A DNA stretch of 64,000 nt, taken from NCBI RefSeq assembly GCF_000210915.2, contig NC_016620.1, positions 930,001 through 994,000 of the forward strand. Reading direction: 5' to 3'. Position numbers and translations under genes: made by a program. Positions within the stretch are counted from its first letter, which is position 1; each line of letters starts with the position of its first letter. The stretch is from Halobacteriovorax marinus SJ (lineage in GTDB: Bacteria; Bdellovibrionota; Bacteriovoracia; Bacteriovoracales; Bacteriovoracaceae). The notes under the pieces are model-generated. The model was not told the origin of the DNA, did not search any database, and saw only the letters and a program-made list of their open reading frames with translations. Positions 1-64,000 of this stretch are shown here, piece by piece.

Positions 1-1
1 T

Positions 2-748
2 GACTTTAAAAATATAGAAGTTAGTGAAGTGAATCAGCCCAAAGCAATTTTCCCTTTCTATATTCCAGAGAAGGAGAACTCTTTTCTCAATGTATTTCCA
101 TTTTCATCACATCAAATCAATATGCCCGATACAGACTATGACGTACAAATCGAGCCTGAAGTTGCCCTGCTTTGTAATGTAGAATATAGAGAAGGTAAAA
201 TCTCTGCTCTAATACCAAAGAGTTTTGCTGCTTATAATGATTGCTCTATTAGAAGACCTGGAGCAAAGAAGATAAGTGAGAAAAAGAATTGGGGAGAGTG
301 TTCTAAAGGTCTATCCAATAGCTTTATTACCATCGATGAATTTTCTAAGGGTGGAATTCTAGACCACTATAGGATTGCGAGTTTTCATATAAGAGATGAA
401 AAGGTTTATATTTACGGCGAAGATAGTGCAGTAAAGAGCTATTCATATCTATATGAGAAATTAATTAATTGGAGTATAGATAAATTTAATAATCAGGCAG
501 ACATAGGTCCTGCAGAAAATATCAGCGAGTATATTGCTCAGGCCGGATATCCTTCTCAATTTATCATCGGAATTGGTGCGACTAGATATACTGACTACGG
601 TGAGAATAATTTCTTATCTCGTGGTGATACAAGTGTTGTTGTTCTCTATGATGAAAGAGTTTATAGCTCTCAAGATATAGCTGTGAAAGTAGAAAAGAGA
701 GACTATAGTGGAGAGTCTCTCTCATTTCTAGTTCAAGAAGTTAAATAA
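2..748 (+). CDS. DUF5718 family protein, 5' partial
   Basis: The reading frame is open to the left edge of the window, so the true start is probably upstream; the first in-frame alternative is a GTG at 29, which has no convincing ribosome binding site. The visible part (about 248 codons) has an acidic-rich N terminus with an EPEVALLCNVEY segment followed by a basic RRPGAKKISEKKNWG stretch, which I recognise as the pattern of DUF5718, a family whose fold resembles fumarylacetoacetate hydrolases. No reaction is established for the family. There is no signal peptide in the visible part. The gene converges on and overlaps the MAPEG gene by 8 bp. Confidence 0.7.
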   Translation, partial: DFKNIEVSEVNQPKAIFPFYIPEKENSFLNVFPFSSHQINMPDTDYDVQIEPEVALLCNVEYREGKISALIPKSFAAYNDCSIRRPGAKKISEKKNWGECSKGLSNSFITIDEFSKGGILDHYRIASFHIRDEKVYIYGEDSAVKSYSYLYEKLINWSIDKFNNQADIGPAENISEYIAQAGYPSQFIIGIGATRYTDYGENNFLSRGDTSVVVLYDERVYSSQDIAVKVEKRDYSGESLSFLVQEVK

Positions 749-1163
749 ACTTAATTAATAGATTGATACTCATTAAGACTAAAATAAGCCAACCCGCTCC
801 AAAGCTTAGCATTCTTAGGGGAAGCTTATTGGTTGTTATGTGAACGAGAGTGTGAATTATTCTTGATGCTAGAAAAAGCCACGCCAATGTCATCATTAAA
901 GGTGTCACATTCCCTGTGACAAAAGTGATAAGACAAAGAAAGTAAAATAGTGGAGGGGCCTCTTGAAGATTGGAGAAGTTTCTTTGTGCCTGAATTGTTT
1001 TAACCGCCTCTGTCTGTCCTGTTGAATATGTCTTAAAGTGACCAGGTGTAATTTCTCCCTTTTTTAGTCCGCGCATACGTCTATTAAACATGATATTTAA
1101 AACTAGAAAAGTAAGTAGAATTAAAATTAAACATGGAACAAAAATAATTTGCGGATTTGACAT
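741..1163 (-). CDS. MAPEG family membrane protein
   Basis: A 140-residue integral membrane protein with four hydrophobic segments (about 5-26, 71-88, 88-108 and 118-138). The segment RNFSNLQEAPPLF near residues 61-73 carries the conserved Arg...Asn...Glu pattern of the MAPEG superfamily (membrane-associated proteins in eicosanoid and glutathione metabolism). Bacterial members of this short type are usually annotated only by family, and some have glutathione-dependent activity; I cannot assign a substrate. It stands alone, convergent with the DUF5718 gene and divergent from the HIT gene at 1240. Confidence 0.8.
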   Translation of the reverse strand: MSNPQIIFVPCLILILLTFLVLNIMFNRRMRGLKKGEITPGHFKTYSTGQTEAVKTIQAQRNFSNLQEAPPLFYFLCLITFVTGNVTPLMMTLAWLFLASRIIHTLVHITTNKLPLRMLSFGAGWLILVLMSINLLIKFI

Positions 1164-1239
1164 AATTTTCCTTTGGTTAATGTATAATTAATTATCTATT
1201 TTTTAACTAGTGATTGCAAATTTTAGCATAAGGTGAATT

Positions 1240-1632
1240 GTGGAAATAAATGAACGTATTTTAAATGATTCAGAGTTTATCTGTAAGTTAAACCTAAGTG
1301 AGTTGAGACTTTTCAAAGATGGAGAGCTCGATTGGTTTATTCTCGTTCCACTTAAAGAGGGACTTATTGAGTGGTGCGATCTAGAGTTGGAAGATCAGTA
1401 TACTCTAACGGAAGAGATTGATTTACTTTCTAAAGAGTTAAAGAAGTTGGGGTACGATAAAATAAATATTGGCTCCCTTGGCAATATGGTTGCCCAGCTT
1501 CACATTCATGTAATTGGTAGAAGAAAAAGTGATAGAGCTTGGCCAGGTGCTATCTGGGGAAGTCAGAGTGAAGCAGAGTTTGACTCAAGCAATATTTCTT
1601 TGTGGCAGACTAGAATTAGTAAAGCTCTTTAA
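1240..1632 (+). CDS. HIT domain protein (histidine triad)
   Basis: A 130-residue histidine-triad fold protein, probably a nucleotide hydrolase or transferase. The triad region reads QLHIHVIGRR at residues 86-95, followed by D-x-A-W-P-x-x-x-W-G. The first triad position is Gln rather than His, as is normal in the proteobacterial subgroup with QLHxH and a following Trp-Pro motif, so I do not regard it as broken. The start is a GTG preceded by AAGGTG at a suitable distance; no in-frame ATG lies nearby. The 3' end overlaps the convergent carboxypeptidase gene by 17 bp. Confidence 0.85.
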   Translation: MEINERILNDSEFICKLNLSELRLFKDGELDWFILVPLKEGLIEWCDLELEDQYTLTEEIDLLSKELKKLGYDKINIGSLGNMVAQLHIHVIGRRKSDRAWPGAIWGSQSEAEFDSSNISLWQTRISKAL

Positions 1633-2620
1633 GTGAATCTAAGACGGCCTCTCCTTGAAGAAAGAGGTCTTTTAAAGTTCTCGATTCTGATAGAGGAATA
1701 TCTCTAATTGACTCATGGGTAAGGGAGTTTATGCCATAGTCCCTAACGAGTAGTATTCTTGACATTTTCCTATGTCCATTTGAAATATAGAATTGTCCCG
1801 CTTGCCATGGATCTCTCTTTCCAAGAGAATCTATAAAGCTTTGTTGAGTTTCAAAAAAATCTTGCCCATTAAAAGATTTTGAAACTCTGTAGATAAAGTC
1901 TTCAGTAAAAGAGCCATGCATATCTAGAGCTATAACTGGTTTCTTATTATCTTGTAGGTAGCTATCTAAATGCTTATGAATCACTTTGACTTCATCATAA
2001 GACTTCTCAGGGGTTTTTCCCCAGCTTCTATTTAAGTCTCTATTATTTCTATTATATCTTCTCTTAGCATTTGCACCATCTGGATTTACCATAGGGTAGA
2101 GAATCAATTGAAAGTTCTCATTGAAGTGATTGTCTTTAAGAGCTTTACTTAGAAATCCTTCAACGATCCAATTGGCCGTACCTTCATCACCGTGATGTCT
2201 CGCGAACATAAGAATGAGCTTTTTCTTTGGATCAATTTCTCTTGGAGTAATTGCAAAGAGGTCTCTTCCTTCAATACTTTTCCCAATTACTTGCGTTTGA
2301 TAGTTTAATTGTTCTAATTGCTCACGTTGACTCTTAATGAATTCAACCACTCTTTCATACTTATAATATTTAATGTAACGATCATTATAATCTTTTGTAA
2401 TCGGAGCCTGAAGTTGTTGTATGAGGTAATTACGTTGAGGCTCAATAAGTGAAATACTTTGTAGTTCATTAAAACTCTCGTCTTCCAATTGGTAGAAGGC
2501 CTTTGAGTTTTGATAATGAGTAATTTGAGAAAGCAGTTGTGCTCCACTTATAGTTGTTTCATGTACGCAGACGGAGTGTGAATTAAGTGTAAAAAGGAGT
2601 GGTAGTAAGATTTTTTTCAT
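1616..2620 (-). CDS. Secreted M14 zinc carboxypeptidase (succinylglutamate desuccinylase/carboxypeptidase type)
   Basis: A 334-residue exported metallopeptidase. The first 16 or so residues look like a signal peptide. The zinc ligands are visible as H143-x-x-E146 (in ARHHGDEG) and a later His in DMHG near residue 235. The substrate-binding NPDG and R-D-L-N-R segments lie at about 179-198, and the catalytic Glu is probably E303 in LTHES. The general architecture is that of family M14; members cleave C-terminal amino acids from peptides, and some trim wall peptides. Specificity cannot be read from the sequence. It is a single gene followed by the terminator of the ABC-F gene upstream of it. Confidence 0.85.
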   Translation of the reverse strand: MKKILLPLLFTLNSHSVCVHETTISGAQLLSQITHYQNSKAFYQLEDESFNELQSISLIEPQRNYLIQQLQAPITKDYNDRYIKYYKYERVVEFIKSQREQLEQLNYQTQVIGKSIEGRDLFAITPREIDPKKKLILMFARHHGDEGTANWIVEGFLSKALKDNHFNENFQLILYPMVNPDGANAKRRYNRNNRDLNRSWGKTPEKSYDEVKVIHKHLDSYLQDNKKPVIALDMHGSFTEDFIYRVSKSFNGQDFFETQQSFIDSLGKRDPWQAGQFYISNGHRKMSRILLVRDYGINSLTHESIRDIPLSESRTLKDLFLQGEAVLDSLKELY

Positions 2621-2682
2621 AATTAATTATGAAGTAATATCTTAAATTGCTCAAAGGATGTAAGAGGATATGAGAAATAAAA

Positions 2683-2702
2683 AAGCTCCCTTTCGGGAGC
2701 TT
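2683..2702 (-). terminator. Rho-independent terminator of the ABC-F gene
   Basis: A perfect 8-bp inverted repeat (AAGCTCCC / GGGAGCTT) with a 4-base loop is followed, on the minus strand, by a run of T. It lies 6 bp beyond the stop codon of the ABC-F gene. Confidence 0.85.
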
Positions 2703-2707
2703 GATAT

Positions 2708-4291
2708 TTAATTTAAATTTAAGTAATCGTCGTAGCTTATATACTTATCTTCTACCAGTTTGACATCGATATCAATAATTCTATTGGCCACTGTTTGAAT
2801 AAATTCATGGTCATGAGAAGTGAAGAGTGTCGTACCAGAGAATTTGATTAATCCCTCGTTAACGGCAGTAATACTTTCTAGGTCAAGGTGGTTTGTTGGA
2901 CCATCTAGTAGAAGAACGTTGGCACCAGAGAGCATCATCTTAGAAAGCATACATCTAACTTTCTCTCCCCCTGAGAGAACATTTGTTTTCTTTAAGGCCT
3001 CTTCTCCTGAAAAGAGCATCTTTCCTAGAAAGCCTCTAATGAAAGACTCATCTTTTTCTTCTGAGTATTGTCTAAGCCAGTCTGTAATAGAATACTTTCC
3101 ATCATTGAAGTAACTTGAATTGTCGTTAGGGAAGTAGGCCCTTGAAGTTGTAACACCCCATTCAAATGTTCCAGAGTCAGCTTCAATTTCTCCCATAAGA
3201 ATTTGAAAGAGAGTTGTCTTTGCCACATCGTTCTCTCCAAGAACAACAACTTTATCACCTTTATTAATAGTGAAAGAAATATTGTCTAGGATTTTTTCGC
3301 CTTCTATTGTCTTGCTTATTCCATCAACTTTTAGCAGCTCTTTTCCCGCCTCTCTAGTTGGTTGAAAGTGTACATAAGGGTACTTTCTCGAAGAGATTGG
3401 AAGATCTTCAATTTTTAATTTTTCTAATTGTTTCTGTCTTGAAGTGGCCTGCTTAGATTTTGAAGCATTGGCAGAGAATCTTTGAATAAAGTTCTTTAAC
3501 TCTGCGGCCTTCTCTTCAGACTTTCTTCTCTGATCACTTCTAAGTTGGATTGCAAGCTCTGATGCCTTTCTCCAGAAGTCGTAATTACCTGTATAAACTG
3601 TAATTTTACCGAAGTCGATATCTGCAATATGAGTACATACTTTATTTAAGAAGTGTCTATCGTGAGAAACTACAATAACTGTATTAGTGAAATCCATTAG
3701 GAAGTTTTCTAACCACTGAATGGCCTTAATATCAAGGTGGTTGGTAGGCTCATCCAGAAGAAGAATATCTGGATCACCAATTAGTGCTTGGGCCAGAAGA
3801 ATCTTAACTTTCTCAGAACCAGTTAAGTCTTTCATTATTTTATCGTGATATTCTGTACCGATACCTAGACCAGAGAGAAGAGTTGCAGCTTCAGACTCTG
3901 CTTCCCAACCGTTAAGCTCGGCAAACTCTGATTCAAGTTCAGCGGCTCTAATACCGTCTTCATCTGAGAAGTCTTCCTTCATATAGATGGCGTCTTTCTC
4001 TTCCATAATAGCAAAGAGCTTCTGGTTTCCCATAAGTACAGTTTTTAGAACTGCATGTTCGTCGTAGGCAAAGTGATCCTGCTTTAGTACTGAGAGTCTG
4101 TCTCCAGGCTTTATTTCAATATTTCCTGTTTGAGCTTCAATATCACCAGATAAGATTTTTAAGAAAGTTGATTTACCTGCTCCGTTGGCTCCAATTAAGC
4201 CGTAACAATTTCCCGGAGTAAATTTAATATTAACTTCATCAAAAAGCTTTCTTCCACCAAAAGCTAAACTTACATTATTAGCACTAATCAT
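2708..4291 (-). CDS. ABC-F family ATPase, YbiT-like
   Basis: A 527-residue soluble protein of two fused ABC ATPase domains without membrane segments, the ABC-F layout of ribosome-associated translation factors. Domain 1 has an intact Walker A (GANGAGKST, 34-42), a signature LTGSEK (156-161) and Walker B with catalytic Glu (D180-E181). Domain 2 is divergent: Walker A reads GENDVAKTT (352-360), the signature LSGGEK (439-444) is canonical, and Walker B ends D463-G464 where a Glu is expected. The interdomain linker (about 243-300) is Lys/Glu-rich and short of a long arm. Overall similarity is to the YbiT branch; the second-site changes may be characteristic of that branch. It is monocistronic with its own terminator. 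Confidence 0.9.
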   Translation of the reverse strand: MISANNVSLAFGGRKLFDEVNIKFTPGNCYGLIGANGAGKSTFLKILSGDIEAQTGNIEIKPGDRLSVLKQDHFAYDEHAVLKTVLMGNQKLFAIMEEKDAIYMKEDFSDEDGIRAAELESEFAELNGWEAESEAATLLSGLGIGTEYHDKIMKDLTGSEKVKILLAQALIGDPDILLLDEPTNHLDIKAIQWLENFLMDFTNTVIVVSHDRHFLNKVCTHIADIDFGKITVYTGNYDFWRKASELAIQLRSDQRRKSEEKAAELKNFIQRFSANASKSKQATSRQKQLEKLKIEDLPISSRKYPYVHFQPTREAGKELLKVDGISKTIEGEKILDNISFTINKGDKVVVLGENDVAKTTLFQILMGEIEADSGTFEWGVTTSRAYFPNDNSSYFNDGKYSITDWLRQYSEEKDESFIRGFLGKMLFSGEEALKKTNVLSGGEKVRCMLSKMMLSGANVLLLDGPTNHLDLESITAVNEGLIKFSGTTLFTSHDHEFIQTVANRIIDIDVKLVEDKYISYDDYLNLN

Positions 4292-4394
4292 TCTTACAAT
4301 TCCTATTTTAAATTTATATTTTACTTACCATATTGCTTCGCAGTAGTCACATACTATTCCGAGATAGTTTTAAGTATCTCGATTCGTATTATTA

Positions 4395-5165
4395 CTAGTT
4401 TAGCTCAAGGGAAATAGGGCAGTGGTCACTTCCAAGAATATCTGTGTGGTGTGAACAGCCTTTAATATTTTTAAGCATGTCTTTATTGGTCCAAAAGTAA
4501 TCTATTCTCCAGCCAATATTTCTCTCTCTACAATTTGATCTATAAGTCCACCAAGTGTAATGACCATTCTCCTCTGGAGTGAAGTGGCGAAAGATATCCA
4601 CATAGCCAATTTCCTCAAAGTGATCCATCCACTCTCTTTCTAGGGGAAGAAAGCCAGTCGACTTTGTATTGGTTTTTGGATTCGCTAGATCAATGGGATG
4701 GTGAGCAGTATTGTAATCACCTGTAATAATAATATCTTTTTTAAATTGTTGGTGTAGTTCTTGCGCCTTCTCTTCAATGGCCTTGCAGTAGCTCATCTTA
4801 TAGGGAACTCGCGCATGGTCTCTCTGACCATTTGGAAAGTAGCAATTAAAGAGAAAGAAGTTATCAAACTCTGTAATAATAGTTCTTCCCTCATTATCAA
4901 ATTCTTCAATACCAAGTCCTATAGTATGCTTGTGTTCGATTCCACTTTTTACCCAAGTTGATACTCCTGAATAGCCCTTTTTTACCGCCGGCGCATAAAT
5001 GGCACTGTGGGACTTTGGGTTTACAAGTTGATCGTTAAGTTGCTCAGGAAGGGCCTTCGTTTCCTGAAAGCAGTAAACCTCTGCTAGTTCTTCTAGGTAC
5101 CAATCATAGAGACCTTTTTTCTCACAGGCCCTGATACCGGCCACATTCCATGAATATATCTTCAT
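4395..5165 (-). CDS. xth: Exodeoxyribonuclease III
   Basis: A 256-residue member of the exonuclease III/AP endonuclease family, which excises abasic sites and 3' blocks during base-excision repair. Visible motifs are the N-terminal SWNVAG, the metal-binding Glu in FQETK (residue 35), GDYNTAH in the middle, the NIGWRIDYFW segment, and the C-terminal SDHCP that supplies the catalytic Asp-His. The length is normal. The gene is monocistronic, with about 100 bp to the ABC-F gene downstream of it. Confidence 0.93.
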   Translation of the reverse strand: MKIYSWNVAGIRACEKKGLYDWYLEELAEVYCFQETKALPEQLNDQLVNPKSHSAIYAPAVKKGYSGVSTWVKSGIEHKHTIGLGIEEFDNEGRTIITEFDNFFLFNCYFPNGQRDHARVPYKMSYCKAIEEKAQELHQQFKKDIIITGDYNTAHHPIDLANPKTNTKSTGFLPLEREWMDHFEEIGYVDIFRHFTPEENGHYTWWTYRSNCRERNIGWRIDYFWTNKDMLKNIKGCSHHTDILGSDHCPISLELN

Positions 5166-5333
5166 ATTAAATCCTTGTTTTTACGTGGAGAGGGTAAACT
5201 ATCAGATAAATGACCACTTTTGGAGTTATATTTGGCGGAGTTTAGGAAAGAAGAACAGCCACTAAGATACTGAAAAGAGGGGATAGCTTTAAGAGATTAG
5301 TCACTTTTCATGGTAGTAGGTGATAATCCTTAG

Positions 5334-6326
5334 ATGAAAAAAGCCAAGCATCAAATAATTCAGTTTAGTCGAAATTATGAATCCTATAGCTATAGAATGA
5401 CTACGAAAATCATTGCAAAGATGTTGCACGGTTTTTTTCTTTTTAAAAAGAGAAAGTGCGAGATCTTGGCCGGAGCTACGACATTCTTTGCGCTATTAAG
5501 TTTCTGTCCTGCAATGCTACTTTCTATCTCTTTAGTGGGATTTTTAACTGGCGATATTGCAAGTGCAAAAGGGATTGTTCTAACTTCTTTAAATGAGAAT
5601 ATTCCAAGCCTTGCTCCATGGATTATGAAAAGTATCTCGGCGATTGTTGATCAACAACTTCATACAACTAAGTCATCAAATGTCTTCAATACACTTTTTC
5701 TAGGCTACTCCTTAATAGGCTTAATTTCTGCACTAATGTATGGAGTGAGAACGATCGCTGGCTCTAGGGCGAAGGGTGGTTATCTTGTAGAAGATTTAAA
5801 GTCTTTTATGATAGGGGTTTGCATGAGTCTCTTCTTGGGCTTTCTCTTTGTGAGCTCTAATGAGGTGCTCTTTAAGGCCGTCTTTTTTTCAGGACCTGAA
5901 AAGCTTCCAGACTTAGCCAAAACAGTTTTCAATTTACAATTACTCCCAATTCTGAGTTCGATAATCTTCTTCACTGGCTTTTATAAGTTTAGTTCTGGAA
6001 AGAAAATTGCGCTTAGTCACGCTTTTCTTGGGGCGTGTTCATTTGTAGCACTCTTTGTTCTAGGGAAATCTGGACACTGGATTTATGTAAAACTCTCAGA
6101 ACAAGAGCTGGCACAAAATTATGGAAACTTTTCTACAATAGTTATGGCCGTCGTTTGGGTTTACTACTTAGTTTGTTCGTTCTTCTATGGAGCTAGTCTT
6201 TCAAATATTGAAAAAGAGAATGTCTTTAAAATTGTGATTAAAGACACTCAAAAAAGTCAAAGTGAGAATCTAGAGCTACTGCCTGAGATCCCTGTGGAAG
6301 AGGAGCATTTTAAATCTGCTTCTTAG
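5334..6326 (+). CDS. YihY/BrkB family inner-membrane protein
   Basis: A 330-residue protein with about six transmembrane segments (near 50-75, 120-140, 155-180, 200-220, 235-255, 265-290), the layout of the YihY/virulence factor BrkB family once called ribonuclease BN. The family signature ILAGATTFFALLSFCPAML at about 44-62 is clear. The molecular role is not settled; members are not RNases. The hydrophilic C-terminal tail (about 300-330) is acidic. The ATG at 5334 is followed by a further in-frame ATG at residue 22, so the N-terminal 21 residues are uncertain. The 3' end overlaps the convergent PLD gene by 4 bp. Confidence 0.85.
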   Translation: MKKAKHQIIQFSRNYESYSYRMTTKIIAKMLHGFFLFKKRKCEILAGATTFFALLSFCPAMLLSISLVGFLTGDIASAKGIVLTSLNENIPSLAPWIMKSISAIVDQQLHTTKSSNVFNTLFLGYSLIGLISALMYGVRTIAGSRAKGGYLVEDLKSFMIGVCMSLFLGFLFVSSNEVLFKAVFFSGPEKLPDLAKTVFNLQLLPILSSIIFFTGFYKFSSGKKIALSHAFLGACSFVALFVLGKSGHWIYVKLSEQELAQNYGNFSTIVMAVVWVYYLVCSFFYGASLSNIEKENVFKIVIKDTQKSQSENLELLPEIPVEEEHFKSAS

Positions 6327-7843
6327 AGTAAATCTCTAAGAAGTATTGAAGGAATCGCAATAGCATTCATAATAAATTTACTCATCTTCGTCGGATTTCC
6401 ATAAACATCTGCTGGTAGATTATTTTCATCTACTGCTTCATGGTTATCAATAATTCTATAACCGGCCTTAGTTCTTGAGTGAATATTGTCTGCAACTTCT
6501 TTTGTTAGCTCTGGATTTCCCTTACAAAAAATGGCCATCTCAGAGTTATAGTAGTTGGATCTATTATCTACGTTATAAGTCCCAATCATTACTTCGTCAT
6601 TGTCATAGATTTGCGTCTTTGAGTGTGTTCCCCATTTCGCCGTCTTAACACCCTCTGAAATTGTTGGGTGCTCTGGAATCCACTTCCCATTGTGAATATA
6701 TGGATTAACTCCCTCTGCTTGCCACTTAAAAACATCAGCATAGAAATTTGCCGCAACATAGACAGCATCGGTAGAGCCAAGGCTATTTGTATAAATTTTA
6801 ATATTAATATTTTTATCTAAGAGGTCATACATCATACCTCTTGTGATTTTATTATTGATAAAGTACGGAGAAGAGATAAGAAGATCAGTTTTGATATCAT
6901 CTATTTTCTTTCCCATCACTTTTCTTAGAACACGATAAGTGTCACCGTAGTCAATTCTCAATCTTTGAGAGAATCTTGCTCCTGGAAGATCTGTCGCGTA
7001 AGTTGTTAGAGGACAGTTGTAACTCTTCTTCTCCTGTAGGATTGGTCTAGAGATAATTTCCACCTTCTCTTTTATTTCTCTATCGGTGTCATTCTCAAGT
7101 AGAAAGTGCTTTGCATTTGCTTGTGCCTTTTTAAATTGCTTTAAATCACTCTCATACTTTCTTATGGCGGTGGCCCTTCTTCCTCCACGGTAGAGTGATA
7201 TCTTTGAACCAGTTGGCTTAATAGGTTCTTTTGGATCTTCAACAATCTTATGCTCAAAGTATTTATCAAATGACTCTCTCATTGTTTTCACAATACTTCC
7301 CTTAACATGAATATCTCTATCCAAGAAGTTGAAGTGATCAGAGAGATCAAAATAGTCGTCGCCTATATTTCTTCCACCAGTAATGGCCTCTACATCGTCA
7401 ATAAGAAAGAGCTTTCTATGAGATCTAAATTGTGTTGTAGAAAGTTCAAGAAGAGTAGCATCATTATAGAATCTTAAATCGACGCCATATTGTCTCAACT
7501 CTTTTGCGATATGATTATCCATTGCAAAGATAGGCATAGATTTATCTACTAGAATTCTAACCTTTACCCCTCTCTTTGCGGCTTCAACTAGGGCCTGTGT
7601 GAGAATTCTTCCCGCTTGGTCTTGATTATAAATAAAGTACTCAACCTCTATGGACTTCTTGGCCCTTTTAATCATGTCCAATCTAAATTGTAGGGAAGCT
7701 ATCCCACTATTTAAGACTGTCATTTCATTTTGAATATTTTCTTTTGCACTATCTTGCTCGACGTAAAAGGGAGCAACTAATGGCGAGGCCTTAATGCCTG
7801 ACATAGAGAGGACAAGAGTGAGAGCAATTGTTGAAAATTTCAT
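6323..7843 (-). CDS. Exported phospholipase D family protein (cardiolipin synthase-like)
   Basis: A 506-residue protein with an N-terminal signal peptide (cleavage likely after ...GIKAS, residue 20) and two HKD catalytic repeats: HRKLFLIDD with H142, K144 and D149-D150, followed by GGRN; and HSKTQIYDNDEVMIGTYN in the C-terminal third. This two-HKD layout matches bacterial phospholipase D and cardiolipin synthase C-type enzymes that act on phosphatidyl groups. Because it appears to be exported, it could act on the organism's own envelope or on lipids of other cells; which of these is not visible. A long Lys-rich insertion lies between the HKD repeats (about 210-290). Monocistronic. Confidence 0.87.
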   Translation of the reverse strand: MKFSTIALTLVLSMSGIKASPLVAPFYVEQDSAKENIQNEMTVLNSGIASLQFRLDMIKRAKKSIEVEYFIYNQDQAGRILTQALVEAAKRGVKVRILVDKSMPIFAMDNHIAKELRQYGVDLRFYNDATLLELSTTQFRSHRKLFLIDDVEAITGGRNIGDDYFDLSDHFNFLDRDIHVKGSIVKTMRESFDKYFEHKIVEDPKEPIKPTGSKISLYRGGRRATAIRKYESDLKQFKKAQANAKHFLLENDTDREIKEKVEIISRPILQEKKSYNCPLTTYATDLPGARFSQRLRIDYGDTYRVLRKVMGKKIDDIKTDLLISSPYFINNKITRGMMYDLLDKNINIKIYTNSLGSTDAVYVAANFYADVFKWQAEGVNPYIHNGKWIPEHPTISEGVKTAKWGTHSKTQIYDNDEVMIGTYNVDNRSNYYNSEMAIFCKGNPELTKEVADNIHSRTKAGYRIIDNHEAVDENNLPADVYGNPTKMSKFIMNAIAIPSILLRDLL

Positions 7844-7972
7844 AGAGTTTTCCTTAAAAATGTATTTAGTTCATTCTATTACATATAGGAAAAATCTAAG
7901 GGCCCATTGAAATATATTTATGGGCCGTCCATTATTTGAACACCTCTGTAATGAGGTGGTAACTATCTGAAA

Positions 7973-9181
7973 TTAATCGGTAGTAACTTCTAGCCCCAGA
8001 GTTTTAATGGCAGCTTTTATCTCTTTGATATGAGTATGCCCTTTCGTTTCAAGCGTGAAGTCAACGGTCGTATGTCCCAAAAGGGTGGTTGTGTAAGTTC
8101 GATTATGGTGAATATCAATAATATTCGCCCCGTGCTCAGAGACTACTCTAGAGATATCTGAAATAATACCCGGTGTATCTGGAACATAGATTCTAAGCGT
8201 AGTTAAACGACCGTCCTCAGAAAGACCTCTTTCAATAACTCGAGAGAGAAAATTTACATCAATATTTCCACCTGAAATAACTATTCCAACCTTCTTTCCT
8301 TTTATCCCTGTGATCTTCCCGTGAGAAAGTGCTGCAAAAGCGGCAGCGCCAGCACCTTCTACTAAAATCTTTTCAACTTCCAAGAGCATCATGATCGATT
8401 GTGCCATCTCAGCTTCTGTAACAGTAACGACTTCATCTACATATTTGGAAACGATCTCAAAAGTATTCTCTTTAACCGTAGTCACTGCAATTCCGTCGGC
8501 AATTGTTTTCGCCTTTGGTACTTCAACAATTTTCTTGGCCCGAAGAGAGCTCTTCATGGCGGCCATTTGCTGTGCTTCAACACCAATGATTTTAATGTTT
8601 GGATTAAGTGTTTTCAGGGCAACAGAGACTCCCGATATAAGACCGCCTCCTCCAATAGGAACGATAACAATATCTAGATCAGGCAAGGATTCATGAATCT
8701 CTAATCCAATAGTACCTTGTCCTGCAATGATGTCATTATCATTAAAGGGATGAATGAAAGTATATCCATTTTCTTTCTGTATCTCTTGGGCCTTTTGGTA
8801 GGCATCATCATAGAAGTTTCCATGGAGAATAACTTGTGCACCAAATTTCTTTGTTCCCTGTATTTTTGAGAGGGGAGTCGTCTCAGGCATAACAATAGTG
8901 GCCTTAATGCCTAACTTCTTTGCGGCAAGTGCCACACCCTGAGCGTGGTTTCCAGCGGAAGAGGCGATGACACCATTATCTTTTTCTTTTTGCGATAGGT
9001 TCATTAAACGATTAAGGGCTCCTCGTATCTTATAGGCCCCAGTGAATTGAAGGTTCTCTAATTTTAAATAGACGCTACACTGCGTATGTTCACTCAAAGT
9101 TGTTGAGTAGGTACATGGTGTTTTGATGAGTTGGTCACCAATAAGCGATTTTGCTCTTTCAATATCTTTAATTGTTATCAT
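7973..9181 (-). CDS. ilvA: Threonine ammonia-lyase with ACT domain
   Basis: A 402-residue PLP enzyme converting L-threonine to 2-oxobutanoate and ammonia. The PLP lysine is K51 in FTGAYKIRGA, the substrate loop SAGNHAQG follows at about 75-82, and the phosphate-binding loop is GGGGLISG near 177-184. The last 75 residues form an ACT-like domain (ISDISRVVSEHGANIIDI). The size and single ACT domain match the short class of threonine dehydratases, so either a biosynthetic (isoleucine) or a catabolic role is possible; no ilv genes are adjacent. It stands alone, divergent from the peptidase at 9274. Confidence 0.9.
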   Translation of the reverse strand: MITIKDIERAKSLIGDQLIKTPCTYSTTLSEHTQCSVYLKLENLQFTGAYKIRGALNRLMNLSQKEKDNGVIASSAGNHAQGVALAAKKLGIKATIVMPETTPLSKIQGTKKFGAQVILHGNFYDDAYQKAQEIQKENGYTFIHPFNDNDIIAGQGTIGLEIHESLPDLDIVIVPIGGGGLISGVSVALKTLNPNIKIIGVEAQQMAAMKSSLRAKKIVEVPKAKTIADGIAVTTVKENTFEIVSKYVDEVVTVTEAEMAQSIMMLLEVEKILVEGAGAAAFAALSHGKITGIKGKKVGIVISGGNIDVNFLSRVIERGLSEDGRLTTLRIYVPDTPGIISDISRVVSEHGANIIDIHHNRTYTTTLLGHTTVDFTLETKGHTHIKEIKAAIKTLGLEVTTD

Positions 9182-9273
9182 AGAAACCTCTTTTGAATAT
9201 CTATATTAGTCTATTTTTATTGGAGTGCAAATAGGATATACTTTTAGAAATCAGTGAAATAGGAAAGTAAAAA

Positions 9274-10122
9274 ATGGCTAAATTAAAACATAAATTTGGA
9301 ACAACTTATTACGAGAAAAAGGGACGAAAAGGTAAAACACCGATTGTTTGCCTTCACGGTGGTCCTGGCGGGACTAGTAAGAAGATGACGCCTTTGTTTG
9401 AACTATCAGATGAGAGAGCGGTTTATATCTACGATCAAATTGGTGGTGGCCGCAGTAGTGAGCTTGATAAGAAATTTTGGAAAATTGAAACTTTTGTTGA
9501 AGAGCTAGATACTCTCGTAAAGCATTGGGGACTAGATGAATTCTACTTAATGGGAGGCTCTTGGGGAACAACATTAGCTCTTGAGTACTATTTAAGAAAA
9601 GGTAAGAAAGTAAAAGGGCTTATCTTTCAATCTCCAATGTTCAGCGCTAGAGATTGGCAAGAGGATGCAAACCTTTTAATTGAAAAGTTACCGGCAAAGT
9701 ATCGAAAGATTATTAACTATTGTCACGAAATAGGTGCAACAGATTCTAAAGTCTATAAAGAGGCAATTATAGAGTACTATTCGAGACACGTTTTTAGAGA
9801 TAAGGCTAAACTCTTAGAGAACTCCAAGAAGAAAAATACCAATCCTCACGGTGAGCAGGTCTATGAGTATATGTGGGGACCAAGTGAGTTCATGGCCACG
9901 GGAACACTTAAGAAATATAATCGTGTAAAAGACCTCTCTAAAATTAAAGTTCCAACTCTCTTTATTTGCGGTCAATACGATGAGGCGACTCCTGTGACCG
10001 CAAGTCGCTATAGTGAAAAAATTAAGGATTCTCGTCTAAAGGTCATTCGAGGAGCTTCTCATTCTATTTTAAGTGAGAAACCAAAAGACATGCTTAAAGT
10101 CATGAGAGATTTTTTGAAATAA
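9274..10122 (+). CDS. Proline iminopeptidase-like alpha/beta hydrolase (S33)
   Basis: A 282-residue cytoplasmic alpha/beta hydrolase. The oxyanion-hole motif HGGPGG is at 28-33, the DQIGGGRS segment at 54-61, and the nucleophile elbow GGSWG places Ser96. The acid is probably the Asp in CGQYDEATP and the base the His in RGASHS near the C terminus. These are the hallmarks of S33 prolyl aminopeptidases, which release N-terminal Pro or other residues; specificity is not certain. The start ATG follows an AGGAAAG ribosome binding site. The gene ends at a strong bidirectional terminator. Confidence 0.85.
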   Translation: MAKLKHKFGTTYYEKKGRKGKTPIVCLHGGPGGTSKKMTPLFELSDERAVYIYDQIGGGRSSELDKKFWKIETFVEELDTLVKHWGLDEFYLMGGSWGTTLALEYYLRKGKKVKGLIFQSPMFSARDWQEDANLLIEKLPAKYRKIINYCHEIGATDSKVYKEAIIEYYSRHVFRDKAKLLENSKKKNTNPHGEQVYEYMWGPSEFMATGTLKKYNRVKDLSKIKVPTLFICGQYDEATPVTASRYSEKIKDSRLKVIRGASHSILSEKPKDMLKVMRDFLK

Positions 10123-10153
10123 AAAAAGAGCTCCAATTGGAGCTCTCTTTTCT
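10120..10153. terminator. Bidirectional terminator
   Basis: A perfect palindrome GAGCTCC-AATT-GGAGCTC (10128-10145) is flanked by an A-run on the left and T-rich sequence on the right, and sits between two convergent genes, so it can stop transcription from both sides. Confidence 0.85.
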
Positions 10154-10170
10154 TGGGGGCCATGGGTGTC

Positions 10171-11013
10171 TTATCTAACTCGTGCTGGTCTTGTTGGACG
10201 AGTAGGTCTCGTCGGACGAGTTGGTTGTGTTTGTGCTCCTTTCTTTTCTGCGATTGATACTTGTAATTCACCTCTACTACCAAAGAGGTTTGTAGAGACT
10301 GCTGAGATTTCTAAGAACTTAACTTCTTTTGCGAGTTCCTTATTAAACTTAAATGAAGTTGGTCCTTTTACTTTACCTTCGAGTTCATCTAGGAAAACGA
10401 CTTGTCCATCAGCAAACTTTACTTTAACGCTTGTGATACTTACACTACCTTTCGCTGTTAACTGTACGGCCTTAAAGTCTTTTCCTACATTAATCTTCTT
10501 TGTATCTCCTATGATTTTATCTACTTTAAAACTATTTACCATTTTAAAAGATAGGGCATCTACTTTTGAGTATGGGTATGAAGGCTCTAGTTTTGTGACT
10601 GCCTTTATAGAGTCGACTTTTATATTACCTTTAAGGTGAACTTTCCAAGGGGCTGCCTCTTGTTGAGCTCTTAAAGGAGCAGAGAGGGTGATCGCATGGA
10701 ATCCTGATAAATCGCTATCAAATTGCTCTACTGTTCCTGGGATAACTTCTGGTGCTGTTTCAGAGTAGCCGATCGCCAAGTTTGCATCTGCATTTCCTTT
10801 CTTTGATTTAGCTTGTAGAACTACTTTTTGAAGTTTATGTCCCTCAATGATTCCTTTTCCAAATTTTCCATTAAGCATTCTTTTAAGATGAAAAGTTTGA
10901 TCTCCTTTTGAGTGTTGCGCGTTTAAATCAATTTTTAACTTCTGAGTTACGGCAAGTGCTTGTGGCATTGTTAGTGTGGCGGCTGTGGCAAGTAGGCATA
11001 ACGTTTTCTTCAT
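10171..11013 (-). CDS. Secreted protein of unknown function with a Thr-Arg-Pro repeat tail
   Basis: I do not recognise a family. From the ATG at 11013 (chosen over a TTG at 11031 because a purine-rich AGAGAGAAGAA stretch precedes it) the protein has 280 residues. It begins with a clear signal peptide (MKKTLCLLATAATLTMPQALA) and continues as a beta-rich, Lys-rich domain with repeated VKVDSIKAV/SITSVKVKF-like strands. The C terminus is a low-complexity tail of about four Thr-Arg-Pro units ending in Ala-Arg-Val-Arg, encoded by near-identical 9-bp repeats at about 10180-10225. The tail is strongly basic and could bind nucleic acid, polysaccharide or membrane. Monocistronic. Confidence 0.7.
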   Translation of the reverse strand: MKKTLCLLATAATLTMPQALAVTQKLKIDLNAQHSKGDQTFHLKRMLNGKFGKGIIEGHKLQKVVLQAKSKKGNADANLAIGYSETAPEVIPGTVEQFDSDLSGFHAITLSAPLRAQQEAAPWKVHLKGNIKVDSIKAVTKLEPSYPYSKVDALSFKMVNSFKVDKIIGDTKKINVGKDFKAVQLTAKGSVSITSVKVKFADGQVVFLDELEGKVKGPTSFKFNKELAKEVKFLEISAVSTNLFGSRGELQVSIAEKKGAQTQPTRPTRPTRPTRPARVR

Positions 11014-11219
11014 TTCTTCTCTCTCCCTCAAGATAATGGACGCAATAATAGAGGACCATTTCTGGTTGACTCATACTATTCCTTAGTACTTTTAACGATA
11101 AAAATTACTAAGCAAGTGAGATGCCAAAAATAGGAGAGTAAAATAGATGTTTTTGGTGTCAGTTTGGTATAGATGTCAGAAGATGTTTAAAGCATTTTGA
11201 GACCAGTTTCACACTGGCC

Positions 11220-11732
11220 CTATTTTTCTTTGAACTCGGCTTCAAATACACCGGGTTCAACTTCACGATTAGTTCGTTTGCTAAACTGTTCTTGTTCAAA
11301 TGGGTTGCTCTTAGATTGGTAGCTAAAACCTCCACCAAAGCTAGATGCACCAAATTTGATATTCCCACTCTTTATAGCTTTTTCGAAATAGCCTTTTAGA
11401 AAGGCCGTGAGTAGGTGTCTCGTTCCTGGAAAGACCATGCAGATTCCCATGATGTCTGTGAGAAAGCCAGGAGTAAGAAGAAGTAGACCGCCTCCAAAGA
11501 CGAGAAGTCCATGCATGAGTTGGTTTGTTGGCAGAGAGCCTCTATTGAGATCATTTTGAATCGAAGCTAGAATGGCCAATCCTTGTGATTTAGCTAAGCT
11601 GGCCCCGACGATACCTGTTAAAATAACTACCGCTAACGTATTGAGTCCGCCAATCTGGGCACCAATCGAAAATAAGAGATAGATCTCTATGGCCGGAATA
11701 ACGGTAAATAATAAAACTAATATTGGAAACAT
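11220..11732 (-). CDS. fxsA: FxsA family membrane protein
   Basis: A 170-residue protein matching FxsA, a cytoplasmic-membrane protein that in E. coli alleviates exclusion of phage T7 by the F plasmid when overproduced. Visible are an N-terminal hydrophobic hairpin (1-45, with PAIEIYLLF and GIVGASLAKSQG) and a second one (about 73-95, LLLTPGFLTDIMG), then a hydrophilic Phe/Gln-rich tail. The conserved LLTPGFLTD motif is diagnostic. The normal function is unknown. It is divergent from the SUI1-like gene, with 95 bp between starts. Confidence 0.88.
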   Translation of the reverse strand: MFPILVLLFTVIPAIEIYLLFSIGAQIGGLNTLAVVILTGIVGASLAKSQGLAILASIQNDLNRGSLPTNQLMHGLLVFGGGLLLLTPGFLTDIMGICMVFPGTRHLLTAFLKGYFEKAIKSGNIKFGASSFGGGFSYQSKSNPFEQEQFSKRTNREVEPGVFEAEFKEK

Positions 11733-11827
11733 TCTTTCTCCTTAGGTATTTTATAGCAAAGTTTGATGAAGAACCCCATCATTCTATTGTAAAATTACTG
11801 TCAAATGACCTATTTTTGAGGATCTAT

Positions 11828-12166
11828 ATGAATAATGATGACTATGAATTAGTATACGTCAGCGATGGTTCTGGAAAGAATCAACTGGATAAGAATAAGA
11901 AGAAGAAAGAGAAATTACCTGAAATTATCCCATCGCAGACGACTTTAAAGATGAGGATTGAGAAAAAGGGAAGGGGCGGTAAGGCCGTTACTGTTTTCTA
12001 TGAATTTCCACATAATCCCCCATTCTTTAAAAGACTAATGAAAGAGTTAAAGAATTACTGTGCTACAGGTGGAAGCTTTAAAGATGATACATTTGAGATT
12101 CAGGGAGATCAGAGAGAAAAGCTGAAGCCCTATCTTGAAGAAAAGGGCTTCACTGTAAAGGGGTAG
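11828..12166 (+). CDS. SUI1/YciH-type translation initiation factor homologue
   Basis: A 112-residue protein whose C-terminal 75 residues form the SUI1/eIF1 domain (TLKMRIEKKGRGGKAVTVF at about 37-55, then CATGGSFKDDTFEIQGD). Bacterial YciH-type proteins affect the fidelity of translation initiation under stress. The ATG at 11828 is chosen because GAGGA (11818-11822) precedes it and the SUI1 alignment begins soon after; a longer reading frame extends to 11723 but would overlap the divergent fxsA start. The N terminus is a Lys/Asp-rich linker typical of bacterial members. The stop lies only 4 bp from the convergent helicase gene. Confidence 0.88.
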   Translation: MNNDDYELVYVSDGSGKNQLDKNKKKKEKLPEIIPSQTTLKMRIEKKGRGGKAVTVFYEFPHNPPFFKRLMKELKNYCATGGSFKDDTFEIQGDQREKLKPYLEEKGFTVKG

Positions 12167-12170
12167 GAGC

Positions 12171-14135
12171 TTAGTTTAAGCTAAGCTCTACCTGCTTAAA
12201 GCGTCCCTCTCCTATAGAGTTGGACTTAAATTTAGGGTCTTCACTAATATATTGATGAACAATTCTTCTTTGTGCCGGATTCATTGACTTGAGAAGGATC
12301 GCCTTTTTAGATTCTAAGACTTTTTTCTTCATCTCATCTACTAATGAGAGAATTTCTTTTTCATTACTCTTATTCTTAGGTCTGTCGTTTTGATTGTCTT
12401 CGTTAAAACATCTAAGCGTAAGTTTTACTTCATTTTTCATATGAACTTTTCTTAGTAGAAATTGCTTAATTAAAGTTTCAAATGAAATAAGTAACTCGGC
12501 TTTATTTCTTAGCAATAGTCCTAGATCATTTCCTGTGTAAGTCACCTTGAGATGATCGTCTTTAAAAGAAACTTTTACGAATAAATCAAGTTGTGCCTTT
12601 CTTAGAATACCTATTAGAAATGGAGTAAGTACTTTTTTAAAGATAGGCTTAAGTGAGTGCTTATATGTATTCTTTCTTGGACCAAAGAAGAAGAAGAGTT
12701 TTCTTCCTTCTTTAACTAACTCTGTATTGATTAAGTGAGAGTCTTTTACTGCAAAGTACTTAAGCGCTGCTGCAATAGACTCTTTCTCAGAGCTTGCTGT
12801 AGAAATAAAGAATCTTCTATCGTTTTTAAATACTTTTCCAATAAATGGAATAGTACTTGTTCTTGGCTTAACTTCTTTACTTGCTGGCTTCTTCGTATCT
12901 TTTGATTTAGAAGTTTTCTTGCTATCTCTGCTTGGTCTCTCAACGACTTGTAGAGACTTCGCATCCAGATATGGTTTAGGACATACATCAGTTGCAAAGT
13001 CCTCATCACCTAGGTCCATTTTTGGAATACTACCTCCAATAAATTCAGAGATAGGGTCTAGGTTTTCGCAGTCTTCAAAAGAGCAGAAGCTGATGGCCTG
13101 ACCATCTTTTCCGGCCCTACCTGTACGTCCAATTCTATGAACATAACTTGCAGCTTCATTTGGAAGGTCAAAGTTGATGACTAAGTTTACATCCTTAATG
13201 TCGAGTCCTCTCGCCGCTACATCAGTACAAACAAGAATAGTCGTTTCCTTAGATCTAAACTCTTCCATTAAGCGAGTTCTCTTATTCTGCGGCATGCGCC
13301 CTGAAATTGGCTTGGCCTTAAAGTTCATTTTCTTAAGCCACTCTGCAACGAGGTGTGTTTGAAATTGAGTGTTACAGAAAATAATAGCGTAAGCGTCTTC
13401 GTGAGTTTGAAGCTGCTTTACTAAGAGTGGCATTTTTTCGTTCTTATCGATCATTGCAATTTTATGATCAATATTATCTACAAGGATAGATTCCTCATTT
13501 AATTTTATCTCAAGTGGTTGAGAGCCAAACTTAAATGCAGTGTTGAGAACATCCATATTTGTCGTGGCAGAAACCATGATAAGTTGTCTTGTCTTTGGTA
13601 TGCCATTTAAAATAAATTCGATATCTTTTTTAAATCCCATATCAAAGAGTCTATCCGCTTCGTCAAAAACAACAGCGAGACAATTTGCAAGATCGATTTC
13701 TTTTTGCTTTGTGAGATCGTTTAGCCTTCCTGGAGTAGCCACAAGAACATGAACGCCTTCTTTTAGTTCTTCGATTTGTTTCTCAATCTTCTCTCCACCA
13801 ATAATGCATGAAGATTTGATTCCTAGTTCTGCACCAACTTGCTCAAAGAACTTATTAGTTTGTTGGGCCAGCTCTCTCGTTGGACTTAAAATAACGATTT
13901 GTTGGCTTGGATTATCAAGGGCCTTTTCCTCTAGAAGGATCTCCATAATTGGAATGGCAAATGAACCTGTCTTTCCACTCCCTGTCTCTGCGAGTGCAAA
14001 AATATCTTTCTTTTCTAGTATTGGCTTGATTGTTAGGTCTTGAATTTCACTGGCTTCTTTAAAACCGTGTGAGTTAAGAGCTTTGATTAGTTCTGGTTGA
14101 AGATTATATTCAACAAATTCTTTGGTTGTTTTCAT
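12171..14135 (-). CDS. DEAD-box RNA helicase fused to a Jag/KhpB-like RNA-binding module
   Basis: A 654-residue protein. Residues 1-370 form a complete DEAD-box helicase: Q motif region, Walker A AETGSGKT, PTRELA, ATPGR, DEAD, SAT, and HRIGRTGRAG. A Lys/Ser-rich linker (about 385-430) follows. Residues 440-654 are not a usual helicase tail; they read as the three parts of Jag (SpoIIIJ-associated, KhpB): a Jag_N-like segment (about 441-489), a KH-like segment (518-577, NDLGLLLRNKAELL) and an R3H domain (598-654) with the diagnostic R623-R-I-V-H627 preceded by KSMNPAQ and followed by an SIGEG motif. The KH GxxG loop is degenerate. Jag/KhpB is a global RNA-binding protein, so the fusion would tether a helicase to its RNA targets. 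Monocistronic. Confidence 0.85.
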   Translation of the reverse strand: MKTTKEFVEYNLQPELIKALNSHGFKEASEIQDLTIKPILEKKDIFALAETGSGKTGSFAIPIMEILLEEKALDNPSQQIVILSPTRELAQQTNKFFEQVGAELGIKSSCIIGGEKIEKQIEELKEGVHVLVATPGRLNDLTKQKEIDLANCLAVVFDEADRLFDMGFKKDIEFILNGIPKTRQLIMVSATTNMDVLNTAFKFGSQPLEIKLNEESILVDNIDHKIAMIDKNEKMPLLVKQLQTHEDAYAIIFCNTQFQTHLVAEWLKKMNFKAKPISGRMPQNKRTRLMEEFRSKETTILVCTDVAARGLDIKDVNLVINFDLPNEAASYVHRIGRTGRAGKDGQAISFCSFEDCENLDPISEFIGGSIPKMDLGDEDFATDVCPKPYLDAKSLQVVERPSRDSKKTSKSKDTKKPASKEVKPRTSTIPFIGKVFKNDRRFFISTASSEKESIAAALKYFAVKDSHLINTELVKEGRKLFFFFGPRKNTYKHSLKPIFKKVLTPFLIGILRKAQLDLFVKVSFKDDHLKVTYTGNDLGLLLRNKAELLISFETLIKQFLLRKVHMKNEVKLTLRCFNEDNQNDRPKNKSNEKEILSLVDEMKKKVLESKKAILLKSMNPAQRRIVHQYISEDPKFKSNSIGEGRFKQVELSLN

Positions 14136-14391
14136 GTATGCGACTTTCCTTTTAATTATCTTAGTGTTCTACAAGAAAAATCATAAACTTACCAATTTAA
14201 TTAGGTATTTCCTTAGTGTGAGTAGCGCATCAAGAGGCTGAAATTGTATAATCTCTATAAAATGAAATTAGGAATTCTTAAAAATTATTAACTATAAAGA
14301 GATGGCGCACAGCGTGGCTATGAGTCATTTATTTCTTATAACGAGTTGATTAATATGAAGGAAATAATATTTCAAGGTTAGATGGCCAGGC

Positions 14392-15708
14392 ATGGAAAAG
14401 AGATTTAACTTCTGGGGCACACTCGAGTCCAAAGAATTAGAAAGAGAATTTTTAAATAGTAAGTGGAACGAAAATAAGAACTATATTTTCTTAACTTATT
14501 TTCTTTGTTGTTTCTTCTTTCTCTTGGCCGGAGTTTTTGGGGATTTCCAGAGAGCATTTCACATAGCTAGCGCTAAAGATCTCTTACTTTTTAGAGTTTT
14601 TCTATTGATGATATCCATGGTCTTCTTTGTTATCTATGGCAGGGTTCAAACGCGACCAAAGTATTTAGAACTTTGGTTAGATGCGATGAAGTATCTCTCC
14701 ACCGCCATTATAGTGCTCTTAACTTTTTGTACACAGGGAACAAGCTTAACTCTACTTCCTGGATCAATGATGATGGTCATTGGTTTTTATATGATTCTTC
14801 CTGGTCGTATTTTCTCTTCTACCATTTGCGCTCTCGCACTGATGTTGAATTTTTTATTTCTACAAGATGCCAGACTTACTTATGGAGTTGAAGTTCATAG
14901 ATATATGGCCTTTATGCTCTTTGCGATTGAGGTCCTTCTTTGCACGTTTAAGATTAAGCATGACAAATGGGCGAGAGGAGAGTTTATTTCGCAAAAAGAA
15001 CTTGATGGTCTTAATAGTGCTAAAGATAAAATCTTAGCAACTATTGGTCACGATGTGAGAAGTCCTCTTGTGATCATGCTCTCTAGAGCAGAGTCGAGTC
15101 TTATTAGTCTGGAAAATAATGAGTTAGATAAAGTTAAGAAGTCTCAAGAAATTATCATGAGAACCGTTTTAAAATTAGATGGAATGCTTAGTGATATTGT
15201 GAACTGGGCAATATCAGAGCTACAACAAGGAAGAGAATCTAGAAGCTTTCTTAATATTGAAGAGAGTATCAATGAAGCTGTAGAATTTAATTTTGAATTA
15301 GCTAAAGAGAAGATGATTAATATAAAGAAGAACACGACTCCTTGTAAGTTTCTCTATGAGCATCGAATGGTCTCTATATGCTTTAGAAATATAATCTCTA
15401 ATGCCGTAAAGTTCAGTCCTGGTAACTCTACAATTGAAATTAATGGAGAAAGAGTCGGTGATCACTATATTCTTCGAGTTGAAGACGAGGGACCTGGAAT
15501 GGATGAGGAACTTATTACAAAAATTAAAAGAGGTGAGAACTTCAACCGTCACCCTGGAACAGAGGGAGAGATGGGAACAGGTCTAGGTCTTCGCTTAGTT
15601 CGAAATGTTTTAGATAAACACGGCGCAGAGATGGAATTAAGCCCAAGAGAAAATAAAGGAATGTCTTTCATTGTTAAATTTCCTGTTGTTGGAGAAAAGA
15701 ATGCATAA
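14392..15708 (+). CDS. Membrane-bound sensor histidine kinase
   Basis: A 438-residue kinase. The N-terminal 190 residues hold about six hydrophobic helices (near 33-52, 63-85, 100-120, 125-140, 140-155, 165-185) with little periplasmic loop, so the signal may be membrane-borne or intramembrane. A HisKA domain follows with the phospho-acceptor His at about 220 (ATIGHDVRSP), then a HATPase domain with the N box (NIISNAVKFSP), G1 (DEGPGMD) and G2 (GTGLGL). No response regulator is adjacent, so its partner is unknown. The 3' end overlaps the start of the parvulin gene by 8 bp, suggesting coupled translation. Confidence 0.9.
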   Translation: MEKRFNFWGTLESKELEREFLNSKWNENKNYIFLTYFLCCFFFLLAGVFGDFQRAFHIASAKDLLLFRVFLLMISMVFFVIYGRVQTRPKYLELWLDAMKYLSTAIIVLLTFCTQGTSLTLLPGSMMMVIGFYMILPGRIFSSTICALALMLNFLFLQDARLTYGVEVHRYMAFMLFAIEVLLCTFKIKHDKWARGEFISQKELDGLNSAKDKILATIGHDVRSPLVIMLSRAESSLISLENNELDKVKKSQEIIMRTVLKLDGMLSDIVNWAISELQQGRESRSFLNIEESINEAVEFNFELAKEKMINIKKNTTPCKFLYEHRMVSICFRNIISNAVKFSPGNSTIEINGERVGDHYILRVEDEGPGMDEELITKIKRGENFNRHPGTEGEMGTGLGLRLVRNVLDKHGAEMELSPRENKGMSFIVKFPVVGEKNA

Positions 15709-15988
15709 ATCACTCGCTCGCTACAGGGCCCGACATATTTTACTTGAAGATGTAGAGGACGCTCAATATGTCCTAGAGAAGTTACAGCAGGGAGAGGACT
15801 TTGGTGAGCTCGCAAAAGAATTATCGGAATGTAATAGCTCTCAAAAGGGTGGAGATTTAGGTCTCTTTGTCTCTGGTCAAGTTGCTCCGGAGGTAGAGCG
15901 CGCAATATATCATTTAAAGATTGATGAGATTAGTGAGCCAGTTGAATCTGAATATGGGTTTCACATTATACAGAGATTAGCATTGTAG
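15701..15988 (+). CDS. Single-domain parvulin peptidyl-prolyl isomerase
   Basis: A 95-residue protein made of one PpiC-type rotamase domain: ARHILLED at the start, the GEDFGELAKELSEC segment, KGGDLGLF, and the closing YGFHIIQRL. There is no signal peptide, so it should act in the cytoplasm. The ATG at 15701 is preferred over an upstream in-frame start at 15671 because a GGAGAAAAG site precedes it and the domain begins right after. It overlaps the end of the histidine kinase and lies 8 bp before the RadD-like gene. A second parvulin of the same type is at 26815. Confidence 0.88.
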   Translation: MHKSLARYRARHILLEDVEDAQYVLEKLQQGEDFGELAKELSECNSSQKGGDLGLFVSGQVAPEVERAIYHLKIDEISEPVESEYGFHIIQRLAL

Positions 15989-15996
15989 AAAGCAAG

Positions 15997-17718
15997 ATGT
16001 ACGAGTTAAGGCCATACCAAAGAGAAGCAGTGGATGCCACTGTTGAACATTTTAAAAAGCGTAAAGATCCTGCGCTTATTGTTCTACCTACTGGAGCAGG
16101 AAAGAGCCTCGTTATTGCTGAACTCGCAAGAATTGCAAGGGGAAGAGTGCTCTCCTTGGCCCACGTAAAAGAATTAGTTGAACAAAATCATGATAAGTAT
16201 GAGAGCTATGGAAATGAAGCAGGGATTTTCTCTGCTGGATTAAATAGAAAAGATCATACGGAAAAAGTTATCTTTGGCTCGATTCAATCAGTGGCCAGAG
16301 CACAGGGGAGCTTCTTTAAAGATTTCTCTCTTTTAATTATCGACGAGTGTCACAGAGTTTCAATGGAAGGGGAGACTCAATATCAGAGTGTGATCTCTCT
16401 TTTAAAAGAATATAATCCTGATCTTTGTATTCTTGGTCTTACCGCAACTCCTTATCGTCTAGGTCTTGGATGGATTTATAACTACCACTATAGAGGAATG
16501 GAAAAGAGTGAGGATGAGCGCTTTTTTAAGAAGTGTATATATGAGCTTCCTCTTAGCTATATGATTAAGAATAAATATTTAACTCCTCCTATAGTTATCG
16601 ATTCACCGGTGGCGTGCTACGATTTCTCAAGCCTTACTCCAAATCAAAATGGAAACTTCTCCACCTTACAAATAGAAGAAATTTTAGGTGATCAAAAGAG
16701 AGTGACTCCAGGAATAATTGGACACATTATTGAGCAGGCAAGTAGTAGGGCAGGCGTGATGATTTTTACTTCATCAGTGAGACATGCTCGAGAAATTTTA
16801 GGGCTCTTGCCTAAAGAGATCTCGCAAATAGTCACTGGAGAGACTCCTGACTTTGAAAGAGATAGCATTATAAGTTCTTTCAAAGAAAGAAAAATAAAGT
16901 TTCTAGTTAATGTATCAGTTCTAACAACTGGTTTTGATGCTCCTCATGTAGATTTAATAGCACTACTTAGACCAACAGAGTCTGTAAGTCTCTATCAACA
17001 AATTATTGGAAGGGGTCTGAGACTTTTTGAAGGAAAGAAAGATTGTCTGGTTCTAGATTATACGGGACAGGGGCATGATCTTTTTTCTCCTGAAGTTGGC
17101 AATGAGAAGGTCGATAGTGACAGTGAGGCCGTAAATGTATTATGCCCTGATTGCGGGCACGAAAATATCTTTTGGGGTAAGAAGTCTGAGGACGGGCATA
17201 TCATTGAACATTATGGACGAAAGTGCCAAGGTGCCTATGAAGATCCTGAGACATTTGAAATTTCTGCCTGTGGCTTTCTTTTTAGATTTAAAATCTGTGA
17301 GAGCTGTGGGCTTGAGAATGATATCTCTGCCAGAGAGTGTAGTGGTTGTTCTGAAGTACTTATAGATCCAGACACTAAGCTAAAAGAGGCCATGCAACTT
17401 AAAGACGCCCATGTGCTTAGATGTGATACGATGAATTTTGAAGTTGATCACGACAAAAAAGGTAGAGAAAGATTGAGTGTTCGTTACTATGATTATGATG
17501 GAGAGCACTTAAGTGAGTATTTCTATCTCGCTAGAGATGATCAGAAAGGGGCCTTCTTTCATAGCTTTGTTAGGCCCCATTTAAAAAACTCTGGTCAGAA
17601 GTTTGATATTATCTCACCAGAGCAAGTTGTAAGAATCTCTCCACTTTTTCGTATGCCCAAATATGTTATCGCCAGAAAGGTGAAGAACTTTTGGAAAGTG
17701 AGAGAGAAAGTATTCTAG
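15997..17718 (+). CDS. radD: RadD/YejH-like superfamily 2 helicase
   Basis: A 573-residue SF2 helicase: Q-like motif LRPYQREAV at the start, Walker A PTGAGKS, DECH box (IIDECHR), GLTATPYRLG, and motif VI IIGRGLR. Between and after the helicase lobes lie zinc-binding cysteines (CPDCGHEN, a Cys-rich CQGAYEDP...SACGF part and CESCGLENDISARECSGC). The length and zinc-finger positions match E. coli RadD (YejH), a DNA-repair ATPase linked to recombination and RecA-mediated strand exchange. It follows the parvulin gene by 8 bp and is probably co-transcribed with it and the histidine kinase. The stop is 3 bp from the convergent gene. Confidence 0.87.
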   Translation: MYELRPYQREAVDATVEHFKKRKDPALIVLPTGAGKSLVIAELARIARGRVLSLAHVKELVEQNHDKYESYGNEAGIFSAGLNRKDHTEKVIFGSIQSVARAQGSFFKDFSLLIIDECHRVSMEGETQYQSVISLLKEYNPDLCILGLTATPYRLGLGWIYNYHYRGMEKSEDERFFKKCIYELPLSYMIKNKYLTPPIVIDSPVACYDFSSLTPNQNGNFSTLQIEEILGDQKRVTPGIIGHIIEQASSRAGVMIFTSSVRHAREILGLLPKEISQIVTGETPDFERDSIISSFKERKIKFLVNVSVLTTGFDAPHVDLIALLRPTESVSLYQQIIGRGLRLFEGKKDCLVLDYTGQGHDLFSPEVGNEKVDSDSEAVNVLCPDCGHENIFWGKKSEDGHIIEHYGRKCQGAYEDPETFEISACGFLFRFKICESCGLENDISARECSGCSEVLIDPDTKLKEAMQLKDAHVLRCDTMNFEVDHDKKGRERLSVRYYDYDGEHLSEYFYLARDDQKGAFFHSFVRPHLKNSGQKFDIISPEQVVRISPLFRMPKYVIARKVKNFWKVREKVF

Positions 17719-17721
17719 CTC

Positions 17722-18033
17722 TTACTCTGCTTCTACAACAAAGTGATTGAGTACATAGCAGTTTTCAGGGTTTAGAATAACTGCTTCTTTAAACCAACCT
17801 GAGTGATATGAACCTGTGTTGTAAAATACAACAGTATCTATAGAGTAATTTGCCAGAAGTTGCCCTCTTGGAGTCGTGAAGTCTGTATTCGCCTCTAAAA
17901 GAATTGGCGCAGACATTTGCATCGGTCTGTCACTTCTATTACCAAAAGATCTTAAGTAGTTGGCAGCATCTAATTCACAATTTGCATGTGCCGAAACAGT
18001 TAATAATAGAAATGGAAGTAAAAGTAATTTCAT
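17722..18033 (-). CDS. Small secreted protein of unknown function
   Basis: I do not recognise a family. The 103-residue product starts with a clear signal peptide (MKLLLLPFLLLTVSAHA, cleavage near residue 17) and the mature part has two cysteines (just after the predicted cleavage and in ENCYV near the C terminus) that could form a disulfide. It is mostly beta-like. It is a single gene, convergent with radD. Confidence 0.55.
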   Translation of the reverse strand: MKLLLLPFLLLTVSAHANCELDAANYLRSFGNRSDRPMQMSAPILLEANTDFTTPRGQLLANYSIDTVVFYNTGSYHSGWFKEAVILNPENCYVLNHFVVEAE

Positions 18034-18120
18034 AGTTAGTCCTAGATGATAGATGAATTTTGCCGTAATATAGTATACTTAGGATTTTAGGTCAAAGTAT
18101 CGTCTGGAGAATTGGGGACT

Positions 18121-18477
18121 ATGAAAAAAATACTACTCTACTTTAAGTTACAGTTAAGATTATTTTTGATTTTAATTTGTACGACTAGTATCCCTTTACT
18201 TTTAGTTTACCTTTATTCTCCCTATGAATGGGATAAGTTATACTGGCTCTTTATTACTTTTATCTTTGCTTTGAAGGTCGTTTTTTATAAAGATGCTCCT
18301 TATAAAAAGAAAATCACGCCTCTCGTTAGAGAGATGCTTACTAAAGAGTATAAGAGAGTCCCTTCTAAGATGGAGGTTGTCGCTCGTATTGAGGATATGA
18401 TCAATGCAAGAGATGTGATGCTACTAAGTAGCGCTCTTTTAATCGTAGTTATTACAATTTTATTTTCAAAACTATAG
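18121..18477 (+). CDS. Small membrane protein of unknown function
   Basis: I do not recognise a family. The 118-residue protein has three likely membrane helices (about 10-30, 37-52 and 97-115) around a basic central loop (KKKITPLVREMLTKEYKR). The ATG at 18121 is chosen because GGAGA (18106-18110) lies 10 bp upstream; a TTG at 18112 is too close to that site. It sits 8 bp ahead of the GreA-like gene and is probably in one operon with it. Confidence 0.6.
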   Translation: MKKILLYFKLQLRLFLILICTTSIPLLLVYLYSPYEWDKLYWLFITFIFALKVVFYKDAPYKKKITPLVREMLTKEYKRVPSKMEVVARIEDMINARDVMLLSSALLIVVITILFSKL

Positions 18478-18484
18478 GCAATAT

Positions 18485-18964
18485 ATGAATAAAAAGAAGT
18501 TACTAGCTAATTTAATAGATCAAATAAAGGTTGAGTTAGAAAAGGCGAAGGCAGCCTATGACACTTCAAAAAGTGCAACCAGAGACCCTGACTTTAAGTC
18601 GGAGAGTAAGTGGGACACTAGAAGTATTGAGGCCGGTTATTTGGCCGGAGCGCAAAAGGTTCGTGTTGATGAGTTAGAGATGGATTTAAATGTTATTGAA
18701 GAATTAGCAGCGGACTCTCTTTCAAAAAAGCCAACTGTTACTATCGGCTCTCTAGTTGAGATTAAGTTTAATAATCTAGTGAAGAAATACTTTATTACTC
18801 CTGCTGCTGGTGGATATATTGTTAACGTAGATGATGAGGTTGCTCTCACTATTTCGGTTTTTTCTCCAATTGGAAATGAAGTTCTAGACCTTGAAGAGGG
18901 TGATAGTTTCGAAGTTGAGATGAACGGTGAGTCTAGGGAGTACGAAATTATTTCATTTTGTTAA
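18485..18964 (+). CDS. GreA/GreB C-terminal domain protein
   Basis: A 159-residue protein with an N-terminal helical part (1-80, rich in Lys, Glu and Ala, likely a coiled coil) and a C-terminal beta domain (about 84-159: VTIGSLVEIKFNN, SPIGNEVLDLEEGDSFEV, REYEIISF) matching the GreA/GreB C-terminal fold. True Gre factors rescue backtracked RNA polymerase through two acidic residues at the coiled-coil tip; I cannot be sure that such residues are in place here, so it may be a Gre-like regulator of another kind (Rnk or Gfh style). It converges on the following gene, overlapping by 4 bp. Confidence 0.75.
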   Translation: MNKKKLLANLIDQIKVELEKAKAAYDTSKSATRDPDFKSESKWDTRSIEAGYLAGAQKVRVDELEMDLNVIEELAADSLSKKPTVTIGSLVEIKFNNLVKKYFITPAAGGYIVNVDDEVALTISVFSPIGNEVLDLEEGDSFEVEMNGESREYEIISFC

Positions 18965-19683
18965 TAGTAGAAGTTGAGGGCCAGACCAATTGAGTTTGTG
19001 CTCTCTGCGACTGAATAGCTTGGAACTTGCAGCTCCTTAGCATTTTTAGAATTAGTCCATTTCGTCGATGTCCTCTTAAAAAAGAGCCCCGGTTTAAAAA
19101 ATGAATTATAGTGATAAGTCACTCCGGCATAGAGACTTTGTTTATAGATAGTCTCCTCACTAAAGTTCATTGGGAGGTAGAGTGCGTACCTAGCATAAAT
19201 ATTTATAATGGGCGCACCACCTTTAAAGAATATATGAGTTACTCCAGGTCTAAGAATAAGGGTGTTATTAGAGTTAGAATTATTTCTCTCTATAGTAGTT
19301 CTAAGCTCAAAAATATTGTCTTGGAATATTTTCTTCGCATTTAGATGAACCCCAAAAATATTTTCGCCCCTAGTTTTTGTCTCTTTCCACTTCCAAACTC
19401 CATTTTCTTTTACCCAATCATCGTCATGCCTAAGGCCGTAACTTCTCTTAAAGTTTGTCGCTATATGAAAGTTAGAGTGAAGTCTGTAGCGCAGGGAGAG
19501 GGATAAGTCTTTATCACTACTTCCTTCTTTTAGCGAAAATGTAATAAGGGATTTAACCTTTGAGTTAAATTTATGAAAGTGTCGAAGAACCAGAGACGGG
19601 TCTGTTTTACTGGCTTCTTTTGGAATATTAGAAGACCAGGCCATAGAAGAGAGTAGGAGTAGAAGGATTACTTTCTTAATCAT
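18961..19683 (-). CDS. Possible outer-membrane beta-barrel protein, unknown
   Basis: A 240-residue exported protein. The ATG at 19683 gives a good signal peptide (MIKKVILLLLLSSMAWSS); longer frames run into the upstream gene. The mature part alternates polar and hydrophobic residues in many short strands and ends in LALNFYY, the aromatic C-terminal signature expected of an outer-membrane barrel. I do not recognise a family. Its start overlaps the end of the FecR-domain gene by 8 bp, so the two are likely co-translated and may form a secreted protein/outer-membrane partner pair. Confidence 0.6.
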   Translation of the reverse strand: MIKKVILLLLLSSMAWSSNIPKEASKTDPSLVLRHFHKFNSKVKSLITFSLKEGSSDKDLSLSLRYRLHSNFHIATNFKRSYGLRHDDDWVKENGVWKWKETKTRGENIFGVHLNAKKIFQDNIFELRTTIERNNSNSNNTLILRPGVTHIFFKGGAPIINIYARYALYLPMNFSEETIYKQSLYAGVTYHYNSFFKPGLFFKRTSTKWTNSKNAKELQVPSYSVAESTNSIGLALNFYY

Positions 19684-20332
19684 AGTCTTGATCCAAGATA
19701 TCAGTGTACGCATCTTCAATATTAACTTTATTTTCGAGCTCACTAGAGTTTTCATTGAAGTTCCAATTTAGCTTCTGTGTCCACGCCAGAGGTTTAGGAG
19801 TAGAGACCTCTTGCTTACTTTTAATTTGAACACCTTCGCCTTTTTTGACTAAGACTTTTGTCGCTTTACCTTTAGGTCTAACGGCAACTTCTCCTTCATT
19901 TACGCACATCCACTCATCTTGACCACTCTTCTTTCCGTAACTCACAAAGAATTGAGTTCCTCTCACTCCTAGGGCAGCATTCTTAGTTTTTACAATGAAT
20001 TTGTCTTGTTTCATAACCTTGCTTTTTAGAACACTGAAGAATGAACTTCCGTTGAAGAGTCCAACTTGTGGAGGCTCATTCTTTGAGATTGAGACAATTA
20101 TTTTACTTTCACTATTTAATTTAATTTTAGAACCATCACTGAGAGAGATGATGGCAAGGGAGTCTTTCCCTGATTGAATGATTGATTTATTTTTAAGAGG
20201 ACTTCCTTTTTCAGCATTCGATACATTCTCACCTGTTTTAACCTTTACAATTCCTTTTACGTAGAGAATTTGTCCTACATCATTAGCTTGAATATTGAAT
20301 ATTATAAAAAGAGTGATGAATATCTTAAACAT
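19676..20332 (-). CDS. Secreted FecR-domain protein
   Basis: A 218-residue protein with a signal peptide (cleavage near residue 16) and a FecR domain: GQILYVKGIVKVKTGE (about 20-35), LSDGSKIKLNSES and the strongly diagnostic TKNAALGVRGTQFFVSYG (about 113-130). In the classical iron system FecR is a membrane-anchored anti-sigma regulator, but soluble secreted FecR-domain proteins without that anchor are common and of unknown function; this one has no anti-sigma N terminus. It lies between a ribbon-helix-helix gene and a possible outer-membrane protein gene, all on the minus strand. Confidence 0.8.
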   Translation of the reverse strand: MFKIFITLFIIFNIQANDVGQILYVKGIVKVKTGENVSNAEKGSPLKNKSIIQSGKDSLAIISLSDGSKIKLNSESKIIVSISKNEPPQVGLFNGSSFFSVLKSKVMKQDKFIVKTKNAALGVRGTQFFVSYGKKSGQDEWMCVNEGEVAVRPKGKATKVLVKKGEGVQIKSKQEVSTPKPLAWTQKLNWNFNENSSELENKVNIEDAYTDILDQDYD

Positions 20333-20352
20333 GGAAGTCGTCCTTTTGATTT

Positions 20353-20658
20353 TTATTTTTCAAGTTCTTCTTTAATACTTTGAAGAGTATCACTTCTCTT
20401 TTGTATGATGTCTGTAACAAATTTTTGTAAGGCCTCTTTTAGATACGGCTCGAAGTCCTTGTCATTGCAGTCTGTCGTACTAAAAAGTTCCATATATATT
20501 TTATGTGTTTTCTTTGAAACAGAGAGCGTAATTGTATTTGGATTAAGTTGGTCTTCAAGGGCCTCTCGGATGACTCCACTTAATTTTAAACCTTGTTCCA
20601 TAATACTTTCGTAATATTCTTTTGGAATATGGACATTAACTCTTTTCATTTCACTCAT
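20353..20658 (-). CDS. Ribbon-helix-helix-type small DNA-binding protein
   Basis: A 101-residue protein whose first 40 residues read as a ribbon-helix-helix domain: a basic strand (KRVNVHIPKEYYESIM) followed by GLKLSGVIREALEDQL. The rest is helical and acidic. Such proteins usually dimerise and repress nearby promoters by binding repeated short sites. The gene heads the minus-strand operon with the FecR-domain gene 20 bp downstream, and the control region upstream contains several TGAGTAA repeats, so autoregulation is likely (inference). Confidence 0.65.
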   Translation of the reverse strand: MSEMKRVNVHIPKEYYESIMEQGLKLSGVIREALEDQLNPNTITLSVSKKTHKIYMELFSTTDCNDKDFEPYLKEALQKFVTDIIQKRSDTLQSIKEELEK

Positions 20659-20659
20659 A

Positions 20660-20826
20660 CTTACTCCTGAGTATAACTTAGAATATTTTACTCACTATCT
20701 ATTCTAACATACTGAAAATTAATTGCACGCCTCTATAAATTGCCACTTTTTAAGAAAAATGAATGAGTAAGAAAAACACTAATTTGACCCCTTAATGTGT
20801 TGAAATTATACAAAATGAGTAAAAAA
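20660..20826. promoter_or_regulatory. Divergent control region with TGAGTAA repeats
   Basis: The 9-mer TGAGTAA(A/G)A occurs on the minus strand at 20686-20694 and on the plus strand at 20764-20772 and 20816-20824; a palindrome TACTC-CT-GAGTA (20662-20673) covers the ribosome binding site of the ribbon-helix-helix gene. These are plausible operator sites for that protein. The rest of the 245-bp gap contains the promoter noted separately and nothing else I can identify. Confidence 0.45.
20784..20812 (+). promoter_or_regulatory. Sigma-70-type promoter of the gene at 20904
   Basis: TTGACC (20784-20789) and TATACA (20807-20812) are 17 bp apart. A TGAGTAAAA repeat lies just downstream, about where transcription would begin, which would suit repression. 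Confidence 0.55.
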
Positions 20827-20903
20827 GTGTATTTTTTGCGCAATCTTGCTCAGAAATACGTCATTATGAACTCAACACAGAAAACAAAGAACAGGAGTTG
20901 ATT

Positions 20904-21209
20904 GTGAACCATTTATTTCAAAATATAATTCTTACTCAGGAGTGTTTAACAAAGGCCAGAGAGTGTGGAATTAGCATCAGGAAGATTTTTGAAACAATTA
21001 CGTTCGCTAGACCCTGTCTCACAGACTTAGGAGGTCTCAGTTTTTTCTATGGTTCGATTGAAGTCATAACTTGCACTAATTTCGAATATGCTATTAATGT
21101 CATTGATCACGGGCAAAACTCTACCCACCAAATTGCCTTTGAAGATTTTGATGTTCTTATTCCCCAAAAAGTAGAGCACTTTAGTAGAGTAGAATGTATG
21201 TTGAGTTAA
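20904..21209 (+). CDS. Small protein of unknown function
   Basis: I do not recognise a family. The 101-residue product starts at a GTG that has AGGAG (20893-20897) at ideal spacing. It has no signal peptide or membrane segment, contains five cysteines spread along the chain, and is predicted mixed alpha/beta. It is transcribed away from the ribbon-helix-helix/FecR operon from a good promoter carrying the same repeats, so it may belong to the same regulatory unit. Confidence 0.55.
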   Translation: MNHLFQNIILTQECLTKARECGISIRKIFETITFARPCLTDLGGLSFFYGSIEVITCTNFEYAINVIDHGQNSTHQIAFEDFDVLIPQKVEHFSRVECMLS

Positions 21210-21220
21210 AAGTGTTAAAG

Positions 21221-21262
21221 TTCTCGCTAGGAAAAATGGATCTTTCTTAGCGAGAATTTTTT
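21221..21262 (+). terminator. Rho-independent terminator
   Basis: TTCTCGCTA (21221-21229) pairs with TAGCGAGAA (21248-21256) and is followed by six T. It ends the 20904 transcript just before the convergent hutU stop codon. Confidence 0.75.
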
Positions 21263-23258
21263 ATAATAAATTTTCGTCGACTAAATTAGGTAGAGTCACT
21301 CTCAATAGAGGCTCTTTTTCCATTGCTCTTTTTATTGCAAAAGTAGCACCTTCATTTCTGGCCCAGCTTCTTCTATTTATTCCGTTATTAACGTCCCAAA
21401 AGAGCATTGACTTAATTCTTTGATCACACTCCGCGCTTCCGTCGATAACCATTCCAAAGCCTCCGTTAATAACTTCTCCCCAGCCAACGCCTCCACCATT
21501 ATGTAGAGAGACCCAAGTAGCACCTCTAAATGAGTCTCCTACAAAGTTTTGAACGGCCATGTCGGCAGTGAAGCTTGATCCATCATATATATTCGATGTC
21601 TCTCTGTATGGAGAGTCTGTTCCTGAGACGTCGTGGTGATCTCGCCCAAGAACGATAGGTGATTTAATTTTTCCCTCTCTGATTGCCTTATTAAAGGCTA
21701 GGGCAATTTCAACTCTTCCATCACTGTCGGCGTAGAGGATTCTTGCTTTTGAGCCAACGACTAAGTTATTTTCTCTCGCGCCTTCAATCCAAGTGATATT
21801 ATCTTGCATTTGTTGTTGGATCTCTTTTGGAGATTCTTTCATTAAATTCTTTAGAACATCTCTAGCAATTTCATCTGTAGTGTCTAAGTCACTTTGTTCT
21901 GAGCTGGTACAAACCCATCTAAAAGGTCCGAAGCCATAGTCAAAACACATTGGTCCCATAATATCTTGAACGTAACTTGGATATTTGAATTTCCCATCAT
22001 CTTTCATAATATCTGCGCCAGCTCTTGAGGCTTCGAGTAAGAAAGCATTTCCATAATCAAAGAAGTACATTCCCTTTTGCGCTAATTTATTGATGGCAGT
22101 TACATGTCTTCTAAGTGTCTCTTGAACTAGTTGTTGAAACTTTTCAGGCTCTTCGGCCATTAAGCGGTTTGATTCTTCAAAGTCGACATCTGCAGGGTAG
22201 TATCCACCTGCCCAAGGATTGTGAAGTGAAGTTTGATCTGAACCAAGTTCAACATGAATATTTTCACTCTCAAGTCTCTCCCAAAGATTTACAATATTTC
22301 CTTGATAGGCAATAGAGACGACTTCCTTATTTTCTTTGGCCTTTTGAATTCTAGGAATTAATTCATCAAGGGAGCTGTAAACTTCATCTACCCAGCCTTG
22401 TTCATATCTTGTTTGTACGGCCTTAGGGTTAATTTCTGCGACCACTCCAATGCATCCAGCGATCACTGCCGCCTTTGGTTGGGCTCCACTCATTCCACCA
22501 AGTCCCGCTGTTACGAAGAGTTTTCCCGCAAGGTCTGTATCGCCCTTACTTATTTTTCTACCTGCATTTAAAACAGTAATGGTTGTCCCGTGAACAATTC
22601 CCTGAGGACCAATATACATAAATGACCCAGCAGTCATTTGACCGTATTGAGTTACACCTAGAGCATTAAACTTCTCCCAGTCATCTGGCTTTGAATAATT
22701 TGGAATCATCATTCCATTTGTGACGATGACTCTAGGAGCACCAGCATGTGAAGGAAAGAGTCCTGCTGGATGACCAGAGTAGAGAGCGAGTGTTTGATCA
22801 TCAGTCATTGTTGCTAGGTATTGCATCGTTAAAAGATATTGGGCCCAGTTTTGAAAAACGGCACCATTACCTCCATAAGTAATGAGCTCATGTGGATGTT
22901 GGGCAACAGCGTAGTCTAAGTTATTTGAAAGCATAAGCATAATGGCCGCAGCTTGCTTAGACTTATAAGGATAGTCCTCAATTGATCTAGCTGAAATTTT
23001 ATAGTCAGGTCTAAAGCGGTACATATAGATTCTTCCATATGTTTCTAGCTCTTCTTTAAACTCAGGAATTAATTCTGCATGAAAGCTCTTATCGAAATAG
23101 CGAAGAGCATTCTTTAGTGCGAGCTTCTTTTCAGACTCATCTAAAATGGCCTTTCTCTTTGGGGCGTGATTGATCTGTGTTTCGTAGGGTTTCTTTGGAG
23201 GAAGTACGCTTGGGATTCCTTCAAGAATTCTCTGCTTGAACTCTTCACTGCTCATCAT
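21261..23258 (-). CDS. hutU: Urocanate hydratase, long form
   Basis: A 665-residue urocanase, the NAD-dependent enzyme that hydrates urocanate in histidine breakdown. Conserved segments include ITYGGNGAVFQNWAQYLL, SGHPAGLFPS, YIGPQGIVHGT, the NAD-site LGGMSGAQPKA, and the GGVGWGEVINGGFGMVIDG region near the C terminus. It is about 100 residues longer than the classical bacterial enzyme (about 555), with the extra length at the N terminus and in the second half; this matches a recognised long subfamily rather than a fusion. No other hut gene lies nearby. Confidence 0.92.
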   Translation of the reverse strand: MMSSEEFKQRILEGIPSVLPPKKPYETQINHAPKRKAILDESEKKLALKNALRYFDKSFHAELIPEFKEELETYGRIYMYRFRPDYKISARSIEDYPYKSKQAAAIMLMLSNNLDYAVAQHPHELITYGGNGAVFQNWAQYLLTMQYLATMTDDQTLALYSGHPAGLFPSHAGAPRVIVTNGMMIPNYSKPDDWEKFNALGVTQYGQMTAGSFMYIGPQGIVHGTTITVLNAGRKISKGDTDLAGKLFVTAGLGGMSGAQPKAAVIAGCIGVVAEINPKAVQTRYEQGWVDEVYSSLDELIPRIQKAKENKEVVSIAYQGNIVNLWERLESENIHVELGSDQTSLHNPWAGGYYPADVDFEESNRLMAEEPEKFQQLVQETLRRHVTAINKLAQKGMYFFDYGNAFLLEASRAGADIMKDDGKFKYPSYVQDIMGPMCFDYGFGPFRWVCTSSEQSDLDTTDEIARDVLKNLMKESPKEIQQQMQDNITWIEGARENNLVVGSKARILYADSDGRVEIALAFNKAIREGKIKSPIVLGRDHHDVSGTDSPYRETSNIYDGSSFTADMAVQNFVGDSFRGATWVSLHNGGGVGWGEVINGGFGMVIDGSAECDQRIKSMLFWDVNNGINRRSWARNEGATFAIKRAMEKEPLLRVTLPNLVDENLL

Positions 23259-23329
23259 GATTGAATATCCTTTTTACTTATAAAATTTGAGCAGACTATA
23301 ACTTTAAATAGTTAGAATTTCTAGGATGA

Positions 23330-23354
23330 ACAAAAGGTGCGAGGCACCTTTTGT
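23330..23354 (-). terminator. Rho-independent terminator of the dsb pair
   Basis: A perfect 11-bp inverted repeat (ACAAAAGGTGC / GCACCTTTTGT) with a 3-base loop lies 33 bp past the end of the dsbA-like gene, giving a T-rich tail on the minus strand. Confidence 0.75.
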
Positions 23355-23387
23355 TATTTAGAAGCGCGTTAAGCGATTGTTTTATTG

Positions 23388-24029
23388 TTAGAGATTTTCT
23401 TTGATTTGATCTTCTAGTTGTTGGTAACCAAAACTTCTAAGTGGCATACCGTTAATAAAGAAAGTTGGCGTCGCTCTTACTCCCAGCTCTCTAGCATCGG
23501 CAAAGTCTTGCTCAATAATTTTTGTCCAAGCAGGGTCTTTATAATCTTTCTTTATCTGGTCAACATCTAGACCAACCATTGGTAGATAATTCCAGATAAG
23601 CTCAGGTCTTGGTTGATGGTGATTTCCCCATGCTGGTTGATTCTTAAAGAGAATCTCTAAAGTCTCCCAGTACTTTCCTTGCTTTCTTGCGGACTCTAAG
23701 ATGGCGATCGCAAATTTTGAATTTCCATGAAAAGGGACGTAACGAATAGTGAGTTGAATCTTTCCTTCATATTTCTTCATTAAATTTTTAACAAACGGAA
23801 AGAACATTCTACAACTCTCACATTCTGGGTCCATGAACTCAACTAACTTAACGGGAGCATCGTCAGGTCCCATCTGAGGAGAGTGATTTCTTATGAAGAG
23901 AGTTTCTTTCTCCTTAGCTGCTTTAGAGTCTTGCTCTTCTTGGTGTGTTTTGTAGAAAATGGCGGCGGATACGAAACCTAAGATAACGAATACAGTTGTG
24001 GCCAGAACGATTACTTTATTTTTACTCAT
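23388..24029 (-). CDS. DsbA-family membrane-anchored thiol-disulfide oxidoreductase
   Basis: A 213-residue protein with an N-terminal membrane anchor (6-27) and a periplasmic thioredoxin fold of the DsbA/Com1-like (Thioredoxin_4) type. The active site is CESC in FMDPECESCRMFF (about 67-79), and the cis-Pro loop is ATPTFFING (about 190-198). It would oxidise cysteines of exported proteins. It overlaps the DsbB-like gene by 4 bp (ATGA), so the pair is translationally coupled and functions together as donor and reoxidase. Confidence 0.88.
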   Translation of the reverse strand: MSKNKVIVLATTVFVILGFVSAAIFYKTHQEEQDSKAAKEKETLFIRNHSPQMGPDDAPVKLVEFMDPECESCRMFFPFVKNLMKKYEGKIQLTIRYVPFHGNSKFAIAILESARKQGKYWETLEILFKNQPAWGNHHQPRPELIWNYLPMVGLDVDQIKKDYKDPAWTKIIEQDFADARELGVRATPTFFINGMPLRSFGYQQLEDQIKENL

Positions 24030-24460
24030 CTTAAGTATCTCCTATAAAAGATGGTGAGAATGATTAAAATTATACTAAAGGCAAAGAAGGACATCATCGG
24101 AATTGTGATAAAGCCAAGCCAATTGATCCAAATATCTGCACAAGAAACTCCCTCTCTACATGGTGAGGCGCTCTCTGGAACAATGCCGTAGTGAAGTAAA
24201 TTGTGGTAGAGGGAAGTGATCCATCCAAGAATAACTAGAGGAAGAGAGTATTTAAAGGCACTAGCTTCTAAGTTTATCAAGCTTATGACAAAGAAGATAA
24301 CAAGCGGATACATGAAAATTCTTTGATACCAGCAAAGCTCACAAGGGGGGAACTCCATTACCTGACTAAAGAATAAGCTTCCAGCTGTTGCAATGAAGGC
24401 AATGGCCCAGCAAATAAAAATTAAATACCAAGCGGTTTGGTTCTCTTTTAAATCAATCAT
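24026..24460 (-). CDS. DsbB/BdbC-like disulfide bond formation protein
   Basis: A 144-residue inner-membrane protein with four membrane helices (about 10-30, 44-62, 68-86, 115-138). It shows the two cysteine pairs of the family: CELC in the first periplasmic loop and the pair in SPCREGVSC in the second. These pass electrons from DsbA to quinone. The ATG at 24460 is preferred over 24490 because AGAGGTAAAA immediately precedes it and the alignment starts there. The size fits the BdbC group. Coupled to the dsbA-like gene. Confidence 0.88.
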   Translation of the reverse strand: MIDLKENQTAWYLIFICWAIAFIATAGSLFFSQVMEFPPCELCWYQRIFMYPLVIFFVISLINLEASAFKYSLPLVILGWITSLYHNLLHYGIVPESASPCREGVSCADIWINWLGFITIPMMSFFAFSIILIILTIFYRRYLR

Positions 24461-24525
24461 TTTTACCTCTTTAAAAAAGATAGCATGCAAATGTATTAGT
24501 GTAAAAAGAATTGAGTTAAACAGAA

Positions 24526-24548
24526 GGTCCGAAGAGATTCTTCGGACC
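24526..24548 (-). terminator. Terminator hairpin after the M14 carboxypeptidase gene
   Basis: GGTCCGAA (24526-24533) and TTCGGACC (24541-24548) form an 8-bp stem 8 bp beyond the stop codon at 24557; the T-tail on the minus strand is weak. Confidence 0.6.
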
Positions 24549-24556
24549 GAGGAAAA

Positions 24557-25954
24557 TTAAAAATTAATATTTTTTAAGCTAGATTCTACTGATACAACTT
24601 TTGAATCAACGGTGCTTCTACCTTTTTTAAGAGTGAAAGTATATTTACCCTCATTTAAAACAATGTGGAATGTCCCGTTTGGATTGATTCTATAGTTTTG
24701 GAAAATCTCACCCGCTTCAGTTCTCACTTCTATTTGATAAGACTCTGGTGAAGGGTAGGTTGCATCGAGCTGTCCTTTGACTCCCGATTGAGACATTCTA
24801 TCTAATAGCTTCATCCATGCTGCTCTATTTCTTTGAACGGTCTTATCTCTCCACTTATCGTAATTTGGTTGAAAGCCTTGTGATCTGCTATTGACTTCAA
24901 TGACATAAGGAATAACTTGATAGGCATTGTACATCCAGTCAATGTCTGAGCCATCTACTGAATAGAGTAGCTCCCAGGCTGTTCCTGCTTCGTATTGAAT
25001 ACTTTCACCGATTTCTTTTCCAATTTTTTCAACAACCTCTTTTGTCTGAGTTCGTGAACCACTACATCCCATAGGGTAGATAACTATTTCGCTATAAGAG
25101 TGATAACTGATATTAAAGACAGGTCTAATTGTTTTAACAAGGTTCATTAGGGCCTTAGACTCTGGCTCTGATCCTGCTGTTGGACCTCTGTAAGTACTTG
25201 ACCATGTCCAACCACTAGAGCCGTTACATGTTCCCCAGAGATATGGATAGTTTCTATTAATATCTACACCGTGTCCGTAGTTCGTGTTCTTTCTCCACAT
25301 ACTTGAACCACTCCAAACTTTCGCGTTACCGTCAACATTTATCATAGGAACAACCCAGATCTCATTAGAGTCTACGTAGTTCTTAATTTTTGCGTCTGTT
25401 TTATAGTTGGTAATTAATGACTCTATAATATCTAGAGTAACTTCTGGTGACATCACTTCTCTAGCGTGGTGCATACTATTGAAGAGAATGGCCGATTCTC
25501 CATCCTCCTTTAAAGAGACATTATCAGAAATCTTCATAGCATAGATATTTCTTCCTTCAGAGGATTGTCCAATAATATGAAGTTTTGCAATGTCTGAATT
25601 TTCTTTCTCCCATTCTTTTAAAATAGCTTCTATTTCATCGGGAGATTTATATTTCTCATCAACCGCCTTGAGTGCTTTAGATGATTTATTTTCAATAATT
25701 CTAAAATTCAGCTCTTTTAGGGCCTTGTACTGCTCGGTAGTCACAAAGACATCAGCAATCTTATTCTTCTTATCAACACCTGTAACATCAAGATCAAGTT
25801 TTTGAATCGCTTGCATACCTTTAGGGTAGTCCTCAAACTTGATAGAAGCGTAGATACTTCTCTGGGTTTCTTGAAAGTGATTAGCACCTGAATGAGATCT
25901 CGCTGATTGAACAAAGGCAACGAGAAGTAGTAGTGCCACAATATTCTTTATCAT
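24557..25954 (-). CDS. Secreted M14A zinc carboxypeptidase
   Basis: A 465-residue exported metallopeptidase with a signal peptide (about 1-18), a propeptide-like N-terminal region (about 25-105), and the catalytic domain: HHAREVMSPE (zinc ligands His and Glu), DINRNYPYLW with the substrate Arg, YHSYSEIVIYP with the third zinc His, and VIEVNSRSQG with the catalytic Glu. The C-terminal 80 residues are a small beta domain (about 385-465) like the carboxypeptidase regulatory or transthyretin-like fold. This architecture matches carboxypeptidase T/A-type enzymes that take C-terminal residues off proteins. The gene is monocistronic with its own terminator. Confidence 0.9.
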   Translation of the reverse strand: MIKNIVALLLLVAFVQSARSHSGANHFQETQRSIYASIKFEDYPKGMQAIQKLDLDVTGVDKKNKIADVFVTTEQYKALKELNFRIIENKSSKALKAVDEKYKSPDEIEAILKEWEKENSDIAKLHIIGQSSEGRNIYAMKISDNVSLKEDGESAILFNSMHHAREVMSPEVTLDIIESLITNYKTDAKIKNYVDSNEIWVVPMINVDGNAKVWSGSSMWRKNTNYGHGVDINRNYPYLWGTCNGSSGWTWSSTYRGPTAGSEPESKALMNLVKTIRPVFNISYHSYSEIVIYPMGCSGSRTQTKEVVEKIGKEIGESIQYEAGTAWELLYSVDGSDIDWMYNAYQVIPYVIEVNSRSQGFQPNYDKWRDKTVQRNRAAWMKLLDRMSQSGVKGQLDATYPSPESYQIEVRTEAGEIFQNYRINPNGTFHIVLNEGKYTFTLKKGRSTVDSKVVSVESSLKNINF

Positions 25955-26114
25955 GGGTTCCTCCTGAACTTAAATATTTGATTGAGACTATTATCGAGCT
26001 TAAAAGAGCTAAGTACAATGAATGTCATTTTATATTAGATAAACCGACTAAAACAGTTGGTAGAGTCAGATTAATTTAGTTGCGACTTGGGCGTAGATAG
26101 TATTTCATAGAATT

Positions 26115-26789
26115 ATGAAAAAACTTCTTATGACACTTCTATTACTTAGTTCAACTTCATTTGCTTATCACTGTGAAAGCGAAATTGAATTTCTAGATAC
26201 TATTAAAATTCAACAAGGGCACTGGTCTCAAACAGACACCTGCTATATAAGTATTTCTTCCAGAAAGACTTATAACTTGGAGTATCGAAACTTTCTCATT
26301 ACCTCTAGAGGAAAAGTTCAGATTTTTAATTCATTTGGTCCTGGACCATCAAGTACATATACAGGGGCCAGAGAATTTCATCTCTTTCCGCGTAACGGGC
26401 TCATCTCCTATGATATTTTAGAACATAGTGTTGTTTTAACGATGGCCAATGGGAGAGAGTTTATTTTTGATAAAGAAACGGCAGAGCCTATAGAGCTTAG
26501 GGGAGGAGAGTTTTCTTTAGATCCTATTCTTTCTCCAAATAATAATGGGGGTTTTGAAATAGAGAGCTATCCAACTCTTATTCTAGATTCTGGTTTTAAA
26601 TTAGGTATGTCACCAACTTGGTATCTCGATCGCTATTCAACTTTTAGAGATGCTATGGGTCAGACCTGTCGTGTAAGAAATAGTGAATTATTTGATAAAA
26701 AGTCAGACGAGATTTTTTGGATCCATGAAAATGACCGAGAGCTATACAAATATTTACAAAAGAGGTGCCCATCGCTAACCTTAAAGTAA
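26115..26789 (+). CDS. Secreted protein of unknown function
   Basis: I do not recognise a family. The 224-residue product starts with a signal peptide (MKKLLMTLLLLSSTSFA) and the mature chain has four cysteines (HCESE, DTCYIS, QTCRV, KRCPS), probably two disulfides. It is beta-rich and contains DPILSPNNNGGFEIESYPTL in the middle. It is likely periplasmic or secreted. Followed after 25 bp by the parvulin gene and possibly co-transcribed with it. Confidence 0.55.
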   Translation: MKKLLMTLLLLSSTSFAYHCESEIEFLDTIKIQQGHWSQTDTCYISISSRKTYNLEYRNFLITSRGKVQIFNSFGPGPSSTYTGAREFHLFPRNGLISYDILEHSVVLTMANGREFIFDKETAEPIELRGGEFSLDPILSPNNNGGFEIESYPTLILDSGFKLGMSPTWYLDRYSTFRDAMGQTCRVRNSELFDKKSDEIFWIHENDRELYKYLQKRCPSLTLK

Positions 26790-26814
26790 ATAAAACTGAA
26801 ATTAAGGAAAGGCC

Positions 26815-27087
26815 ATGTCACAAATATCTGCACAACATATTCTTGTAGACCACGAATATGAAATCACTGATCTCTTAAAGAAAATTGAAGAGGGAAAGAC
26901 TTTTGAAGAGCTAGCAAGAGATTACTCGAATTGCCCATCGGGAAAAGATGGTGGAAGTTTGGGATCTTTTGGAAAGGGAATGATGGTCAAGCCATTTGAG
27001 CAAGCCGCCTTTGCTTTAAAAGTTGGAGAAGTTTCTGGAGCTGTCCGAACTCAATTTGGATATCATTTAATTAAGCGTACGGCCTAG
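26815..27087 (+). CDS. PpiC-type peptidyl-prolyl isomerase
   Basis: A 90-residue single parvulin domain (SAQHILVDHEYE, FEELARDYSNCPSGKDGGSLGSFGKGMMVKPFEQAAF, FGYHLIKRT), the size and layout of E. coli PpiC. Without a signal peptide it should be cytoplasmic. All typical active-site segments are present, including the Cys-Pro-Ser-Gly turn. The ATG follows an AGGAAAGG ribosome binding site. It is a paralogue of the parvulin at 15701 but closer to canonical PpiC. Confidence 0.92.
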   Translation: MSQISAQHILVDHEYEITDLLKKIEEGKTFEELARDYSNCPSGKDGGSLGSFGKGMMVKPFEQAAFALKVGEVSGAVRTQFGYHLIKRTA

Positions 27088-27095
27088 AAGTATTC

Positions 27096-27587
27096 ATGCT
27101 AGATTTTTCAAAAGCACAAAGTGTTCTCAGTAAAATTGAAGAAGATTTAAAAATATTAGGAATCAATCTTGAAGAGTATTTTATAGATCATATTTGCTAT
27201 AGAGTAAGTTCTAGTATTCGCTACGAAGAGTTGAAGTTAGCACTAGAGAAAGAACACTCTCTCTTGCACGAGGCGATGATTTCAAATCGACCGATTTCAA
27301 CTTTTAAACTTGCTTCACCACTTCTATATAAGAATCATAAGATTCCACTTCTTGAGTTACCTGCACCCAAGGGAGAGGTCAATTATGAGGAAGGGTTTGA
27401 GCATATTGAATGTGTTATCGATGAGAGCTTTGTCGATTTCTCTAATAAGTTCAAAAATATTGAATTCGATTGGAAAGGGGCCCAAAAGTCTCACAACCCT
27501 GAGCTTAGAATTAAACTTGGTGGACTAAGTATTAAATTCCATCATCAAAGCCTTGAAGAAGTCATTAAAGAAGAATTAAAAAAATAA
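27096..27587 (+). CDS. YecM family protein
   Basis: A 163-residue protein of the YecM family (a vicinal-oxygen-chelate-like metal-binding fold): IDHICYRVSS (about 29-38), FKLASPL, IPLLELPAPK, and FEHIECVIDE, where His and Glu residues would bind a metal. The biochemical role is not established; YecM-type proteins are presumed enzymes of unknown substrate. It lies 8 bp after the parvulin gene and 24 bp before acetyl-CoA synthetase, suggesting one operon. Confidence 0.82.
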   Translation: MLDFSKAQSVLSKIEEDLKILGINLEEYFIDHICYRVSSSIRYEELKLALEKEHSLLHEAMISNRPISTFKLASPLLYKNHKIPLLELPAPKGEVNYEEGFEHIECVIDESFVDFSNKFKNIEFDWKGAQKSHNPELRIKLGGLSIKFHHQSLEEVIKEELKK

Positions 27588-27611
27588 TTAAATTTTAGAA
27601 TAGGATTTTTT

Positions 27612-29510
27612 ATGGATTGGAAAATTAAGAGTCTAGAGGAATATGCACTGGCCTATCAAGAGTCGCGAAGTAACCCAGAACTTTACTGGGGAAAGGTGGC
27701 CGACACTTTTAAGTGGAATAAGAAGTGGGAGAGTGTCCTTAGCGGAAGTATAGAGGATGCCAATATAAAGTGGTTTGATGGTGCAGAGTTAAATATTACT
27801 GAAAACTGCTTAGATAGACACTTAGAAGAGAGAGGCGATAAAGTCGCTCTTATTTATGAGCCTAACGATCCTAATGAGCCAGCACTTGAGTATACATATA
27901 AGCAATTACATACTGCAGTTTGCAAGACCGCTAATATGCTTAAAGCACAGGGGGTAGAGAAAGGAGATAGAGTTTGTCTTTATATGTCTATGGTTCCTGA
28001 ACTTATGATTTCTGTATTGGCCTGTGCACGAATAGGTGCAATTCACTCTGTTGTCTTTGGAGGTTTCTCAGCTCACGCCCTAGCGGGAAGAATTGAAGAT
28101 TGTGATTGTAAAATTCTTATTACGAATGATGCTGGTCACAGAGGGGAGAAGATAATTCACCTAAAAGACATTGCAGATAAGGCATTGGATGATTTAGATA
28201 ATTCTCCCGTTCAAAAAGTCATTGTTCACAAAAGAGTGGGAAATGATATTGAAATGAAAGAGGGAAGAGATCTATGGTGGCATGATCTTTATAAAGAGGC
28301 TTCTTCAGATTATCCAAGTGAGACTATGCAAGCAGAAGATCCTCTCTTTATTCTTTATACTTCAGGATCTACAGGAAAACCAAAAGGTGTCTTACATACG
28401 ACTGCTGGATATATGGTCTGGGCAGCATATACTTTTGGAAATGTTTTCCAAATGAATGAGGAAGATCGCTATTGGTGTACAGCAGATATTGGTTGGATTA
28501 CAGGACATACTTATTTAACCTATGGTCCACTGCTAAACGGTGTTACTACAACAATGTTTGAAGGGATTCCAACTTTCCCAAACCCTGGAAGATTTTGGGA
28601 GGTTGTGGATAAGCATAAGATCACTCACTTCTATACTGCTCCAACAGCAGTGAGGGCCCTTATGGCGTGTGACCCATCATTTGTTACCAATAATAATTTA
28701 GACTCATTGAAAGTTTTGGGCTCAGTAGGCGAACCTATTAATGCAGAAGCATGGCATTGGTATAATAAGTCTATTGGAAAAGAGAAATGCCCTATCGTTG
28801 ATACTTGGTGGCAAACAGAGACTGGAGGAATTTTAATCTCCTCTCTGGCAGGAGTCACAGAGGGGAAACCTTGTTTTGCAACTCTACCGCTTCCTGGAGT
28901 CTTTCCTGCGCTAATGGATGCCGAAGGAAAAGTTATCGAAGAAAGGGAGTCGGAAGGAAATCTCTGTATTACAAGGCCATGGCCTGGAATGCTTAGAAGT
29001 ATTTGGGGTGATCATGAGAGATTTAAGCAAACTTATTTAAGTGCTTATCCAGGGAGTTACTTTACTGGAGATGGATGTAAGCGCGACGCTGATGGACTAT
29101 ATAGAATTACTGGACGAGTGGATGATGTCTTAAATGTTTCAGGTCACCGTATTGGAACCGCTGAAGTGGAGAACGCAATTGGACAGCATCCTGATGTTAT
29201 AGAGTCAGCAATTGTTGGCTTTCCTCATGATATAAAGGGGCAGGGGATTTATGCCTATGTCATAGCCAGTGAGAACCATAGTCCAGAAGAGATGAGAGAG
29301 GAGATTCTAAAAGTTATCACAGAAGAAATTGGTCCCATTGCAAAACCAGATAAAATTCAAATTGTTCCAGGTTTACCAAAGACTAGGTCTGGAAAAATTA
29401 TGAGAAGAATTCTAAGAAAAATTGCTGCCAAAGAATTTGATAATTTTGGTGATACATCAACACTACTTGATCCAAGTATTGTCGATAAAATTAAAGACGG
29501 CGCTTTATAG
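27612..29510 (+). CDS. acs: Acetyl-CoA synthetase (AMP-forming)
   Basis: A 632-residue acetate-CoA ligase. Visible are the AMP-binding P-loop YTSGSTGKPKGV, the acetate-pocket Trp in WWQTETGG, the hinge TGRVDDVLNVSGHRIGT, and the C-terminal PKTRSGKIMRR with the catalytic Lys that is the usual acetylation site. The length is normal. It converts acetate, ATP and CoA to acetyl-CoA for energy and biosynthesis. It is the last gene of the likely parvulin-YecM-acs run and overlaps the convergent SDR gene by 6 bp. Confidence 0.95.
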   Translation: MDWKIKSLEEYALAYQESRSNPELYWGKVADTFKWNKKWESVLSGSIEDANIKWFDGAELNITENCLDRHLEERGDKVALIYEPNDPNEPALEYTYKQLHTAVCKTANMLKAQGVEKGDRVCLYMSMVPELMISVLACARIGAIHSVVFGGFSAHALAGRIEDCDCKILITNDAGHRGEKIIHLKDIADKALDDLDNSPVQKVIVHKRVGNDIEMKEGRDLWWHDLYKEASSDYPSETMQAEDPLFILYTSGSTGKPKGVLHTTAGYMVWAAYTFGNVFQMNEEDRYWCTADIGWITGHTYLTYGPLLNGVTTTMFEGIPTFPNPGRFWEVVDKHKITHFYTAPTAVRALMACDPSFVTNNNLDSLKVLGSVGEPINAEAWHWYNKSIGKEKCPIVDTWWQTETGGILISSLAGVTEGKPCFATLPLPGVFPALMDAEGKVIEERESEGNLCITRPWPGMLRSIWGDHERFKQTYLSAYPGSYFTGDGCKRDADGLYRITGRVDDVLNVSGHRIGTAEVENAIGQHPDVIESAIVGFPHDIKGQGIYAYVIASENHSPEEMREEILKVITEEIGPIAKPDKIQIVPGLPKTRSGKIMRRILRKIAAKEFDNFGDTSTLLDPSIVDKIKDGAL

Positions 29511-30356
29511 AATAAATTGAGCGAGGCGGATCATGTGTCTAACGGCAATGATTGTATCCTCTTCGCTCTTTTCATAACTTGGACCAATTAGCTTTAGAGT
29601 TCTCTCTGGAATCATTAAAGCGTTACAGCTATTAATGCCTCCTTCAATAACTTGCTCTCTTGGGTGTCCAAAGCTATGGGCAAGCTCTCTAAGAAAATCG
29701 AGCTCATCTGATCCATCCTTAGCTCCGAAGTGAAAAACACCTTTTCCATCACGCTTTAGAACTGCGGCCATCATATCTGCTAAGTGATTTGTTGCGAGTC
29801 TATTTTGAAGAACACCGCGATCAATAGTGAGAGACTCCCCACTTAACATGACTTCTAAGAATAACTCTGTTCTAGACTGTGAGTTGGGTGCCCAACCATG
29901 GGTAGCACCAAATCTAAAAATAGAAAAATTATCACCACTTTTTTCAAGTTCAAGCTCACACTTGGCCTTAAACTGACCGTACTCTGTTTGAGAATTAGGC
30001 ATCTCATCTTCATAGTGTTCACTAGAAACATTTGCATCTAGCGCATTAAATGAAGAGAAGTAATTATAGTGAAAATTTAGTGTTTGAGATTTTTCAATTA
30101 AGTATTTATGAAGAGTGAATCCATCATCATCTTCACCCCTTGTCATATTGATCACAATATCTGGAGATAGCGCAATAATTTGTTCATCGATAACTTCAAG
30201 CTGATCGTTGGAGGCCTTGAAAGTATCAATTAAATGCTCAGGCTTATTATTTAGAACACTACCGACAATGTGGCACTCACCAAATTCTTTTTTCAGTGAC
30301 GGTATTAAGTAATGTGCTATCCAACTTGAGCTACCAAGGATTAATATTTTTTTCAT
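29505..30356 (-). CDS. SDR-like NAD(P)-dependent epimerase/dehydratase homologue
   Basis: A 283-residue extended SDR-type protein. The N terminus has a beta-alpha-beta start (KKILILGSSSWIAHYLIP), but the glycine pattern is atypical: the second and third glycines of GxxGxxG are replaced. A Tyr-x3-Lys pair (TEYGQFKAKCE, about 125-135) is present as in dTDP-rhamnose reductase (RmlD)-like proteins. The altered Rossmann loop leaves cofactor binding uncertain. No sugar genes are adjacent, so the substrate is unknown. Confidence 0.7.
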   Translation of the reverse strand: MKKILILGSSSWIAHYLIPSLKKEFGECHIVGSVLNNKPEHLIDTFKASNDQLEVIDEQIIALSPDIVINMTRGEDDDGFTLHKYLIEKSQTLNFHYNYFSSFNALDANVSSEHYEDEMPNSQTEYGQFKAKCELELEKSGDNFSIFRFGATHGWAPNSQSRTELFLEVMLSGESLTIDRGVLQNRLATNHLADMMAAVLKRDGKGVFHFGAKDGSDELDFLRELAHSFGHPREQVIEGGINSCNALMIPERTLKLIGPSYEKSEEDTIIAVRHMIRLAQFIL

Positions 30357-30462
30357 GGCCTTGATTATAGTATTTATTACTGTGTAAGGCTAATAATTAA
30401 GATATTGTATAGTTCTGCCGGTAAGGTAAAATATGCCTATGAAGTAGGAGAACTCTATCGTT

Positions 30463-31290
30463 ATGAGAACTAGAATTGCACCAACTCCCAATGGACATTT
30501 GCACTTGGGGAATATTTTCAACTTTATCTATACTGCTTATATGGCCAATAAGAAAGGTCTTGAGCTGGGACTTCGAATTGATGATCACGACCATATTCGT
30601 TGTAAAGATATTTATATTGAGGAAGTCTTTGAGGCGATTAAACTTTTAGAAATAGATATAGACTTTGGCCCAAAAAATCTAAGGGACTTTAAGAACAACT
30701 TCTCCCAAGCAAAGAAACATAATGAGTATTGGGATTTTCTAAAGGGGCTAGAGAGAAAGTTTAATTGTGAGTGCTCTAGGAAGAAAATCTTTGAAAATAA
30801 TGAACAAGGGCTTTATCCTGGGTTTTGTAAGAATAAAGAAATTTCTTTTGTCCAAGATCTTCATGCCATTAGATATAATAGTCCAAATACTTCATACCAC
30901 TTTGATGGGAAAGAGATTTCAATTCAAAGAGATATAGGAGATATTATACTGTGGCGAAAAGACAATATTCCCTCCTATCAATTAGTAAGTATTTATGAAG
31001 ACTTCTCAGATAAAGTCACACATATTTTCAGAGGAGAAGACCTCCTAACTTCTTCGGCAATACAAATTGCGCTAGCAAATGACTTTGGTCTTTCGACTTT
31101 TCCAAAGATTGAGAACTTCTCTCATCACTCATTAGTTATTGAAAATGGTGAAAAACTCTCAAAGAGTCGCCATAGTGACTCAGTAATGGAGGCGCTGAGA
31201 GAGGACCCTAGTATAATTTACTTACTCTTTTCAGAGTTTATGACGCTGCAACCATCTGAAAACTTATCAGAACTCATCTCTAAGAATTAA
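30463..31290 (+). CDS. GluQ-RS-like truncated glutamyl-tRNA synthetase
   Basis: A 275-residue class I synthetase catalytic domain without the anticodon-binding half, the size of glutamyl-Q tRNA(Asp) synthetase. HIGH motif: PTPNGHLHLGN (about 7-17); KMSKS motif: GEKLSKS (about 228-234); the zinc region has Cys-Glu-Cys, then Tyr-Pro-x-x-Cys (about 104-126), as in GluQ-RS. The usual LRIDDTD segment is LRIDDHDHIRC, and the HIGH region differs slightly, so the amino acid or acceptor may not be the standard queuosine of tRNA(Asp). It precedes the GH3-type operon by 138 bp in the same direction, with inverted repeats between. Confidence 0.75.
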   Translation: MRTRIAPTPNGHLHLGNIFNFIYTAYMANKKGLELGLRIDDHDHIRCKDIYIEEVFEAIKLLEIDIDFGPKNLRDFKNNFSQAKKHNEYWDFLKGLERKFNCECSRKKIFENNEQGLYPGFCKNKEISFVQDLHAIRYNSPNTSYHFDGKEISIQRDIGDIILWRKDNIPSYQLVSIYEDFSDKVTHIFRGEDLLTSSAIQIALANDFGLSTFPKIENFSHHSLVIENGEKLSKSRHSDSVMEALREDPSIIYLLFSEFMTLQPSENLSELISKN

Positions 31291-31293
31291 AAC

Positions 31294-31366
31294 TTTTGAC
31301 ACAAAATGAGAGTTTTTGTCAAAACTAAGGCCTTTTGACAAAAATGAAAAAAATCTGTCAACAGAC
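31294..31366. promoter_or_regulatory. Cluster of TGTCA/TGACA inverted repeats upstream of the GH3-like gene
   Basis: Three nearby palindromes share TGTCA/TGACA: TTTTG-aca-CAAAA (31294-31306), a perfect 12-bp inverted repeat (31313-31324 and 31333-31344) with an 8-bp spacer, and TCTGT-ca-ACAGA (31354-31365). They lie between the GluQ-RS-like stop and the GH3 start and look like operator sites; a terminator role for the large one cannot be excluded. Confidence 0.5.
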
Positions 31367-31428
31367 TTGAGTGTAAATAGATTTTCTCTTTGCTAGTTTT
31401 CTCCTGCAAACAAACTTGGAGGAAAAAA

Positions 31429-32943
31429 ATGAAATCACTAAAGCGTACAGTATCTAAAATTCTTTTGAACAATATGTATTTGAAGATATCTCTAGATCAG
31501 GAAGGAATGCAGCAAAAGCAAGAGGAAAACTTTGTAGAACTTAAAAAGAAGTTACACTCAACGGATATTTATCGAGATCATGGATTAAATAATATCGAAA
31601 GCTATGACAACTTTATTCAAAGAGTGAGCTCTAGTGAGTATGATAAATTTGCACCTTATGTAGAAAGTTTAGTGGGGCAAGAGAGTAGAGTTTTATTTAA
31701 GAATCGTGTTCAATGTTTTGGGCTAACTTCTGGAACTAGTGGGCAAGATAGCAAGAGGGTTCCTTATAATAAGGATATGATCGATATTTTTAAAAGAGCA
31801 CAAAAGTATCAAGCAAGTGTTATCAATCATATTGTTGGAGGCATCGATCTCGTAAATTCACCTAGGTTAAGTTATGGGTCAACTCCAAAGAACTATACTG
31901 CCAATGGGGTCGAATATGGATATATCTCAGGAATATTAAGCTCCCAAACACCTAAGATGCTAAAGAAAGTCACTTTCCCTTCTCAGGAGATTCTTGAGAT
32001 TGAAGATTGGAATGAGAAAATACAAAGAATTGTTGAGCAGAGTACTCTTCAAGATATTCAGATTGCCTCAGCAATTCCTACTTACTTAATTGCCATTTTT
32101 GAAGAAGTACTTAAGACAACAGGTAAGAGATATATCAAAGATATTTGGCCTAATCTTGAGACTATTATTTATGGAGCCACGCCAATTGATTCTTATAAAG
32201 AAAGAATTAATGAACTTGTAGGAAAGAGACTAAATTACTTTGGAGTTTACGCCTCTACTGAAGCTCCTATTGGAATTGGAATTAATAATGCTAAAGACGA
32301 TAAGCAGCTCTATGCTTTTAATCCTGACCTCATTTATAGCTTTGAAAGCACTGAGACGAGTGAAGTTCTATCCATTGGAAAAGTTGTAGCTGGTGGAGAG
32401 TACCTTCTAAATATCACAACACCAAATGGTTTTTTAAACTATACCATGAAGGATATTGTTCGCATTAAATCTACTTCTCCAATCTTAACGTTTGAAATTT
32501 TAGGAAGACAGGGAAGTGGAATTAATTTAGGCGCTGAGAAAACAAGTGATCAGCAAGTTTTAGATACAGTCGTTGAATTAAATAAGAGCCTAGGTAAGAG
32601 TGTCGATCACTACTTTCTCTCTCCAGGAACCAGAGACGAGAGGGCCTGTTATAAGTGGACACTTTTTTCAAATCAATTAAATGTAGATGTGAAGTTTTTA
32701 GAGAGAATTCTAGATGAAGCTATGTCTCTATCAAACCCTGATTACTTAGATTGTAGAGAACAAGGAATAATCGCTTCACCTGTCGTTGAAGTTGTGACAT
32801 CAGAAATCTTAGATGAATACTTTAGTCGCTTTAGAGAGAAGGGCCAGTTTAAGATGAAGACGGTCTTCTCATGTGCAGATAGCTTTAATGGATTTATTAA
32901 AAGTGTTCTTCCTGAACTTTCTGTTGTGGGGATATCAGCATGA
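31429..32943 (+). CDS. GH3-family acyl-acid-amido synthetase
   Basis: A 504-residue protein of the GH3 family of adenylate-forming enzymes, which activate a carboxylic acid and join it to an amino acid (in plants, jasmonate or auxin). Visible are the P-loop SGTSGQDSKRVP (about 100-111), the YASTEAP motif in the middle (GH3 Tyr-x-Ser-Ser-Glu) and the YTMKDIVRIK hinge-type motif. The ATG at 31429 is chosen for its strong GGAGG site 7 bp upstream; an upstream TTG has no such site. No signal peptide. The stop overlaps the start of the LysE-type gene (ATGA), so translation is coupled. The acyl substrate cannot be read from sequence. Confidence 0.82.
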   Translation: MKSLKRTVSKILLNNMYLKISLDQEGMQQKQEENFVELKKKLHSTDIYRDHGLNNIESYDNFIQRVSSSEYDKFAPYVESLVGQESRVLFKNRVQCFGLTSGTSGQDSKRVPYNKDMIDIFKRAQKYQASVINHIVGGIDLVNSPRLSYGSTPKNYTANGVEYGYISGILSSQTPKMLKKVTFPSQEILEIEDWNEKIQRIVEQSTLQDIQIASAIPTYLIAIFEEVLKTTGKRYIKDIWPNLETIIYGATPIDSYKERINELVGKRLNYFGVYASTEAPIGIGINNAKDDKQLYAFNPDLIYSFESTETSEVLSIGKVVAGGEYLLNITTPNGFLNYTMKDIVRIKSTSPILTFEILGRQGSGINLGAEKTSDQQVLDTVVELNKSLGKSVDHYFLSPGTRDERACYKWTLFSNQLNVDVKFLERILDEAMSLSNPDYLDCREQGIIASPVVEVVTSEILDEYFSRFREKGQFKMKTVFSCADSFNGFIKSVLPELSVVGISA

Positions 32944-33539
32944 TTATAGAGATATTTCTTGTCTCTTTCATAGTGGGAGTGGTGACAACACTCCCTGTGG
33001 GTCCTGCTGGGATAAGCATTGTAAACTCTTTCATTAATAGAGGGACAGGTGAAGCCGTAAGATCATTTGGAGGGCTATTTCTAGCAGAAGTAGTTTATCT
33101 AACTCTTTCCTTCTCTCTCTATAGAAGTATGAATATCTCAGCAATATTTGATAAGAAGATTCTCTTTGTCGGTATTTTCTCCTTTGTTCTCTTTGTCATA
33201 GGTATGAGTTTTCTAAGGTCTAAAGATAAGAAGGAGATTAATTTACCAAGTGGATTTAAGGGAGTCTTTCTATTGGCCATTTTTAATCCAAGTTTAGTGC
33301 TCACATATCTCACTTTTATTGGGTTCTATGAGAGAATTTTTGGTCTGAAATTGAATCTTATTAGCTTTCTGTACGCCTCTTCATCTATGGTGATTGGAGT
33401 GGGGGCAACTCTATGTGCACTCTCTTTACTGGCACTGGCCAAGAGAGATGTTCTCTTTACAAATATGGTTCTTGTAAAAAGAGGCTTTGGGCTCTTTTTT
33501 ATTACATCAGCATTATGCTCTCTAGGAGGAGCTTTATGA
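32940..33539 (+). CDS. LysE/RhtB family exporter
   Basis: A 199-residue protein with six membrane helices and the N-terminal VGVVTTLPVGPAGISIV segment of the LysE family, which exports amino acids and small derivatives. It starts within the last codons of the GH3-like gene and its own stop overlaps the start of the next gene (ATGA), so all three are co-translated. In this context the likely cargo is the amino-acid conjugate made by the GH3-type enzyme (inference). Confidence 0.8.
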   Translation: MIIEIFLVSFIVGVVTTLPVGPAGISIVNSFINRGTGEAVRSFGGLFLAEVVYLTLSFSLYRSMNISAIFDKKILFVGIFSFVLFVIGMSFLRSKDKKEINLPSGFKGVFLLAIFNPSLVLTYLTFIGFYERIFGLKLNLISFLYASSSMVIGVGATLCALSLLALAKRDVLFTNMVLVKRGFGLFFITSALCSLGGAL

Positions 33540-35485
33540 AATATATTTTATTTTTCTTTATCATATTAAATTTCAATATTAGCGCTTCAGAATGTGACGT
33601 CACTCACTCTGAGGGAGTAAATAAATTAACAATTTGTGACATTAAAGGAAAGAAAGTTAATTTCTTAGATATTACAGGATCTATGAACGATCTTGCTTAT
33701 TACCATGGAAAGTTCTTGGCCAAAGATATTCTCTCTGGAGTTATAGCATCAGTGGCAAAGAGAAGAGATGATTCTTTTAAGGCACTTGCAAAGAAGGAGA
33801 GGAATCAATTTAAGGCCATTTATAAGTGTGTTATGAATAAATATAAAAAGTCAGTAGATCCTAAGTTCTTAAGTGAGCTTTCTTACTTAGCAAAAGGTGT
33901 GAGAGATGCTGGATATAATCTATCTGGAAGAGAGGTTATTGAAGCAACGTTGATGATTGAAATGTCTGGCTTTGTAGACTCTTTAAATCTTGAAATGGAA
34001 GAAGATAGAAGAGGAACTAATTGGAGGTTAATTAAGAGTTGTGGACTTCATATTGCGTCAGCGTCTATAAAGAATATTTTCTCTACTATTGGGGGCGGTT
34101 TTAAAAAGATGAAGAAGGGCTGTACTGGATTTAGTGCTTCTTCTGATTTTACGGTCGATGGCTCTCATCTTCATGGAAGAAATTTCGATACTGGTTTTAT
34201 GGGTGTATTTGAAAAATACCCTGTCGTTATAAATCATAGAAATAGTGAAGGTGTAAATTATATGGGAATGAGTTCCGCTGGTCTTCACTATCCTGGAGGA
34301 ATTTCAGGAATGAATGAATATGGAATTTCAATTTCAACACATGAGCTTAGAACTAAGAATTATAAGATAAAGTATAAAGATAGAGTTGGTATTGTGGCAC
34401 CATACGCGGCCAATCTCATTCTCTCTAAAGCAAAAAGTTTAGATGAGGCCATTACTATTGCAAAGAAATTTGGCTACTTTGGTGCATGGAGCTTTCTTGT
34501 TTCTGATTCAAAAAGTGGGGAGAGTGCTAGTATTGAAATTTCAGGAGATATTGTAAGAGTCGCTAAGAGGTCTAGTGGATCAATGGGGCAGACAAATCAC
34601 TTCTTACATCGTGATACAGCAAGATATAATTTTGAGTACAGTCTTAATAAGAGTCTTGAATCTAGAGCAAGGTTAAGTCTTGTTAATGATGAACTGGCGC
34701 AATCGAGAGGTCAGATCGATATAAATTGGGGAATAAATCTTCTCTCTGGTCACACTGATTATCTCGTTGGGCAGAGAAGTTTTGGTCGAACCGTATCAAA
34801 GGTCTATACATCAATGACTCATATTATGGATACAGGGAGAAATATCTTTTGGTTCTCGCTTGGTGAGAGCTACCCAACAAATCTTTCTACTTTTATTGGT
34901 CTTGAAGTCTCCTTTGATCAAGAAGAAAACTTCTTTAGGTTCAAAGGAAGTGAGCGAAATACTAGTTTTGATAACTCATCATGGAAGAAGTCTCTCGAGT
35001 ATTTCACAAATGCCTACTTCGTTTATGAAGGTGATGGAGATTTGAAGAGTAGACTTACTCAGTCCTATGAACTGCTTAAGAAGGCCAGCGATTTAGCTAA
35101 AGCAGATAATATTGTTGAATATCCCTATGAGATGATGAGAGCGAGAGTGGGACTTAAAATAATGAGTGAGTTTCCAAATCTCATAAGTAGTCTTGAGCTA
35201 GACTCTGTCTTTGAAACTTTATTAAGTGAAGTAGGTAATCTTCATAACTTTGAAGTGGCACAAGTTTATGAGAGTTATGCGAGATATAACGACTTATTAA
35301 ATAGAAGAGAGCAGGCATCAAAGTTCTTTGCTAAGGCGGTAAGTGAGTTGGAAAGTTTAAGAGAAGAGTTTAATAATCATTTCTATTTTAATAAACAGTA
35401 TTGGACTAATTATTGGTTTATTAAACATAGATATTCTAAATATGATAATCGAGTTGAGCAGTTACATTTTGCAACTGTTGAATAA
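33536..35485 (+). CDS. Secreted C45-type Ntn hydrolase / acyltransferase
   Basis: A 649-residue exported protein. The signal peptide is about 1-17 (MKYILFFFIILNFNISA). After a ~180-residue propeptide-like region the self-cleavage site reads KKG-C196-TGFSASSDFTVDG with LHGRNFDTGF, the pattern of the C45 family (acyl-CoA:6-aminopenicillanate acyltransferase, and related amidases), in which the cleaved Cys becomes the nucleophile. The conserved MSSAGLHYPGGISGMNEYG and GQTNHF segments follow. The C-terminal 200 residues are helical and TPR-like. The GTG/ATG choice: ATG at 33536 overlaps the exporter stop and follows GGAGGAGC. It would cleave or form amides in the periplasm. The chemistry is not certain. 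Confidence 0.75.
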   Translation: MKYILFFFIILNFNISASECDVTHSEGVNKLTICDIKGKKVNFLDITGSMNDLAYYHGKFLAKDILSGVIASVAKRRDDSFKALAKKERNQFKAIYKCVMNKYKKSVDPKFLSELSYLAKGVRDAGYNLSGREVIEATLMIEMSGFVDSLNLEMEEDRRGTNWRLIKSCGLHIASASIKNIFSTIGGGFKKMKKGCTGFSASSDFTVDGSHLHGRNFDTGFMGVFEKYPVVINHRNSEGVNYMGMSSAGLHYPGGISGMNEYGISISTHELRTKNYKIKYKDRVGIVAPYAANLILSKAKSLDEAITIAKKFGYFGAWSFLVSDSKSGESASIEISGDIVRVAKRSSGSMGQTNHFLHRDTARYNFEYSLNKSLESRARLSLVNDELAQSRGQIDINWGINLLSGHTDYLVGQRSFGRTVSKVYTSMTHIMDTGRNIFWFSLGESYPTNLSTFIGLEVSFDQEENFFRFKGSERNTSFDNSSWKKSLEYFTNAYFVYEGDGDLKSRLTQSYELLKKASDLAKADNIVEYPYEMMRARVGLKIMSEFPNLISSLELDSVFETLLSEVGNLHNFEVAQVYESYARYNDLLNRREQASKFFAKAVSELESLREEFNNHFYFNKQYWTNYWFIKHRYSKYDNRVEQLHFATVE

Positions 35486-35499
35486 CCAAGTTTGTGCAT

Positions 35500-35530
35500 A
35501 GGGGAGTATAGAAATATACTCCCCTTATTT
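35500..35530. terminator. Bidirectional terminator
   Basis: AGGGGAGTATA-GAAA-TATACTCCCCT (35500-35525) is a perfect 11-bp stem between the convergent C45 and FMN reductase genes, followed by TTATTTT on the plus strand. Confidence 0.8.
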
Positions 35531-35534
35531 TGAA

Positions 35535-36047
35535 TTAAATTGAGCTGATTTTTACTAATTGAGAGAGAACATCTTTCGCTGTGTCTGGGTTCAATTCTTT
35601 TGAATAGCTTGTAAGAATCTTTCTTCCAATAATATTACAACCGATGAATCCAAATTGTTCTTGCATCGCAGAGAGCACATGGTTACCACCTCCGCCACTA
35701 TGAGTGCCTAGCACCATTGGCTTAGTATTAAGCGCATCTCTCCAGTTATCATTTCCTGAGCGACTAATCCAAGCAATTGCGTTGTTAAGAGATGGAGGAA
35801 CTGATCCATTATACTCTGGAGCGAGGACGACAAATCCTTTCGCATCCATAAACTTTGCAGTGATAAATTTAGCGTCTTCAGGAGTTCCCTTTGATTCTTC
35901 TTTTGCAGTGTAGAGTGGAAGGTTTAGGTCAAGTAGATTTACAATCTCGAAATTTGCTTCAAATTCTTTTGAAATATCTAGTAGAGTATTAGCAAGTTTT
36001 AAATTATTACCATCACTCGCTGTAACAATAAGTATATTAGGTTTCAT
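35535..36047 (-). CDS. NADPH-dependent FMN reductase family protein
   Basis: A 170-residue flavodoxin-like protein: an N-terminal beta strand with TASDGNNLKLA phosphate loop (about 7-18), the VVLAPEYNGSVPPSLNNAI segment (about 75-92) that is typical of NAD(P)H-dependent oxidoreductases of the FMN_red family, and GTHSGGGGNHVLSAMQ. It would pass electrons from NADPH via FMN to quinones, azo compounds or chromate-like acceptors. It stands alone. Confidence 0.88.
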   Translation of the reverse strand: MKPNILIVTASDGNNLKLANTLLDISKEFEANFEIVNLLDLNLPLYTAKEESKGTPEDAKFITAKFMDAKGFVVLAPEYNGSVPPSLNNAIAWISRSGNDNWRDALNTKPMVLGTHSGGGGNHVLSAMQEQFGFIGCNIIGRKILTSYSKELNPDTAKDVLSQLVKISSI

Positions 36048-36091
36048 TTATCCTCCAAAATTCCTATTAAGTTCTTATATTCTCTTATTTT

Positions 36092-37033
36092 TTATTCTTT
36101 GACTAGTTGGATTATATTCTGTGGAAAGTCGTGAGGTAAGGGGGCGATAAATTCCAATGACTCATCACTTTGTGGATGAGGAAATGATAATTTATAGGCG
36201 TGCAGCATAGTTCTTGGGAATTGCTCACTCTTCTGTGAATAAATAGAATCTCCAATGATTGGGAATCCTAACTCCGCTAAGTGAACTCTAATTTGGTGAA
36301 ATCTTCCCGTTTCTGGTTTGGCCTCTACTAATGTCATTCCCTCTTGATGGGTGATTTCCTTAAAATAGGTTGTGGCCTTCTTTCCTCCATGAGTTGTACT
36401 CATCATTTTCATTTTATTTTTAGGGTCTCGCTCTAAGAAATTTTCTACTTTTTGATCCTTGAAACTGTGATCAGGATCTTTAATAAGCGCTAAGTAGGTC
36501 TTTTTGACCTTTCTTTGTTCGAAGAGGTCACTAAAGAATTTATTTTGAGACTTCTTCTTGCAAAATATAAGTAGTCCACTTGTTTCAAAATCTATTCGGT
36601 GATGTATTGATAGATATTTTTCTTTGTGTCCACCACTTATGTAGCGAGTAAGGATAGCGTGTAGATTGTCCTGCTTGGAATTTGTTGTCGCTGTAGAGGA
36701 GAGCATAGCGGGCTTATTTGCCACAAGAAAAAGGTTCTCTTCATGTATAAGCATACTTTCTTTGAATTCTCTTTTATTTTCTATGGGAAGCGACCAGCTC
36801 TTTAATTGGGACTTACTTATTGAAATAGAGAAATTTACGCCTTTCTTGATAGATTTTAACTCATGGGAAGGAGGCGCTCCACTAATTCGAATTCTATTTT
36901 GTTTTAGCAATTCATCAAATGACTTCTGACTCAAGGAGAGAGAGAAATCTCTTTTAAGGATTTCTCTTGCATTAAAGTAGAGTGATTCCTCTTTAATTGT
37001 CGTTAATTTGAAAATCTTGTAAGGATTTTTCAA
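36092..37033 (-). CDS. RluA-family pseudouridine synthase (with S4-like N terminus)
   Basis: A 313-residue RNA-modifying enzyme. An S4-like RNA-binding segment (about 25-65, FDELLKQNRIRISG) is followed by the catalytic domain with HRIDFETSGLL (catalytic Asp of the RluA family), the SGG-adjacent motif and the C-terminal ETGRFHQIRVHL and GDSIY segments. It isomerises uridine in rRNA or tRNA; the target site is not readable. Its start overlaps the next gene by 41 bp, so the two are translated as one unit. Confidence 0.85.
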   Translation of the reverse strand: MKNPYKIFKLTTIKEESLYFNAREILKRDFSLSLSQKSFDELLKQNRIRISGAPPSHELKSIKKGVNFSISISKSQLKSWSLPIENKREFKESMLIHEENLFLVANKPAMLSSTATTNSKQDNLHAILTRYISGGHKEKYLSIHHRIDFETSGLLIFCKKKSQNKFFSDLFEQRKVKKTYLALIKDPDHSFKDQKVENFLERDPKNKMKMMSTTHGGKKATTYFKEITHQEGMTLVEAKPETGRFHQIRVHLAELGFPIIGDSIYSQKSEQFPRTMLHAYKLSFPHPQSDESLEFIAPLPHDFPQNIIQLVKE

Positions 37034-37670
37034 TTTCTTCTCCCATTATATCTTTAAAGTACTGAGGCATTTTTGCATAGAATACTTCAGGTTCTTCTCT
37101 TAGAAGAATTTCAAGTCTATATGAATGTAATAGCATTGAATCTAATTGGTACTTATCTTTAATAATCTTTTGATACTTACCTTGGCCATATCTTTTATCA
37201 CCAAGTATTTCATGTCCATTAAGAGCACAGTGCTTTCTAATTTGATGAGTTCTTCCAGTTTCGATTTTAAATAAAATCAATGTGACGTATTGGTTTGATG
37301 AAACCTTCCACCAATTAGTCAGGCAGATCTTTTGATCACTTTTCTTTCCTGCCGGATTCTTATGACCCTCGGCCTTATCTGAAAGAGGTTGTTCCCACTT
37401 ACCGTTATCGGCCTTAACTTGCCCTCTACAAATTGCAATATAGTACTTAGAGGCGTTTTTTAGTTGTTGTTGATGATTTGATACTTCATTCTTTTCTTTA
37501 GTAAGCAACAGTAGCCCAGAAGTTTCTTTGTCAATTCTATGGGGAGGAGTGAGATTGATATTTCTCTGTTTAAAGTATTCGATGACACTTTTACTATCGT
37601 TGTGCACACTCATTGCACCAGGTTTATTAATGAGTATCCAACTTTGGTCTTCTGCAATTATTTCTACCAT
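36993..37670 (-). CDS. RluA-family pseudouridine synthase (short, no S4 domain)
   Basis: A 225-residue pseudouridine synthase lacking an N-terminal S4 domain: LINKPGAMSVH at the start, HRIDKETSGLLLL with the catalytic Asp, and GRTHQIRKHCALNGHEILGDKRYG at the end. The ATG at 37670 is chosen because the family begins just after; a GTG at 37685 is also possible, and neither has a strong ribosome binding site. It is upstream of, and overlaps, a second RluA-type gene, a pairing that suggests the two modify different sites but are produced together. Confidence 0.82.
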   Translation of the reverse strand: MVEIIAEDQSWILINKPGAMSVHNDSKSVIEYFKQRNINLTPPHRIDKETSGLLLLTKEKNEVSNHQQQLKNASKYYIAICRGQVKADNGKWEQPLSDKAEGHKNPAGKKSDQKICLTNWWKVSSNQYVTLILFKIETGRTHQIRKHCALNGHEILGDKRYGQGKYQKIIKDKYQLDSMLLHSYRLEILLREEPEVFYAKMPQYFKDIMGEEIEKSLQDFQINDN

Positions 37671-37825
37671 ACTTAAATATGTCACAAGCGTCTTCTTTTC
37701 GCAATCTTGTGCACCGCTTGTTTTTTGAGGTAAGTAGAAGAAATTTATAAGATTTTCTTGACTTTCATTGCTATCATCTAGAGTCTACTATATCATTTAA
37801 TAAATAGTTTTAAAGAAGTCGTTCA

Positions 37826-38251
37826 TTGGATAATCGAATTAGCGAGAATATATATTTCACAGATATTTTTAGGCGCCTTGGGTGCTCAAAAGTTTGCTCT
37901 AAGTTCAAGCTACGCGAAGATCAATGGGAGTATCTTGCCAAGAGAGGATTTGATACGATCCTGCTTGAGGGAAGAACACTTATAATTAAAATTCTAAGTG
38001 AAGAGAACTCTGAACATTCATGTAAAGTGGCCCCAATTAATTCACATCCAATCTTTACTGCGCTTCATGCAACGGGTGCATGTTGCAGAGTCTCCTTAGA
38101 GAAGTGGCACAAAATTTCAAAAGATAGAGAATTAAAAGAAAAAGATATTTTCTACATACTCCTTATTGTTAAAGAGTGGATGATTAGGCAGCAAAATCCT
38201 AAGAATGAGCTTGTGTCTGAGAAGTCTCAGCTAAATCTCTTTTGCAGTTAA
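37826..38251 (+). CDS. DUF4186 family protein
   Basis: A 141-residue protein matching DUF4186: the block HPIFTALHATGACCRVSLEKWHKISKDRELKE (residues ~73-104) has the invariant His-Ala-Thr, Cys-Cys and Trp-His pattern of the family; many homologues read HATxTCCRGCLEKWHGI. The function is unknown; the conserved Cys and His residues suggest metal binding. The start is a TTG with AAAGAAG upstream, as no in-frame ATG lies close. Single gene, ending before the CDF pump. Confidence 0.75.
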   Translation: MDNRISENIYFTDIFRRLGCSKVCSKFKLREDQWEYLAKRGFDTILLEGRTLIIKILSEENSEHSCKVAPINSHPIFTALHATGACCRVSLEKWHKISKDRELKEKDIFYILLIVKEWMIRQQNPKNELVSEKSQLNLFCS

Positions 38252-38307
38252 GTGGCATTTGTCTTTTTTTATTAGTATTAAATTTCAATTTTAACTAAGA
38301 TATTTCT

Positions 38308-39207
38308 ATGTCAGGTTGTCATCATCATCACCACCACCATCATCATCACTCTGGAAGCAAGAATATCTTGATTGCTTTTCTACTCAATTTTTGTTTTGCC
38401 ATAATTGAGTTCATTGGTGGTTATTTAACAAATTCAATGGCCATCTATTCAGATGCTCTTCATGACCTAGGTGATAGCACTGCTCTGCTTATGTCCTATT
38501 TCTTTGAGAAATTTTCTAAGAAGGGAAGTGATCAAAAATATACCTATGGTTATAGAAGGTTTTCTTTATTAAGTGCTCTTTTAAATGCTGTGATTTTATT
38601 AATCGGCTCAATCTTTGTTATTAGTGAGTCTTTTGAGAGATTGATGAACCCTGAGCCTGTTGTAAGTGAGGGAATGTTTGCACTAGCAATTCTGGGAATT
38701 GTTGTAAATGGTGTTGCTGCTTTTAGAATGTCAAAGGAAAGTGGTATTAACCAGAGAATGGTGATGTTACATCTTATGGAGGATCTTCTTGGATGGTTCG
38801 CCGTTTTAATTGTGAGTGTGGTTCTCTACTTTAAACCTTGGTATATTTTAGACTCTATTCTCTCGATTCTCATTTCCCTCTTAGTCTTAAAAGGTGTTTA
38901 TCAAGGGCTTAAGAGAATCGTGACAATCTTAATGCAGGCCTTTCCGAAAGATTTGAATATTGATGATGTAAAGAGTGAGTTAATTAAAATTGATGGCGTT
39001 GAAGATGTTCACTATATTCAAGGCTGGTCGATGGATGAAGAGTCACATTCTTTAACTTTCCATGTCTCTGTTCCTGATGACTTGTTGGTAAAAGATTTAG
39101 ACTTAATAAAGAAAGTAATAAAAGCAAAATTATTTGATATGAAGGTTTCTAACTCTGTCATAGAGTTTGAGGGCACAGGTCATAATTGCGACCATGTTTC
39201 AAATTAA
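38308..39207 (+). CDS. CDF-family zinc/cadmium/cobalt efflux protein
   Basis: A 299-residue cation diffusion facilitator with a cytoplasmic N terminus carrying ten His in a row (residues 5-14), six membrane helices (about 20-205) and a C-terminal domain (about 215-295) for metal-regulated dimerisation. The two metal-binding motifs of site A are visible as YSDALHDLGD (TM2) and HLMEDLLGW (TM5); in the latter HxxxD is intact. It expels zinc or related ions from the cytoplasm in exchange for protons. It heads the metal-resistance region; the His run is likely a metal sensor or capture arm. Confidence 0.92.
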   Translation: MSGCHHHHHHHHHHSGSKNILIAFLLNFCFAIIEFIGGYLTNSMAIYSDALHDLGDSTALLMSYFFEKFSKKGSDQKYTYGYRRFSLLSALLNAVILLIGSIFVISESFERLMNPEPVVSEGMFALAILGIVVNGVAAFRMSKESGINQRMVMLHLMEDLLGWFAVLIVSVVLYFKPWYILDSILSILISLLVLKGVYQGLKRIVTILMQAFPKDLNIDDVKSELIKIDGVEDVHYIQGWSMDEESHSLTFHVSVPDDLLVKDLDLIKKVIKAKLFDMKVSNSVIEFEGTGHNCDHVSN

Positions 39208-39217
39208 AGGATTTTAT

Positions 39218-39250
39218 TGACTGTAGTGCCTGTCTACAGTTAACTTATTA
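39218..39250 (+). promoter_or_regulatory. Promoter with inverted-repeat operator ahead of the Czc-type operon
   Basis: A -35 TTGACT (39218-39223) overlaps a perfect 7-7-7 inverted repeat ACTGTAG-tgcctgt-CTACAGT (39220-39240); possible -10 hexamers lie at 39241 or a few bases on. A dyad sitting in the spacer with TTGACT at its edge resembles MerR-family metal-sensor operators. The regulator is not in this window. The long hairpin could instead end the CDF transcript. Confidence 0.45.
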
Positions 39251-39253
39251 AAG

Positions 39254-39601
39254 ATGACTAAATTAATTGTAACTCTATTCCTCTCTCTTTCATTCTGCTT
39301 TGCTGGAGCAGTTGAGACGATCCAATGTCATGATAAAGAAGAAATAAGTACTCAATTAAGTTCTCAAGTAATTAGTCTATCTAATGCCCATACTCACTCT
39401 CACAGTGATGAAGATGATTGTGCTGATGATGCCGGTCATTGTTCTCACCATTGCTCTGGTATTCATAATATTGTTCCAGCGCTTAGATATAAGAGTCTAT
39501 CTCCATTAATTTCTTATTCTTTAGATAATTGCTGGAGGTTCTTTGATCATTACAATTCTCCCATCTTAGATTCAGCTAAAAAACCACCTCTCTTTTCTTA
39601 A
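39254..39601 (+). CDS. Small secreted His-rich protein of the metal-resistance operon
   Basis: A 115-residue exported protein (signal peptide about 1-18) with a His/Asp/Cys-rich middle (NAHTHSHSDEDD, GHCSHHCSGIH, about 44-72). No family is certain; its position just upstream of the czc-like genes and its metal-ligand composition resemble small periplasmic metal-binding proteins such as CzcE or CopL types. It probably binds zinc, cobalt, cadmium or copper outside the inner membrane (inference). Confidence 0.65.
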   Translation: MTKLIVTLFLSLSFCFAGAVETIQCHDKEEISTQLSSQVISLSNAHTHSHSDEDDCADDAGHCSHHCSGIHNIVPALRYKSLSPLISYSLDNCWRFFDHYNSPILDSAKKPPLFS

Positions 39602-39665
39602 TTTATTTCATTAATTTTTATGACTACATTAAAAGGTTAGACCTTTTATCTTACTAGGACATTTT

Positions 39666-40880
39666 ATGTTTATTTTTAAAGTAGCAATTATCTTTGCTCT
39701 TAACGTACAACTTGTATGGTCAGCGGATGGCTGTAAAATTGAGAATACTGACACTTTATTTTCTAAATTAAAAGAAAATCATCCTCAGATTCAATACAAT
39801 CAAAGCCTTGAAAAGGCCAAGAGTGAAGATCTAAATATTGCGGCAAAGTATTTAAATCCAGAAGTTGATATTCAATATGCTAAAGGAAAATCTATCGAGG
39901 GAGATTCAAGAACAACTTCTCTCTCTTTATCATTTCCTCTTGAAGTCGGGGGGAAGAGATCAGCTAAGAAAGAGGTCGCCAGTGCAAGTACCGAGATGAC
40001 CCGAGAGTTTCTTAGAAATAATAGTGAACAAGCATTTATCGAGGTGGTTTTAAAATCTTATCGCTTAAGACAAATCAATGAATTACTTCCCATTTATAAA
40101 GAAGCAAAAGATTCATTAAATAAAATTCTAAGGGTGAAAAATAAGAGAAAAACCTTATCTCCAGAGGAAGAAGTTGAAAAAGAAACCCTTAGTTTAGCAA
40201 CAAATGATTATAGGTTAAAGATTTCTAAACTGACCTCAGATAGAGAGAAGTTCATCAAGGAGATCTCTCTGGCGCTAGGTGATAGTTGCACGTTTGTAAT
40301 AAGTTCTCTTCCAGGTGAGCTCGATTTCTCAAAGGTTGACTTACCTAAAGGAAATCTTGAGCAAGCAGCAGTCATTAAGCAAGCTTCTCAGGAAGTTCTT
40401 TTGGCCAAGGCCCAGGGAGATTTAGAGAGTGCTAAAACTTTTTCAAATATCTCTATTGGACCAAAAGTTGAAATAGAAAAAATTGCAGGAAGAAGTTTTA
40501 AGACTTATGGACTAAGCCTTAGTATGGATTTACCTATCTTCAATCTTAATAGTTCTTCCAAGAGTAAGAGACTTAAAGAGTATCGTGCCGCTTTACTTAA
40601 TCAACAACATATAAAGAGACATACTTCAATTGAGCTTGAGTCTCAATTAGAGAAGTTAAATTCTCTTAGGCTTACTCTCGAGTCAATTGCTACAAAAGAG
40701 CAATTAGAAAGAAAGCATTTGAAGATCGAGAAACTCTTCTCTAGAGGAATTATTTCCACTGCAATGATTATTGAGTCTCATCGTCAGTTAATAGAATTTG
40801 CTAATACAAGAAATGAATTTGAGTTATCTGCAGTTGAGTCTATCTGGAAGATTAGAAAAATTCATGGAAAAGTTTTTTAA
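39666..40880 (+). CDS. CzcC-like outer-membrane efflux channel
   Basis: A 404-residue protein of the TolC/outer membrane efflux family. The signal peptide is about 1-20; two long helical repeats with coiled-coil composition (about 40-230 and 240-400) include the family-typical SLSFPLEVGGKRSAK and LSMDLPIFNLNSSSKSKR segments. It should form the outer-membrane exit duct for the CzcA-type pump that follows. Its stop overlaps the ribosome binding site of the next gene, so translation is tightly linked. Confidence 0.85.
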   Translation: MFIFKVAIIFALNVQLVWSADGCKIENTDTLFSKLKENHPQIQYNQSLEKAKSEDLNIAAKYLNPEVDIQYAKGKSIEGDSRTTSLSLSFPLEVGGKRSAKKEVASASTEMTREFLRNNSEQAFIEVVLKSYRLRQINELLPIYKEAKDSLNKILRVKNKRKTLSPEEEVEKETLSLATNDYRLKISKLTSDREKFIKEISLALGDSCTFVISSLPGELDFSKVDLPKGNLEQAAVIKQASQEVLLAKAQGDLESAKTFSNISIGPKVEIEKIAGRSFKTYGLSLSMDLPIFNLNSSSKSKRLKEYRAALLNQQHIKRHTSIELESQLEKLNSLRLTLESIATKEQLERKHLKIEKLFSRGIISTAMIIESHRQLIEFANTRNEFELSAVESIWKIRKIHGKVF

Positions 40881-40890
40881 GGAGTTTGAA

Positions 40891-41508
40891 ATGTTTAAAT
40901 ATATATTTTTAATGGTAATTCTCTGCTCTCAACCAGCATGGTCAATGGAAAGTGCAGATCATGATCACGGTCATGATCATGGTGTAGAGACACACAAGAA
41001 AGAAAAAGGTGGTCATGATCATAGTGATGAACATGATGATGAACATGATGATGAGCACGGAAGTGAGCATAATGATGGAGAACATGGACATGAAGACGAA
41101 GGGCATGATCATGGTCATGGTCATGGTCATGGACACGGTCATGGTGGAGGAAAGTCCATTGGTGAAGGGAAGGCCATTTCCGAAGTCGACGAAAAGAGAG
41201 GCTTTCGACTTAGTCCTGAAGCCTTTACAACTCTTGGAATAAAGCTTGAGACATATAGTGGAGAGAGTCAGATAAAGATCTCTAAGAAGATACTGGTGAA
41301 GTCAAAAGAAGAGAGAGGGATTTATATTATGAGAGATAAGTTTTTTAAATTATATCCCGTCTCTATAGTGAAAGAATTCCCTGAGCAATATCTAGTTAAG
41401 GTGAAGGGCTTAAAAGAAAAAGATCAAATAGTGACTTCGGGAGTGAAGCTTCTAAGGGTGAGTGACATTTATTCAACAGATAAGTCTGAATACGGACACG
41501 CTCACTAG
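40891..41508 (+). CDS. Reduced His-rich CzcB-like periplasmic adaptor
   Basis: A 205-residue exported protein that occupies the place of the CzcB adaptor. The ATG at 40891 is chosen because AAGGAG precedes it and a signal peptide begins there (MFKYIFLMVILCSQPAWS). Residues about 22-85 are mostly His, Asp and Glu (many HDH and EHD units). The rest (about 95-195) reads as only the membrane-proximal part of an adaptor: GFRLSPEAFTTLGIKL and a C-terminal LKEKDQIVTSGVKLL. The helical hairpin, lipoyl and barrel domains found in normal adaptors (380 residues or more) are missing. It may serve mainly as a metal-delivery protein. Confidence 0.75.
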   Translation: MFKYIFLMVILCSQPAWSMESADHDHGHDHGVETHKKEKGGHDHSDEHDDEHDDEHGSEHNDGEHGHEDEGHDHGHGHGHGHGHGGGKSIGEGKAISEVDEKRGFRLSPEAFTTLGIKLETYSGESQIKISKKILVKSKEERGIYIMRDKFFKLYPVSIVKEFPEQYLVKVKGLKEKDQIVTSGVKLLRVSDIYSTDKSEYGHAH

Positions 41509-41518
41509 TAGGTATAAG

Positions 41519-44500
41519 ATGATAAATAAAATAATAGAATTTTCAGTAAATAATAGAATGTTTGTCTTCTTGGCGACTCTTTTGCTCATTATCTATGGAG
41601 TGAAGTCTTTTCAAGAGCTCTCTATTGACGCAGTTCCTGATATTACCAATACTCAGGTTCAGATTAATACTCAAGTAAAAGGCCTTGTCCCTGAGGAAGT
41701 GGAGAGAATGATTACCTTTCCAATTGAGTATTCGATGAATGGTATTCCTGGTGTTGAGAATATTCGATCTATATCTCGATATGGAATTTCTCAAGTGACA
41801 GTGATTTTTAAAGATGGAACCGATATCTATAAGGCAAGACAGCTGGCCGGAGAGAAATTACAAAATGTAGAATTACCAAGTGGTGTAACGCCAGAAATGG
41901 GTCCTATAAGTACAGGACTTGGAGAAATCTTTCATTACTCTATTGAAGCGAAGAATGTTGAAAAGGATGAAAGTAAGAGATTGCTTCAACTTATGGAACT
42001 TCGATCAATTCAAGATTGGTTTATTAAACCTAGGCTACTCACAGTAAAAGGGGTGACTGAGGTCAATACTATTGGAGGTTATGAGAAGCAATTCTTTATT
42101 CAGCCTAATATAGAGTTAATGACTAAATATGGTATTCACTTTGATGATATTGAGGGAGTTATTGAGAACTCCAATTTAAATGTTGGTGGTGGATATATTC
42201 AGCAAACAGGGGAGCAATTATTAGTTAGAGGTGTTGGTCTTTTAAAAAGTATCGAAGATATTGAAGATGTTGTTGTTAAAAGGCTTTCTTCATATAGAGT
42301 CATAAAAATCAAAGATATTGCCAGTGTTAAATTCGATAAGGAAATTAGAACTGGAGCCGCAACAGTTAACGGAGAAGAGTCCATCATTGGTACTGCTTTT
42401 ATGCTCTTAGGTGAGAACTCAAGAACAGTTTCTCAAAGAGTCGCAAGCAAATTGGAGGATGTGAAAAAAGACTTGCCTGAATGGGTGGAGTTAAAAGTTC
42501 TCTATGATAGATCAAATATGGTTAATGCGACACTTAGTACTGTTGAACATAATCTTGTTATGGGGGCTGGTCTAGTTATAGTCTTTCTACTGCTTCTTGT
42601 TGGAAATATTAGGGCGGCGATAATAACTTCTTTAATGATTCCTGTCTCACTTCTTATGACTTTCATTTTAATGAAGTGGCAAAATGTTTCAGGTAACCTC
42701 ATGAGTTTAGGAGCACTAGACTTTGGAATTATTATTGATGGTGCTGTGATTGTAATCGAAAATTGTGTCCATAGACTTGAGAAGCGCGGAAAGGAGCTTG
42801 GGCGAGAGTTAACAAGAAAAGAGGTTAAGCAATTAGTTATTGATTCTGCGATTGAAATTCGATCAGCCGCAGGCTTTGGGGAACTCATTGTTATAACTGT
42901 TTTTATTCCTCTCTTTGCTCTAACTGGAGTTGAAGGAAGAATGTTTGGGCCAATGGCCACAACATTTATAATGGCGCTTGGAAGTGCTCTTCTACTTTCG
43001 TTTACTGTTGTTCCTGCTCTTGCGGCGACATTTCTCAGTGGTAAGACTAGAGATAAAGTTCCTTTCTTAATGAGAGTTGCGACTAAGGTCTTTAGACCTA
43101 CTTTAGAGAAGGCACTTGTCTTTAAGAAGTTTGTTTTAGGAATTGGAATTGCTGCTATTGTTGGTGGTGTATTTCTCTTCTCTAGAATGGGAGCAGAGTT
43201 TATTCCTCAGCTAGATGAAGGAGACTTTGCGATTCAATTTATTCGACCAGCAAATATTAGTACAGAAAACTCTGTTGAATTACAAAAACTCTCTGAAAGG
43301 CTAGTGAGAAGTTTTCCTCAGATAAGAGATGTTTTTGGTAGAACTGGTGCTGCTGAAGTTGCAACTGATCCAATGGGTGTCAATATATCTGACTCTTACG
43401 TCATGCTTAAACCTAGAGATCAGTGGCCAATTGACGAACATATTAAAAATAAGAAGGATCTTATAAGAGAGGTTAAAGAAAAATTAGAGCTCCATATTCC
43501 TGGACAAGTTTTGATGGTTTCTCAGCCCGTAGAGCTTAGATTTAACGAATTGTTAGAGGGGACGAGAGCGCCACTTTCGGCTAAAGTTTTTGGAGACGAC
43601 TTAGATAAGTTAATAGAGTACTCCAAAGAAGTTGCAAAGGTTATAAGCTCTATCGAAGGAGCGGGTGAGGCGGAATCAGAGTCTAAAGGAAAGTCTCCCT
43701 TACTACAATATATTCCTAAGAAAGAGGCTCTCGCACAACTAGGTGTGACTGCAAGACCTGTTTTAGATGCTATTAATACAGCGATTGGAGGGCGAGAGGT
43801 TGGAAATATTTATGAAGGAGTAAAGAGATACCCCATTGTAACTCGTTTATCACAAGAACAAAGAAGCGATGTCTCTACCATTAGAAAACTTCCTGTTGGA
43901 ATTTCTGAAGGGTACACTGTCCCTATAGAGGAAGTCGCTGAGATATCTTTTGTTGAAACTTTTAGTACTGTGAATAGAGAAAACTCTCAAAGAAGAATAG
44001 CCGTTTTAGTTAATCCGAAAACTCGTGATATTGAGAGCTTCGTAAATGAAGCGAAGAGAAGAGTTGAGAGTGAAGTGCAGCTACCAGAAGGATACTTTAT
44101 TGAGTGGGGCGGAACATTTAAAAATCTTCAAAGTGCTAAGCAGAGGTTAGGAGTTCTTGTACCTGTTGCTTTAATGATGATTCTAGCAATGCTCTATGCT
44201 GCTTTTAAAAACTTCTCTCAGGTTCTTTTGATTTTTACGTGTGCACCTTTGGCGCTTATTGGGGGAGTTATCTCTCTTAATATTATGGGAATGCCATTTA
44301 GTATTTCTGCTGGAGTAGGTTTCATTGCTCTGTGTGGAATTAGTATCCTCAATGGGGTTGTTCTCGTCACTTACTTTAATAGACTTGTTGATGATGGAAA
44401 GTCCCCTGATGATGTGGTTAGAGAAGGTGCTCTCTCAAGACTAAGGCCTGTTTTAATGACGGCGTTAACTGATATCTTTGGTTTCTTGCCGATGATGTTT

Positions 44501-44647
44501 TCAACAGGACTTGGTGCCGAGGTTCAAAAGCCATTGGCCACAGTTGTAGTTGGTGGAATAATTTCAGCGACAATTCTAACTTTAATTGTTCTTCCCACAC
44601 TCTATAGACTATTCTTGAAATATATGAGACCAGAGCTTAAAGTGTAA
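41519..44647 (+). CDS. czcA: CzcA-type heavy-metal RND efflux pump
   Basis: A 1042-residue inner-membrane RND transporter. The ATG at 41519 is chosen as the N-terminal helix (IIEFSVNNRMFVFLA) starts there. Hallmarks: SIDAVPDITNTQVQINT, GLVPEEVERMITFPIEY, the TM4 charge-relay DFGIIIDGAVIVIEN, and the SVELQKLSERL and second-half repeats; twelve membrane helices in two sets with large periplasmic loops. It uses the proton gradient to expel divalent cations such as zinc, cobalt or cadmium (the heavy-metal efflux subfamily). It works with the CzcC channel and reduced CzcB upstream; metal specificity is not certain. Confidence 0.93.
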   Translation: MINKIIEFSVNNRMFVFLATLLLIIYGVKSFQELSIDAVPDITNTQVQINTQVKGLVPEEVERMITFPIEYSMNGIPGVENIRSISRYGISQVTVIFKDGTDIYKARQLAGEKLQNVELPSGVTPEMGPISTGLGEIFHYSIEAKNVEKDESKRLLQLMELRSIQDWFIKPRLLTVKGVTEVNTIGGYEKQFFIQPNIELMTKYGIHFDDIEGVIENSNLNVGGGYIQQTGEQLLVRGVGLLKSIEDIEDVVVKRLSSYRVIKIKDIASVKFDKEIRTGAATVNGEESIIGTAFMLLGENSRTVSQRVASKLEDVKKDLPEWVELKVLYDRSNMVNATLSTVEHNLVMGAGLVIVFLLLLVGNIRAAIITSLMIPVSLLMTFILMKWQNVSGNLMSLGALDFGIIIDGAVIVIENCVHRLEKRGKELGRELTRKEVKQLVIDSAIEIRSAAGFGELIVITVFIPLFALTGVEGRMFGPMATTFIMALGSALLLSFTVVPALAATFLSGKTRDKVPFLMRVATKVFRPTLEKALVFKKFVLGIGIAAIVGGVFLFSRMGAEFIPQLDEGDFAIQFIRPANISTENSVELQKLSERLVRSFPQIRDVFGRTGAAEVATDPMGVNISDSYVMLKPRDQWPIDEHIKNKKDLIREVKEKLELHIPGQVLMVSQPVELRFNELLEGTRAPLSAKVFGDDLDKLIEYSKEVAKVISSIEGAGEAESESKGKSPLLQYIPKKEALAQLGVTARPVLDAINTAIGGREVGNIYEGVKRYPIVTRLSQEQRSDVSTIRKLPVGISEGYTVPIEEVAEISFVETFSTVNRENSQRRIAVLVNPKTRDIESFVNEAKRRVESEVQLPEGYFIEWGGTFKNLQSAKQRLGVLVPVALMMILAMLYAAFKNFSQVLLIFTCAPLALIGGVISLNIMGMPFSISAGVGFIALCGISILNGVVLVTYFNRLVDDGKSPDDVVREGALSRLRPVLMTALTDIFGFLPMMFSTGLGAEVQKPLATVVVGGIISATILTLIVLPTLYRLFLKYMRPELKV

Positions 44648-44656
44648 TTTTAATTT

Positions 44657-44690
44657 ATGCCAGCAGTTGAATTATTGCTGGCATTTATAA
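44657..44690 (+). terminator. Probable terminator of the czc-like operon
   Basis: ATGCCAGCA (44657-44665) pairs with TGCTGGCAT (44676-44684), a 9-bp stem with a 10-base loop, followed by TTATAA. It starts 9 bp past the czcA stop. Confidence 0.6.
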
Positions 44691-44701
44691 AGGAAGGGAA
44701 T

Positions 44702-45040
44702 ATGTGGTTGGCGATAGGTAAGACTTTAGTCGCAGCAGTATTAATTAGTTTTGTATCGTGGCTCTCGGGAAAGAAGACTGGACTCGCGGGGTTTTTAACG
44801 GCCCTTCCTCTTACGACGCTGCTCGCACTGGCTTTCTCTCACATGGAGTGGGGCGACTCAAACCAATCTGTTGAGTATGCAAAGAGTGTGTTTGTGGCCA
44901 TCCCGGTTTCCCTATTATTTTTTCTACCTTTTTTATTGGCACAGAAGTTCGAGTTGAATTTTTGGCAGTGCTATAGTTTTGGGATCTGCCTTTTAGGGAT
45001 AGGCTATTTTGCACATAGTTATCTCACACGTTTTCTCTAA
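44702..45040 (+). CDS. Small DUF3147-like membrane protein
   Basis: A 112-residue protein with about four membrane helices and the segment SFVSWLSGKKTGLAGFLTALPLTTLLAL (about 14-41) as seen in DUF3147-like proteins of unknown function. The ATG at 44702 has a good AAGGAAGGG site; a longer frame beginning at 44657 would run through the terminator hairpin and is not preferred. Nothing ties it to metal efflux beyond position. Confidence 0.6.
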   Translation: MWLAIGKTLVAAVLISFVSWLSGKKTGLAGFLTALPLTTLLALAFSHMEWGDSNQSVEYAKSVFVAIPVSLLFFLPFLLAQKFELNFWQCYSFGICLLGIGYFAHSYLTRFL

Positions 45041-45100
45041 CTTGATGGCAAAGTAACTTAATTTCAGTAGCTTACAAGAATAAAAAATCTGACTCAACCC

Positions 45101-45129
45101 TTGAAAAAGTGCATAAAAACGATTAATTT
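45101..45129 (+). promoter_or_regulatory. Possible promoter of the 34-aa basic peptide gene
   Basis: TTGAAA (45101-45106) and a weak TAATTT (45124-45129) are 17 bp apart, 42 bp upstream of the GTG start. The rest of the stretch 45041-45170 shows nothing else. Confidence 0.35.
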
Positions 45130-45170
45130 CTTTAGGTTAGTTTTGTGAACATTTAAACAGGGGTGTCGTA

Positions 45171-45275
45171 GTGGCAAGTGGTTCTCGTCATAGAAGAAAG
45201 CACAATAAAGGAAGAAGAAAAAGAGGTTCTAAATACAGAAAGAACTTACGTCTTCGTAGAAAACAAAAAAGCTAA
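45171..45275 (+). CDS. Very basic 34-residue peptide of unknown function
   Basis: A short frame missed by length filters: GTG start with AGGGG seven bases upstream (45159-45163), 34 codons, stop TAA, then a strong terminator. The product is about half Arg and Lys (17 of 34), with no hydrophobic segment: it begins Val/Met-Ala-Ser-Gly-Ser-Arg-His and contains KGRRKRGSKYRKNLRLRRK. The composition resembles tiny ribosome-associated proteins (bTHX or bS22 types) more than an antimicrobial peptide, but there is no clear match. It has its own presumed promoter and terminator, so it looks like a real gene. Confidence 0.6.
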   Translation: MASGSRHRRKHNKGRRKRGSKYRKNLRLRRKQKS

Positions 45276-45298
45276 AAGCTTAAGCTTTCAAATTATAA

Positions 45299-45330
45299 AA
45301 GGCCCCTTCTTAAGAAGGGGTTTTTTATTT
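45299..45330 (+). terminator. Rho-independent terminator
   Basis: CCCCTTCTTAAGAAGGGG (45305-45322) is a self-complementary stem followed by six T, 24 bp after the 34-aa gene. Confidence 0.85.
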
Positions 45331-45373
45331 CTAAATTTGCTCATTTAAATAAAATTTCTGATAATTGAGCTTC

Positions 45374-46714
45374 ATGAAAAAAGAATTAAAAAAAATCATA
45401 CAATTAAGTCTGCCGCTAATCTTTGCTCAAATTGGAGTCGTTCTTCTAGGTGTGAGTGATATGGTGATGTTGGGTCACTATAGTGATACCGCTCTCAAGG
45501 CTTCTGGTCTGGCCAATGTATGGATCATTGGAACACTCATGTTCGGCATTGGTTGTAGTCTTGGAGTAGACCCCATTATCTCAAAATTAGTAGGGCAAGG
45601 TGAGAGTGAAAGAACAAAAGTATCTCTCATCACTGGAAAGGCCTTAGCTGTTGCAATTGCAGTACTAACTGGACTTCTCTGGGCAAATACAGGTGCCATT
45701 TTAGGACTCTTCGATCAAAACGCCGAATATGCAGAGCTTGCTCATAGTTATGCTCTTATTCAAATTCCCAGTCTAATTCCTTTCTTTATGTATATGGTCT
45801 TTAGACAGTATTTAATTGCTAGAGAGAGCACTATGCCAGTTGCATTGGTACTCTTACTTACTAATTTTATAAATATCTTTTTGAATTGGATTTTTATTTT
45901 TGGTGTAGGTCCATTTGAAGAGATGGGTCTCTTTGGAGCAGGTCTTTCAAGCTGCCTGATGAGGGCGGCTCAGTACATACTGCTGTGTTTAATCATTTTA
46001 AAGTCAAAGAAGTACCGCTATCATTGGGTTCCTTATAAAGCGAAGTATATTGACTCTGAGATGCTCAAGAAGATTGTTCTAATAGGTCTACCAATTGGTG
46101 CTCACTTGATGTTGGAAGCCTTTGGCTTACAGGTGACGGCCTTTATGGCGGGGAAGATTGGTGATGATGATTTAGGTGCACACTCAATCTTATTAAACCT
46201 TCAATATCTATTCTTCATTCTACCTATGGCATTCTCACTATGTGCAGCTACTAGAGTAGGAAATGAGATAGGCGCTAGAAGCTCGAATATTTTCAATGTA
46301 TTCAAAGCGACTTCTCTTTTGTGCCTTATCCTATTTCTATGCTCTTCTCTTGGTATGTTCTACTTTGGGGAGAGTCTTGTAAGGGCCTATGGAACTTCTG
46401 AGGCCATCATCTTAAAGGCCAGAGAATCTTTATTTTACAGTTCATTATTTCTATTCTTTTACGGACTACAATTAGTAGGTAGTGGTTTTCTTAGAGGCGC
46501 AGGCTTAACTGTTATAACGAGCCTTTCTAATATTCTTTCATTGTATGTTATAGCAATACCCTTGGCCTACTTTCTAGGAGTTTCTAGAGAGTGGGGACTC
46601 CAAGGGTTATGGGCAGCGTTGGCCATCGGTATGGTTGTTGCCACTTGTGCAAATGCAATTTTAAATTTGCGCTATCTCTTTCGCGTTAAGTCTGAATTAT
46701 CTCTTTCTCATTAG
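45374..46714 (+). CDS. MATE family efflux transporter
   Basis: A 446-residue membrane protein with about twelve helices and the MATE-type repeat: LPLIFAQIGVVLLGVSDMVMLGHY at about 13-36 and the related IGLPIGAHLMLEAFGLQ segment in the second half. MATE pumps expel cationic drugs or toxins in exchange for sodium or protons; the cargo is unknown. The ATG at 45374 is used rather than a TTG 9 bp earlier. The end overlaps the convergent RND-family gene by 18 bp. Confidence 0.9.
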   Translation: MKKELKKIIQLSLPLIFAQIGVVLLGVSDMVMLGHYSDTALKASGLANVWIIGTLMFGIGCSLGVDPIISKLVGQGESERTKVSLITGKALAVAIAVLTGLLWANTGAILGLFDQNAEYAELAHSYALIQIPSLIPFFMYMVFRQYLIARESTMPVALVLLLTNFINIFLNWIFIFGVGPFEEMGLFGAGLSSCLMRAAQYILLCLIILKSKKYRYHWVPYKAKYIDSEMLKKIVLIGLPIGAHLMLEAFGLQVTAFMAGKIGDDDLGAHSILLNLQYLFFILPMAFSLCAATRVGNEIGARSSNIFNVFKATSLLCLILFLCSSLGMFYFGESLVRAYGTSEAIILKARESLFYSSLFLFFYGLQLVGSGFLRGAGLTVITSLSNILSLYVIAIPLAYFLGVSREWGLQGLWAALAIGMVVATCANAILNLRYLFRVKSELSLSH

Positions 46715-48985
46715 TAATAGAGTTGGAAGTATAATCAGATCCACTACAAGCGCCACAAGTAGAACAAGTGCAGTGAAGATACCAAAGTTTTTATTCGGAC
46801 TAAAATTAGCAAAGATGAGTGCACCAAAGCCTACAGCTAAAATCAATGTTGTCCAAATAAGTGCTGGTCCAGTTGTGGCAAGTACCTTAACAAGAGCTTC
46901 TTTGGTGGCCATACCTTTAGACCTTAGAGCATTAAAACTATTCAGAAAGTGAATGGTATCGTCGACAACAATTCCAAGACAAACTGAACTAACAAGTGCT
47001 GTTCCAACGTCGATGGGAGTTGAGAGAATTTTCATTAATCCTGCACCAACCATTAATGGAATTATATTTGGTAGCATTGAGAAGACACCTAGCTTTATTG
47101 ACTTAAAGATAATGATTAATAGTAGAGAAATACCTACGAGCGCTAGTGCAATAGATGAGAAGAATGATTTAACTACAAATGTTGTCATATTTTGGTAGAT
47201 AGGAATCTTTCCTGTCACTTGTGCATCAAGACCAAACTCCTTTGCCTTTGATTCAATGAGGGCCATTTTCTCAAGGGATTCCTTTGAGCCCTGAAGTGTC
47301 CAGAGCACGGCCATTCTAAGGGAGTCTTTTTCTATACTCATTCTATCATTTAAGTCCTTACCTTGTGGTAAGCTCATGGTGTAGAGAAAGAGTAGCTCCG
47401 CAATAGTTTTTCTATTTTCTGGAACCCTGTAGTAACTCTCGTCATCTCCATGCATAGACTTATTCATTGCTTTAATAACTTCAACAATGGATGTGACTCT
47501 TGAGATATATTCTTTTTCCTCAAGCCAGCTTTGAAATGATTCAACCTTCTTTAGGAAAGCAGGATCTTTAATTCCATCATTTACTCCTGAATCTATGACA
47601 ACTTGAGGGCCATAGAAACCACCTAGGTTTTTTAGAGTAAAATCATTTGAAATTCTTAGAGGAACATTTTCGGTAAAGTAGGTATAAGGGTTTGAGTTCA
47701 CCTCATTCTTTAGACCTAAGTAAGTCGAGAAAATGGATACTAGTAAAGTGATGAAGGCAATTGGATACTTGTATTTATCTAGAGTATTTACGATCGACCT
47801 TGCTCTTTCCATCGCTCTTGGATCAACATCATCTTGATTGTTTTCTTTAATACCTTTCACCTTTGACTTGAGTAGAATAGGGCACATGAGAAACATGGTG
47901 AATATCCATGCCAAGATTGTACCTGCTCCTGCTAAAATTCCTAAGTCTCTTAAGGGAATAAGGTCGGAAGTTGTACAACTAAAGAAACCAATGGCCGTAG
48001 AAATTGTCGTTAAAATCGTAGGTTTAAAATTCTTAGTTATTGAAAGTGTGGTTGCCTCTTTTGAGTTATTTCCACTCTTTCTAAATTGAAAATAAGTGAC
48101 AAGAAGGTGAACGCTATCAGCAATTGCTATTGCGATTAGAATTGTTGGAACCATTGCAATTAGATTATTGAATTTAATTCCTAGATAGCCTGCGAGCCCA
48201 AATGTTGCCATGATTGTAACAAGGATTGTTAAAAGAGGAAGAAGCACTAGTGTGATATTTCTAAAGATATAGGTGAGAAATAAAATAATGATGAGAAAAA
48301 CTATTGGGAATATCGTTGCCACATCATGCTCTGAGACTTCTCTAAAAGTATTGTTAATATCTAAAGATCCGTTGGTGTGAATTGTGTGATCATCATTTGA
48401 AGGAAGCTTTTGTTTTATTCTTGAGATCATCTCTCTTGTCTGCGCAATAATTTCCTTATCATTTGGTGCTCCATCAAAGTGAGGTTTAATCTTTGCGTAG
48501 ATATTTGTAACTGTGGCCTCTCTATTGATGAGATAGTCGGGGAGAGTCTTATCTGCAAGTGCCATTTCTTTTTTTAGCTTTAATGTTTGTGCAGAGTGAT
48601 CGTTCGAGATGAAGTCTTCAATGATAAGTTCATCTTCATGAGCAGAGGTCCATTGATAATTAGTTAAGGAGTCTACGGAGATGACATCTGATACTTTCCA
48701 TAGCTCATCTGTTAGCTCTTGAATGAGATCAATGGATTCTTTATCAAAGATACCATTTGGAGAGTGAATAATTATATTTATGAGATCATCATTTCCAAAC
48801 TTTGCTTGAAAGTTATCGTATCTCTTAATTAATGGTTCAGAATCTCTAAACCAGATTCTATAGCTAAAATCTTGTTCAAGATTACTAAGCCCAGGGAGGA
48901 AAATAAAGAGAGTAAGAAGACCTATTAGAATTGATGTCCACGGCCTTTGTACAATGAATTGGGTAAACTTCTTTGAGTAGTTCAA
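46697..48985 (-). CDS. RND-superfamily MMPL-type exporter
   Basis: A 762-residue membrane protein with two sets of six helices, each set following a large periplasmic loop (about 40-220 and 430-610), and the GCLGIVVDDTIHFL-like and IAIAIADSVHLLVTYF motifs of the hydrophobe/amphiphile efflux-3 and MMPL groups. Members move lipids, hopanoids or similar hydrophobic molecules across the inner membrane. The start is a TTG (no ATG is near) with AGGAG six bases before it. It stands alone. Confidence 0.85.
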   Translation of the reverse strand: MNYSKKFTQFIVQRPWTSILIGLLTLFIFLPGLSNLEQDFSYRIWFRDSEPLIKRYDNFQAKFGNDDLINIIIHSPNGIFDKESIDLIQELTDELWKVSDVISVDSLTNYQWTSAHEDELIIEDFISNDHSAQTLKLKKEMALADKTLPDYLINREATVTNIYAKIKPHFDGAPNDKEIIAQTREMISRIKQKLPSNDDHTIHTNGSLDINNTFREVSEHDVATIFPIVFLIIILFLTYIFRNITLVLLPLLTILVTIMATFGLAGYLGIKFNNLIAMVPTILIAIAIADSVHLLVTYFQFRKSGNNSKEATTLSITKNFKPTILTTISTAIGFFSCTTSDLIPLRDLGILAGAGTILAWIFTMFLMCPILLKSKVKGIKENNQDDVDPRAMERARSIVNTLDKYKYPIAFITLLVSIFSTYLGLKNEVNSNPYTYFTENVPLRISNDFTLKNLGGFYGPQVVIDSGVNDGIKDPAFLKKVESFQSWLEEKEYISRVTSIVEVIKAMNKSMHGDDESYYRVPENRKTIAELLFLYTMSLPQGKDLNDRMSIEKDSLRMAVLWTLQGSKESLEKMALIESKAKEFGLDAQVTGKIPIYQNMTTFVVKSFFSSIALALVGISLLLIIIFKSIKLGVFSMLPNIIPLMVGAGLMKILSTPIDVGTALVSSVCLGIVVDDTIHFLNSFNALRSKGMATKEALVKVLATTGPALIWTTLILAVGFGALIFANFSPNKNFGIFTALVLLVALVVDLIILPTLLLMRKR

Positions 48986-49075
48986 TGAGTTCTCCTAAAT
49001 AAGTATAAATATAATTTTCTTATCGGAGGACTAATTGATTAAAAAAGTTTTTAAAGATAATACTACTAGAGGATA

Positions 49076-49348
49076 CTAATTTTCCTCTTCGTAATCATCG
49101 ATTTCGATATCATCTAAGTTCAATTGCAATCCATCTTGAGTGGACTTACATTTTGGGCACCATGAACCTTCAGCACTTTTCTTTCCCATGACCTCAAGAG
49201 CAGTCGCCTTCCATCTGTGCCCGTTTTTACACTCCCAAAGAAGGTAACTAGTAGAGTTCTTATATTCGTTGGAGAGCAGTCTGCCACCTTTGAGCTCTGC
49301 AAACTCATCTAATATATCTAAATCAAAAACTCTTCTCTGCTTACTCAT
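49076..49348 (-). CDS. Small treble-clef zinc-ribbon protein with acidic tail
   Basis: A 90-residue protein with the pattern W-E-C-x-N-G-H-x-W (about 42-51) and S-W-C-P-K-C (about 67-72), a treble-clef zinc ribbon of the type often linked to nucleases or DNA/RNA contacts. The C-terminal 20 residues are almost all Asp, Glu and Leu. Its function is unknown. It lies alone between the MMPL exporter and the MerR-type regulator. Confidence 0.65.
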   Translation of the reverse strand: MSKQRRVFDLDILDEFAELKGGRLLSNEYKNSTSYLLWECKNGHRWKATALEVMGKKSAEGSWCPKCKSTQDGLQLNLDDIEIDDYEEEN

Positions 49349-49412
49349 TTTAATTCCTATATGTTGAGTTGGTTAGGAGACTAAACCAAAGTGGTGAGGT
49401 AAACTAACTATA

Positions 49413-49598
49413 ATTGTATCGAATAGTACGAATATCCTAAATATGACGCGTTTAAAATAATGTATCAACTATAAATTTCATAAACCTGACAATTACTTAA
49501 CAATTGATGACCTTCTCGTTGATAGATTAGCTCTATGTTTTGATCTAATTTACCTATACCAGTTGGATTCGGTCAATTACTAATGTATCAACGATGTA
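49413..49598 (+). promoter_or_regulatory. TGTATC repeats upstream of the MerR-type gene
   Basis: The 11-mer AATGTATCAAC occurs at 49459-49469 and 49582-49592, and a related TTGTATCGAATAGTAC at 49414-49429 that shares TGTATC and ends TAC like the 49584 copy. These may be operator sites for the regulator at 49623. The 274-bp gap contains nothing else I can identify. Confidence 0.4.
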
Positions 49599-49622
49599 CT
49601 AAACATAAAGAAAGGATTTTCT

Positions 49623-50549
49623 ATGTACAATATTCAATTAGCATCATCTCTCAGTGGAATCAATGTTCACAACCTCCGTGCCTGGGAGAGAAGATATAGT
49701 GCTGTATCTCCAAAGAGAGACGAAGTTGGTAGAAGACTATATTCCAAAGAAAATATCGAAAAACTCTTCTTACTCAACCAACTCGTAAAAGAGGGGACAG
49801 CAATTAGGCATATTGCAGAGAAAACAAATGAAGAGTTAACTTCACTTGTTGAAGAGAAGGGACTCATCGCTAGTCTAGATTTCGAACAATCAAATACAGA
49901 GAAAGAAGAAATCGAGTTAACGTATAAAGCGATGGCCATGGCGATGAACTTTAAGAAGTTTGATATCGTTTCACACGAATTAAGTAAGGCGATTGATCAA
50001 TACGATTTAAAGAAAGTTGTTTTTGAAATCTTAACGCCGTTTCTCTTTGATCTCAGAGATAAGTTAGATAAGAATAGAATTACTCTTGAAGAAAAGCACA
50101 CGTTAATAACTTTAACAAAGTACTTTCTAAGAAGAAAAATTTATCAGAATAATTCTAATATCAATAGAAATAGTGTCGTCATTGCAACTCCAGCTGGAGA
50201 TCAATATGAACTTCAGGCCTTAATTGCAGCACTTCTCCTAAGTGGTCATGGAAGGCAAGTTGTTTATCTTGGCGCCAATGTAGAGGCGAGAACAATTGTC
50301 GATACTGTGGAAGCTACAGGGGTAGAGAATATTCTTGTTTGGGGATCATGTCTGTGGAATGAGAAAAGAGGAGCTGAACTTGGTTCTTACTTTAACTCAT
50401 TAAATGAGCTGGCCCCAAAAGGAACTAAGATAGGAATTGCTTGTAATGGAAAAGCACCCTATGAATTCTTTACGACTGGGACGAATATGAAAGTTCTTCC
50501 AAATTATGAGAAGCTTTCGGAAGATTTAGAGAAGCAGAGTATTTTCTAG
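49623..50549 (+). CDS. MerR-type regulator with cobalamin-binding-like domain lacking the ligand His
   Basis: A 308-residue transcription factor. Residues 1-70 are a MerR winged helix (LSGINVHNLRAWERRYSAVSPKRDEVGRRLYS). Residues ~90-170 form the helical cap, and ~180-300 a Rossmann-like domain resembling B12-binding CarH/LitR regulators (VVIATPAGDQYELQALIAALLLSGHG). In CarH-type proteins the motif is E-x-H, where His binds cobalt; here it is D193-Q194-Y195, and no Trp of the light-sensing bundle is evident, so cobalamin-dependent light sensing is unlikely. It may sense another ligand or work alone. No carotenoid genes are nearby. Confidence 0.85.
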   Translation: MYNIQLASSLSGINVHNLRAWERRYSAVSPKRDEVGRRLYSKENIEKLFLLNQLVKEGTAIRHIAEKTNEELTSLVEEKGLIASLDFEQSNTEKEEIELTYKAMAMAMNFKKFDIVSHELSKAIDQYDLKKVVFEILTPFLFDLRDKLDKNRITLEEKHTLITLTKYFLRRKIYQNNSNINRNSVVIATPAGDQYELQALIAALLLSGHGRQVVYLGANVEARTIVDTVEATGVENILVWGSCLWNEKRGAELGSYFNSLNELAPKGTKIGIACNGKAPYEFFTTGTNMKVLPNYEKLSEDLEKQSIF

Positions 50550-50558
50550 CCCCTTAAT

Positions 50559-51464
50559 TTAGGGGCATACTTCGTCTAGAAGAATATCAAATGAATTCTC
50601 CGTTACGTATTTCTTGAAATTATAGCTAAACGAATTCCACGAAACTTCATTATCTTCTTTAAGGTGACATCCGCTTTTAGAAATCGTTATAAGTTCACTT
50701 TCATCTAACTTTAGAGAAGAAATTTTTTGAAAGAAGGCCACGATTGAGTAGGCTTCTGAAGTTTTCAACTCCTTGGCCAAAGAATCAATCAATAGGTCAC
50801 GCTGGCTTGAGCTAGCGGCCTTAATTAACTTGAAGTAAAATGTTTGCTTCTTCGCTCCTTCTAAGTGAGATGAAGTGGCAATAAAGCTCTCTAAGTCAGT
50901 TTGTGATGGATCTGCTTTTAGAAAGAGCTCAGCTGTGCTTTCAATGATACTTTTATTTTCAAGCTTAATAAGTTCACTAAAGTCTAATTCGTTCAACTCA
51001 AGCTCTCCAAACTCTAACATTTCATTCAATAGACGTAGTTCTCTAGAGAGTAAGACATGGGCCGGCGTTGAGTGCTCATCAAAGTAGCCATCGGGATCGG
51101 CTTTCATTCCACAAAAATCAACCTTTAAGCAATTAAGTAACTTCTTTGACTGCGAAGAGACATATTTTTTTACAAAATCTTTTTTCAGACCTTTTTTTAA
51201 ATCTTTAATTTCCACTCTGTAGTTATTAAGACCTGTAAAGAGTTGATCCTCACTTATCTTAACTTCTAAGTTCGTTGCTAATTTTTGAACTTGATCATTT
51301 ATAATTTGATCACCAGTAGGGAGAGACTCTTCTTTTGTAACTCTCTCTGAATCACTTCTCTTTGAGATTCCTTGATCAATAGATTGGTCTGTACTGTAGA
51401 CGAGATAGAAAATTGCAGAACATGCAATTAGGCCAATGATAAAAACAAATATATTCTTTTTCAT
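50559..51464 (-). CDS. Membrane-anchored helical protein of unknown function
   Basis: I do not recognise a family. The 301-residue product starts at the ATG at 51464 (a longer TTG/ATG frame has no advantage) with an N-terminal hydrophobic anchor (about 4-24), then a polar, Glu/Lys/Leu-rich helical domain with repeated ELxxLDFSELIKLE and AxLFLKADPS-type helices, which suggests a repeat (HEAT/TPR-like) structure in the periplasm. Near its end are two cysteines. A terminator of the following gene lies immediately upstream. Confidence 0.55.
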   Translation of the reverse strand: MKKNIFVFIIGLIACSAIFYLVYSTDQSIDQGISKRSDSERVTKEESLPTGDQIINDQVQKLATNLEVKISEDQLFTGLNNYRVEIKDLKKGLKKDFVKKYVSSQSKKLLNCLKVDFCGMKADPDGYFDEHSTPAHVLLSRELRLLNEMLEFGELELNELDFSELIKLENKSIIESTAELFLKADPSQTDLESFIATSSHLEGAKKQTFYFKLIKAASSSQRDLLIDSLAKELKTSEAYSIVAFFQKISSLKLDESELITISKSGCHLKEDNEVSWNSFSYNFKKYVTENSFDILLDEVCP

Positions 51465-51485
51465 TTCATCATTATAGATGAAAAA

Positions 51486-51520
51486 ATGGCCCATACAAAA
51501 TTATTTATATGGGCCATATT
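51486..51520 (-). terminator. Rho-independent terminator
   Basis: ATGGCCCATA (51486-51495) pairs with TATGGGCCAT (51508-51517); on the minus strand a run of T follows. It ends the transcript of the gene at 51523-52626. Confidence 0.8.
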
Positions 51521-51522
51521 TT

Positions 51523-52626
51523 CTAATTTAAAATAGCTTCAATTTTGTCTCTATTATTTTCTTCATTCTTGAAGTTGCTTATAATTTGCTCATAAGCTGA
51601 TCTTGATTCCTCATTCATTTCAAATGAAGTTGAATCAAAAACTCCAATTTTTTCTAGGTTTTCAATATCTAGAACCTTATCGAGGTTTTTAAGAAATCCT
51701 TCATCGTGACCTTTGTACGGACTTCCTGAGTCAGCAAAACGACAAGTCTTATTCAGGTTACCTGAATTATACTTCCCGGCCCATGTTCCTCTAATAACTT
51801 TCTTGTAGTCAATTGAGTACTTTCTCTTAGAAGGAAAGACGTGCCATTTCTCAAGCTTTCTAAGGCACTCGACTCTTTTTTCCCAAGTCTTAGAAGTACT
51901 CTTAAAGTTATAGATAAGAGGCTTGAATCCTTCCATCAGATACTTCAGTCCGTAGGCAAAAGTTTTTCTAAGGGATTTGTGACCATCTTTAGCGAAGTAA
52001 TTCTCAGTATGCCATCTAATACTTAATTGCATAGCACCCATATCTGTTCCATCACCACCTCGAATAATTTGTCTGATGACGTCGTTGTCTTGAACATTCT
52101 TACAGTCAGGGAAGAATGGGTTTTCACCAGTTTTAAAATTTTGAACGAAGTACTTGTAGTTCGTTGATGAAGACTTCTTTTGTTCAAGTTCATCAGCAGT
52201 ATACTTCTCTTCTAGCTTCTCTTTTGTATAAGCAAAGATAAGATCTCCACTATTGGAGTGATCGTTACAAAGCCCTTTAGAGTCATTAGTCTCTCTAACG
52301 TGAAGATAAAGACCTTCTTGAAGAGGAACCGTAAGGGCCAGAGTCATAAAGGCATTATAGGCCTTAACATTTCCTTCATTTAATAGGAACTCAGCTTTCT
52401 TGTGGGCTTCTTGAACAAGAATTTTAATATATTCACTACCGTAAGCTTTCTTGGCCTCATCGGTATTTCTAAAAAGAGGAGCATCAATCTCAACATTTGG
52501 ATTAATAGTACTCATCATTCTATCAAGTGCTGTGACTCTTTGAATTGGACTCTCGGCCTCTAGCGCATTTGTGGCGAGAGTACTTAGCACGGCGAGAGTG
52601 CAGATGGACTTCTTTACAAGACTCAT
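51523..52626 (-). CDS. Exported protein with transglycosylase/lysozyme-like features
   Basis: A 367-residue exported protein (signal peptide about 1-23). Some short motifs resemble soluble lytic transglycosylases: an acidic pair in PLQEGLYLHVRE (E104, E112), DMGAMQLS (195-202; compare GLMQL), and WAGKYNSGN (about 284-292; compare AYNxG). Six or so cysteines are spread through the mature chain. These hints suggest peptidoglycan cleavage but the match is partial, so this is a guess. It is followed by a strong terminator and sits next to the NodB deacetylase gene, another wall-acting candidate. Confidence 0.5.
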   Translation of the reverse strand: MSLVKKSICTLAVLSTLATNALEAESPIQRVTALDRMMSTINPNVEIDAPLFRNTDEAKKAYGSEYIKILVQEAHKKAEFLLNEGNVKAYNAFMTLALTVPLQEGLYLHVRETNDSKGLCNDHSNSGDLIFAYTKEKLEEKYTADELEQKKSSSTNYKYFVQNFKTGENPFFPDCKNVQDNDVIRQIIRGGDGTDMGAMQLSIRWHTENYFAKDGHKSLRKTFAYGLKYLMEGFKPLIYNFKSTSKTWEKRVECLRKLEKWHVFPSKRKYSIDYKKVIRGTWAGKYNSGNLNKTCRFADSGSPYKGHDEGFLKNLDKVLDIENLEKIGVFDSTSFEMNEESRSAYEQIISNFKNEENNRDKIEAILN

Positions 52627-52778
52627 ATTTTCTCCTTAATCTTAGAATTAAACAGGTGAGTTGTATCGCATTGCGTTATTTTTCTCTACTAAATTCTCAT
52701 ATCTATGTATAATTTTCATTTATAGCAAAGTATTTGTTGTAATATCAGTAGTTTAGAGGGGCGATTGGGGAGAGAAAT

Positions 52779-52806
52779 CACCTGACCCCAAGGATTGGAT
52801 CAGGTG
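52779..52806 (-). terminator. Terminator hairpin after the deacetylase gene
   Basis: CACCTGA (52779-52785) and TCAGGTG (52800-52806) form a stem that extends inward with CCAA/TTGG, 12 bp beyond the stop codon; the T-tail is weak. Confidence 0.5.
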
Positions 52807-52817
52807 TGAAATTGATT

Positions 52818-53711
52818 TTAAAGTAGTGATTGGCAAGATTTATTTCTGTAAGAAAACTCATCTACTTCATCAAGAGGAACAATATCTATATTTTGTTTCT
52901 TGGCCTCTTTTATAAAAATCTCTGCGGCTTCAATACTTCTTTCATGAATGTCGTGAAGTAGAGCTACACCACCACCAATTGGGTGATTGATTTTATACTT
53001 TTTAATTTCGTACTTAGTATTTCCAAAAATTGTTCTACGAACTTTATGTCTATAAGCTGTTCCCCCTACAACATGGGCAAGAACATTTTGAGCAATTTGC
53101 TTCGGACTTAGCTGCACTAACCAGTCTGCAGAATCAATATCCCAGAAGGCGAAGTTAATACAATTCTCACCATAGATTCTATCACTAACGTCCTTCATGA
53201 TATTGAAGTGGTGGTAGAATTTATTCTGTCCATAGGCACCGTATGGGAACCTATAAAAGCTAGAGATTTGATTAGAGTTATACTTTCTCTTTAGAGATTC
53301 AATCATACTTACTGTATCGTAGAGTTCATCTCTAAAGACTTGTTCGCTTTCACCGTTATTATTGTCGTGATCGTGATCGTGACTTGCAAGGATATGTCCC
53401 TCTTTTAGTATTCGCTCGATAATATACATATTAGAAGCGTTAACATTCTTAGTGAGAATGAAGAATGTTGCCTTAACATTTTCTCTTTTAAGCATATCTA
53501 AAAGCTTTGGAGTTCTCGTATTGTGAGGTCCATCATCAAATGTAAGTACAACTTTATTAGAATTTCTTAAGGACTTAGTTCTATACTGCTCAAAGCCGGT
53601 ATCGACTTTTGGTCTATAAACATAATTATTCTCTGGAAACTGCTTCTCTACAGCGGCCATCGTATTTACTGTTAGTACTAACGAAGCAGCTGCTAAAATT
53701 GGCTTTATCAT
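52818..53711 (-). CDS. Exported NodB-type polysaccharide deacetylase
   Basis: A 297-residue exported protein (signal peptide about 1-19) with the NodB fold: VVLTFDDGPHNTRTPKLL (motif 1 with the catalytic and metal Asp pair), ASHDHDHDN (motif 2, supplying metal His residues), FYRFPYGAYG (motif 3), WDIDSADW (motif 4) and ALLHDIHER (motif 5). Enzymes of this family remove acetyl groups from GlcNAc or MurNAc of peptidoglycan or from chitin. In predatory relatives such deacetylases mark the prey wall; whether this one does so is inference. It is monocistronic. Confidence 0.88.
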   Translation of the reverse strand: MIKPILAAASLVLTVNTMAAVEKQFPENNYVYRPKVDTGFEQYRTKSLRNSNKVVLTFDDGPHNTRTPKLLDMLKRENVKATFFILTKNVNASNMYIIERILKEGHILASHDHDHDNNNGESEQVFRDELYDTVSMIESLKRKYNSNQISSFYRFPYGAYGQNKFYHHFNIMKDVSDRIYGENCINFAFWDIDSADWLVQLSPKQIAQNVLAHVVGGTAYRHKVRRTIFGNTKYEIKKYKINHPIGGGVALLHDIHERSIEAAEIFIKEAKKQNIDIVPLDEVDEFSYRNKSCQSLL

Positions 53712-53793
53712 AATTCAAATCCTTGTTTAAACTTGGCGCGACAATATAACTGAAAAATTCCATTGGCAACGCGGTGTGTAAAAAGGATATTCT

Positions 53794-54525
53794 CTATAGT
53801 ACAAGCTCAATCGGGTGAAGAACCTCAATACCTAACTCGTTTAATTTACATTGGTAGACTAGAACTTCGACCCCTTCGCCGTGGGCCAGCTTAAGAAGCT
53901 CACTATAGCGAGGGTCAATTTCAGAGGCCGGAGAAAAAGAATCCACATCCTCTCTTTGAACGATATAGAGCATACAGGCCCTGATTCCATTTTTCTTGAT
54001 CTCTCTCAATTCTTCTAAATGCTTTTGACCTCTCTCGCTTACGCTATCTGGAAAGAGTGCCCTCTTATTTTCACCAAGCAGAGTTACATTCTTTACCTCA
54101 ACATAGCACTCTTTAATAGGCTCACTTTTCTTTCCATTGTAGAGATAGATATCAATACGGCTTTTGCCAATTTTCTCTTCGCCTTTTATTGTTTCATAGC
54201 CTTGCAACTCTTTAATCACACCTGATTCAATAGCTTCCATTGCCAACTTATTGGGAAGGGAAGTGTTGACTCCAATCCAAGTGTCACCATTGTGAGTAAG
54301 CTCTAAACTATACTTGAGTTTTCTCTTCGGATTATCATGGTAGCTAATGAGGACATTCCAATTCTCATCCCAGCAGGTTTTCATACTACCCGTATTGGCA
54401 GTGTGAGCGACAATAACCTCTCCCTTTTTATGAAGGGGAGTGTCTTCGCTAAGTTTTATATCTGCTAAAAATCTCTTATATCTCTTAAGAATTATTCCTC
54501 TATAAATATTTGATTCAAATTTCAT
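53794..54525 (-). CDS. sfsA: Sugar fermentation stimulation protein homologue SfsA
   Basis: A 243-residue SfsA protein: KRYKRFLADI at the start, VIVAHTANTGSMKTC (about 38-52), the restriction-endonuclease-like core with YVEVKNVTL (about 137-146), and FPDSVSERGQKHLEEL (about 155-170). SfsA is a DNA-binding protein with a nuclease-like fold; its precise role is unsettled. The length is normal. It stands alone. Confidence 0.92.
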   Translation of the reverse strand: MKFESNIYRGIILKRYKRFLADIKLSEDTPLHKKGEVIVAHTANTGSMKTCWDENWNVLISYHDNPKRKLKYSLELTHNGDTWIGVNTSLPNKLAMEAIESGVIKELQGYETIKGEEKIGKSRIDIYLYNGKKSEPIKECYVEVKNVTLLGENKRALFPDSVSERGQKHLEELREIKKNGIRACMLYIVQREDVDSFSPASEIDPRYSELLKLAHGEGVEVLVYQCKLNELGIEVLHPIELVL

Positions 54526-54671
54526 TTTAAACTCGACGGTTATACTCAGCTAATAGGTAATCTTAAGACATTATGGAAATATAAGAAACTATAGTCAAGT
54601 TATTGAATTAGCTAATGAATCTAATTCAAAATAATGTTAAAATTGGTAGAACTTTTTAACGATAAACTATT

Positions 54672-56033
54672 ATGAGTCAAGCATTAATCATTTCAGATAA
54701 CGAAGTTCTAAATGATCTCTACACTGTTAACTTAGAGGTCTACACTGGTACAAATGTCACAGTAAAAAGAAATTGTGATGAGGCCATTGAACTCTTAGAC
54801 CTACATCCAAATATTGATGTAGTGATTACTCTATGTATGTTAGAGGATACTGATAGTGGTGCTGTTATTTATAAGCACCTTATTGAAAATGATATGGACG
54901 TACCTCTTATAGTTATTGGAAAGAAGAGTGATGTTCCAAGCGAGGTTCCTCAAGTTAGCGGTTGTTATGACTTTAAGCTTTTAGTGAGAACGGTTGCAAA
55001 AGTTTTAGAGATCACAGCTAAAGATATGGCGGTTCTCTCTGTTCCTGAATATTATCCGATTCCCATAAAGCTCTTCTACAATGTTAATGAAGTTCCTTGT
55101 GATGTATTTTTTAAAATTAAAAAATCAATGGTTGAAAGTGAATACTTAAAAATCTTCTTTAGAGGAGATGCACCTTCTCCTGGAATTAAGAAGTATATTG
55201 ATGAAGGAGTCCACTTCCTCTATGTAGACTCATTGAAAAGATTAGAGATGATTAATCTTGCTAGTGAATGTATCTTAACTGAATTAAAAAGACTTAATGG
55301 TTCAGATGTTTCCGATGAGAAGAAAGTTGAAGTCATTGAACAAGGTATTGAATTAGTTGCCAATAGACTCTTTGAGACCAAAGAAGTTAATGAGGAGATA
55401 ATTAAAATCTCTGAAACTTGTATGGAATCAATTAAAGATGTCGTTACTAATAATCCAAAGTTAGAAAATATTTTAAAACTCCTAACTGCAAATAGAGCAA
55501 GCTATCTTTATTCTCACTCAATTATTGCAACCTATGTAGCCACTCATATTATTAGAACTATTTCATGGGGTGGGGATAGTCATATTGATAAGATTAATTT
55601 TGTCTTCTTCTTTCACGATATGTTCTTAGCGCCAATTTATACTAAATACCCAGAGCTTCGCTATGAAGAAGAAGCTCTCTTTAATAGTAAGTTGACTGAG
55701 GAAGAGAAAGAGACTGTTCTCAGTCATGCGAGACTCGCCGCTGATGCCTTAATGAAGTACCCGAGACTACCTCTTGGGGCCGACCAAATTATTCTCCAGC
55801 ATCACGGAATGACGAACGGGCAAGGCTTTGCCATGAACTTCAAAGATGATATCTCTCCACTAGCAAAAGTTATGATTATAGCTGAGGCCTATACCGAAGA
55901 GCTGATGAAAAGCTTAGAGGAAAGTGAAGGAGAGAAGGCCACAAAAGAAGATATTGTCGCCCAGTTAAAGTCTAGATATTCTAAGAGTACTTATATAAAG
56001 ATCGTTGAGACTCTATCTGAAATCAAGTTCTAA
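54672..56033 (+). CDS. Pseudo-receiver plus degenerate HD-GYP-like protein (paralogue A)
   Basis: A 453-residue cytoplasmic protein. Residues 1-115 are receiver-like (starts MSQALIISDNEV), but the phospho-acceptor position reads ITLCMLED, with no Asp at the expected place. A linker (about 130-270) leads to an HD-GYP-type region (about 275-453) with H315-D316 intact in FFFHDMF but the later HHExxxGxGYP motif reads H377-H378-G-M-T-N-G-Q-G-F-A, so the GYP is lost. It would bind rather than hydrolyse c-di-GMP, or act on another ligand. It converges on and overlaps its paralogue by 11 bp. Confidence 0.75.
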   Translation: MSQALIISDNEVLNDLYTVNLEVYTGTNVTVKRNCDEAIELLDLHPNIDVVITLCMLEDTDSGAVIYKHLIENDMDVPLIVIGKKSDVPSEVPQVSGCYDFKLLVRTVAKVLEITAKDMAVLSVPEYYPIPIKLFYNVNEVPCDVFFKIKKSMVESEYLKIFFRGDAPSPGIKKYIDEGVHFLYVDSLKRLEMINLASECILTELKRLNGSDVSDEKKVEVIEQGIELVANRLFETKEVNEEIIKISETCMESIKDVVTNNPKLENILKLLTANRASYLYSHSIIATYVATHIIRTISWGGDSHIDKINFVFFFHDMFLAPIYTKYPELRYEEEALFNSKLTEEEKETVLSHARLAADALMKYPRLPLGADQIILQHHGMTNGQGFAMNFKDDISPLAKVMIIAEAYTEELMKSLEESEGEKATKEDIVAQLKSRYSKSTYIKIVETLSEIKF

Positions 56034-57387
56034 CCGTTTTTTCAAGAGCACTTAGAGGCTCTTTGAAGTTTCCAATATTGTAATCAACTTTTAATTGCTC
56101 GATGATTCGAATCTTATCGGCTTCACTCTTTCCTGTTATGGCGAGTCTTGATACATATGTACTGGCCAAGATAAATGCACATGAGTGAGCAGTCATCTTA
56201 TTGGCCGTAACACCGAAAGGAAATCCTGTTCCATTTGGTTTCTCATGTTGTTGAGCAATGATGAAGTCAGCTTCTGAATATCCTTGAAATTGTCTGGCTA
56301 TCTCTGCGGCTTGAATAGGGTGGGCGAGATATTCGTCTTGTTCTTCTCTAGTAAACATCTGTAAGTTTGGATCATCTGCACCAGTTACTTTAATTAGGTC
56401 TTCGTTACTAAGAGTCGTATCTTGTAGGAGAGAGGCCAGTCCTAGCTTCTTTCTAGAGAGGTCTGACTTCCAGCCTAGATTGTGTAGGATTGCTTCACAG
56501 TAGTAAGAAGTAAGGATTGCCTGTTCAGCGAAGTCACCATTTTTAAATGGGATTTGTCCTACAACTTCACTAATCGTTTCATGTCTTCTTATGGTCTTAT
56601 CTGTAGTATCAATAATTAATGAACAAAGAGCTTGAATATCATCACTAACACCAATCGCTCTTATATATTGTTGAATAATAAGAGCACCCCTTATCTGGTT
56701 GCCAAAGATGGCCTTAAGTGAGGCTCCTTTTTGAGAGAGTCCCGCTGTCACTTTTTCAATCCCATCTTCTAACATTTTTATAAAGTCATTCTTTCCGAGA
56801 TAGAGATTTTTTATATTCTTCTTTGCATAGGTTTGTATTTTAGCGTGAGTGTATGGTTGATTTCGTTTTATGATTTTAATAAACTTCGTTTGAGTTAGTT
56901 CGAGATAAACATCATAGGGAACAACTTTAAACATATAGAAGTTTCTAATTCTCATAGGAAGTAGTTCTTCTCTATCAATTTCTTCAATGGACTCTTCGAA
57001 TTCTTCTTTCTTGGCCCACTCAAGAGTTGAGCTAATAACACTTTTAAAATTTTCCACATCGTAGGGTGTGTAGATAATGCCGTTTATAGGATGACCATTA
57101 TATAAGTCGTTATCAACTCTATCCTTAATGTGAACTTCTGAACCCATGAAAATGATAGGTCTCTCTCCAACAGTTTCTAGAATTTTTTGTCCCAATGTCG
57201 TAGGGTTCTCTTCTCTAATAGATGCTTCAATCATAACAATGGCAAATGGTCCCTCATAGGAGAGGTGATCGAGAGCATCATTCCCATTCAAGCAGCAAAT
57301 GAGTTCTACTTTAGGAAAGTTTCCCGCAAATAATCTATTGAGCGTTGTCCACTCTTCCTTATTGTCGCAAATATATAATGCTTTCAT
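56023..57387 (-). CDS. Pseudo-receiver plus degenerate HD-GYP-like protein (paralogue B)
   Basis: A 454-residue paralogue of the neighbouring gene, with the same order of parts: a receiver-like domain (MKALYICDNKEE...) whose acceptor position reads VMIEAS (Glu rather than Asp), a helical linker, and an HD-GYP-type region. Here the HD pair is lost (Q322-D323 in LLQDTTL), while the second motif is better kept (Q-H381-E-K-P-N-G-T-G-F-P). The two proteins thus carry complementary defects. A function in c-di-GMP binding or in forming a mixed active site with the partner is possible but unproven. Confidence 0.75.
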   Translation of the reverse strand: MKALYICDNKEEWTTLNRLFAGNFPKVELICCLNGNDALDHLSYEGPFAIVMIEASIREENPTTLGQKILETVGERPIIFMGSEVHIKDRVDNDLYNGHPINGIIYTPYDVENFKSVISSTLEWAKKEEFEESIEEIDREELLPMRIRNFYMFKVVPYDVYLELTQTKFIKIIKRNQPYTHAKIQTYAKKNIKNLYLGKNDFIKMLEDGIEKVTAGLSQKGASLKAIFGNQIRGALIIQQYIRAIGVSDDIQALCSLIIDTTDKTIRRHETISEVVGQIPFKNGDFAEQAILTSYYCEAILHNLGWKSDLSRKKLGLASLLQDTTLSNEDLIKVTGADDPNLQMFTREEQDEYLAHPIQAAEIARQFQGYSEADFIIAQQHEKPNGTGFPFGVTANKMTAHSCAFILASTYVSRLAITGKSEADKIRIIEQLKVDYNIGNFKEPLSALEKTVRT

Positions 57388-57540
57388 TAGAACCTTTAAA
57401 AATAAGTATTTATTAGCCTATAGAGGATAACATATATATATTATCGCGAAGTAATATCTAGTAAAAGGCTGAAAATAGGTATAGTAAATAAGCTATTTTT
57501 AGGTAGAAAAGCACCTTTGCAAACACCTGTGGGCGAATTC

Positions 57541-58446
57541 ATGAGTGAGAGAGAAATTAATTTTAAAAGTTTAGAAATAGAGATTGATAGTGCTATTGAA
57601 AGAGCAGAAGTGACTCGTATTCTACACGGACGCGGAGGGACATATCCAGGGTTGGAGGAAGTGAATATAGACTTATATCCTCCTGCAATTTTTGTTTCTC
57701 AATTTAAAGATGAAGATATCTCAGATTTAAGGTCATTTTTAATTGTTAAATATTCCACAAGGAATACTGTGATTTTTCAGGAGCGTTTTAATAGAGAAAA
57801 CTCTCTGACAAAGTTTGGTAATGATCTCCCTAATCCTCATAGTGTTAAAGAGCATAGTGCTAAGTATTTAGTGAATTTAGCTAGTAATCAAAATACTGGT
57901 CTCTTCCTGGATATGAGAGAAAAGAGAGCAGAGTTAATTGAAAATTGTAGAGGCCTCGATATTCTCAACCTCTTTAGTTATACTTGCTCTCTTTCAGTTG
58001 CTGCTATGTTGGGAGGAGCCAATAAAGTAGTAAATATCGATCAAAAGAAATCCTTTCTTAATATAGGAAGAGAGAATCATCGCTTAAATGGTATCGAGGG
58101 AAGTGTTATATATAAGAATTGGGATGTATTAAAATCTCATAATCAAATAGGGCGTCTTGGCCCTTTCGACTTGATTATATGTGATCCTCCATCCAACCAA
58201 GGAAAAAGTTTCTACTATAAGAAAGATTACGCAAAGATTATTAAAAAGCTTGGAGGCTATCTAAAGCCTGAAGGTCAATTTATGGCCTGCTTAAATTCAC
58301 CCTTTGAAAGCACTCAATTTTTAAAAGATCTCTTTCTTAGTGATGAGAGAGAGTGGGAATTTTTAAGAGAGGAGTTTTCAGCTGAAGCATTTCGAGAAAA
58401 AGACAAAGCTCAGGGCCTTAAAATATGTACTTTTAAACTCTTATAG
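57541..58446 (+). CDS. RlmI-like SAM-dependent RNA methyltransferase
   Basis: A 301-residue class I methyltransferase. An N-terminal half (about 1-120) carries ILHGRGGTYPGLEEVNIDLYPP, and the catalytic half has GLFLDMREKRAEL, DILNLFSYTCSLSVAA (SAM-binding), VNIDQKKSF and the DPPS catalytic motif IICDPPSNQG. This matches the RlmI/RlmK-like group that makes 5-methylcytosine or methylguanosine in 23S rRNA; an internal position is not identifiable. The ATG at 57541 is used; a TTG at 57517 is in frame. No partner nearby. Confidence 0.82.
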   Translation: MSEREINFKSLEIEIDSAIERAEVTRILHGRGGTYPGLEEVNIDLYPPAIFVSQFKDEDISDLRSFLIVKYSTRNTVIFQERFNRENSLTKFGNDLPNPHSVKEHSAKYLVNLASNQNTGLFLDMREKRAELIENCRGLDILNLFSYTCSLSVAAMLGGANKVVNIDQKKSFLNIGRENHRLNGIEGSVIYKNWDVLKSHNQIGRLGPFDLIICDPPSNQGKSFYYKKDYAKIIKKLGGYLKPEGQFMACLNSPFESTQFLKDLFLSDEREWEFLREEFSAEAFREKDKAQGLKICTFKLL

Positions 58447-58627
58447 TACTTGTGCGACAAAGAAATTTGGCGATTTTAAAACTTTCTAACTCTTTTCTTC
58501 ATTTTGCCTTTTGGCGATAAATTATACTAAAGTTAATAATTATAGTAAGTTGTGATATTGATCAGCGTTTCAATTACTTGTTGTAGTTTAAGATAAGTCT
58601 TACATAATTTAACTTAAAGAGAGATGA

Positions 58628-59881
58628 ATGAATTTCTTATCACTTATTAATGAAATGAACAGAGTTTTACTTAATACTTCAGACCTAGAGGTGGGTCTGG
58701 ATCGTTGTTTAAAGCTCTTGGCCACAGAGTTACGTTTGGACTGTGTTCTCATTGATAAGAATTTTTTAAATGAAGAGACTAATAGAATCTATGTTGAAAA
58801 TATTTATGAGTGGAAAGTTAGCGACGAAATCAAGCGAGTTGACGATGAGCTACTCTCTAGCTTTAGTTATGAGGATATCTACGAGATCTTTTCAAATACT
58901 TTGGCCATAGGAAAACCTCTTTTTAGAAATTCAATGAGCGAAGTTGTTAACCAAACTAAGATAGGTGATTTCTTTATGGACAATGGACTAAAGTCTTTTT
59001 TCATTGCTCCTATTTATTTCAATTCTACCCACTGGGGAAATCTCTCTCTCTTTGACTACAAAGAAGAAAGAAATTGGAATGAAATTGAAGATGAACTAAT
59101 GCTTGCTGTAGGAATTCTATCTTCGTTCTTTAAAAATATGGAGACGAGAGATTTATTTGGTCAGGAGCTCTGCTCAAATCACGCAGCCAAGATGGCCACC
59201 CTTGGGGAAATGGCCTCAGGGATCGCGCATGAAATTAATAACCCTCTCTTCGTAATAAATGGCTATGCTTCTAAGATTGACTCCGCTATTGAGAGGGGAA
59301 TCTTAGATGTTCACGAGTTAAAAAATATCTCTCAAATGATTCAACGCCATTGTAAGAGAGTTACAAGTATTATCTCGGGGCTTCGCTTGATTTCTAGAAA
59401 GTCAAAGCTAGATGAATTAGAAGTTCGAAACTTTAAAGAGATTATTGAATCTACTATAGATATATCAAAAGAGAGAATACGCTTAGCGGGTATAGAGCTT
59501 ATAAATAAGATGGACAATATTGATGATATTTCTATCGAATGTCATCCTGAACAAATTTCTCAAGTCATCGTTAACCTTTTGAATAACTCATATGACTCTC
59601 TTAGTACTAGACAAGCAGAGAGGTGGATAAGCTTAGATATGGTGGAGCTTGAAGACCGAGTTATATTTTCCTTAACTGATAGCGGAGAGAGAATTGCTTC
59701 CGAAATCGCTAAGAAAATAATGCAGCCGTTTTTTACAACGAAAGATTCAGATAAAGGAACAGGGCTTGGACTTAGTATTTCAAAAGAAATCATTTTAAAA
59801 CACGGTGGGAATTTCTATTTAGATGAGCACTGTGAGAATATGCGCTTTATAATCGAACTCCCCAAGTTAGATTTTGAGTAA
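58628..59881 (+). CDS. GAF-domain sensor histidine kinase
   Basis: A 417-residue cytoplasmic kinase without membrane helices. Residues ~10-170 look like a GAF sensory domain; then a HisKA domain with the acceptor His in ASGIAHEINNPLFV (about 200), and a HATPase domain with N box (VNLLNNSYDSL), G1 region (TDSGERI) and GTGLGLSI. The AHEINNPL sequence is typical of NtrB-like and phosphorelay kinases. No response regulator is adjacent. It ends at a strong terminator. Confidence 0.9.
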   Translation: MNFLSLINEMNRVLLNTSDLEVGLDRCLKLLATELRLDCVLIDKNFLNEETNRIYVENIYEWKVSDEIKRVDDELLSSFSYEDIYEIFSNTLAIGKPLFRNSMSEVVNQTKIGDFFMDNGLKSFFIAPIYFNSTHWGNLSLFDYKEERNWNEIEDELMLAVGILSSFFKNMETRDLFGQELCSNHAAKMATLGEMASGIAHEINNPLFVINGYASKIDSAIERGILDVHELKNISQMIQRHCKRVTSIISGLRLISRKSKLDELEVRNFKEIIESTIDISKERIRLAGIELINKMDNIDDISIECHPEQISQVIVNLLNNSYDSLSTRQAERWISLDMVELEDRVIFSLTDSGERIASEIAKKIMQPFFTTKDSDKGTGLGLSISKEIILKHGGNFYLDEHCENMRFIIELPKLDFE

Positions 59882-59912
59882 AAAAAAAGGCCTTCATTTA
59901 GAAGGCCTTTTA
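59881..59912. terminator. Bidirectional terminator
   Basis: AAGGCCTTC-ATTTA-GAAGGCCTT (59887-59909) is a perfect 9-bp stem with an A-run on one side and T on the other, between convergent genes. Confidence 0.85.
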
Positions 59913-59917
59913 CTTTT

Positions 59918-62389
59918 TTAATTTCTGTAAATCTCTTCTTTTTCTTGGAAGAAGTAATCATAGATCGCATCAGGTGCTTGCTCTAGACTTCCATATAGTG
60001 AACTAATCATAGACTCTAATTGATTTAAGTCTTCTGCTAATTCACTTTTTAAATTCTTTATAGTTCTCTTGAAGCTATAAGATTTAGGGAAGAAATCAAA
60101 ATGTAAGAAAGCAGAGGCTCTCTTTCGAAGAGACTTTTCTCCATTTTTATAGTTGTAATAAGGAGTATAAATTCCTTGAACTAGTTCTTCTTCTGACTTT
60201 GTAGAAAAAAGTACTTTTACAAGATTTGAGAAGTCCTTATTAAAGTTATCATCTTTATAATGAAATTCTGTCGTAATATGTGGAAGAGCTTCATAGAGAA
60301 AAGATGATTCCATTTCTAGGGCATACTTCTTAGCTGCCTCATTCAACTTCTCTTCAAGCTCTGGAGTTAAGTACTCTTGGTAGTAACTCTTTGAGAGATC
60401 TAAGAAGTGAGTGATAAACATTCTATTATAGTCGGAGAGAAGTATTCCTTCTTTCTTCTTTGGTGTAATGAACTCAATAAGGTTATGGCTTAGGCCACCA
60501 ATTTTAAGAAACTCTGTTTCAAGATTTGATCCACTCTTGATACTCTTCGCGCCTTTCTTCGCTCTAAGGGCTAATTCCTTGAAACGATTCTTGGCCATAT
60601 AAAGTCCATCAGAAGTACCATTTAAGTAGATAGTATCAAACTTCGAAATCTTTTCTTCATGAGTGAGTTGATCATTACTTAGGAAATTAAAAGTATCTTT
60701 TAATAGTCCATGAGCGATATTTTTCATCGATCTTTCACTACCATATTTCTTTTCTTCTAAAACATTATTGAAGGCATCAAATCTGTAACAATCAAAGAAT
60801 TCACCAGCATGATCATCAGTACAGAAGTGTAGATTGCTATAAGAAGATGCTCCTTTATAGGCAACATCTACTACGTGCTGATCGTAAAGTAGTGCACTCT
60901 CTTCTAATCTAATTTTTGCTCCAGCTAGGCTTGAGAAAAACCCTGGAGTGTAATCCATAACAGAACTTCCTGGAATGACTTCACTGTCAACTTCTCCAGT
61001 AAGAAGATAGTGCTTAGAGATTTTATCGTAATTTTTAGAATCAATATTTGTATCTAAGCTCGCCGCAAAGTTATGTCTAAAACCAAGAGTATGTCCTACT
61101 TCGTGGGCCACAACCTCTCTGATATAATCTGCTACATAGCGAGTATAAATAATCTCTTTTTCTTGCTCGCTAAGCTCTTTCTCTTCCATTGTTTCAACGA
61201 GAGCGTTAAATCTCTCAAGATCAGCTTCAGCTCTTTGCTCACTATTTTCACAAGTGATAGCTGATGCAAAACCTTTAAGGCCAAAGACTTTCTTATTTGT
61301 GTGGTCTTCTTTCTTGAAGCGCTCAAAGTATGTCTTAGCCGTTTGATATGAACCGATGGCAAAAGAGCTTGTCATAAAGACGTGAGCGTTTTGAACTTCC
61401 CCTGTTAGAGGGTCTGAACTCGTGGCCGCATAGGCAAAACCGGCAGTATCCCAATCTAGCCATTGAACAATATTATATCCAGGTTCAAAAATAGAAGCAT
61501 CCTTTGGAAGTGCTGCTACCTTCAATACCTCTCGGCCAAAGGCCTTGTTCCAGTAAAGAACACCTTCTTCTACAGCAGCTCTCCACTTAGCTGGAGTATT
61601 ATCTGTAATGTAGTAGGTTACTGGTTTTGAAATATCGAATTTCTTAATATAAGTCGCTGTGTACTCGTTAATATTTCCATCGGCATCCACTGGGTAGATA
61701 GGGTGGTTTTCAAAGTAACCAACATTGTAGAAGCCTGGGCTAGGAGTTGGAGTAAAATTTTCATTCTTTGTATATGTAGAGAAGTCGTACTTAATATGCA
61801 CTGGTGAAATTTCGGCCGGCTCTTTTCCACTGGCCGGAGTTTCAACTCTTAAAAATTGCTCAATGAAGATATGCTTATTAACAAGCTCTACCTTATTTAG
61901 AAAACTCTCGTGAACAATATATGAACTCTCTTTTGAAGGGTCACTGCCTTCTCTCGCAATATAGTACGATCCCTTTAAGAAGAGAGTTTTCATTCCTTCT
62001 TCAAAGTTAAATGTGATGCTCGTATTTGTTTCATTGAGGATTGGAAACTTTGCTAAGAGAATTTGCGTCTTAACAGAGTCAGTAACAACCTTTCCACTTG
62101 TAGATTCAAACATTCCAATAAAAGGTCCACTCTTTTTAAAGAAGATAACCTTGGAGGCCATTGGATTTCCTGTTGGAGCAGGAGGTGTATCGATGAGTGA
62201 AGTCTTAAGTAAGAAGAAGTGCCCAAGGGCCTCTTTCTTAAGCGTTAAATTATAATTATCTTCAGTTGATAAATTCTTCTTAGCACTTTTTGTGCCTGCT
62301 AGAAGAGGTGAGTTTGCACTATGAGTGAGTTGCGCCCCTGAGGTTGCACTCGCAATCAGCGCTAGTGTCGTAACGATTATCTTAATCAT
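59918..62389 (-). CDS. Secreted metzincin-like zinc metalloprotease (DUF5117/DUF4953 type)
   Basis: An 823-residue exported protein (signal peptide about 1-19). The zinc motif HEVGHTLGFRHNF lies at about residues 428-440, giving HExxHxxGxxH as in metzincins, and a Met-turn VMDYTPGF follows. The N-terminal 250 residues are beta-rich (DUF5117-like) and the C-terminal 250 helical (DUF4953-like). Such proteins are found mostly in marine bacteria and are thought to be periplasmic or secreted proteases. It stands alone with a promoter region shared with pyrE. Confidence 0.87.
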   Translation of the reverse strand: MIKIIVTTLALIASATSGAQLTHSANSPLLAGTKSAKKNLSTEDNYNLTLKKEALGHFFLLKTSLIDTPPAPTGNPMASKVIFFKKSGPFIGMFESTSGKVVTDSVKTQILLAKFPILNETNTSITFNFEEGMKTLFLKGSYYIAREGSDPSKESSYIVHESFLNKVELVNKHIFIEQFLRVETPASGKEPAEISPVHIKYDFSTYTKNENFTPTPSPGFYNVGYFENHPIYPVDADGNINEYTATYIKKFDISKPVTYYITDNTPAKWRAAVEEGVLYWNKAFGREVLKVAALPKDASIFEPGYNIVQWLDWDTAGFAYAATSSDPLTGEVQNAHVFMTSSFAIGSYQTAKTYFERFKKEDHTNKKVFGLKGFASAITCENSEQRAEADLERFNALVETMEEKELSEQEKEIIYTRYVADYIREVVAHEVGHTLGFRHNFAASLDTNIDSKNYDKISKHYLLTGEVDSEVIPGSSVMDYTPGFFSSLAGAKIRLEESALLYDQHVVDVAYKGASSYSNLHFCTDDHAGEFFDCYRFDAFNNVLEEKKYGSERSMKNIAHGLLKDTFNFLSNDQLTHEEKISKFDTIYLNGTSDGLYMAKNRFKELALRAKKGAKSIKSGSNLETEFLKIGGLSHNLIEFITPKKKEGILLSDYNRMFITHFLDLSKSYYQEYLTPELEEKLNEAAKKYALEMESSFLYEALPHITTEFHYKDDNFNKDFSNLVKVLFSTKSEEELVQGIYTPYYNYKNGEKSLRKRASAFLHFDFFPKSYSFKRTIKNLKSELAEDLNQLESMISSLYGSLEQAPDAIYDYFFQEKEEIYRN

Positions 62390-62409
62390 AAAATTCCTTC
62401 TTTGATTTA

Positions 62410-62459
62410 TTGACCCTGTGATGGAGCGAAATGTATACTTTTGCTTGAAACATAGTCAA
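62410..62459. promoter_or_regulatory. Overlapping divergent promoters between the metalloprotease and pyrE
   Basis: On the plus strand TTGACC (62410-62415) and TATACT (62434-62439) are 18 bp apart; on the minus strand TTGACT (62454-62459) and TATACA (62432-62437) are 16 bp apart. Both -10 boxes share the palindrome GTATAC, so the promoters probably compete for polymerase. Confidence 0.5.
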
Positions 62460-62502
62460 TGAATTAGGTAGGGTCTTAACCTATTTACACAAGGGGTCAA
62501 AA

Positions 62503-63141
62503 ATGAATTGTGAGTTGGAAGTTGCTGATATTCTATTAAAAAGTGGATGCTTACAACTTAGACCATCTGATCCTTTTCACTATGCATCTGGACTTCGAGG
62601 GCCAATTTACTGTGATAATAGACAGTTACTAAGTCTCCCGGCCCACAGAAAGAAAATTGTGAAATATTTTATCGAAAAGCTGAACGAGAGTGGCTGGGGC
62701 TTTGATCAATTGGCCGGACTCGCAACTGCGGGGATTCCTCACTGCTCTTTCATTGCTCACGAAATCGACTCCCCAATGATCTATATTCGCTCTAAAGCCA
62801 AGGGTCACGGGAAACAGAATCAAGTAGAAGGTAAGTACTCAAGTGGACAGTCTATTGTTTTAATTGAGGACCTAATTAATCAAGGCAAGAGCTTACAAGA
62901 TGCCCTTGAAGGGGCGATAGCTAGCGGGCTTAAGCCTGTTGGGGTCTTAAGTATTGTGAGCTACGAGATGGAGCAGGCCAAGAAGGTTATAGAGAAGTTC
63001 AACATTGAGTCGATTAGTCTAACAAATTTTTCTACAATTACATCTTTGGCCCTTGAGCAAAAACTGATTTCTGCCGAAGAGCATGTAATGTTAAATTCTT
63101 GGCAATCTGATCCAGTGGCCTGGTCTAGCTCTCTAAGCTAG
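62503..63141 (+). CDS. pyrE: Orotate phosphoribosyltransferase
   Basis: A 212-residue enzyme that joins orotate to PRPP to form OMP in pyrimidine synthesis. Visible are the start region SGCLQLRPSDPFHYASGLRGPIYCDNR, the RSKAKGHGKQNQVEG segment, and the PRPP motif VLIEDLINQGKSLQDAL. The length is standard. The start ATG follows AAGGGG. No other pyr gene is close. Confidence 0.93.
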   Translation: MNCELEVADILLKSGCLQLRPSDPFHYASGLRGPIYCDNRQLLSLPAHRKKIVKYFIEKLNESGWGFDQLAGLATAGIPHCSFIAHEIDSPMIYIRSKAKGHGKQNQVEGKYSSGQSIVLIEDLINQGKSLQDALEGAIASGLKPVGVLSIVSYEMEQAKKVIEKFNIESISLTNFSTITSLALEQKLISAEEHVMLNSWQSDPVAWSSSLS

Positions 63142-63222
63142 ACAAATGCTCTTTGGACGCTTTGCGCTCGACATTATACCTACTTACGTGATAGTAAGAT
63201 GCAGTTAGAGCACTAGATTTCC

Positions 63223-63252
63223 TTGATTTTCATTCAAAATTCTTTGTATCTA
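63223..63252 (+). promoter_or_regulatory. Probable promoter of the citrate synthase gene
   Basis: TTGATT (63223-63228) and TATCTA (63247-63252) are 18 bp apart, 32 bp ahead of the start codon. Confidence 0.4.
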
Positions 63253-63284
63253 ATTTTTTAATTTATTTTTTTAAAGGAGTATAT

Positions 63285-64000
63285 ATGGCAGGTAATGCAA
63301 AACTTGATTTAGGGGATAAGACTATCGAACTTCCTGTAATAGAAGGGAGTGAGGGCGAAAAGGCGATTGATATTTCTAGACTTAGGGCCGAGACTGGCTT
63401 CATTACTTTAGATAATGGTTTTGTAAATACTGGTTCATGTACTTCTGCAGTAACTTTCTTAAATGGTGAGAAGGGGATTCTAAGATATAGAGGATATCCA
63501 ATCGAGCAATTAGCAGAAAAATCAAATTTCCTAGAAGTCTCTTGGCTACTTTACTACGGTGAGCTTCCAACTAAAGCGCAACTAGAGAACTTTGAAAAGA
63601 AAGTTGCTAGTTTCAATAAACTTCCTGAAGGGCTAGAGACAATTATCTCTACATTCCCAAAGACTGCTCATCCAATGGGTGTTCTATCAAGTGCAACGGC
63701 AGCTCTATCTGCTTACTACCAAGATCACTTAGGTCCAAACCCTACGGATAATGATAAGGAAGAGCTATTTGCCCAACTACTTGGTCAAGTTAAGTTAATT
63801 GTTGCGAGATCATATAGAAACTCTCAAGGACTAGATCCAATTGAATCAGATTCAAGTCTTTCTTATAGTAAAGATTTTTTAAATATGATGTTTGGAGAAG
63901 CAGATGATGAAGTTGCGAAAGCACTAGATGTTCTTCTTATTCTTCACGCTGATCACGAACAAAATTGTTCTGCTTCAACAGTGAGAGTAGTTGGTTCTTC
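63285..64000 (+). CDS. gltA: Citrate synthase, 3' partial
   Basis: The frame starts at an ATG preceded by AAAGGAG and runs off the right edge after 238 complete codons (the full enzyme is about 430). The N-terminal part shows the GltA-type beta-rich start (KLDLGDKTIELPVIEG), then GFVNTGSCTSAVTFLNGEKGILRYRGYPIEQLAE and, close to the edge, ILHADHEQNCSASTVR with a catalytic-region His. It condenses oxaloacetate with acetyl-CoA at the entry of the TCA cycle. Confidence 0.95.
   Translation, partial: MAGNAKLDLGDKTIELPVIEGSEGEKAIDISRLRAETGFITLDNGFVNTGSCTSAVTFLNGEKGILRYRGYPIEQLAEKSNFLEVSWLLYYGELPTKAQLENFEKKVASFNKLPEGLETIISTFPKTAHPMGVLSSATAALSAYYQDHLGPNPTDNDKEELFAQLLGQVKLIVARSYRNSQGLDPIESDSSLSYSKDFLNMMFGEADDEVAKALDVLLILHADHEQNCSASTVRVVGS

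Follow-up and report, generated by a model that had tools for sequence, protein, structure and literature searches.

The widespread RNA-binding protein KhpB/Jag, whose mode of action at the molecular level is unsettled, is elsewhere the product of a separate gene. The cores of DEAD-box helicases bind RNA without sequence preference and are kept on chosen RNAs by a C-terminal domain, as in DbpA; in DbpA/YxiN and other DEAD-box proteins, a C-terminal RNA-binding domain tethers the enzyme and the core unwinds. A helicase and an R3H domain share one chain in the eukaryotic proteins IGHMBP2/SMUBP-2 and YTHDC2, which belong to the UPF1-like or DEAH enzymes and lack both Jag_N and the Jag KH domain. 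Analysis of a 64,000-nucleotide stretch of the genome of Halobacteriovorax marinus SJ (the window) confirmed a different arrangement, in which an intact DEAD-box core is followed by a basic, partly disordered linker and then by a full-length Jag/KhpB module (Table 1). This architecture is solid. By analogy with the C-terminal domain of DbpA, we propose, with a probability of about 0.6, that the Jag tail serves as a tether holding an RhlE-like helicase on Jag-type RNAs.

Table 1. Parts of the fused helicase-Jag gene, in window coordinates.
Feature	Position	Strand	Details
Fused gene, DEAD-box RNA helicase and Jag/KhpB module	12171-14135	minus	654 aa; ORF, Pfam, NCBIfam
DEAD-box helicase core, residues 1-375	13011-14135	minus	DEAD 30-195, Helicase_C 234-342; Pfam, motifs
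Junction, residues 376-438	12822-13010	minus	pI 9.7; disorder predicted at 401-428
Jag_N domain, residues 442-497	12645-12812	minus	Covered by NCBIfam Jag_EloR and 3gku alignments
Type II KH domain without GxxG, residues 498-577	12405-12644	minus	Fold search
LLLRNKAE at GxxG loop position, residues 540-547	12495-12518	minus	Helical in AlphaFold2 model
R3H domain, residues 586-654	12174-12380	minus	Pfam R3H above cut-off
RRIVH, residues 623-627 (R3H)	12255-12269	minus	Motif position check
SIGEG, residues 640-644 (R3H)	12204-12218	minus	Motif position check

The N-terminal part has the two RecA-like domains and the full motif set of an SF2 DEAD-box helicase (AETGSGKT at residue 49, PTREL at 85, TPGR at 134, DEAD at 158, SAT at 189, ARGLD at 308 and HRIGRTGR at 333), and Pfam finds DEAD, Helicase_C and R3H in the 654-residue protein, so that the normal DEAD-box core described in the sequence-only reading is borne out. 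The core lies below all the NCBIfam helicase equivalog cut-offs shown, the best being CshA at 355 bits against 646. It appears to be an RhlE/CshA-like helicase, for which RNA-dependent ATPase and unwinding activities are predicted. A SUI1/eIF1-like gene (11723-12166, plus strand; Pfam 51 bits) lies convergent to the fused gene, its stop codon 4 nt from that of the helicase, an arrangement conserved within the genus only. A conserved operon was considered as a hint to function and rejected, the neighbourhood of SUI1, FxsA and histidine kinase genes being retained only inside the genus.

The tail had been read from sequence as Jag_N, KH and R3H domains in the order found in Jag, with a clear R3H part, and comparison of its profile and structure with the Jag domains had been suggested as a check. 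Both comparisons gave significant matches to Jag, with KhpB/EloR structures ranked first. Residues 447-649 align to positions 6-199 of the 203 in the NCBIfam Jag_EloR profile (NF041568; E-value 2e-16 for the whole protein and 4e-17 for residues 440-654 alone). The score of 60-63 bits is under the equivalog cut-off of 145, which is likewise exceeded by the stand-alone Jags of the phylum in 0 of 291 genomes. In a phmmer search of the PDB, the tail alone matched, along all of its own length, Clostridium symbiosum Jag (3gku; E 2.4e-10) and Thermus Jag/KhpB (9lrg) at E 9e-4, and a profile of 24 fused tails matched 3gku over positions 19-228 of 228 (E 4.8e-29) and Thermus KhpB 9lrg (E 1.5e-15). The AlphaFold2 model of the tail (pLDDT 86) retrieved 3gku and the Thermus KhpB/EloR structures 9lrg and 9lri as top Foldseek matches, and VIA-align gave Z 10.5-10.9 against the three. 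The whole-chain rmsd to the KhpB/EloR structures is large (11-14 Å), as a different arrangement of the domains would predict; the KH part of the model superposes on S3 KH domains at 2-3 Å, and the R3H part on PARN and YlmH at about 2-3 Å. The Jag_N, KH and R3H order emerges alike from the profile, the 3gku alignment and the fold search, in which model residues 72-154 match S3 KH domains and KhpB. Pfam R3H matches residues 594-650 (45 bits; cut-off 26.8), the RRIVH and SIGEG motifs lie where they had been placed, and the R, H, S, G, G and K of R3H do not vary among the 24 tails. Pfam Jag_N matches 11 of these 24, the window's copy not among them, and Pfam KH_KhpA-B matches none.

The absence of GxxG from the KH loop had been recorded correctly and in the right place; the fusion does not explain it. 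GxxG is missing in all fused tails, and the model has a helix through the loop. Stand-alone Jags from sister families have lost the first glycine and usually retain the second (for example TEKDG); the window's family has additionally lost the second. The absence is thus no mark of fusion, because the stand-alone Jags of the phylum already lack the first glycine, and fusion was rejected as the sole cause. The loss may mean weaker RNA binding, and it counts against tethering. Together with the helical loop, it would also suit a tail that is mainly a protein-docking platform for KhpA, the ribosome or an RNase and has lost most RNA binding; we consider this improbable in view of an invariant R3H signature and a strongly basic tail. 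Most stand-alone Jags of the sister families (L012-L037) have no recognisable Jag_N, which the window's family keeps; the same is probably true of Bdellovibrio-type stand-alone Jags.

Whether a separate jag gene exists elsewhere in the genome had been left open, and the answer is that there is none. A whole-genome search of this essentially complete genome found no R3H gene besides the fused one, and a search with Jag_EloR matched only the fused gene and KhpA, a 79-residue protein with an intact GKQG loop, whose gene adjoins rpsP. Within the run rpmH-rnpA-yidC-mnmE-mnmG-rsmG-parA-parB, yidC abuts mnmE with no jag between them. The yidC locus was also read in 14 other family genomes: yidC was followed directly by mnmE in 13 and by another gene in one. 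All 21 stand-alone jag loci examined in sister families have yidC and mnmE beside jag, and none of the fused or free Jag modules examined in the window's family does. A Pfam search of the genome for Hfq gave no match, and a Jag-type protein could therefore handle a larger share of RNA traffic in this organism.

The survey of relatives that had been proposed found the fusion in 51 of 129 family genomes (family profile; frames of at least 640 aa, counted from the table). The contig scan used a tighter set of tails, the profile of all 24 being too diverse. A module of the same clade occurs outside a full fusion frame in another five of the 129: in G117, G315 and G316 it is free, with no helicase attached; in G286 it is split by a frameshift (L203:5597-6612), which is either a sequencing error or decay; and in G219 it is truncated by the contig end. 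An R3H search of the same genomes put the same 56 above the cut-off, and by both searches the remaining 73 have neither fusion nor jag, and no R3H. The function must therefore be dispensable. Frames in the window's family are about 650-780 aa long in the phylum survey, and the stand-alone Jags of other families mostly about 180-260 aa. Named relatives belong to Halobacteriovorax and Bacteriovoracaceae. Beyond the phylum, occurrence was judged from 80 named loci alone; every fusion among them lies in Bdellovibrionota-type records, and the matches beyond are stand-alone. In a search of 27 genomes with the core, close orthologues (53-69% identity) were confined to genomes with the tail, and the other family genomes had only paralogues at no more than 40% identity.

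The main rival to tethering is an independent KhpB function in the same chain: the tail would keep a separate KhpB/EloR job, acting with KhpA on small RNAs, UTRs or cell elongation, and the fusion would merely tie its dosage to that of the helicase. In other bacteria KhpB has sRNAs, tRNAs and UTRs as ligands and uses its KH domain to pair with KhpA (PMC10117718, PMC6403258), KhpA is present here and highly conserved, and the free modules in at least three genomes imply that both halves can also work apart. Against this, gain and loss of core and tail coincide in the genomes checked, KhpA and the module do not co-vary, and the KH domain has diverged too far for the Pfam KhpA/B model to match; on balance we regard such a role as unlikely, if still worth serious attention. 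KhpA is found in 117 of the 129 genomes, equally with and without the fusion, and co-variation was accordingly rejected as support for a complex of KhpA with the fusion protein. Family genomes without R3H (for example G032, G055 and G240) mostly retain KhpA at high identity, so KhpA must have KhpB-independent work there.

The origin of the fusion was traced in two trees. That of the cores held 31 fused cores, four sister-family helicases and 21 paralogues; all the fused ones form a single clade (SH-aLRT 95), to which the RG-tailed helicases from sister families are sister (joint clade support 99). The fusion therefore arose once, and separate fusion events are rejected. In the Jag-module tree, the family's modules form one clade (98/91), sister to the phylum's main stand-alone Jag clade (98/87), and the free modules are nested among the fused ones; a topology with the fused tails as one clade excluding the free modules was rejected by the AU test (p 0.002, lnL difference 39), a result to be taken with caution given the long branches. 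Some of the free modules look like later fissions. The simplest history would be that jag left its yidC-mnmE locus and joined a helicase once, replacing an ancestral RG-rich tail, after which the core may have been shed in a few lineages and helicase-Jag lost from about half of the family. Nearest to the fused cores are the sister-family helicases L207-L210, which carry an RG-rich tail and a conserved amphipathic C-terminus (like GQKIAGFFKKLF); an alpha/beta hydrolase gene lies beside all four, and a gene resembling pcnB (of the poly(A) polymerase/CCA-adding type) near three.

Comparisons within the genus put dN/dS at about 0.02-0.05 in the core and at about 0.09-0.10 in the tail where dS is estimable, values that are rough given saturated dS. 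Both halves are under purifying selection. Together with the strong profile matches and the same architecture in 51 genomes, this refutes the idea that the join is an artefact of assembly or frameshift, or the resemblance to Jag due to chance; nothing was found in favour of that idea, whose probability is negligible.

For tethering speak the full-length Jag homology in sequence and fold; the intact helicase motifs and R3H signature, invariant in relatives; the basic tail (pI 9.9) set against a core of acidic pI (5.3); core orthologues found only where the tail exists; the single clade of fused cores; and the lack both of jag at yidC-mnmE and of a detectable Hfq. Dispensability in 73 of 129 genomes, the free modules and the retention of KhpA regardless of fusion speak against it. 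That Jag survives in the window's family, whose members are marine predators, almost only as a helicase tail suggests that helicase and Jag normally act on the same RNAs. In the proposed mechanism, the Jag module would anchor the enzyme to a group of structured RNAs, contacting them mainly through R3H; the KH domain, because its GxxG is gone, would be chiefly a structural or dimerisation surface; and the sequence-non-specific core would unwind nearby duplexes in cycles of ATP hydrolysis. RNA binding by the fusion protein, its targets, the tethering and any contact with KhpA are what we infer. It is tempting to go further and suggest that KhpB and RhlE/CshA-type helicases are functional partners across bacteria, here united in one Hfq-independent RNA-remodelling chaperone with KhpA as a subunit; we hold this to be doubtful.

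From a family-wide fusion of single origin, accompanied by loss of the separate jag, it can be predicted that KhpB works at RNA duplexes that need opening, and CshA- or RhlE-type helicases emerge as a candidate class of partner for KhpB. The fused tail is also a naturally occurring KhpB that lacks GxxG, and in the free modules there may be natural fissions through which tethering could be separated from catalysis.

No description of a helicase-Jag fusion was found in a literature search whose scope excluded subscription journals and preprints, in keeping with the earlier statement that none was known. Jag/KhpB/EloR itself (NF041568; 3gku, 9lrg, 9lri) shares with the tail its domain order, fold and intact R3H signature, and the tree places the fused module beside the phylum's own Jags; the fused form differs in standing behind a DEAD-box helicase, away from yidC-mnmE, in having a KH domain without GxxG and in scoring under the equivalog cut-off. 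The R3H domain of SMUBP-2 (1msz) matches the 24-tail profile only weakly. DbpA/YxiN and CsdA likewise join a DEAD core to a structured C-terminal RNA-binding tail, although their tails are of other kinds than Jag, and the fused core falls below the curated NCBIfam score for DbpA, as it does for RhlE and CshA. The RhlE-like helicases of sister families (L175-L178) have the nearest cores outside the family and form the sister clade, but their tails are RG-rich and disordered with an amphipathic end segment, and carry no Jag. Helicase-Jag is accordingly judged to be a new architecture of known domains.
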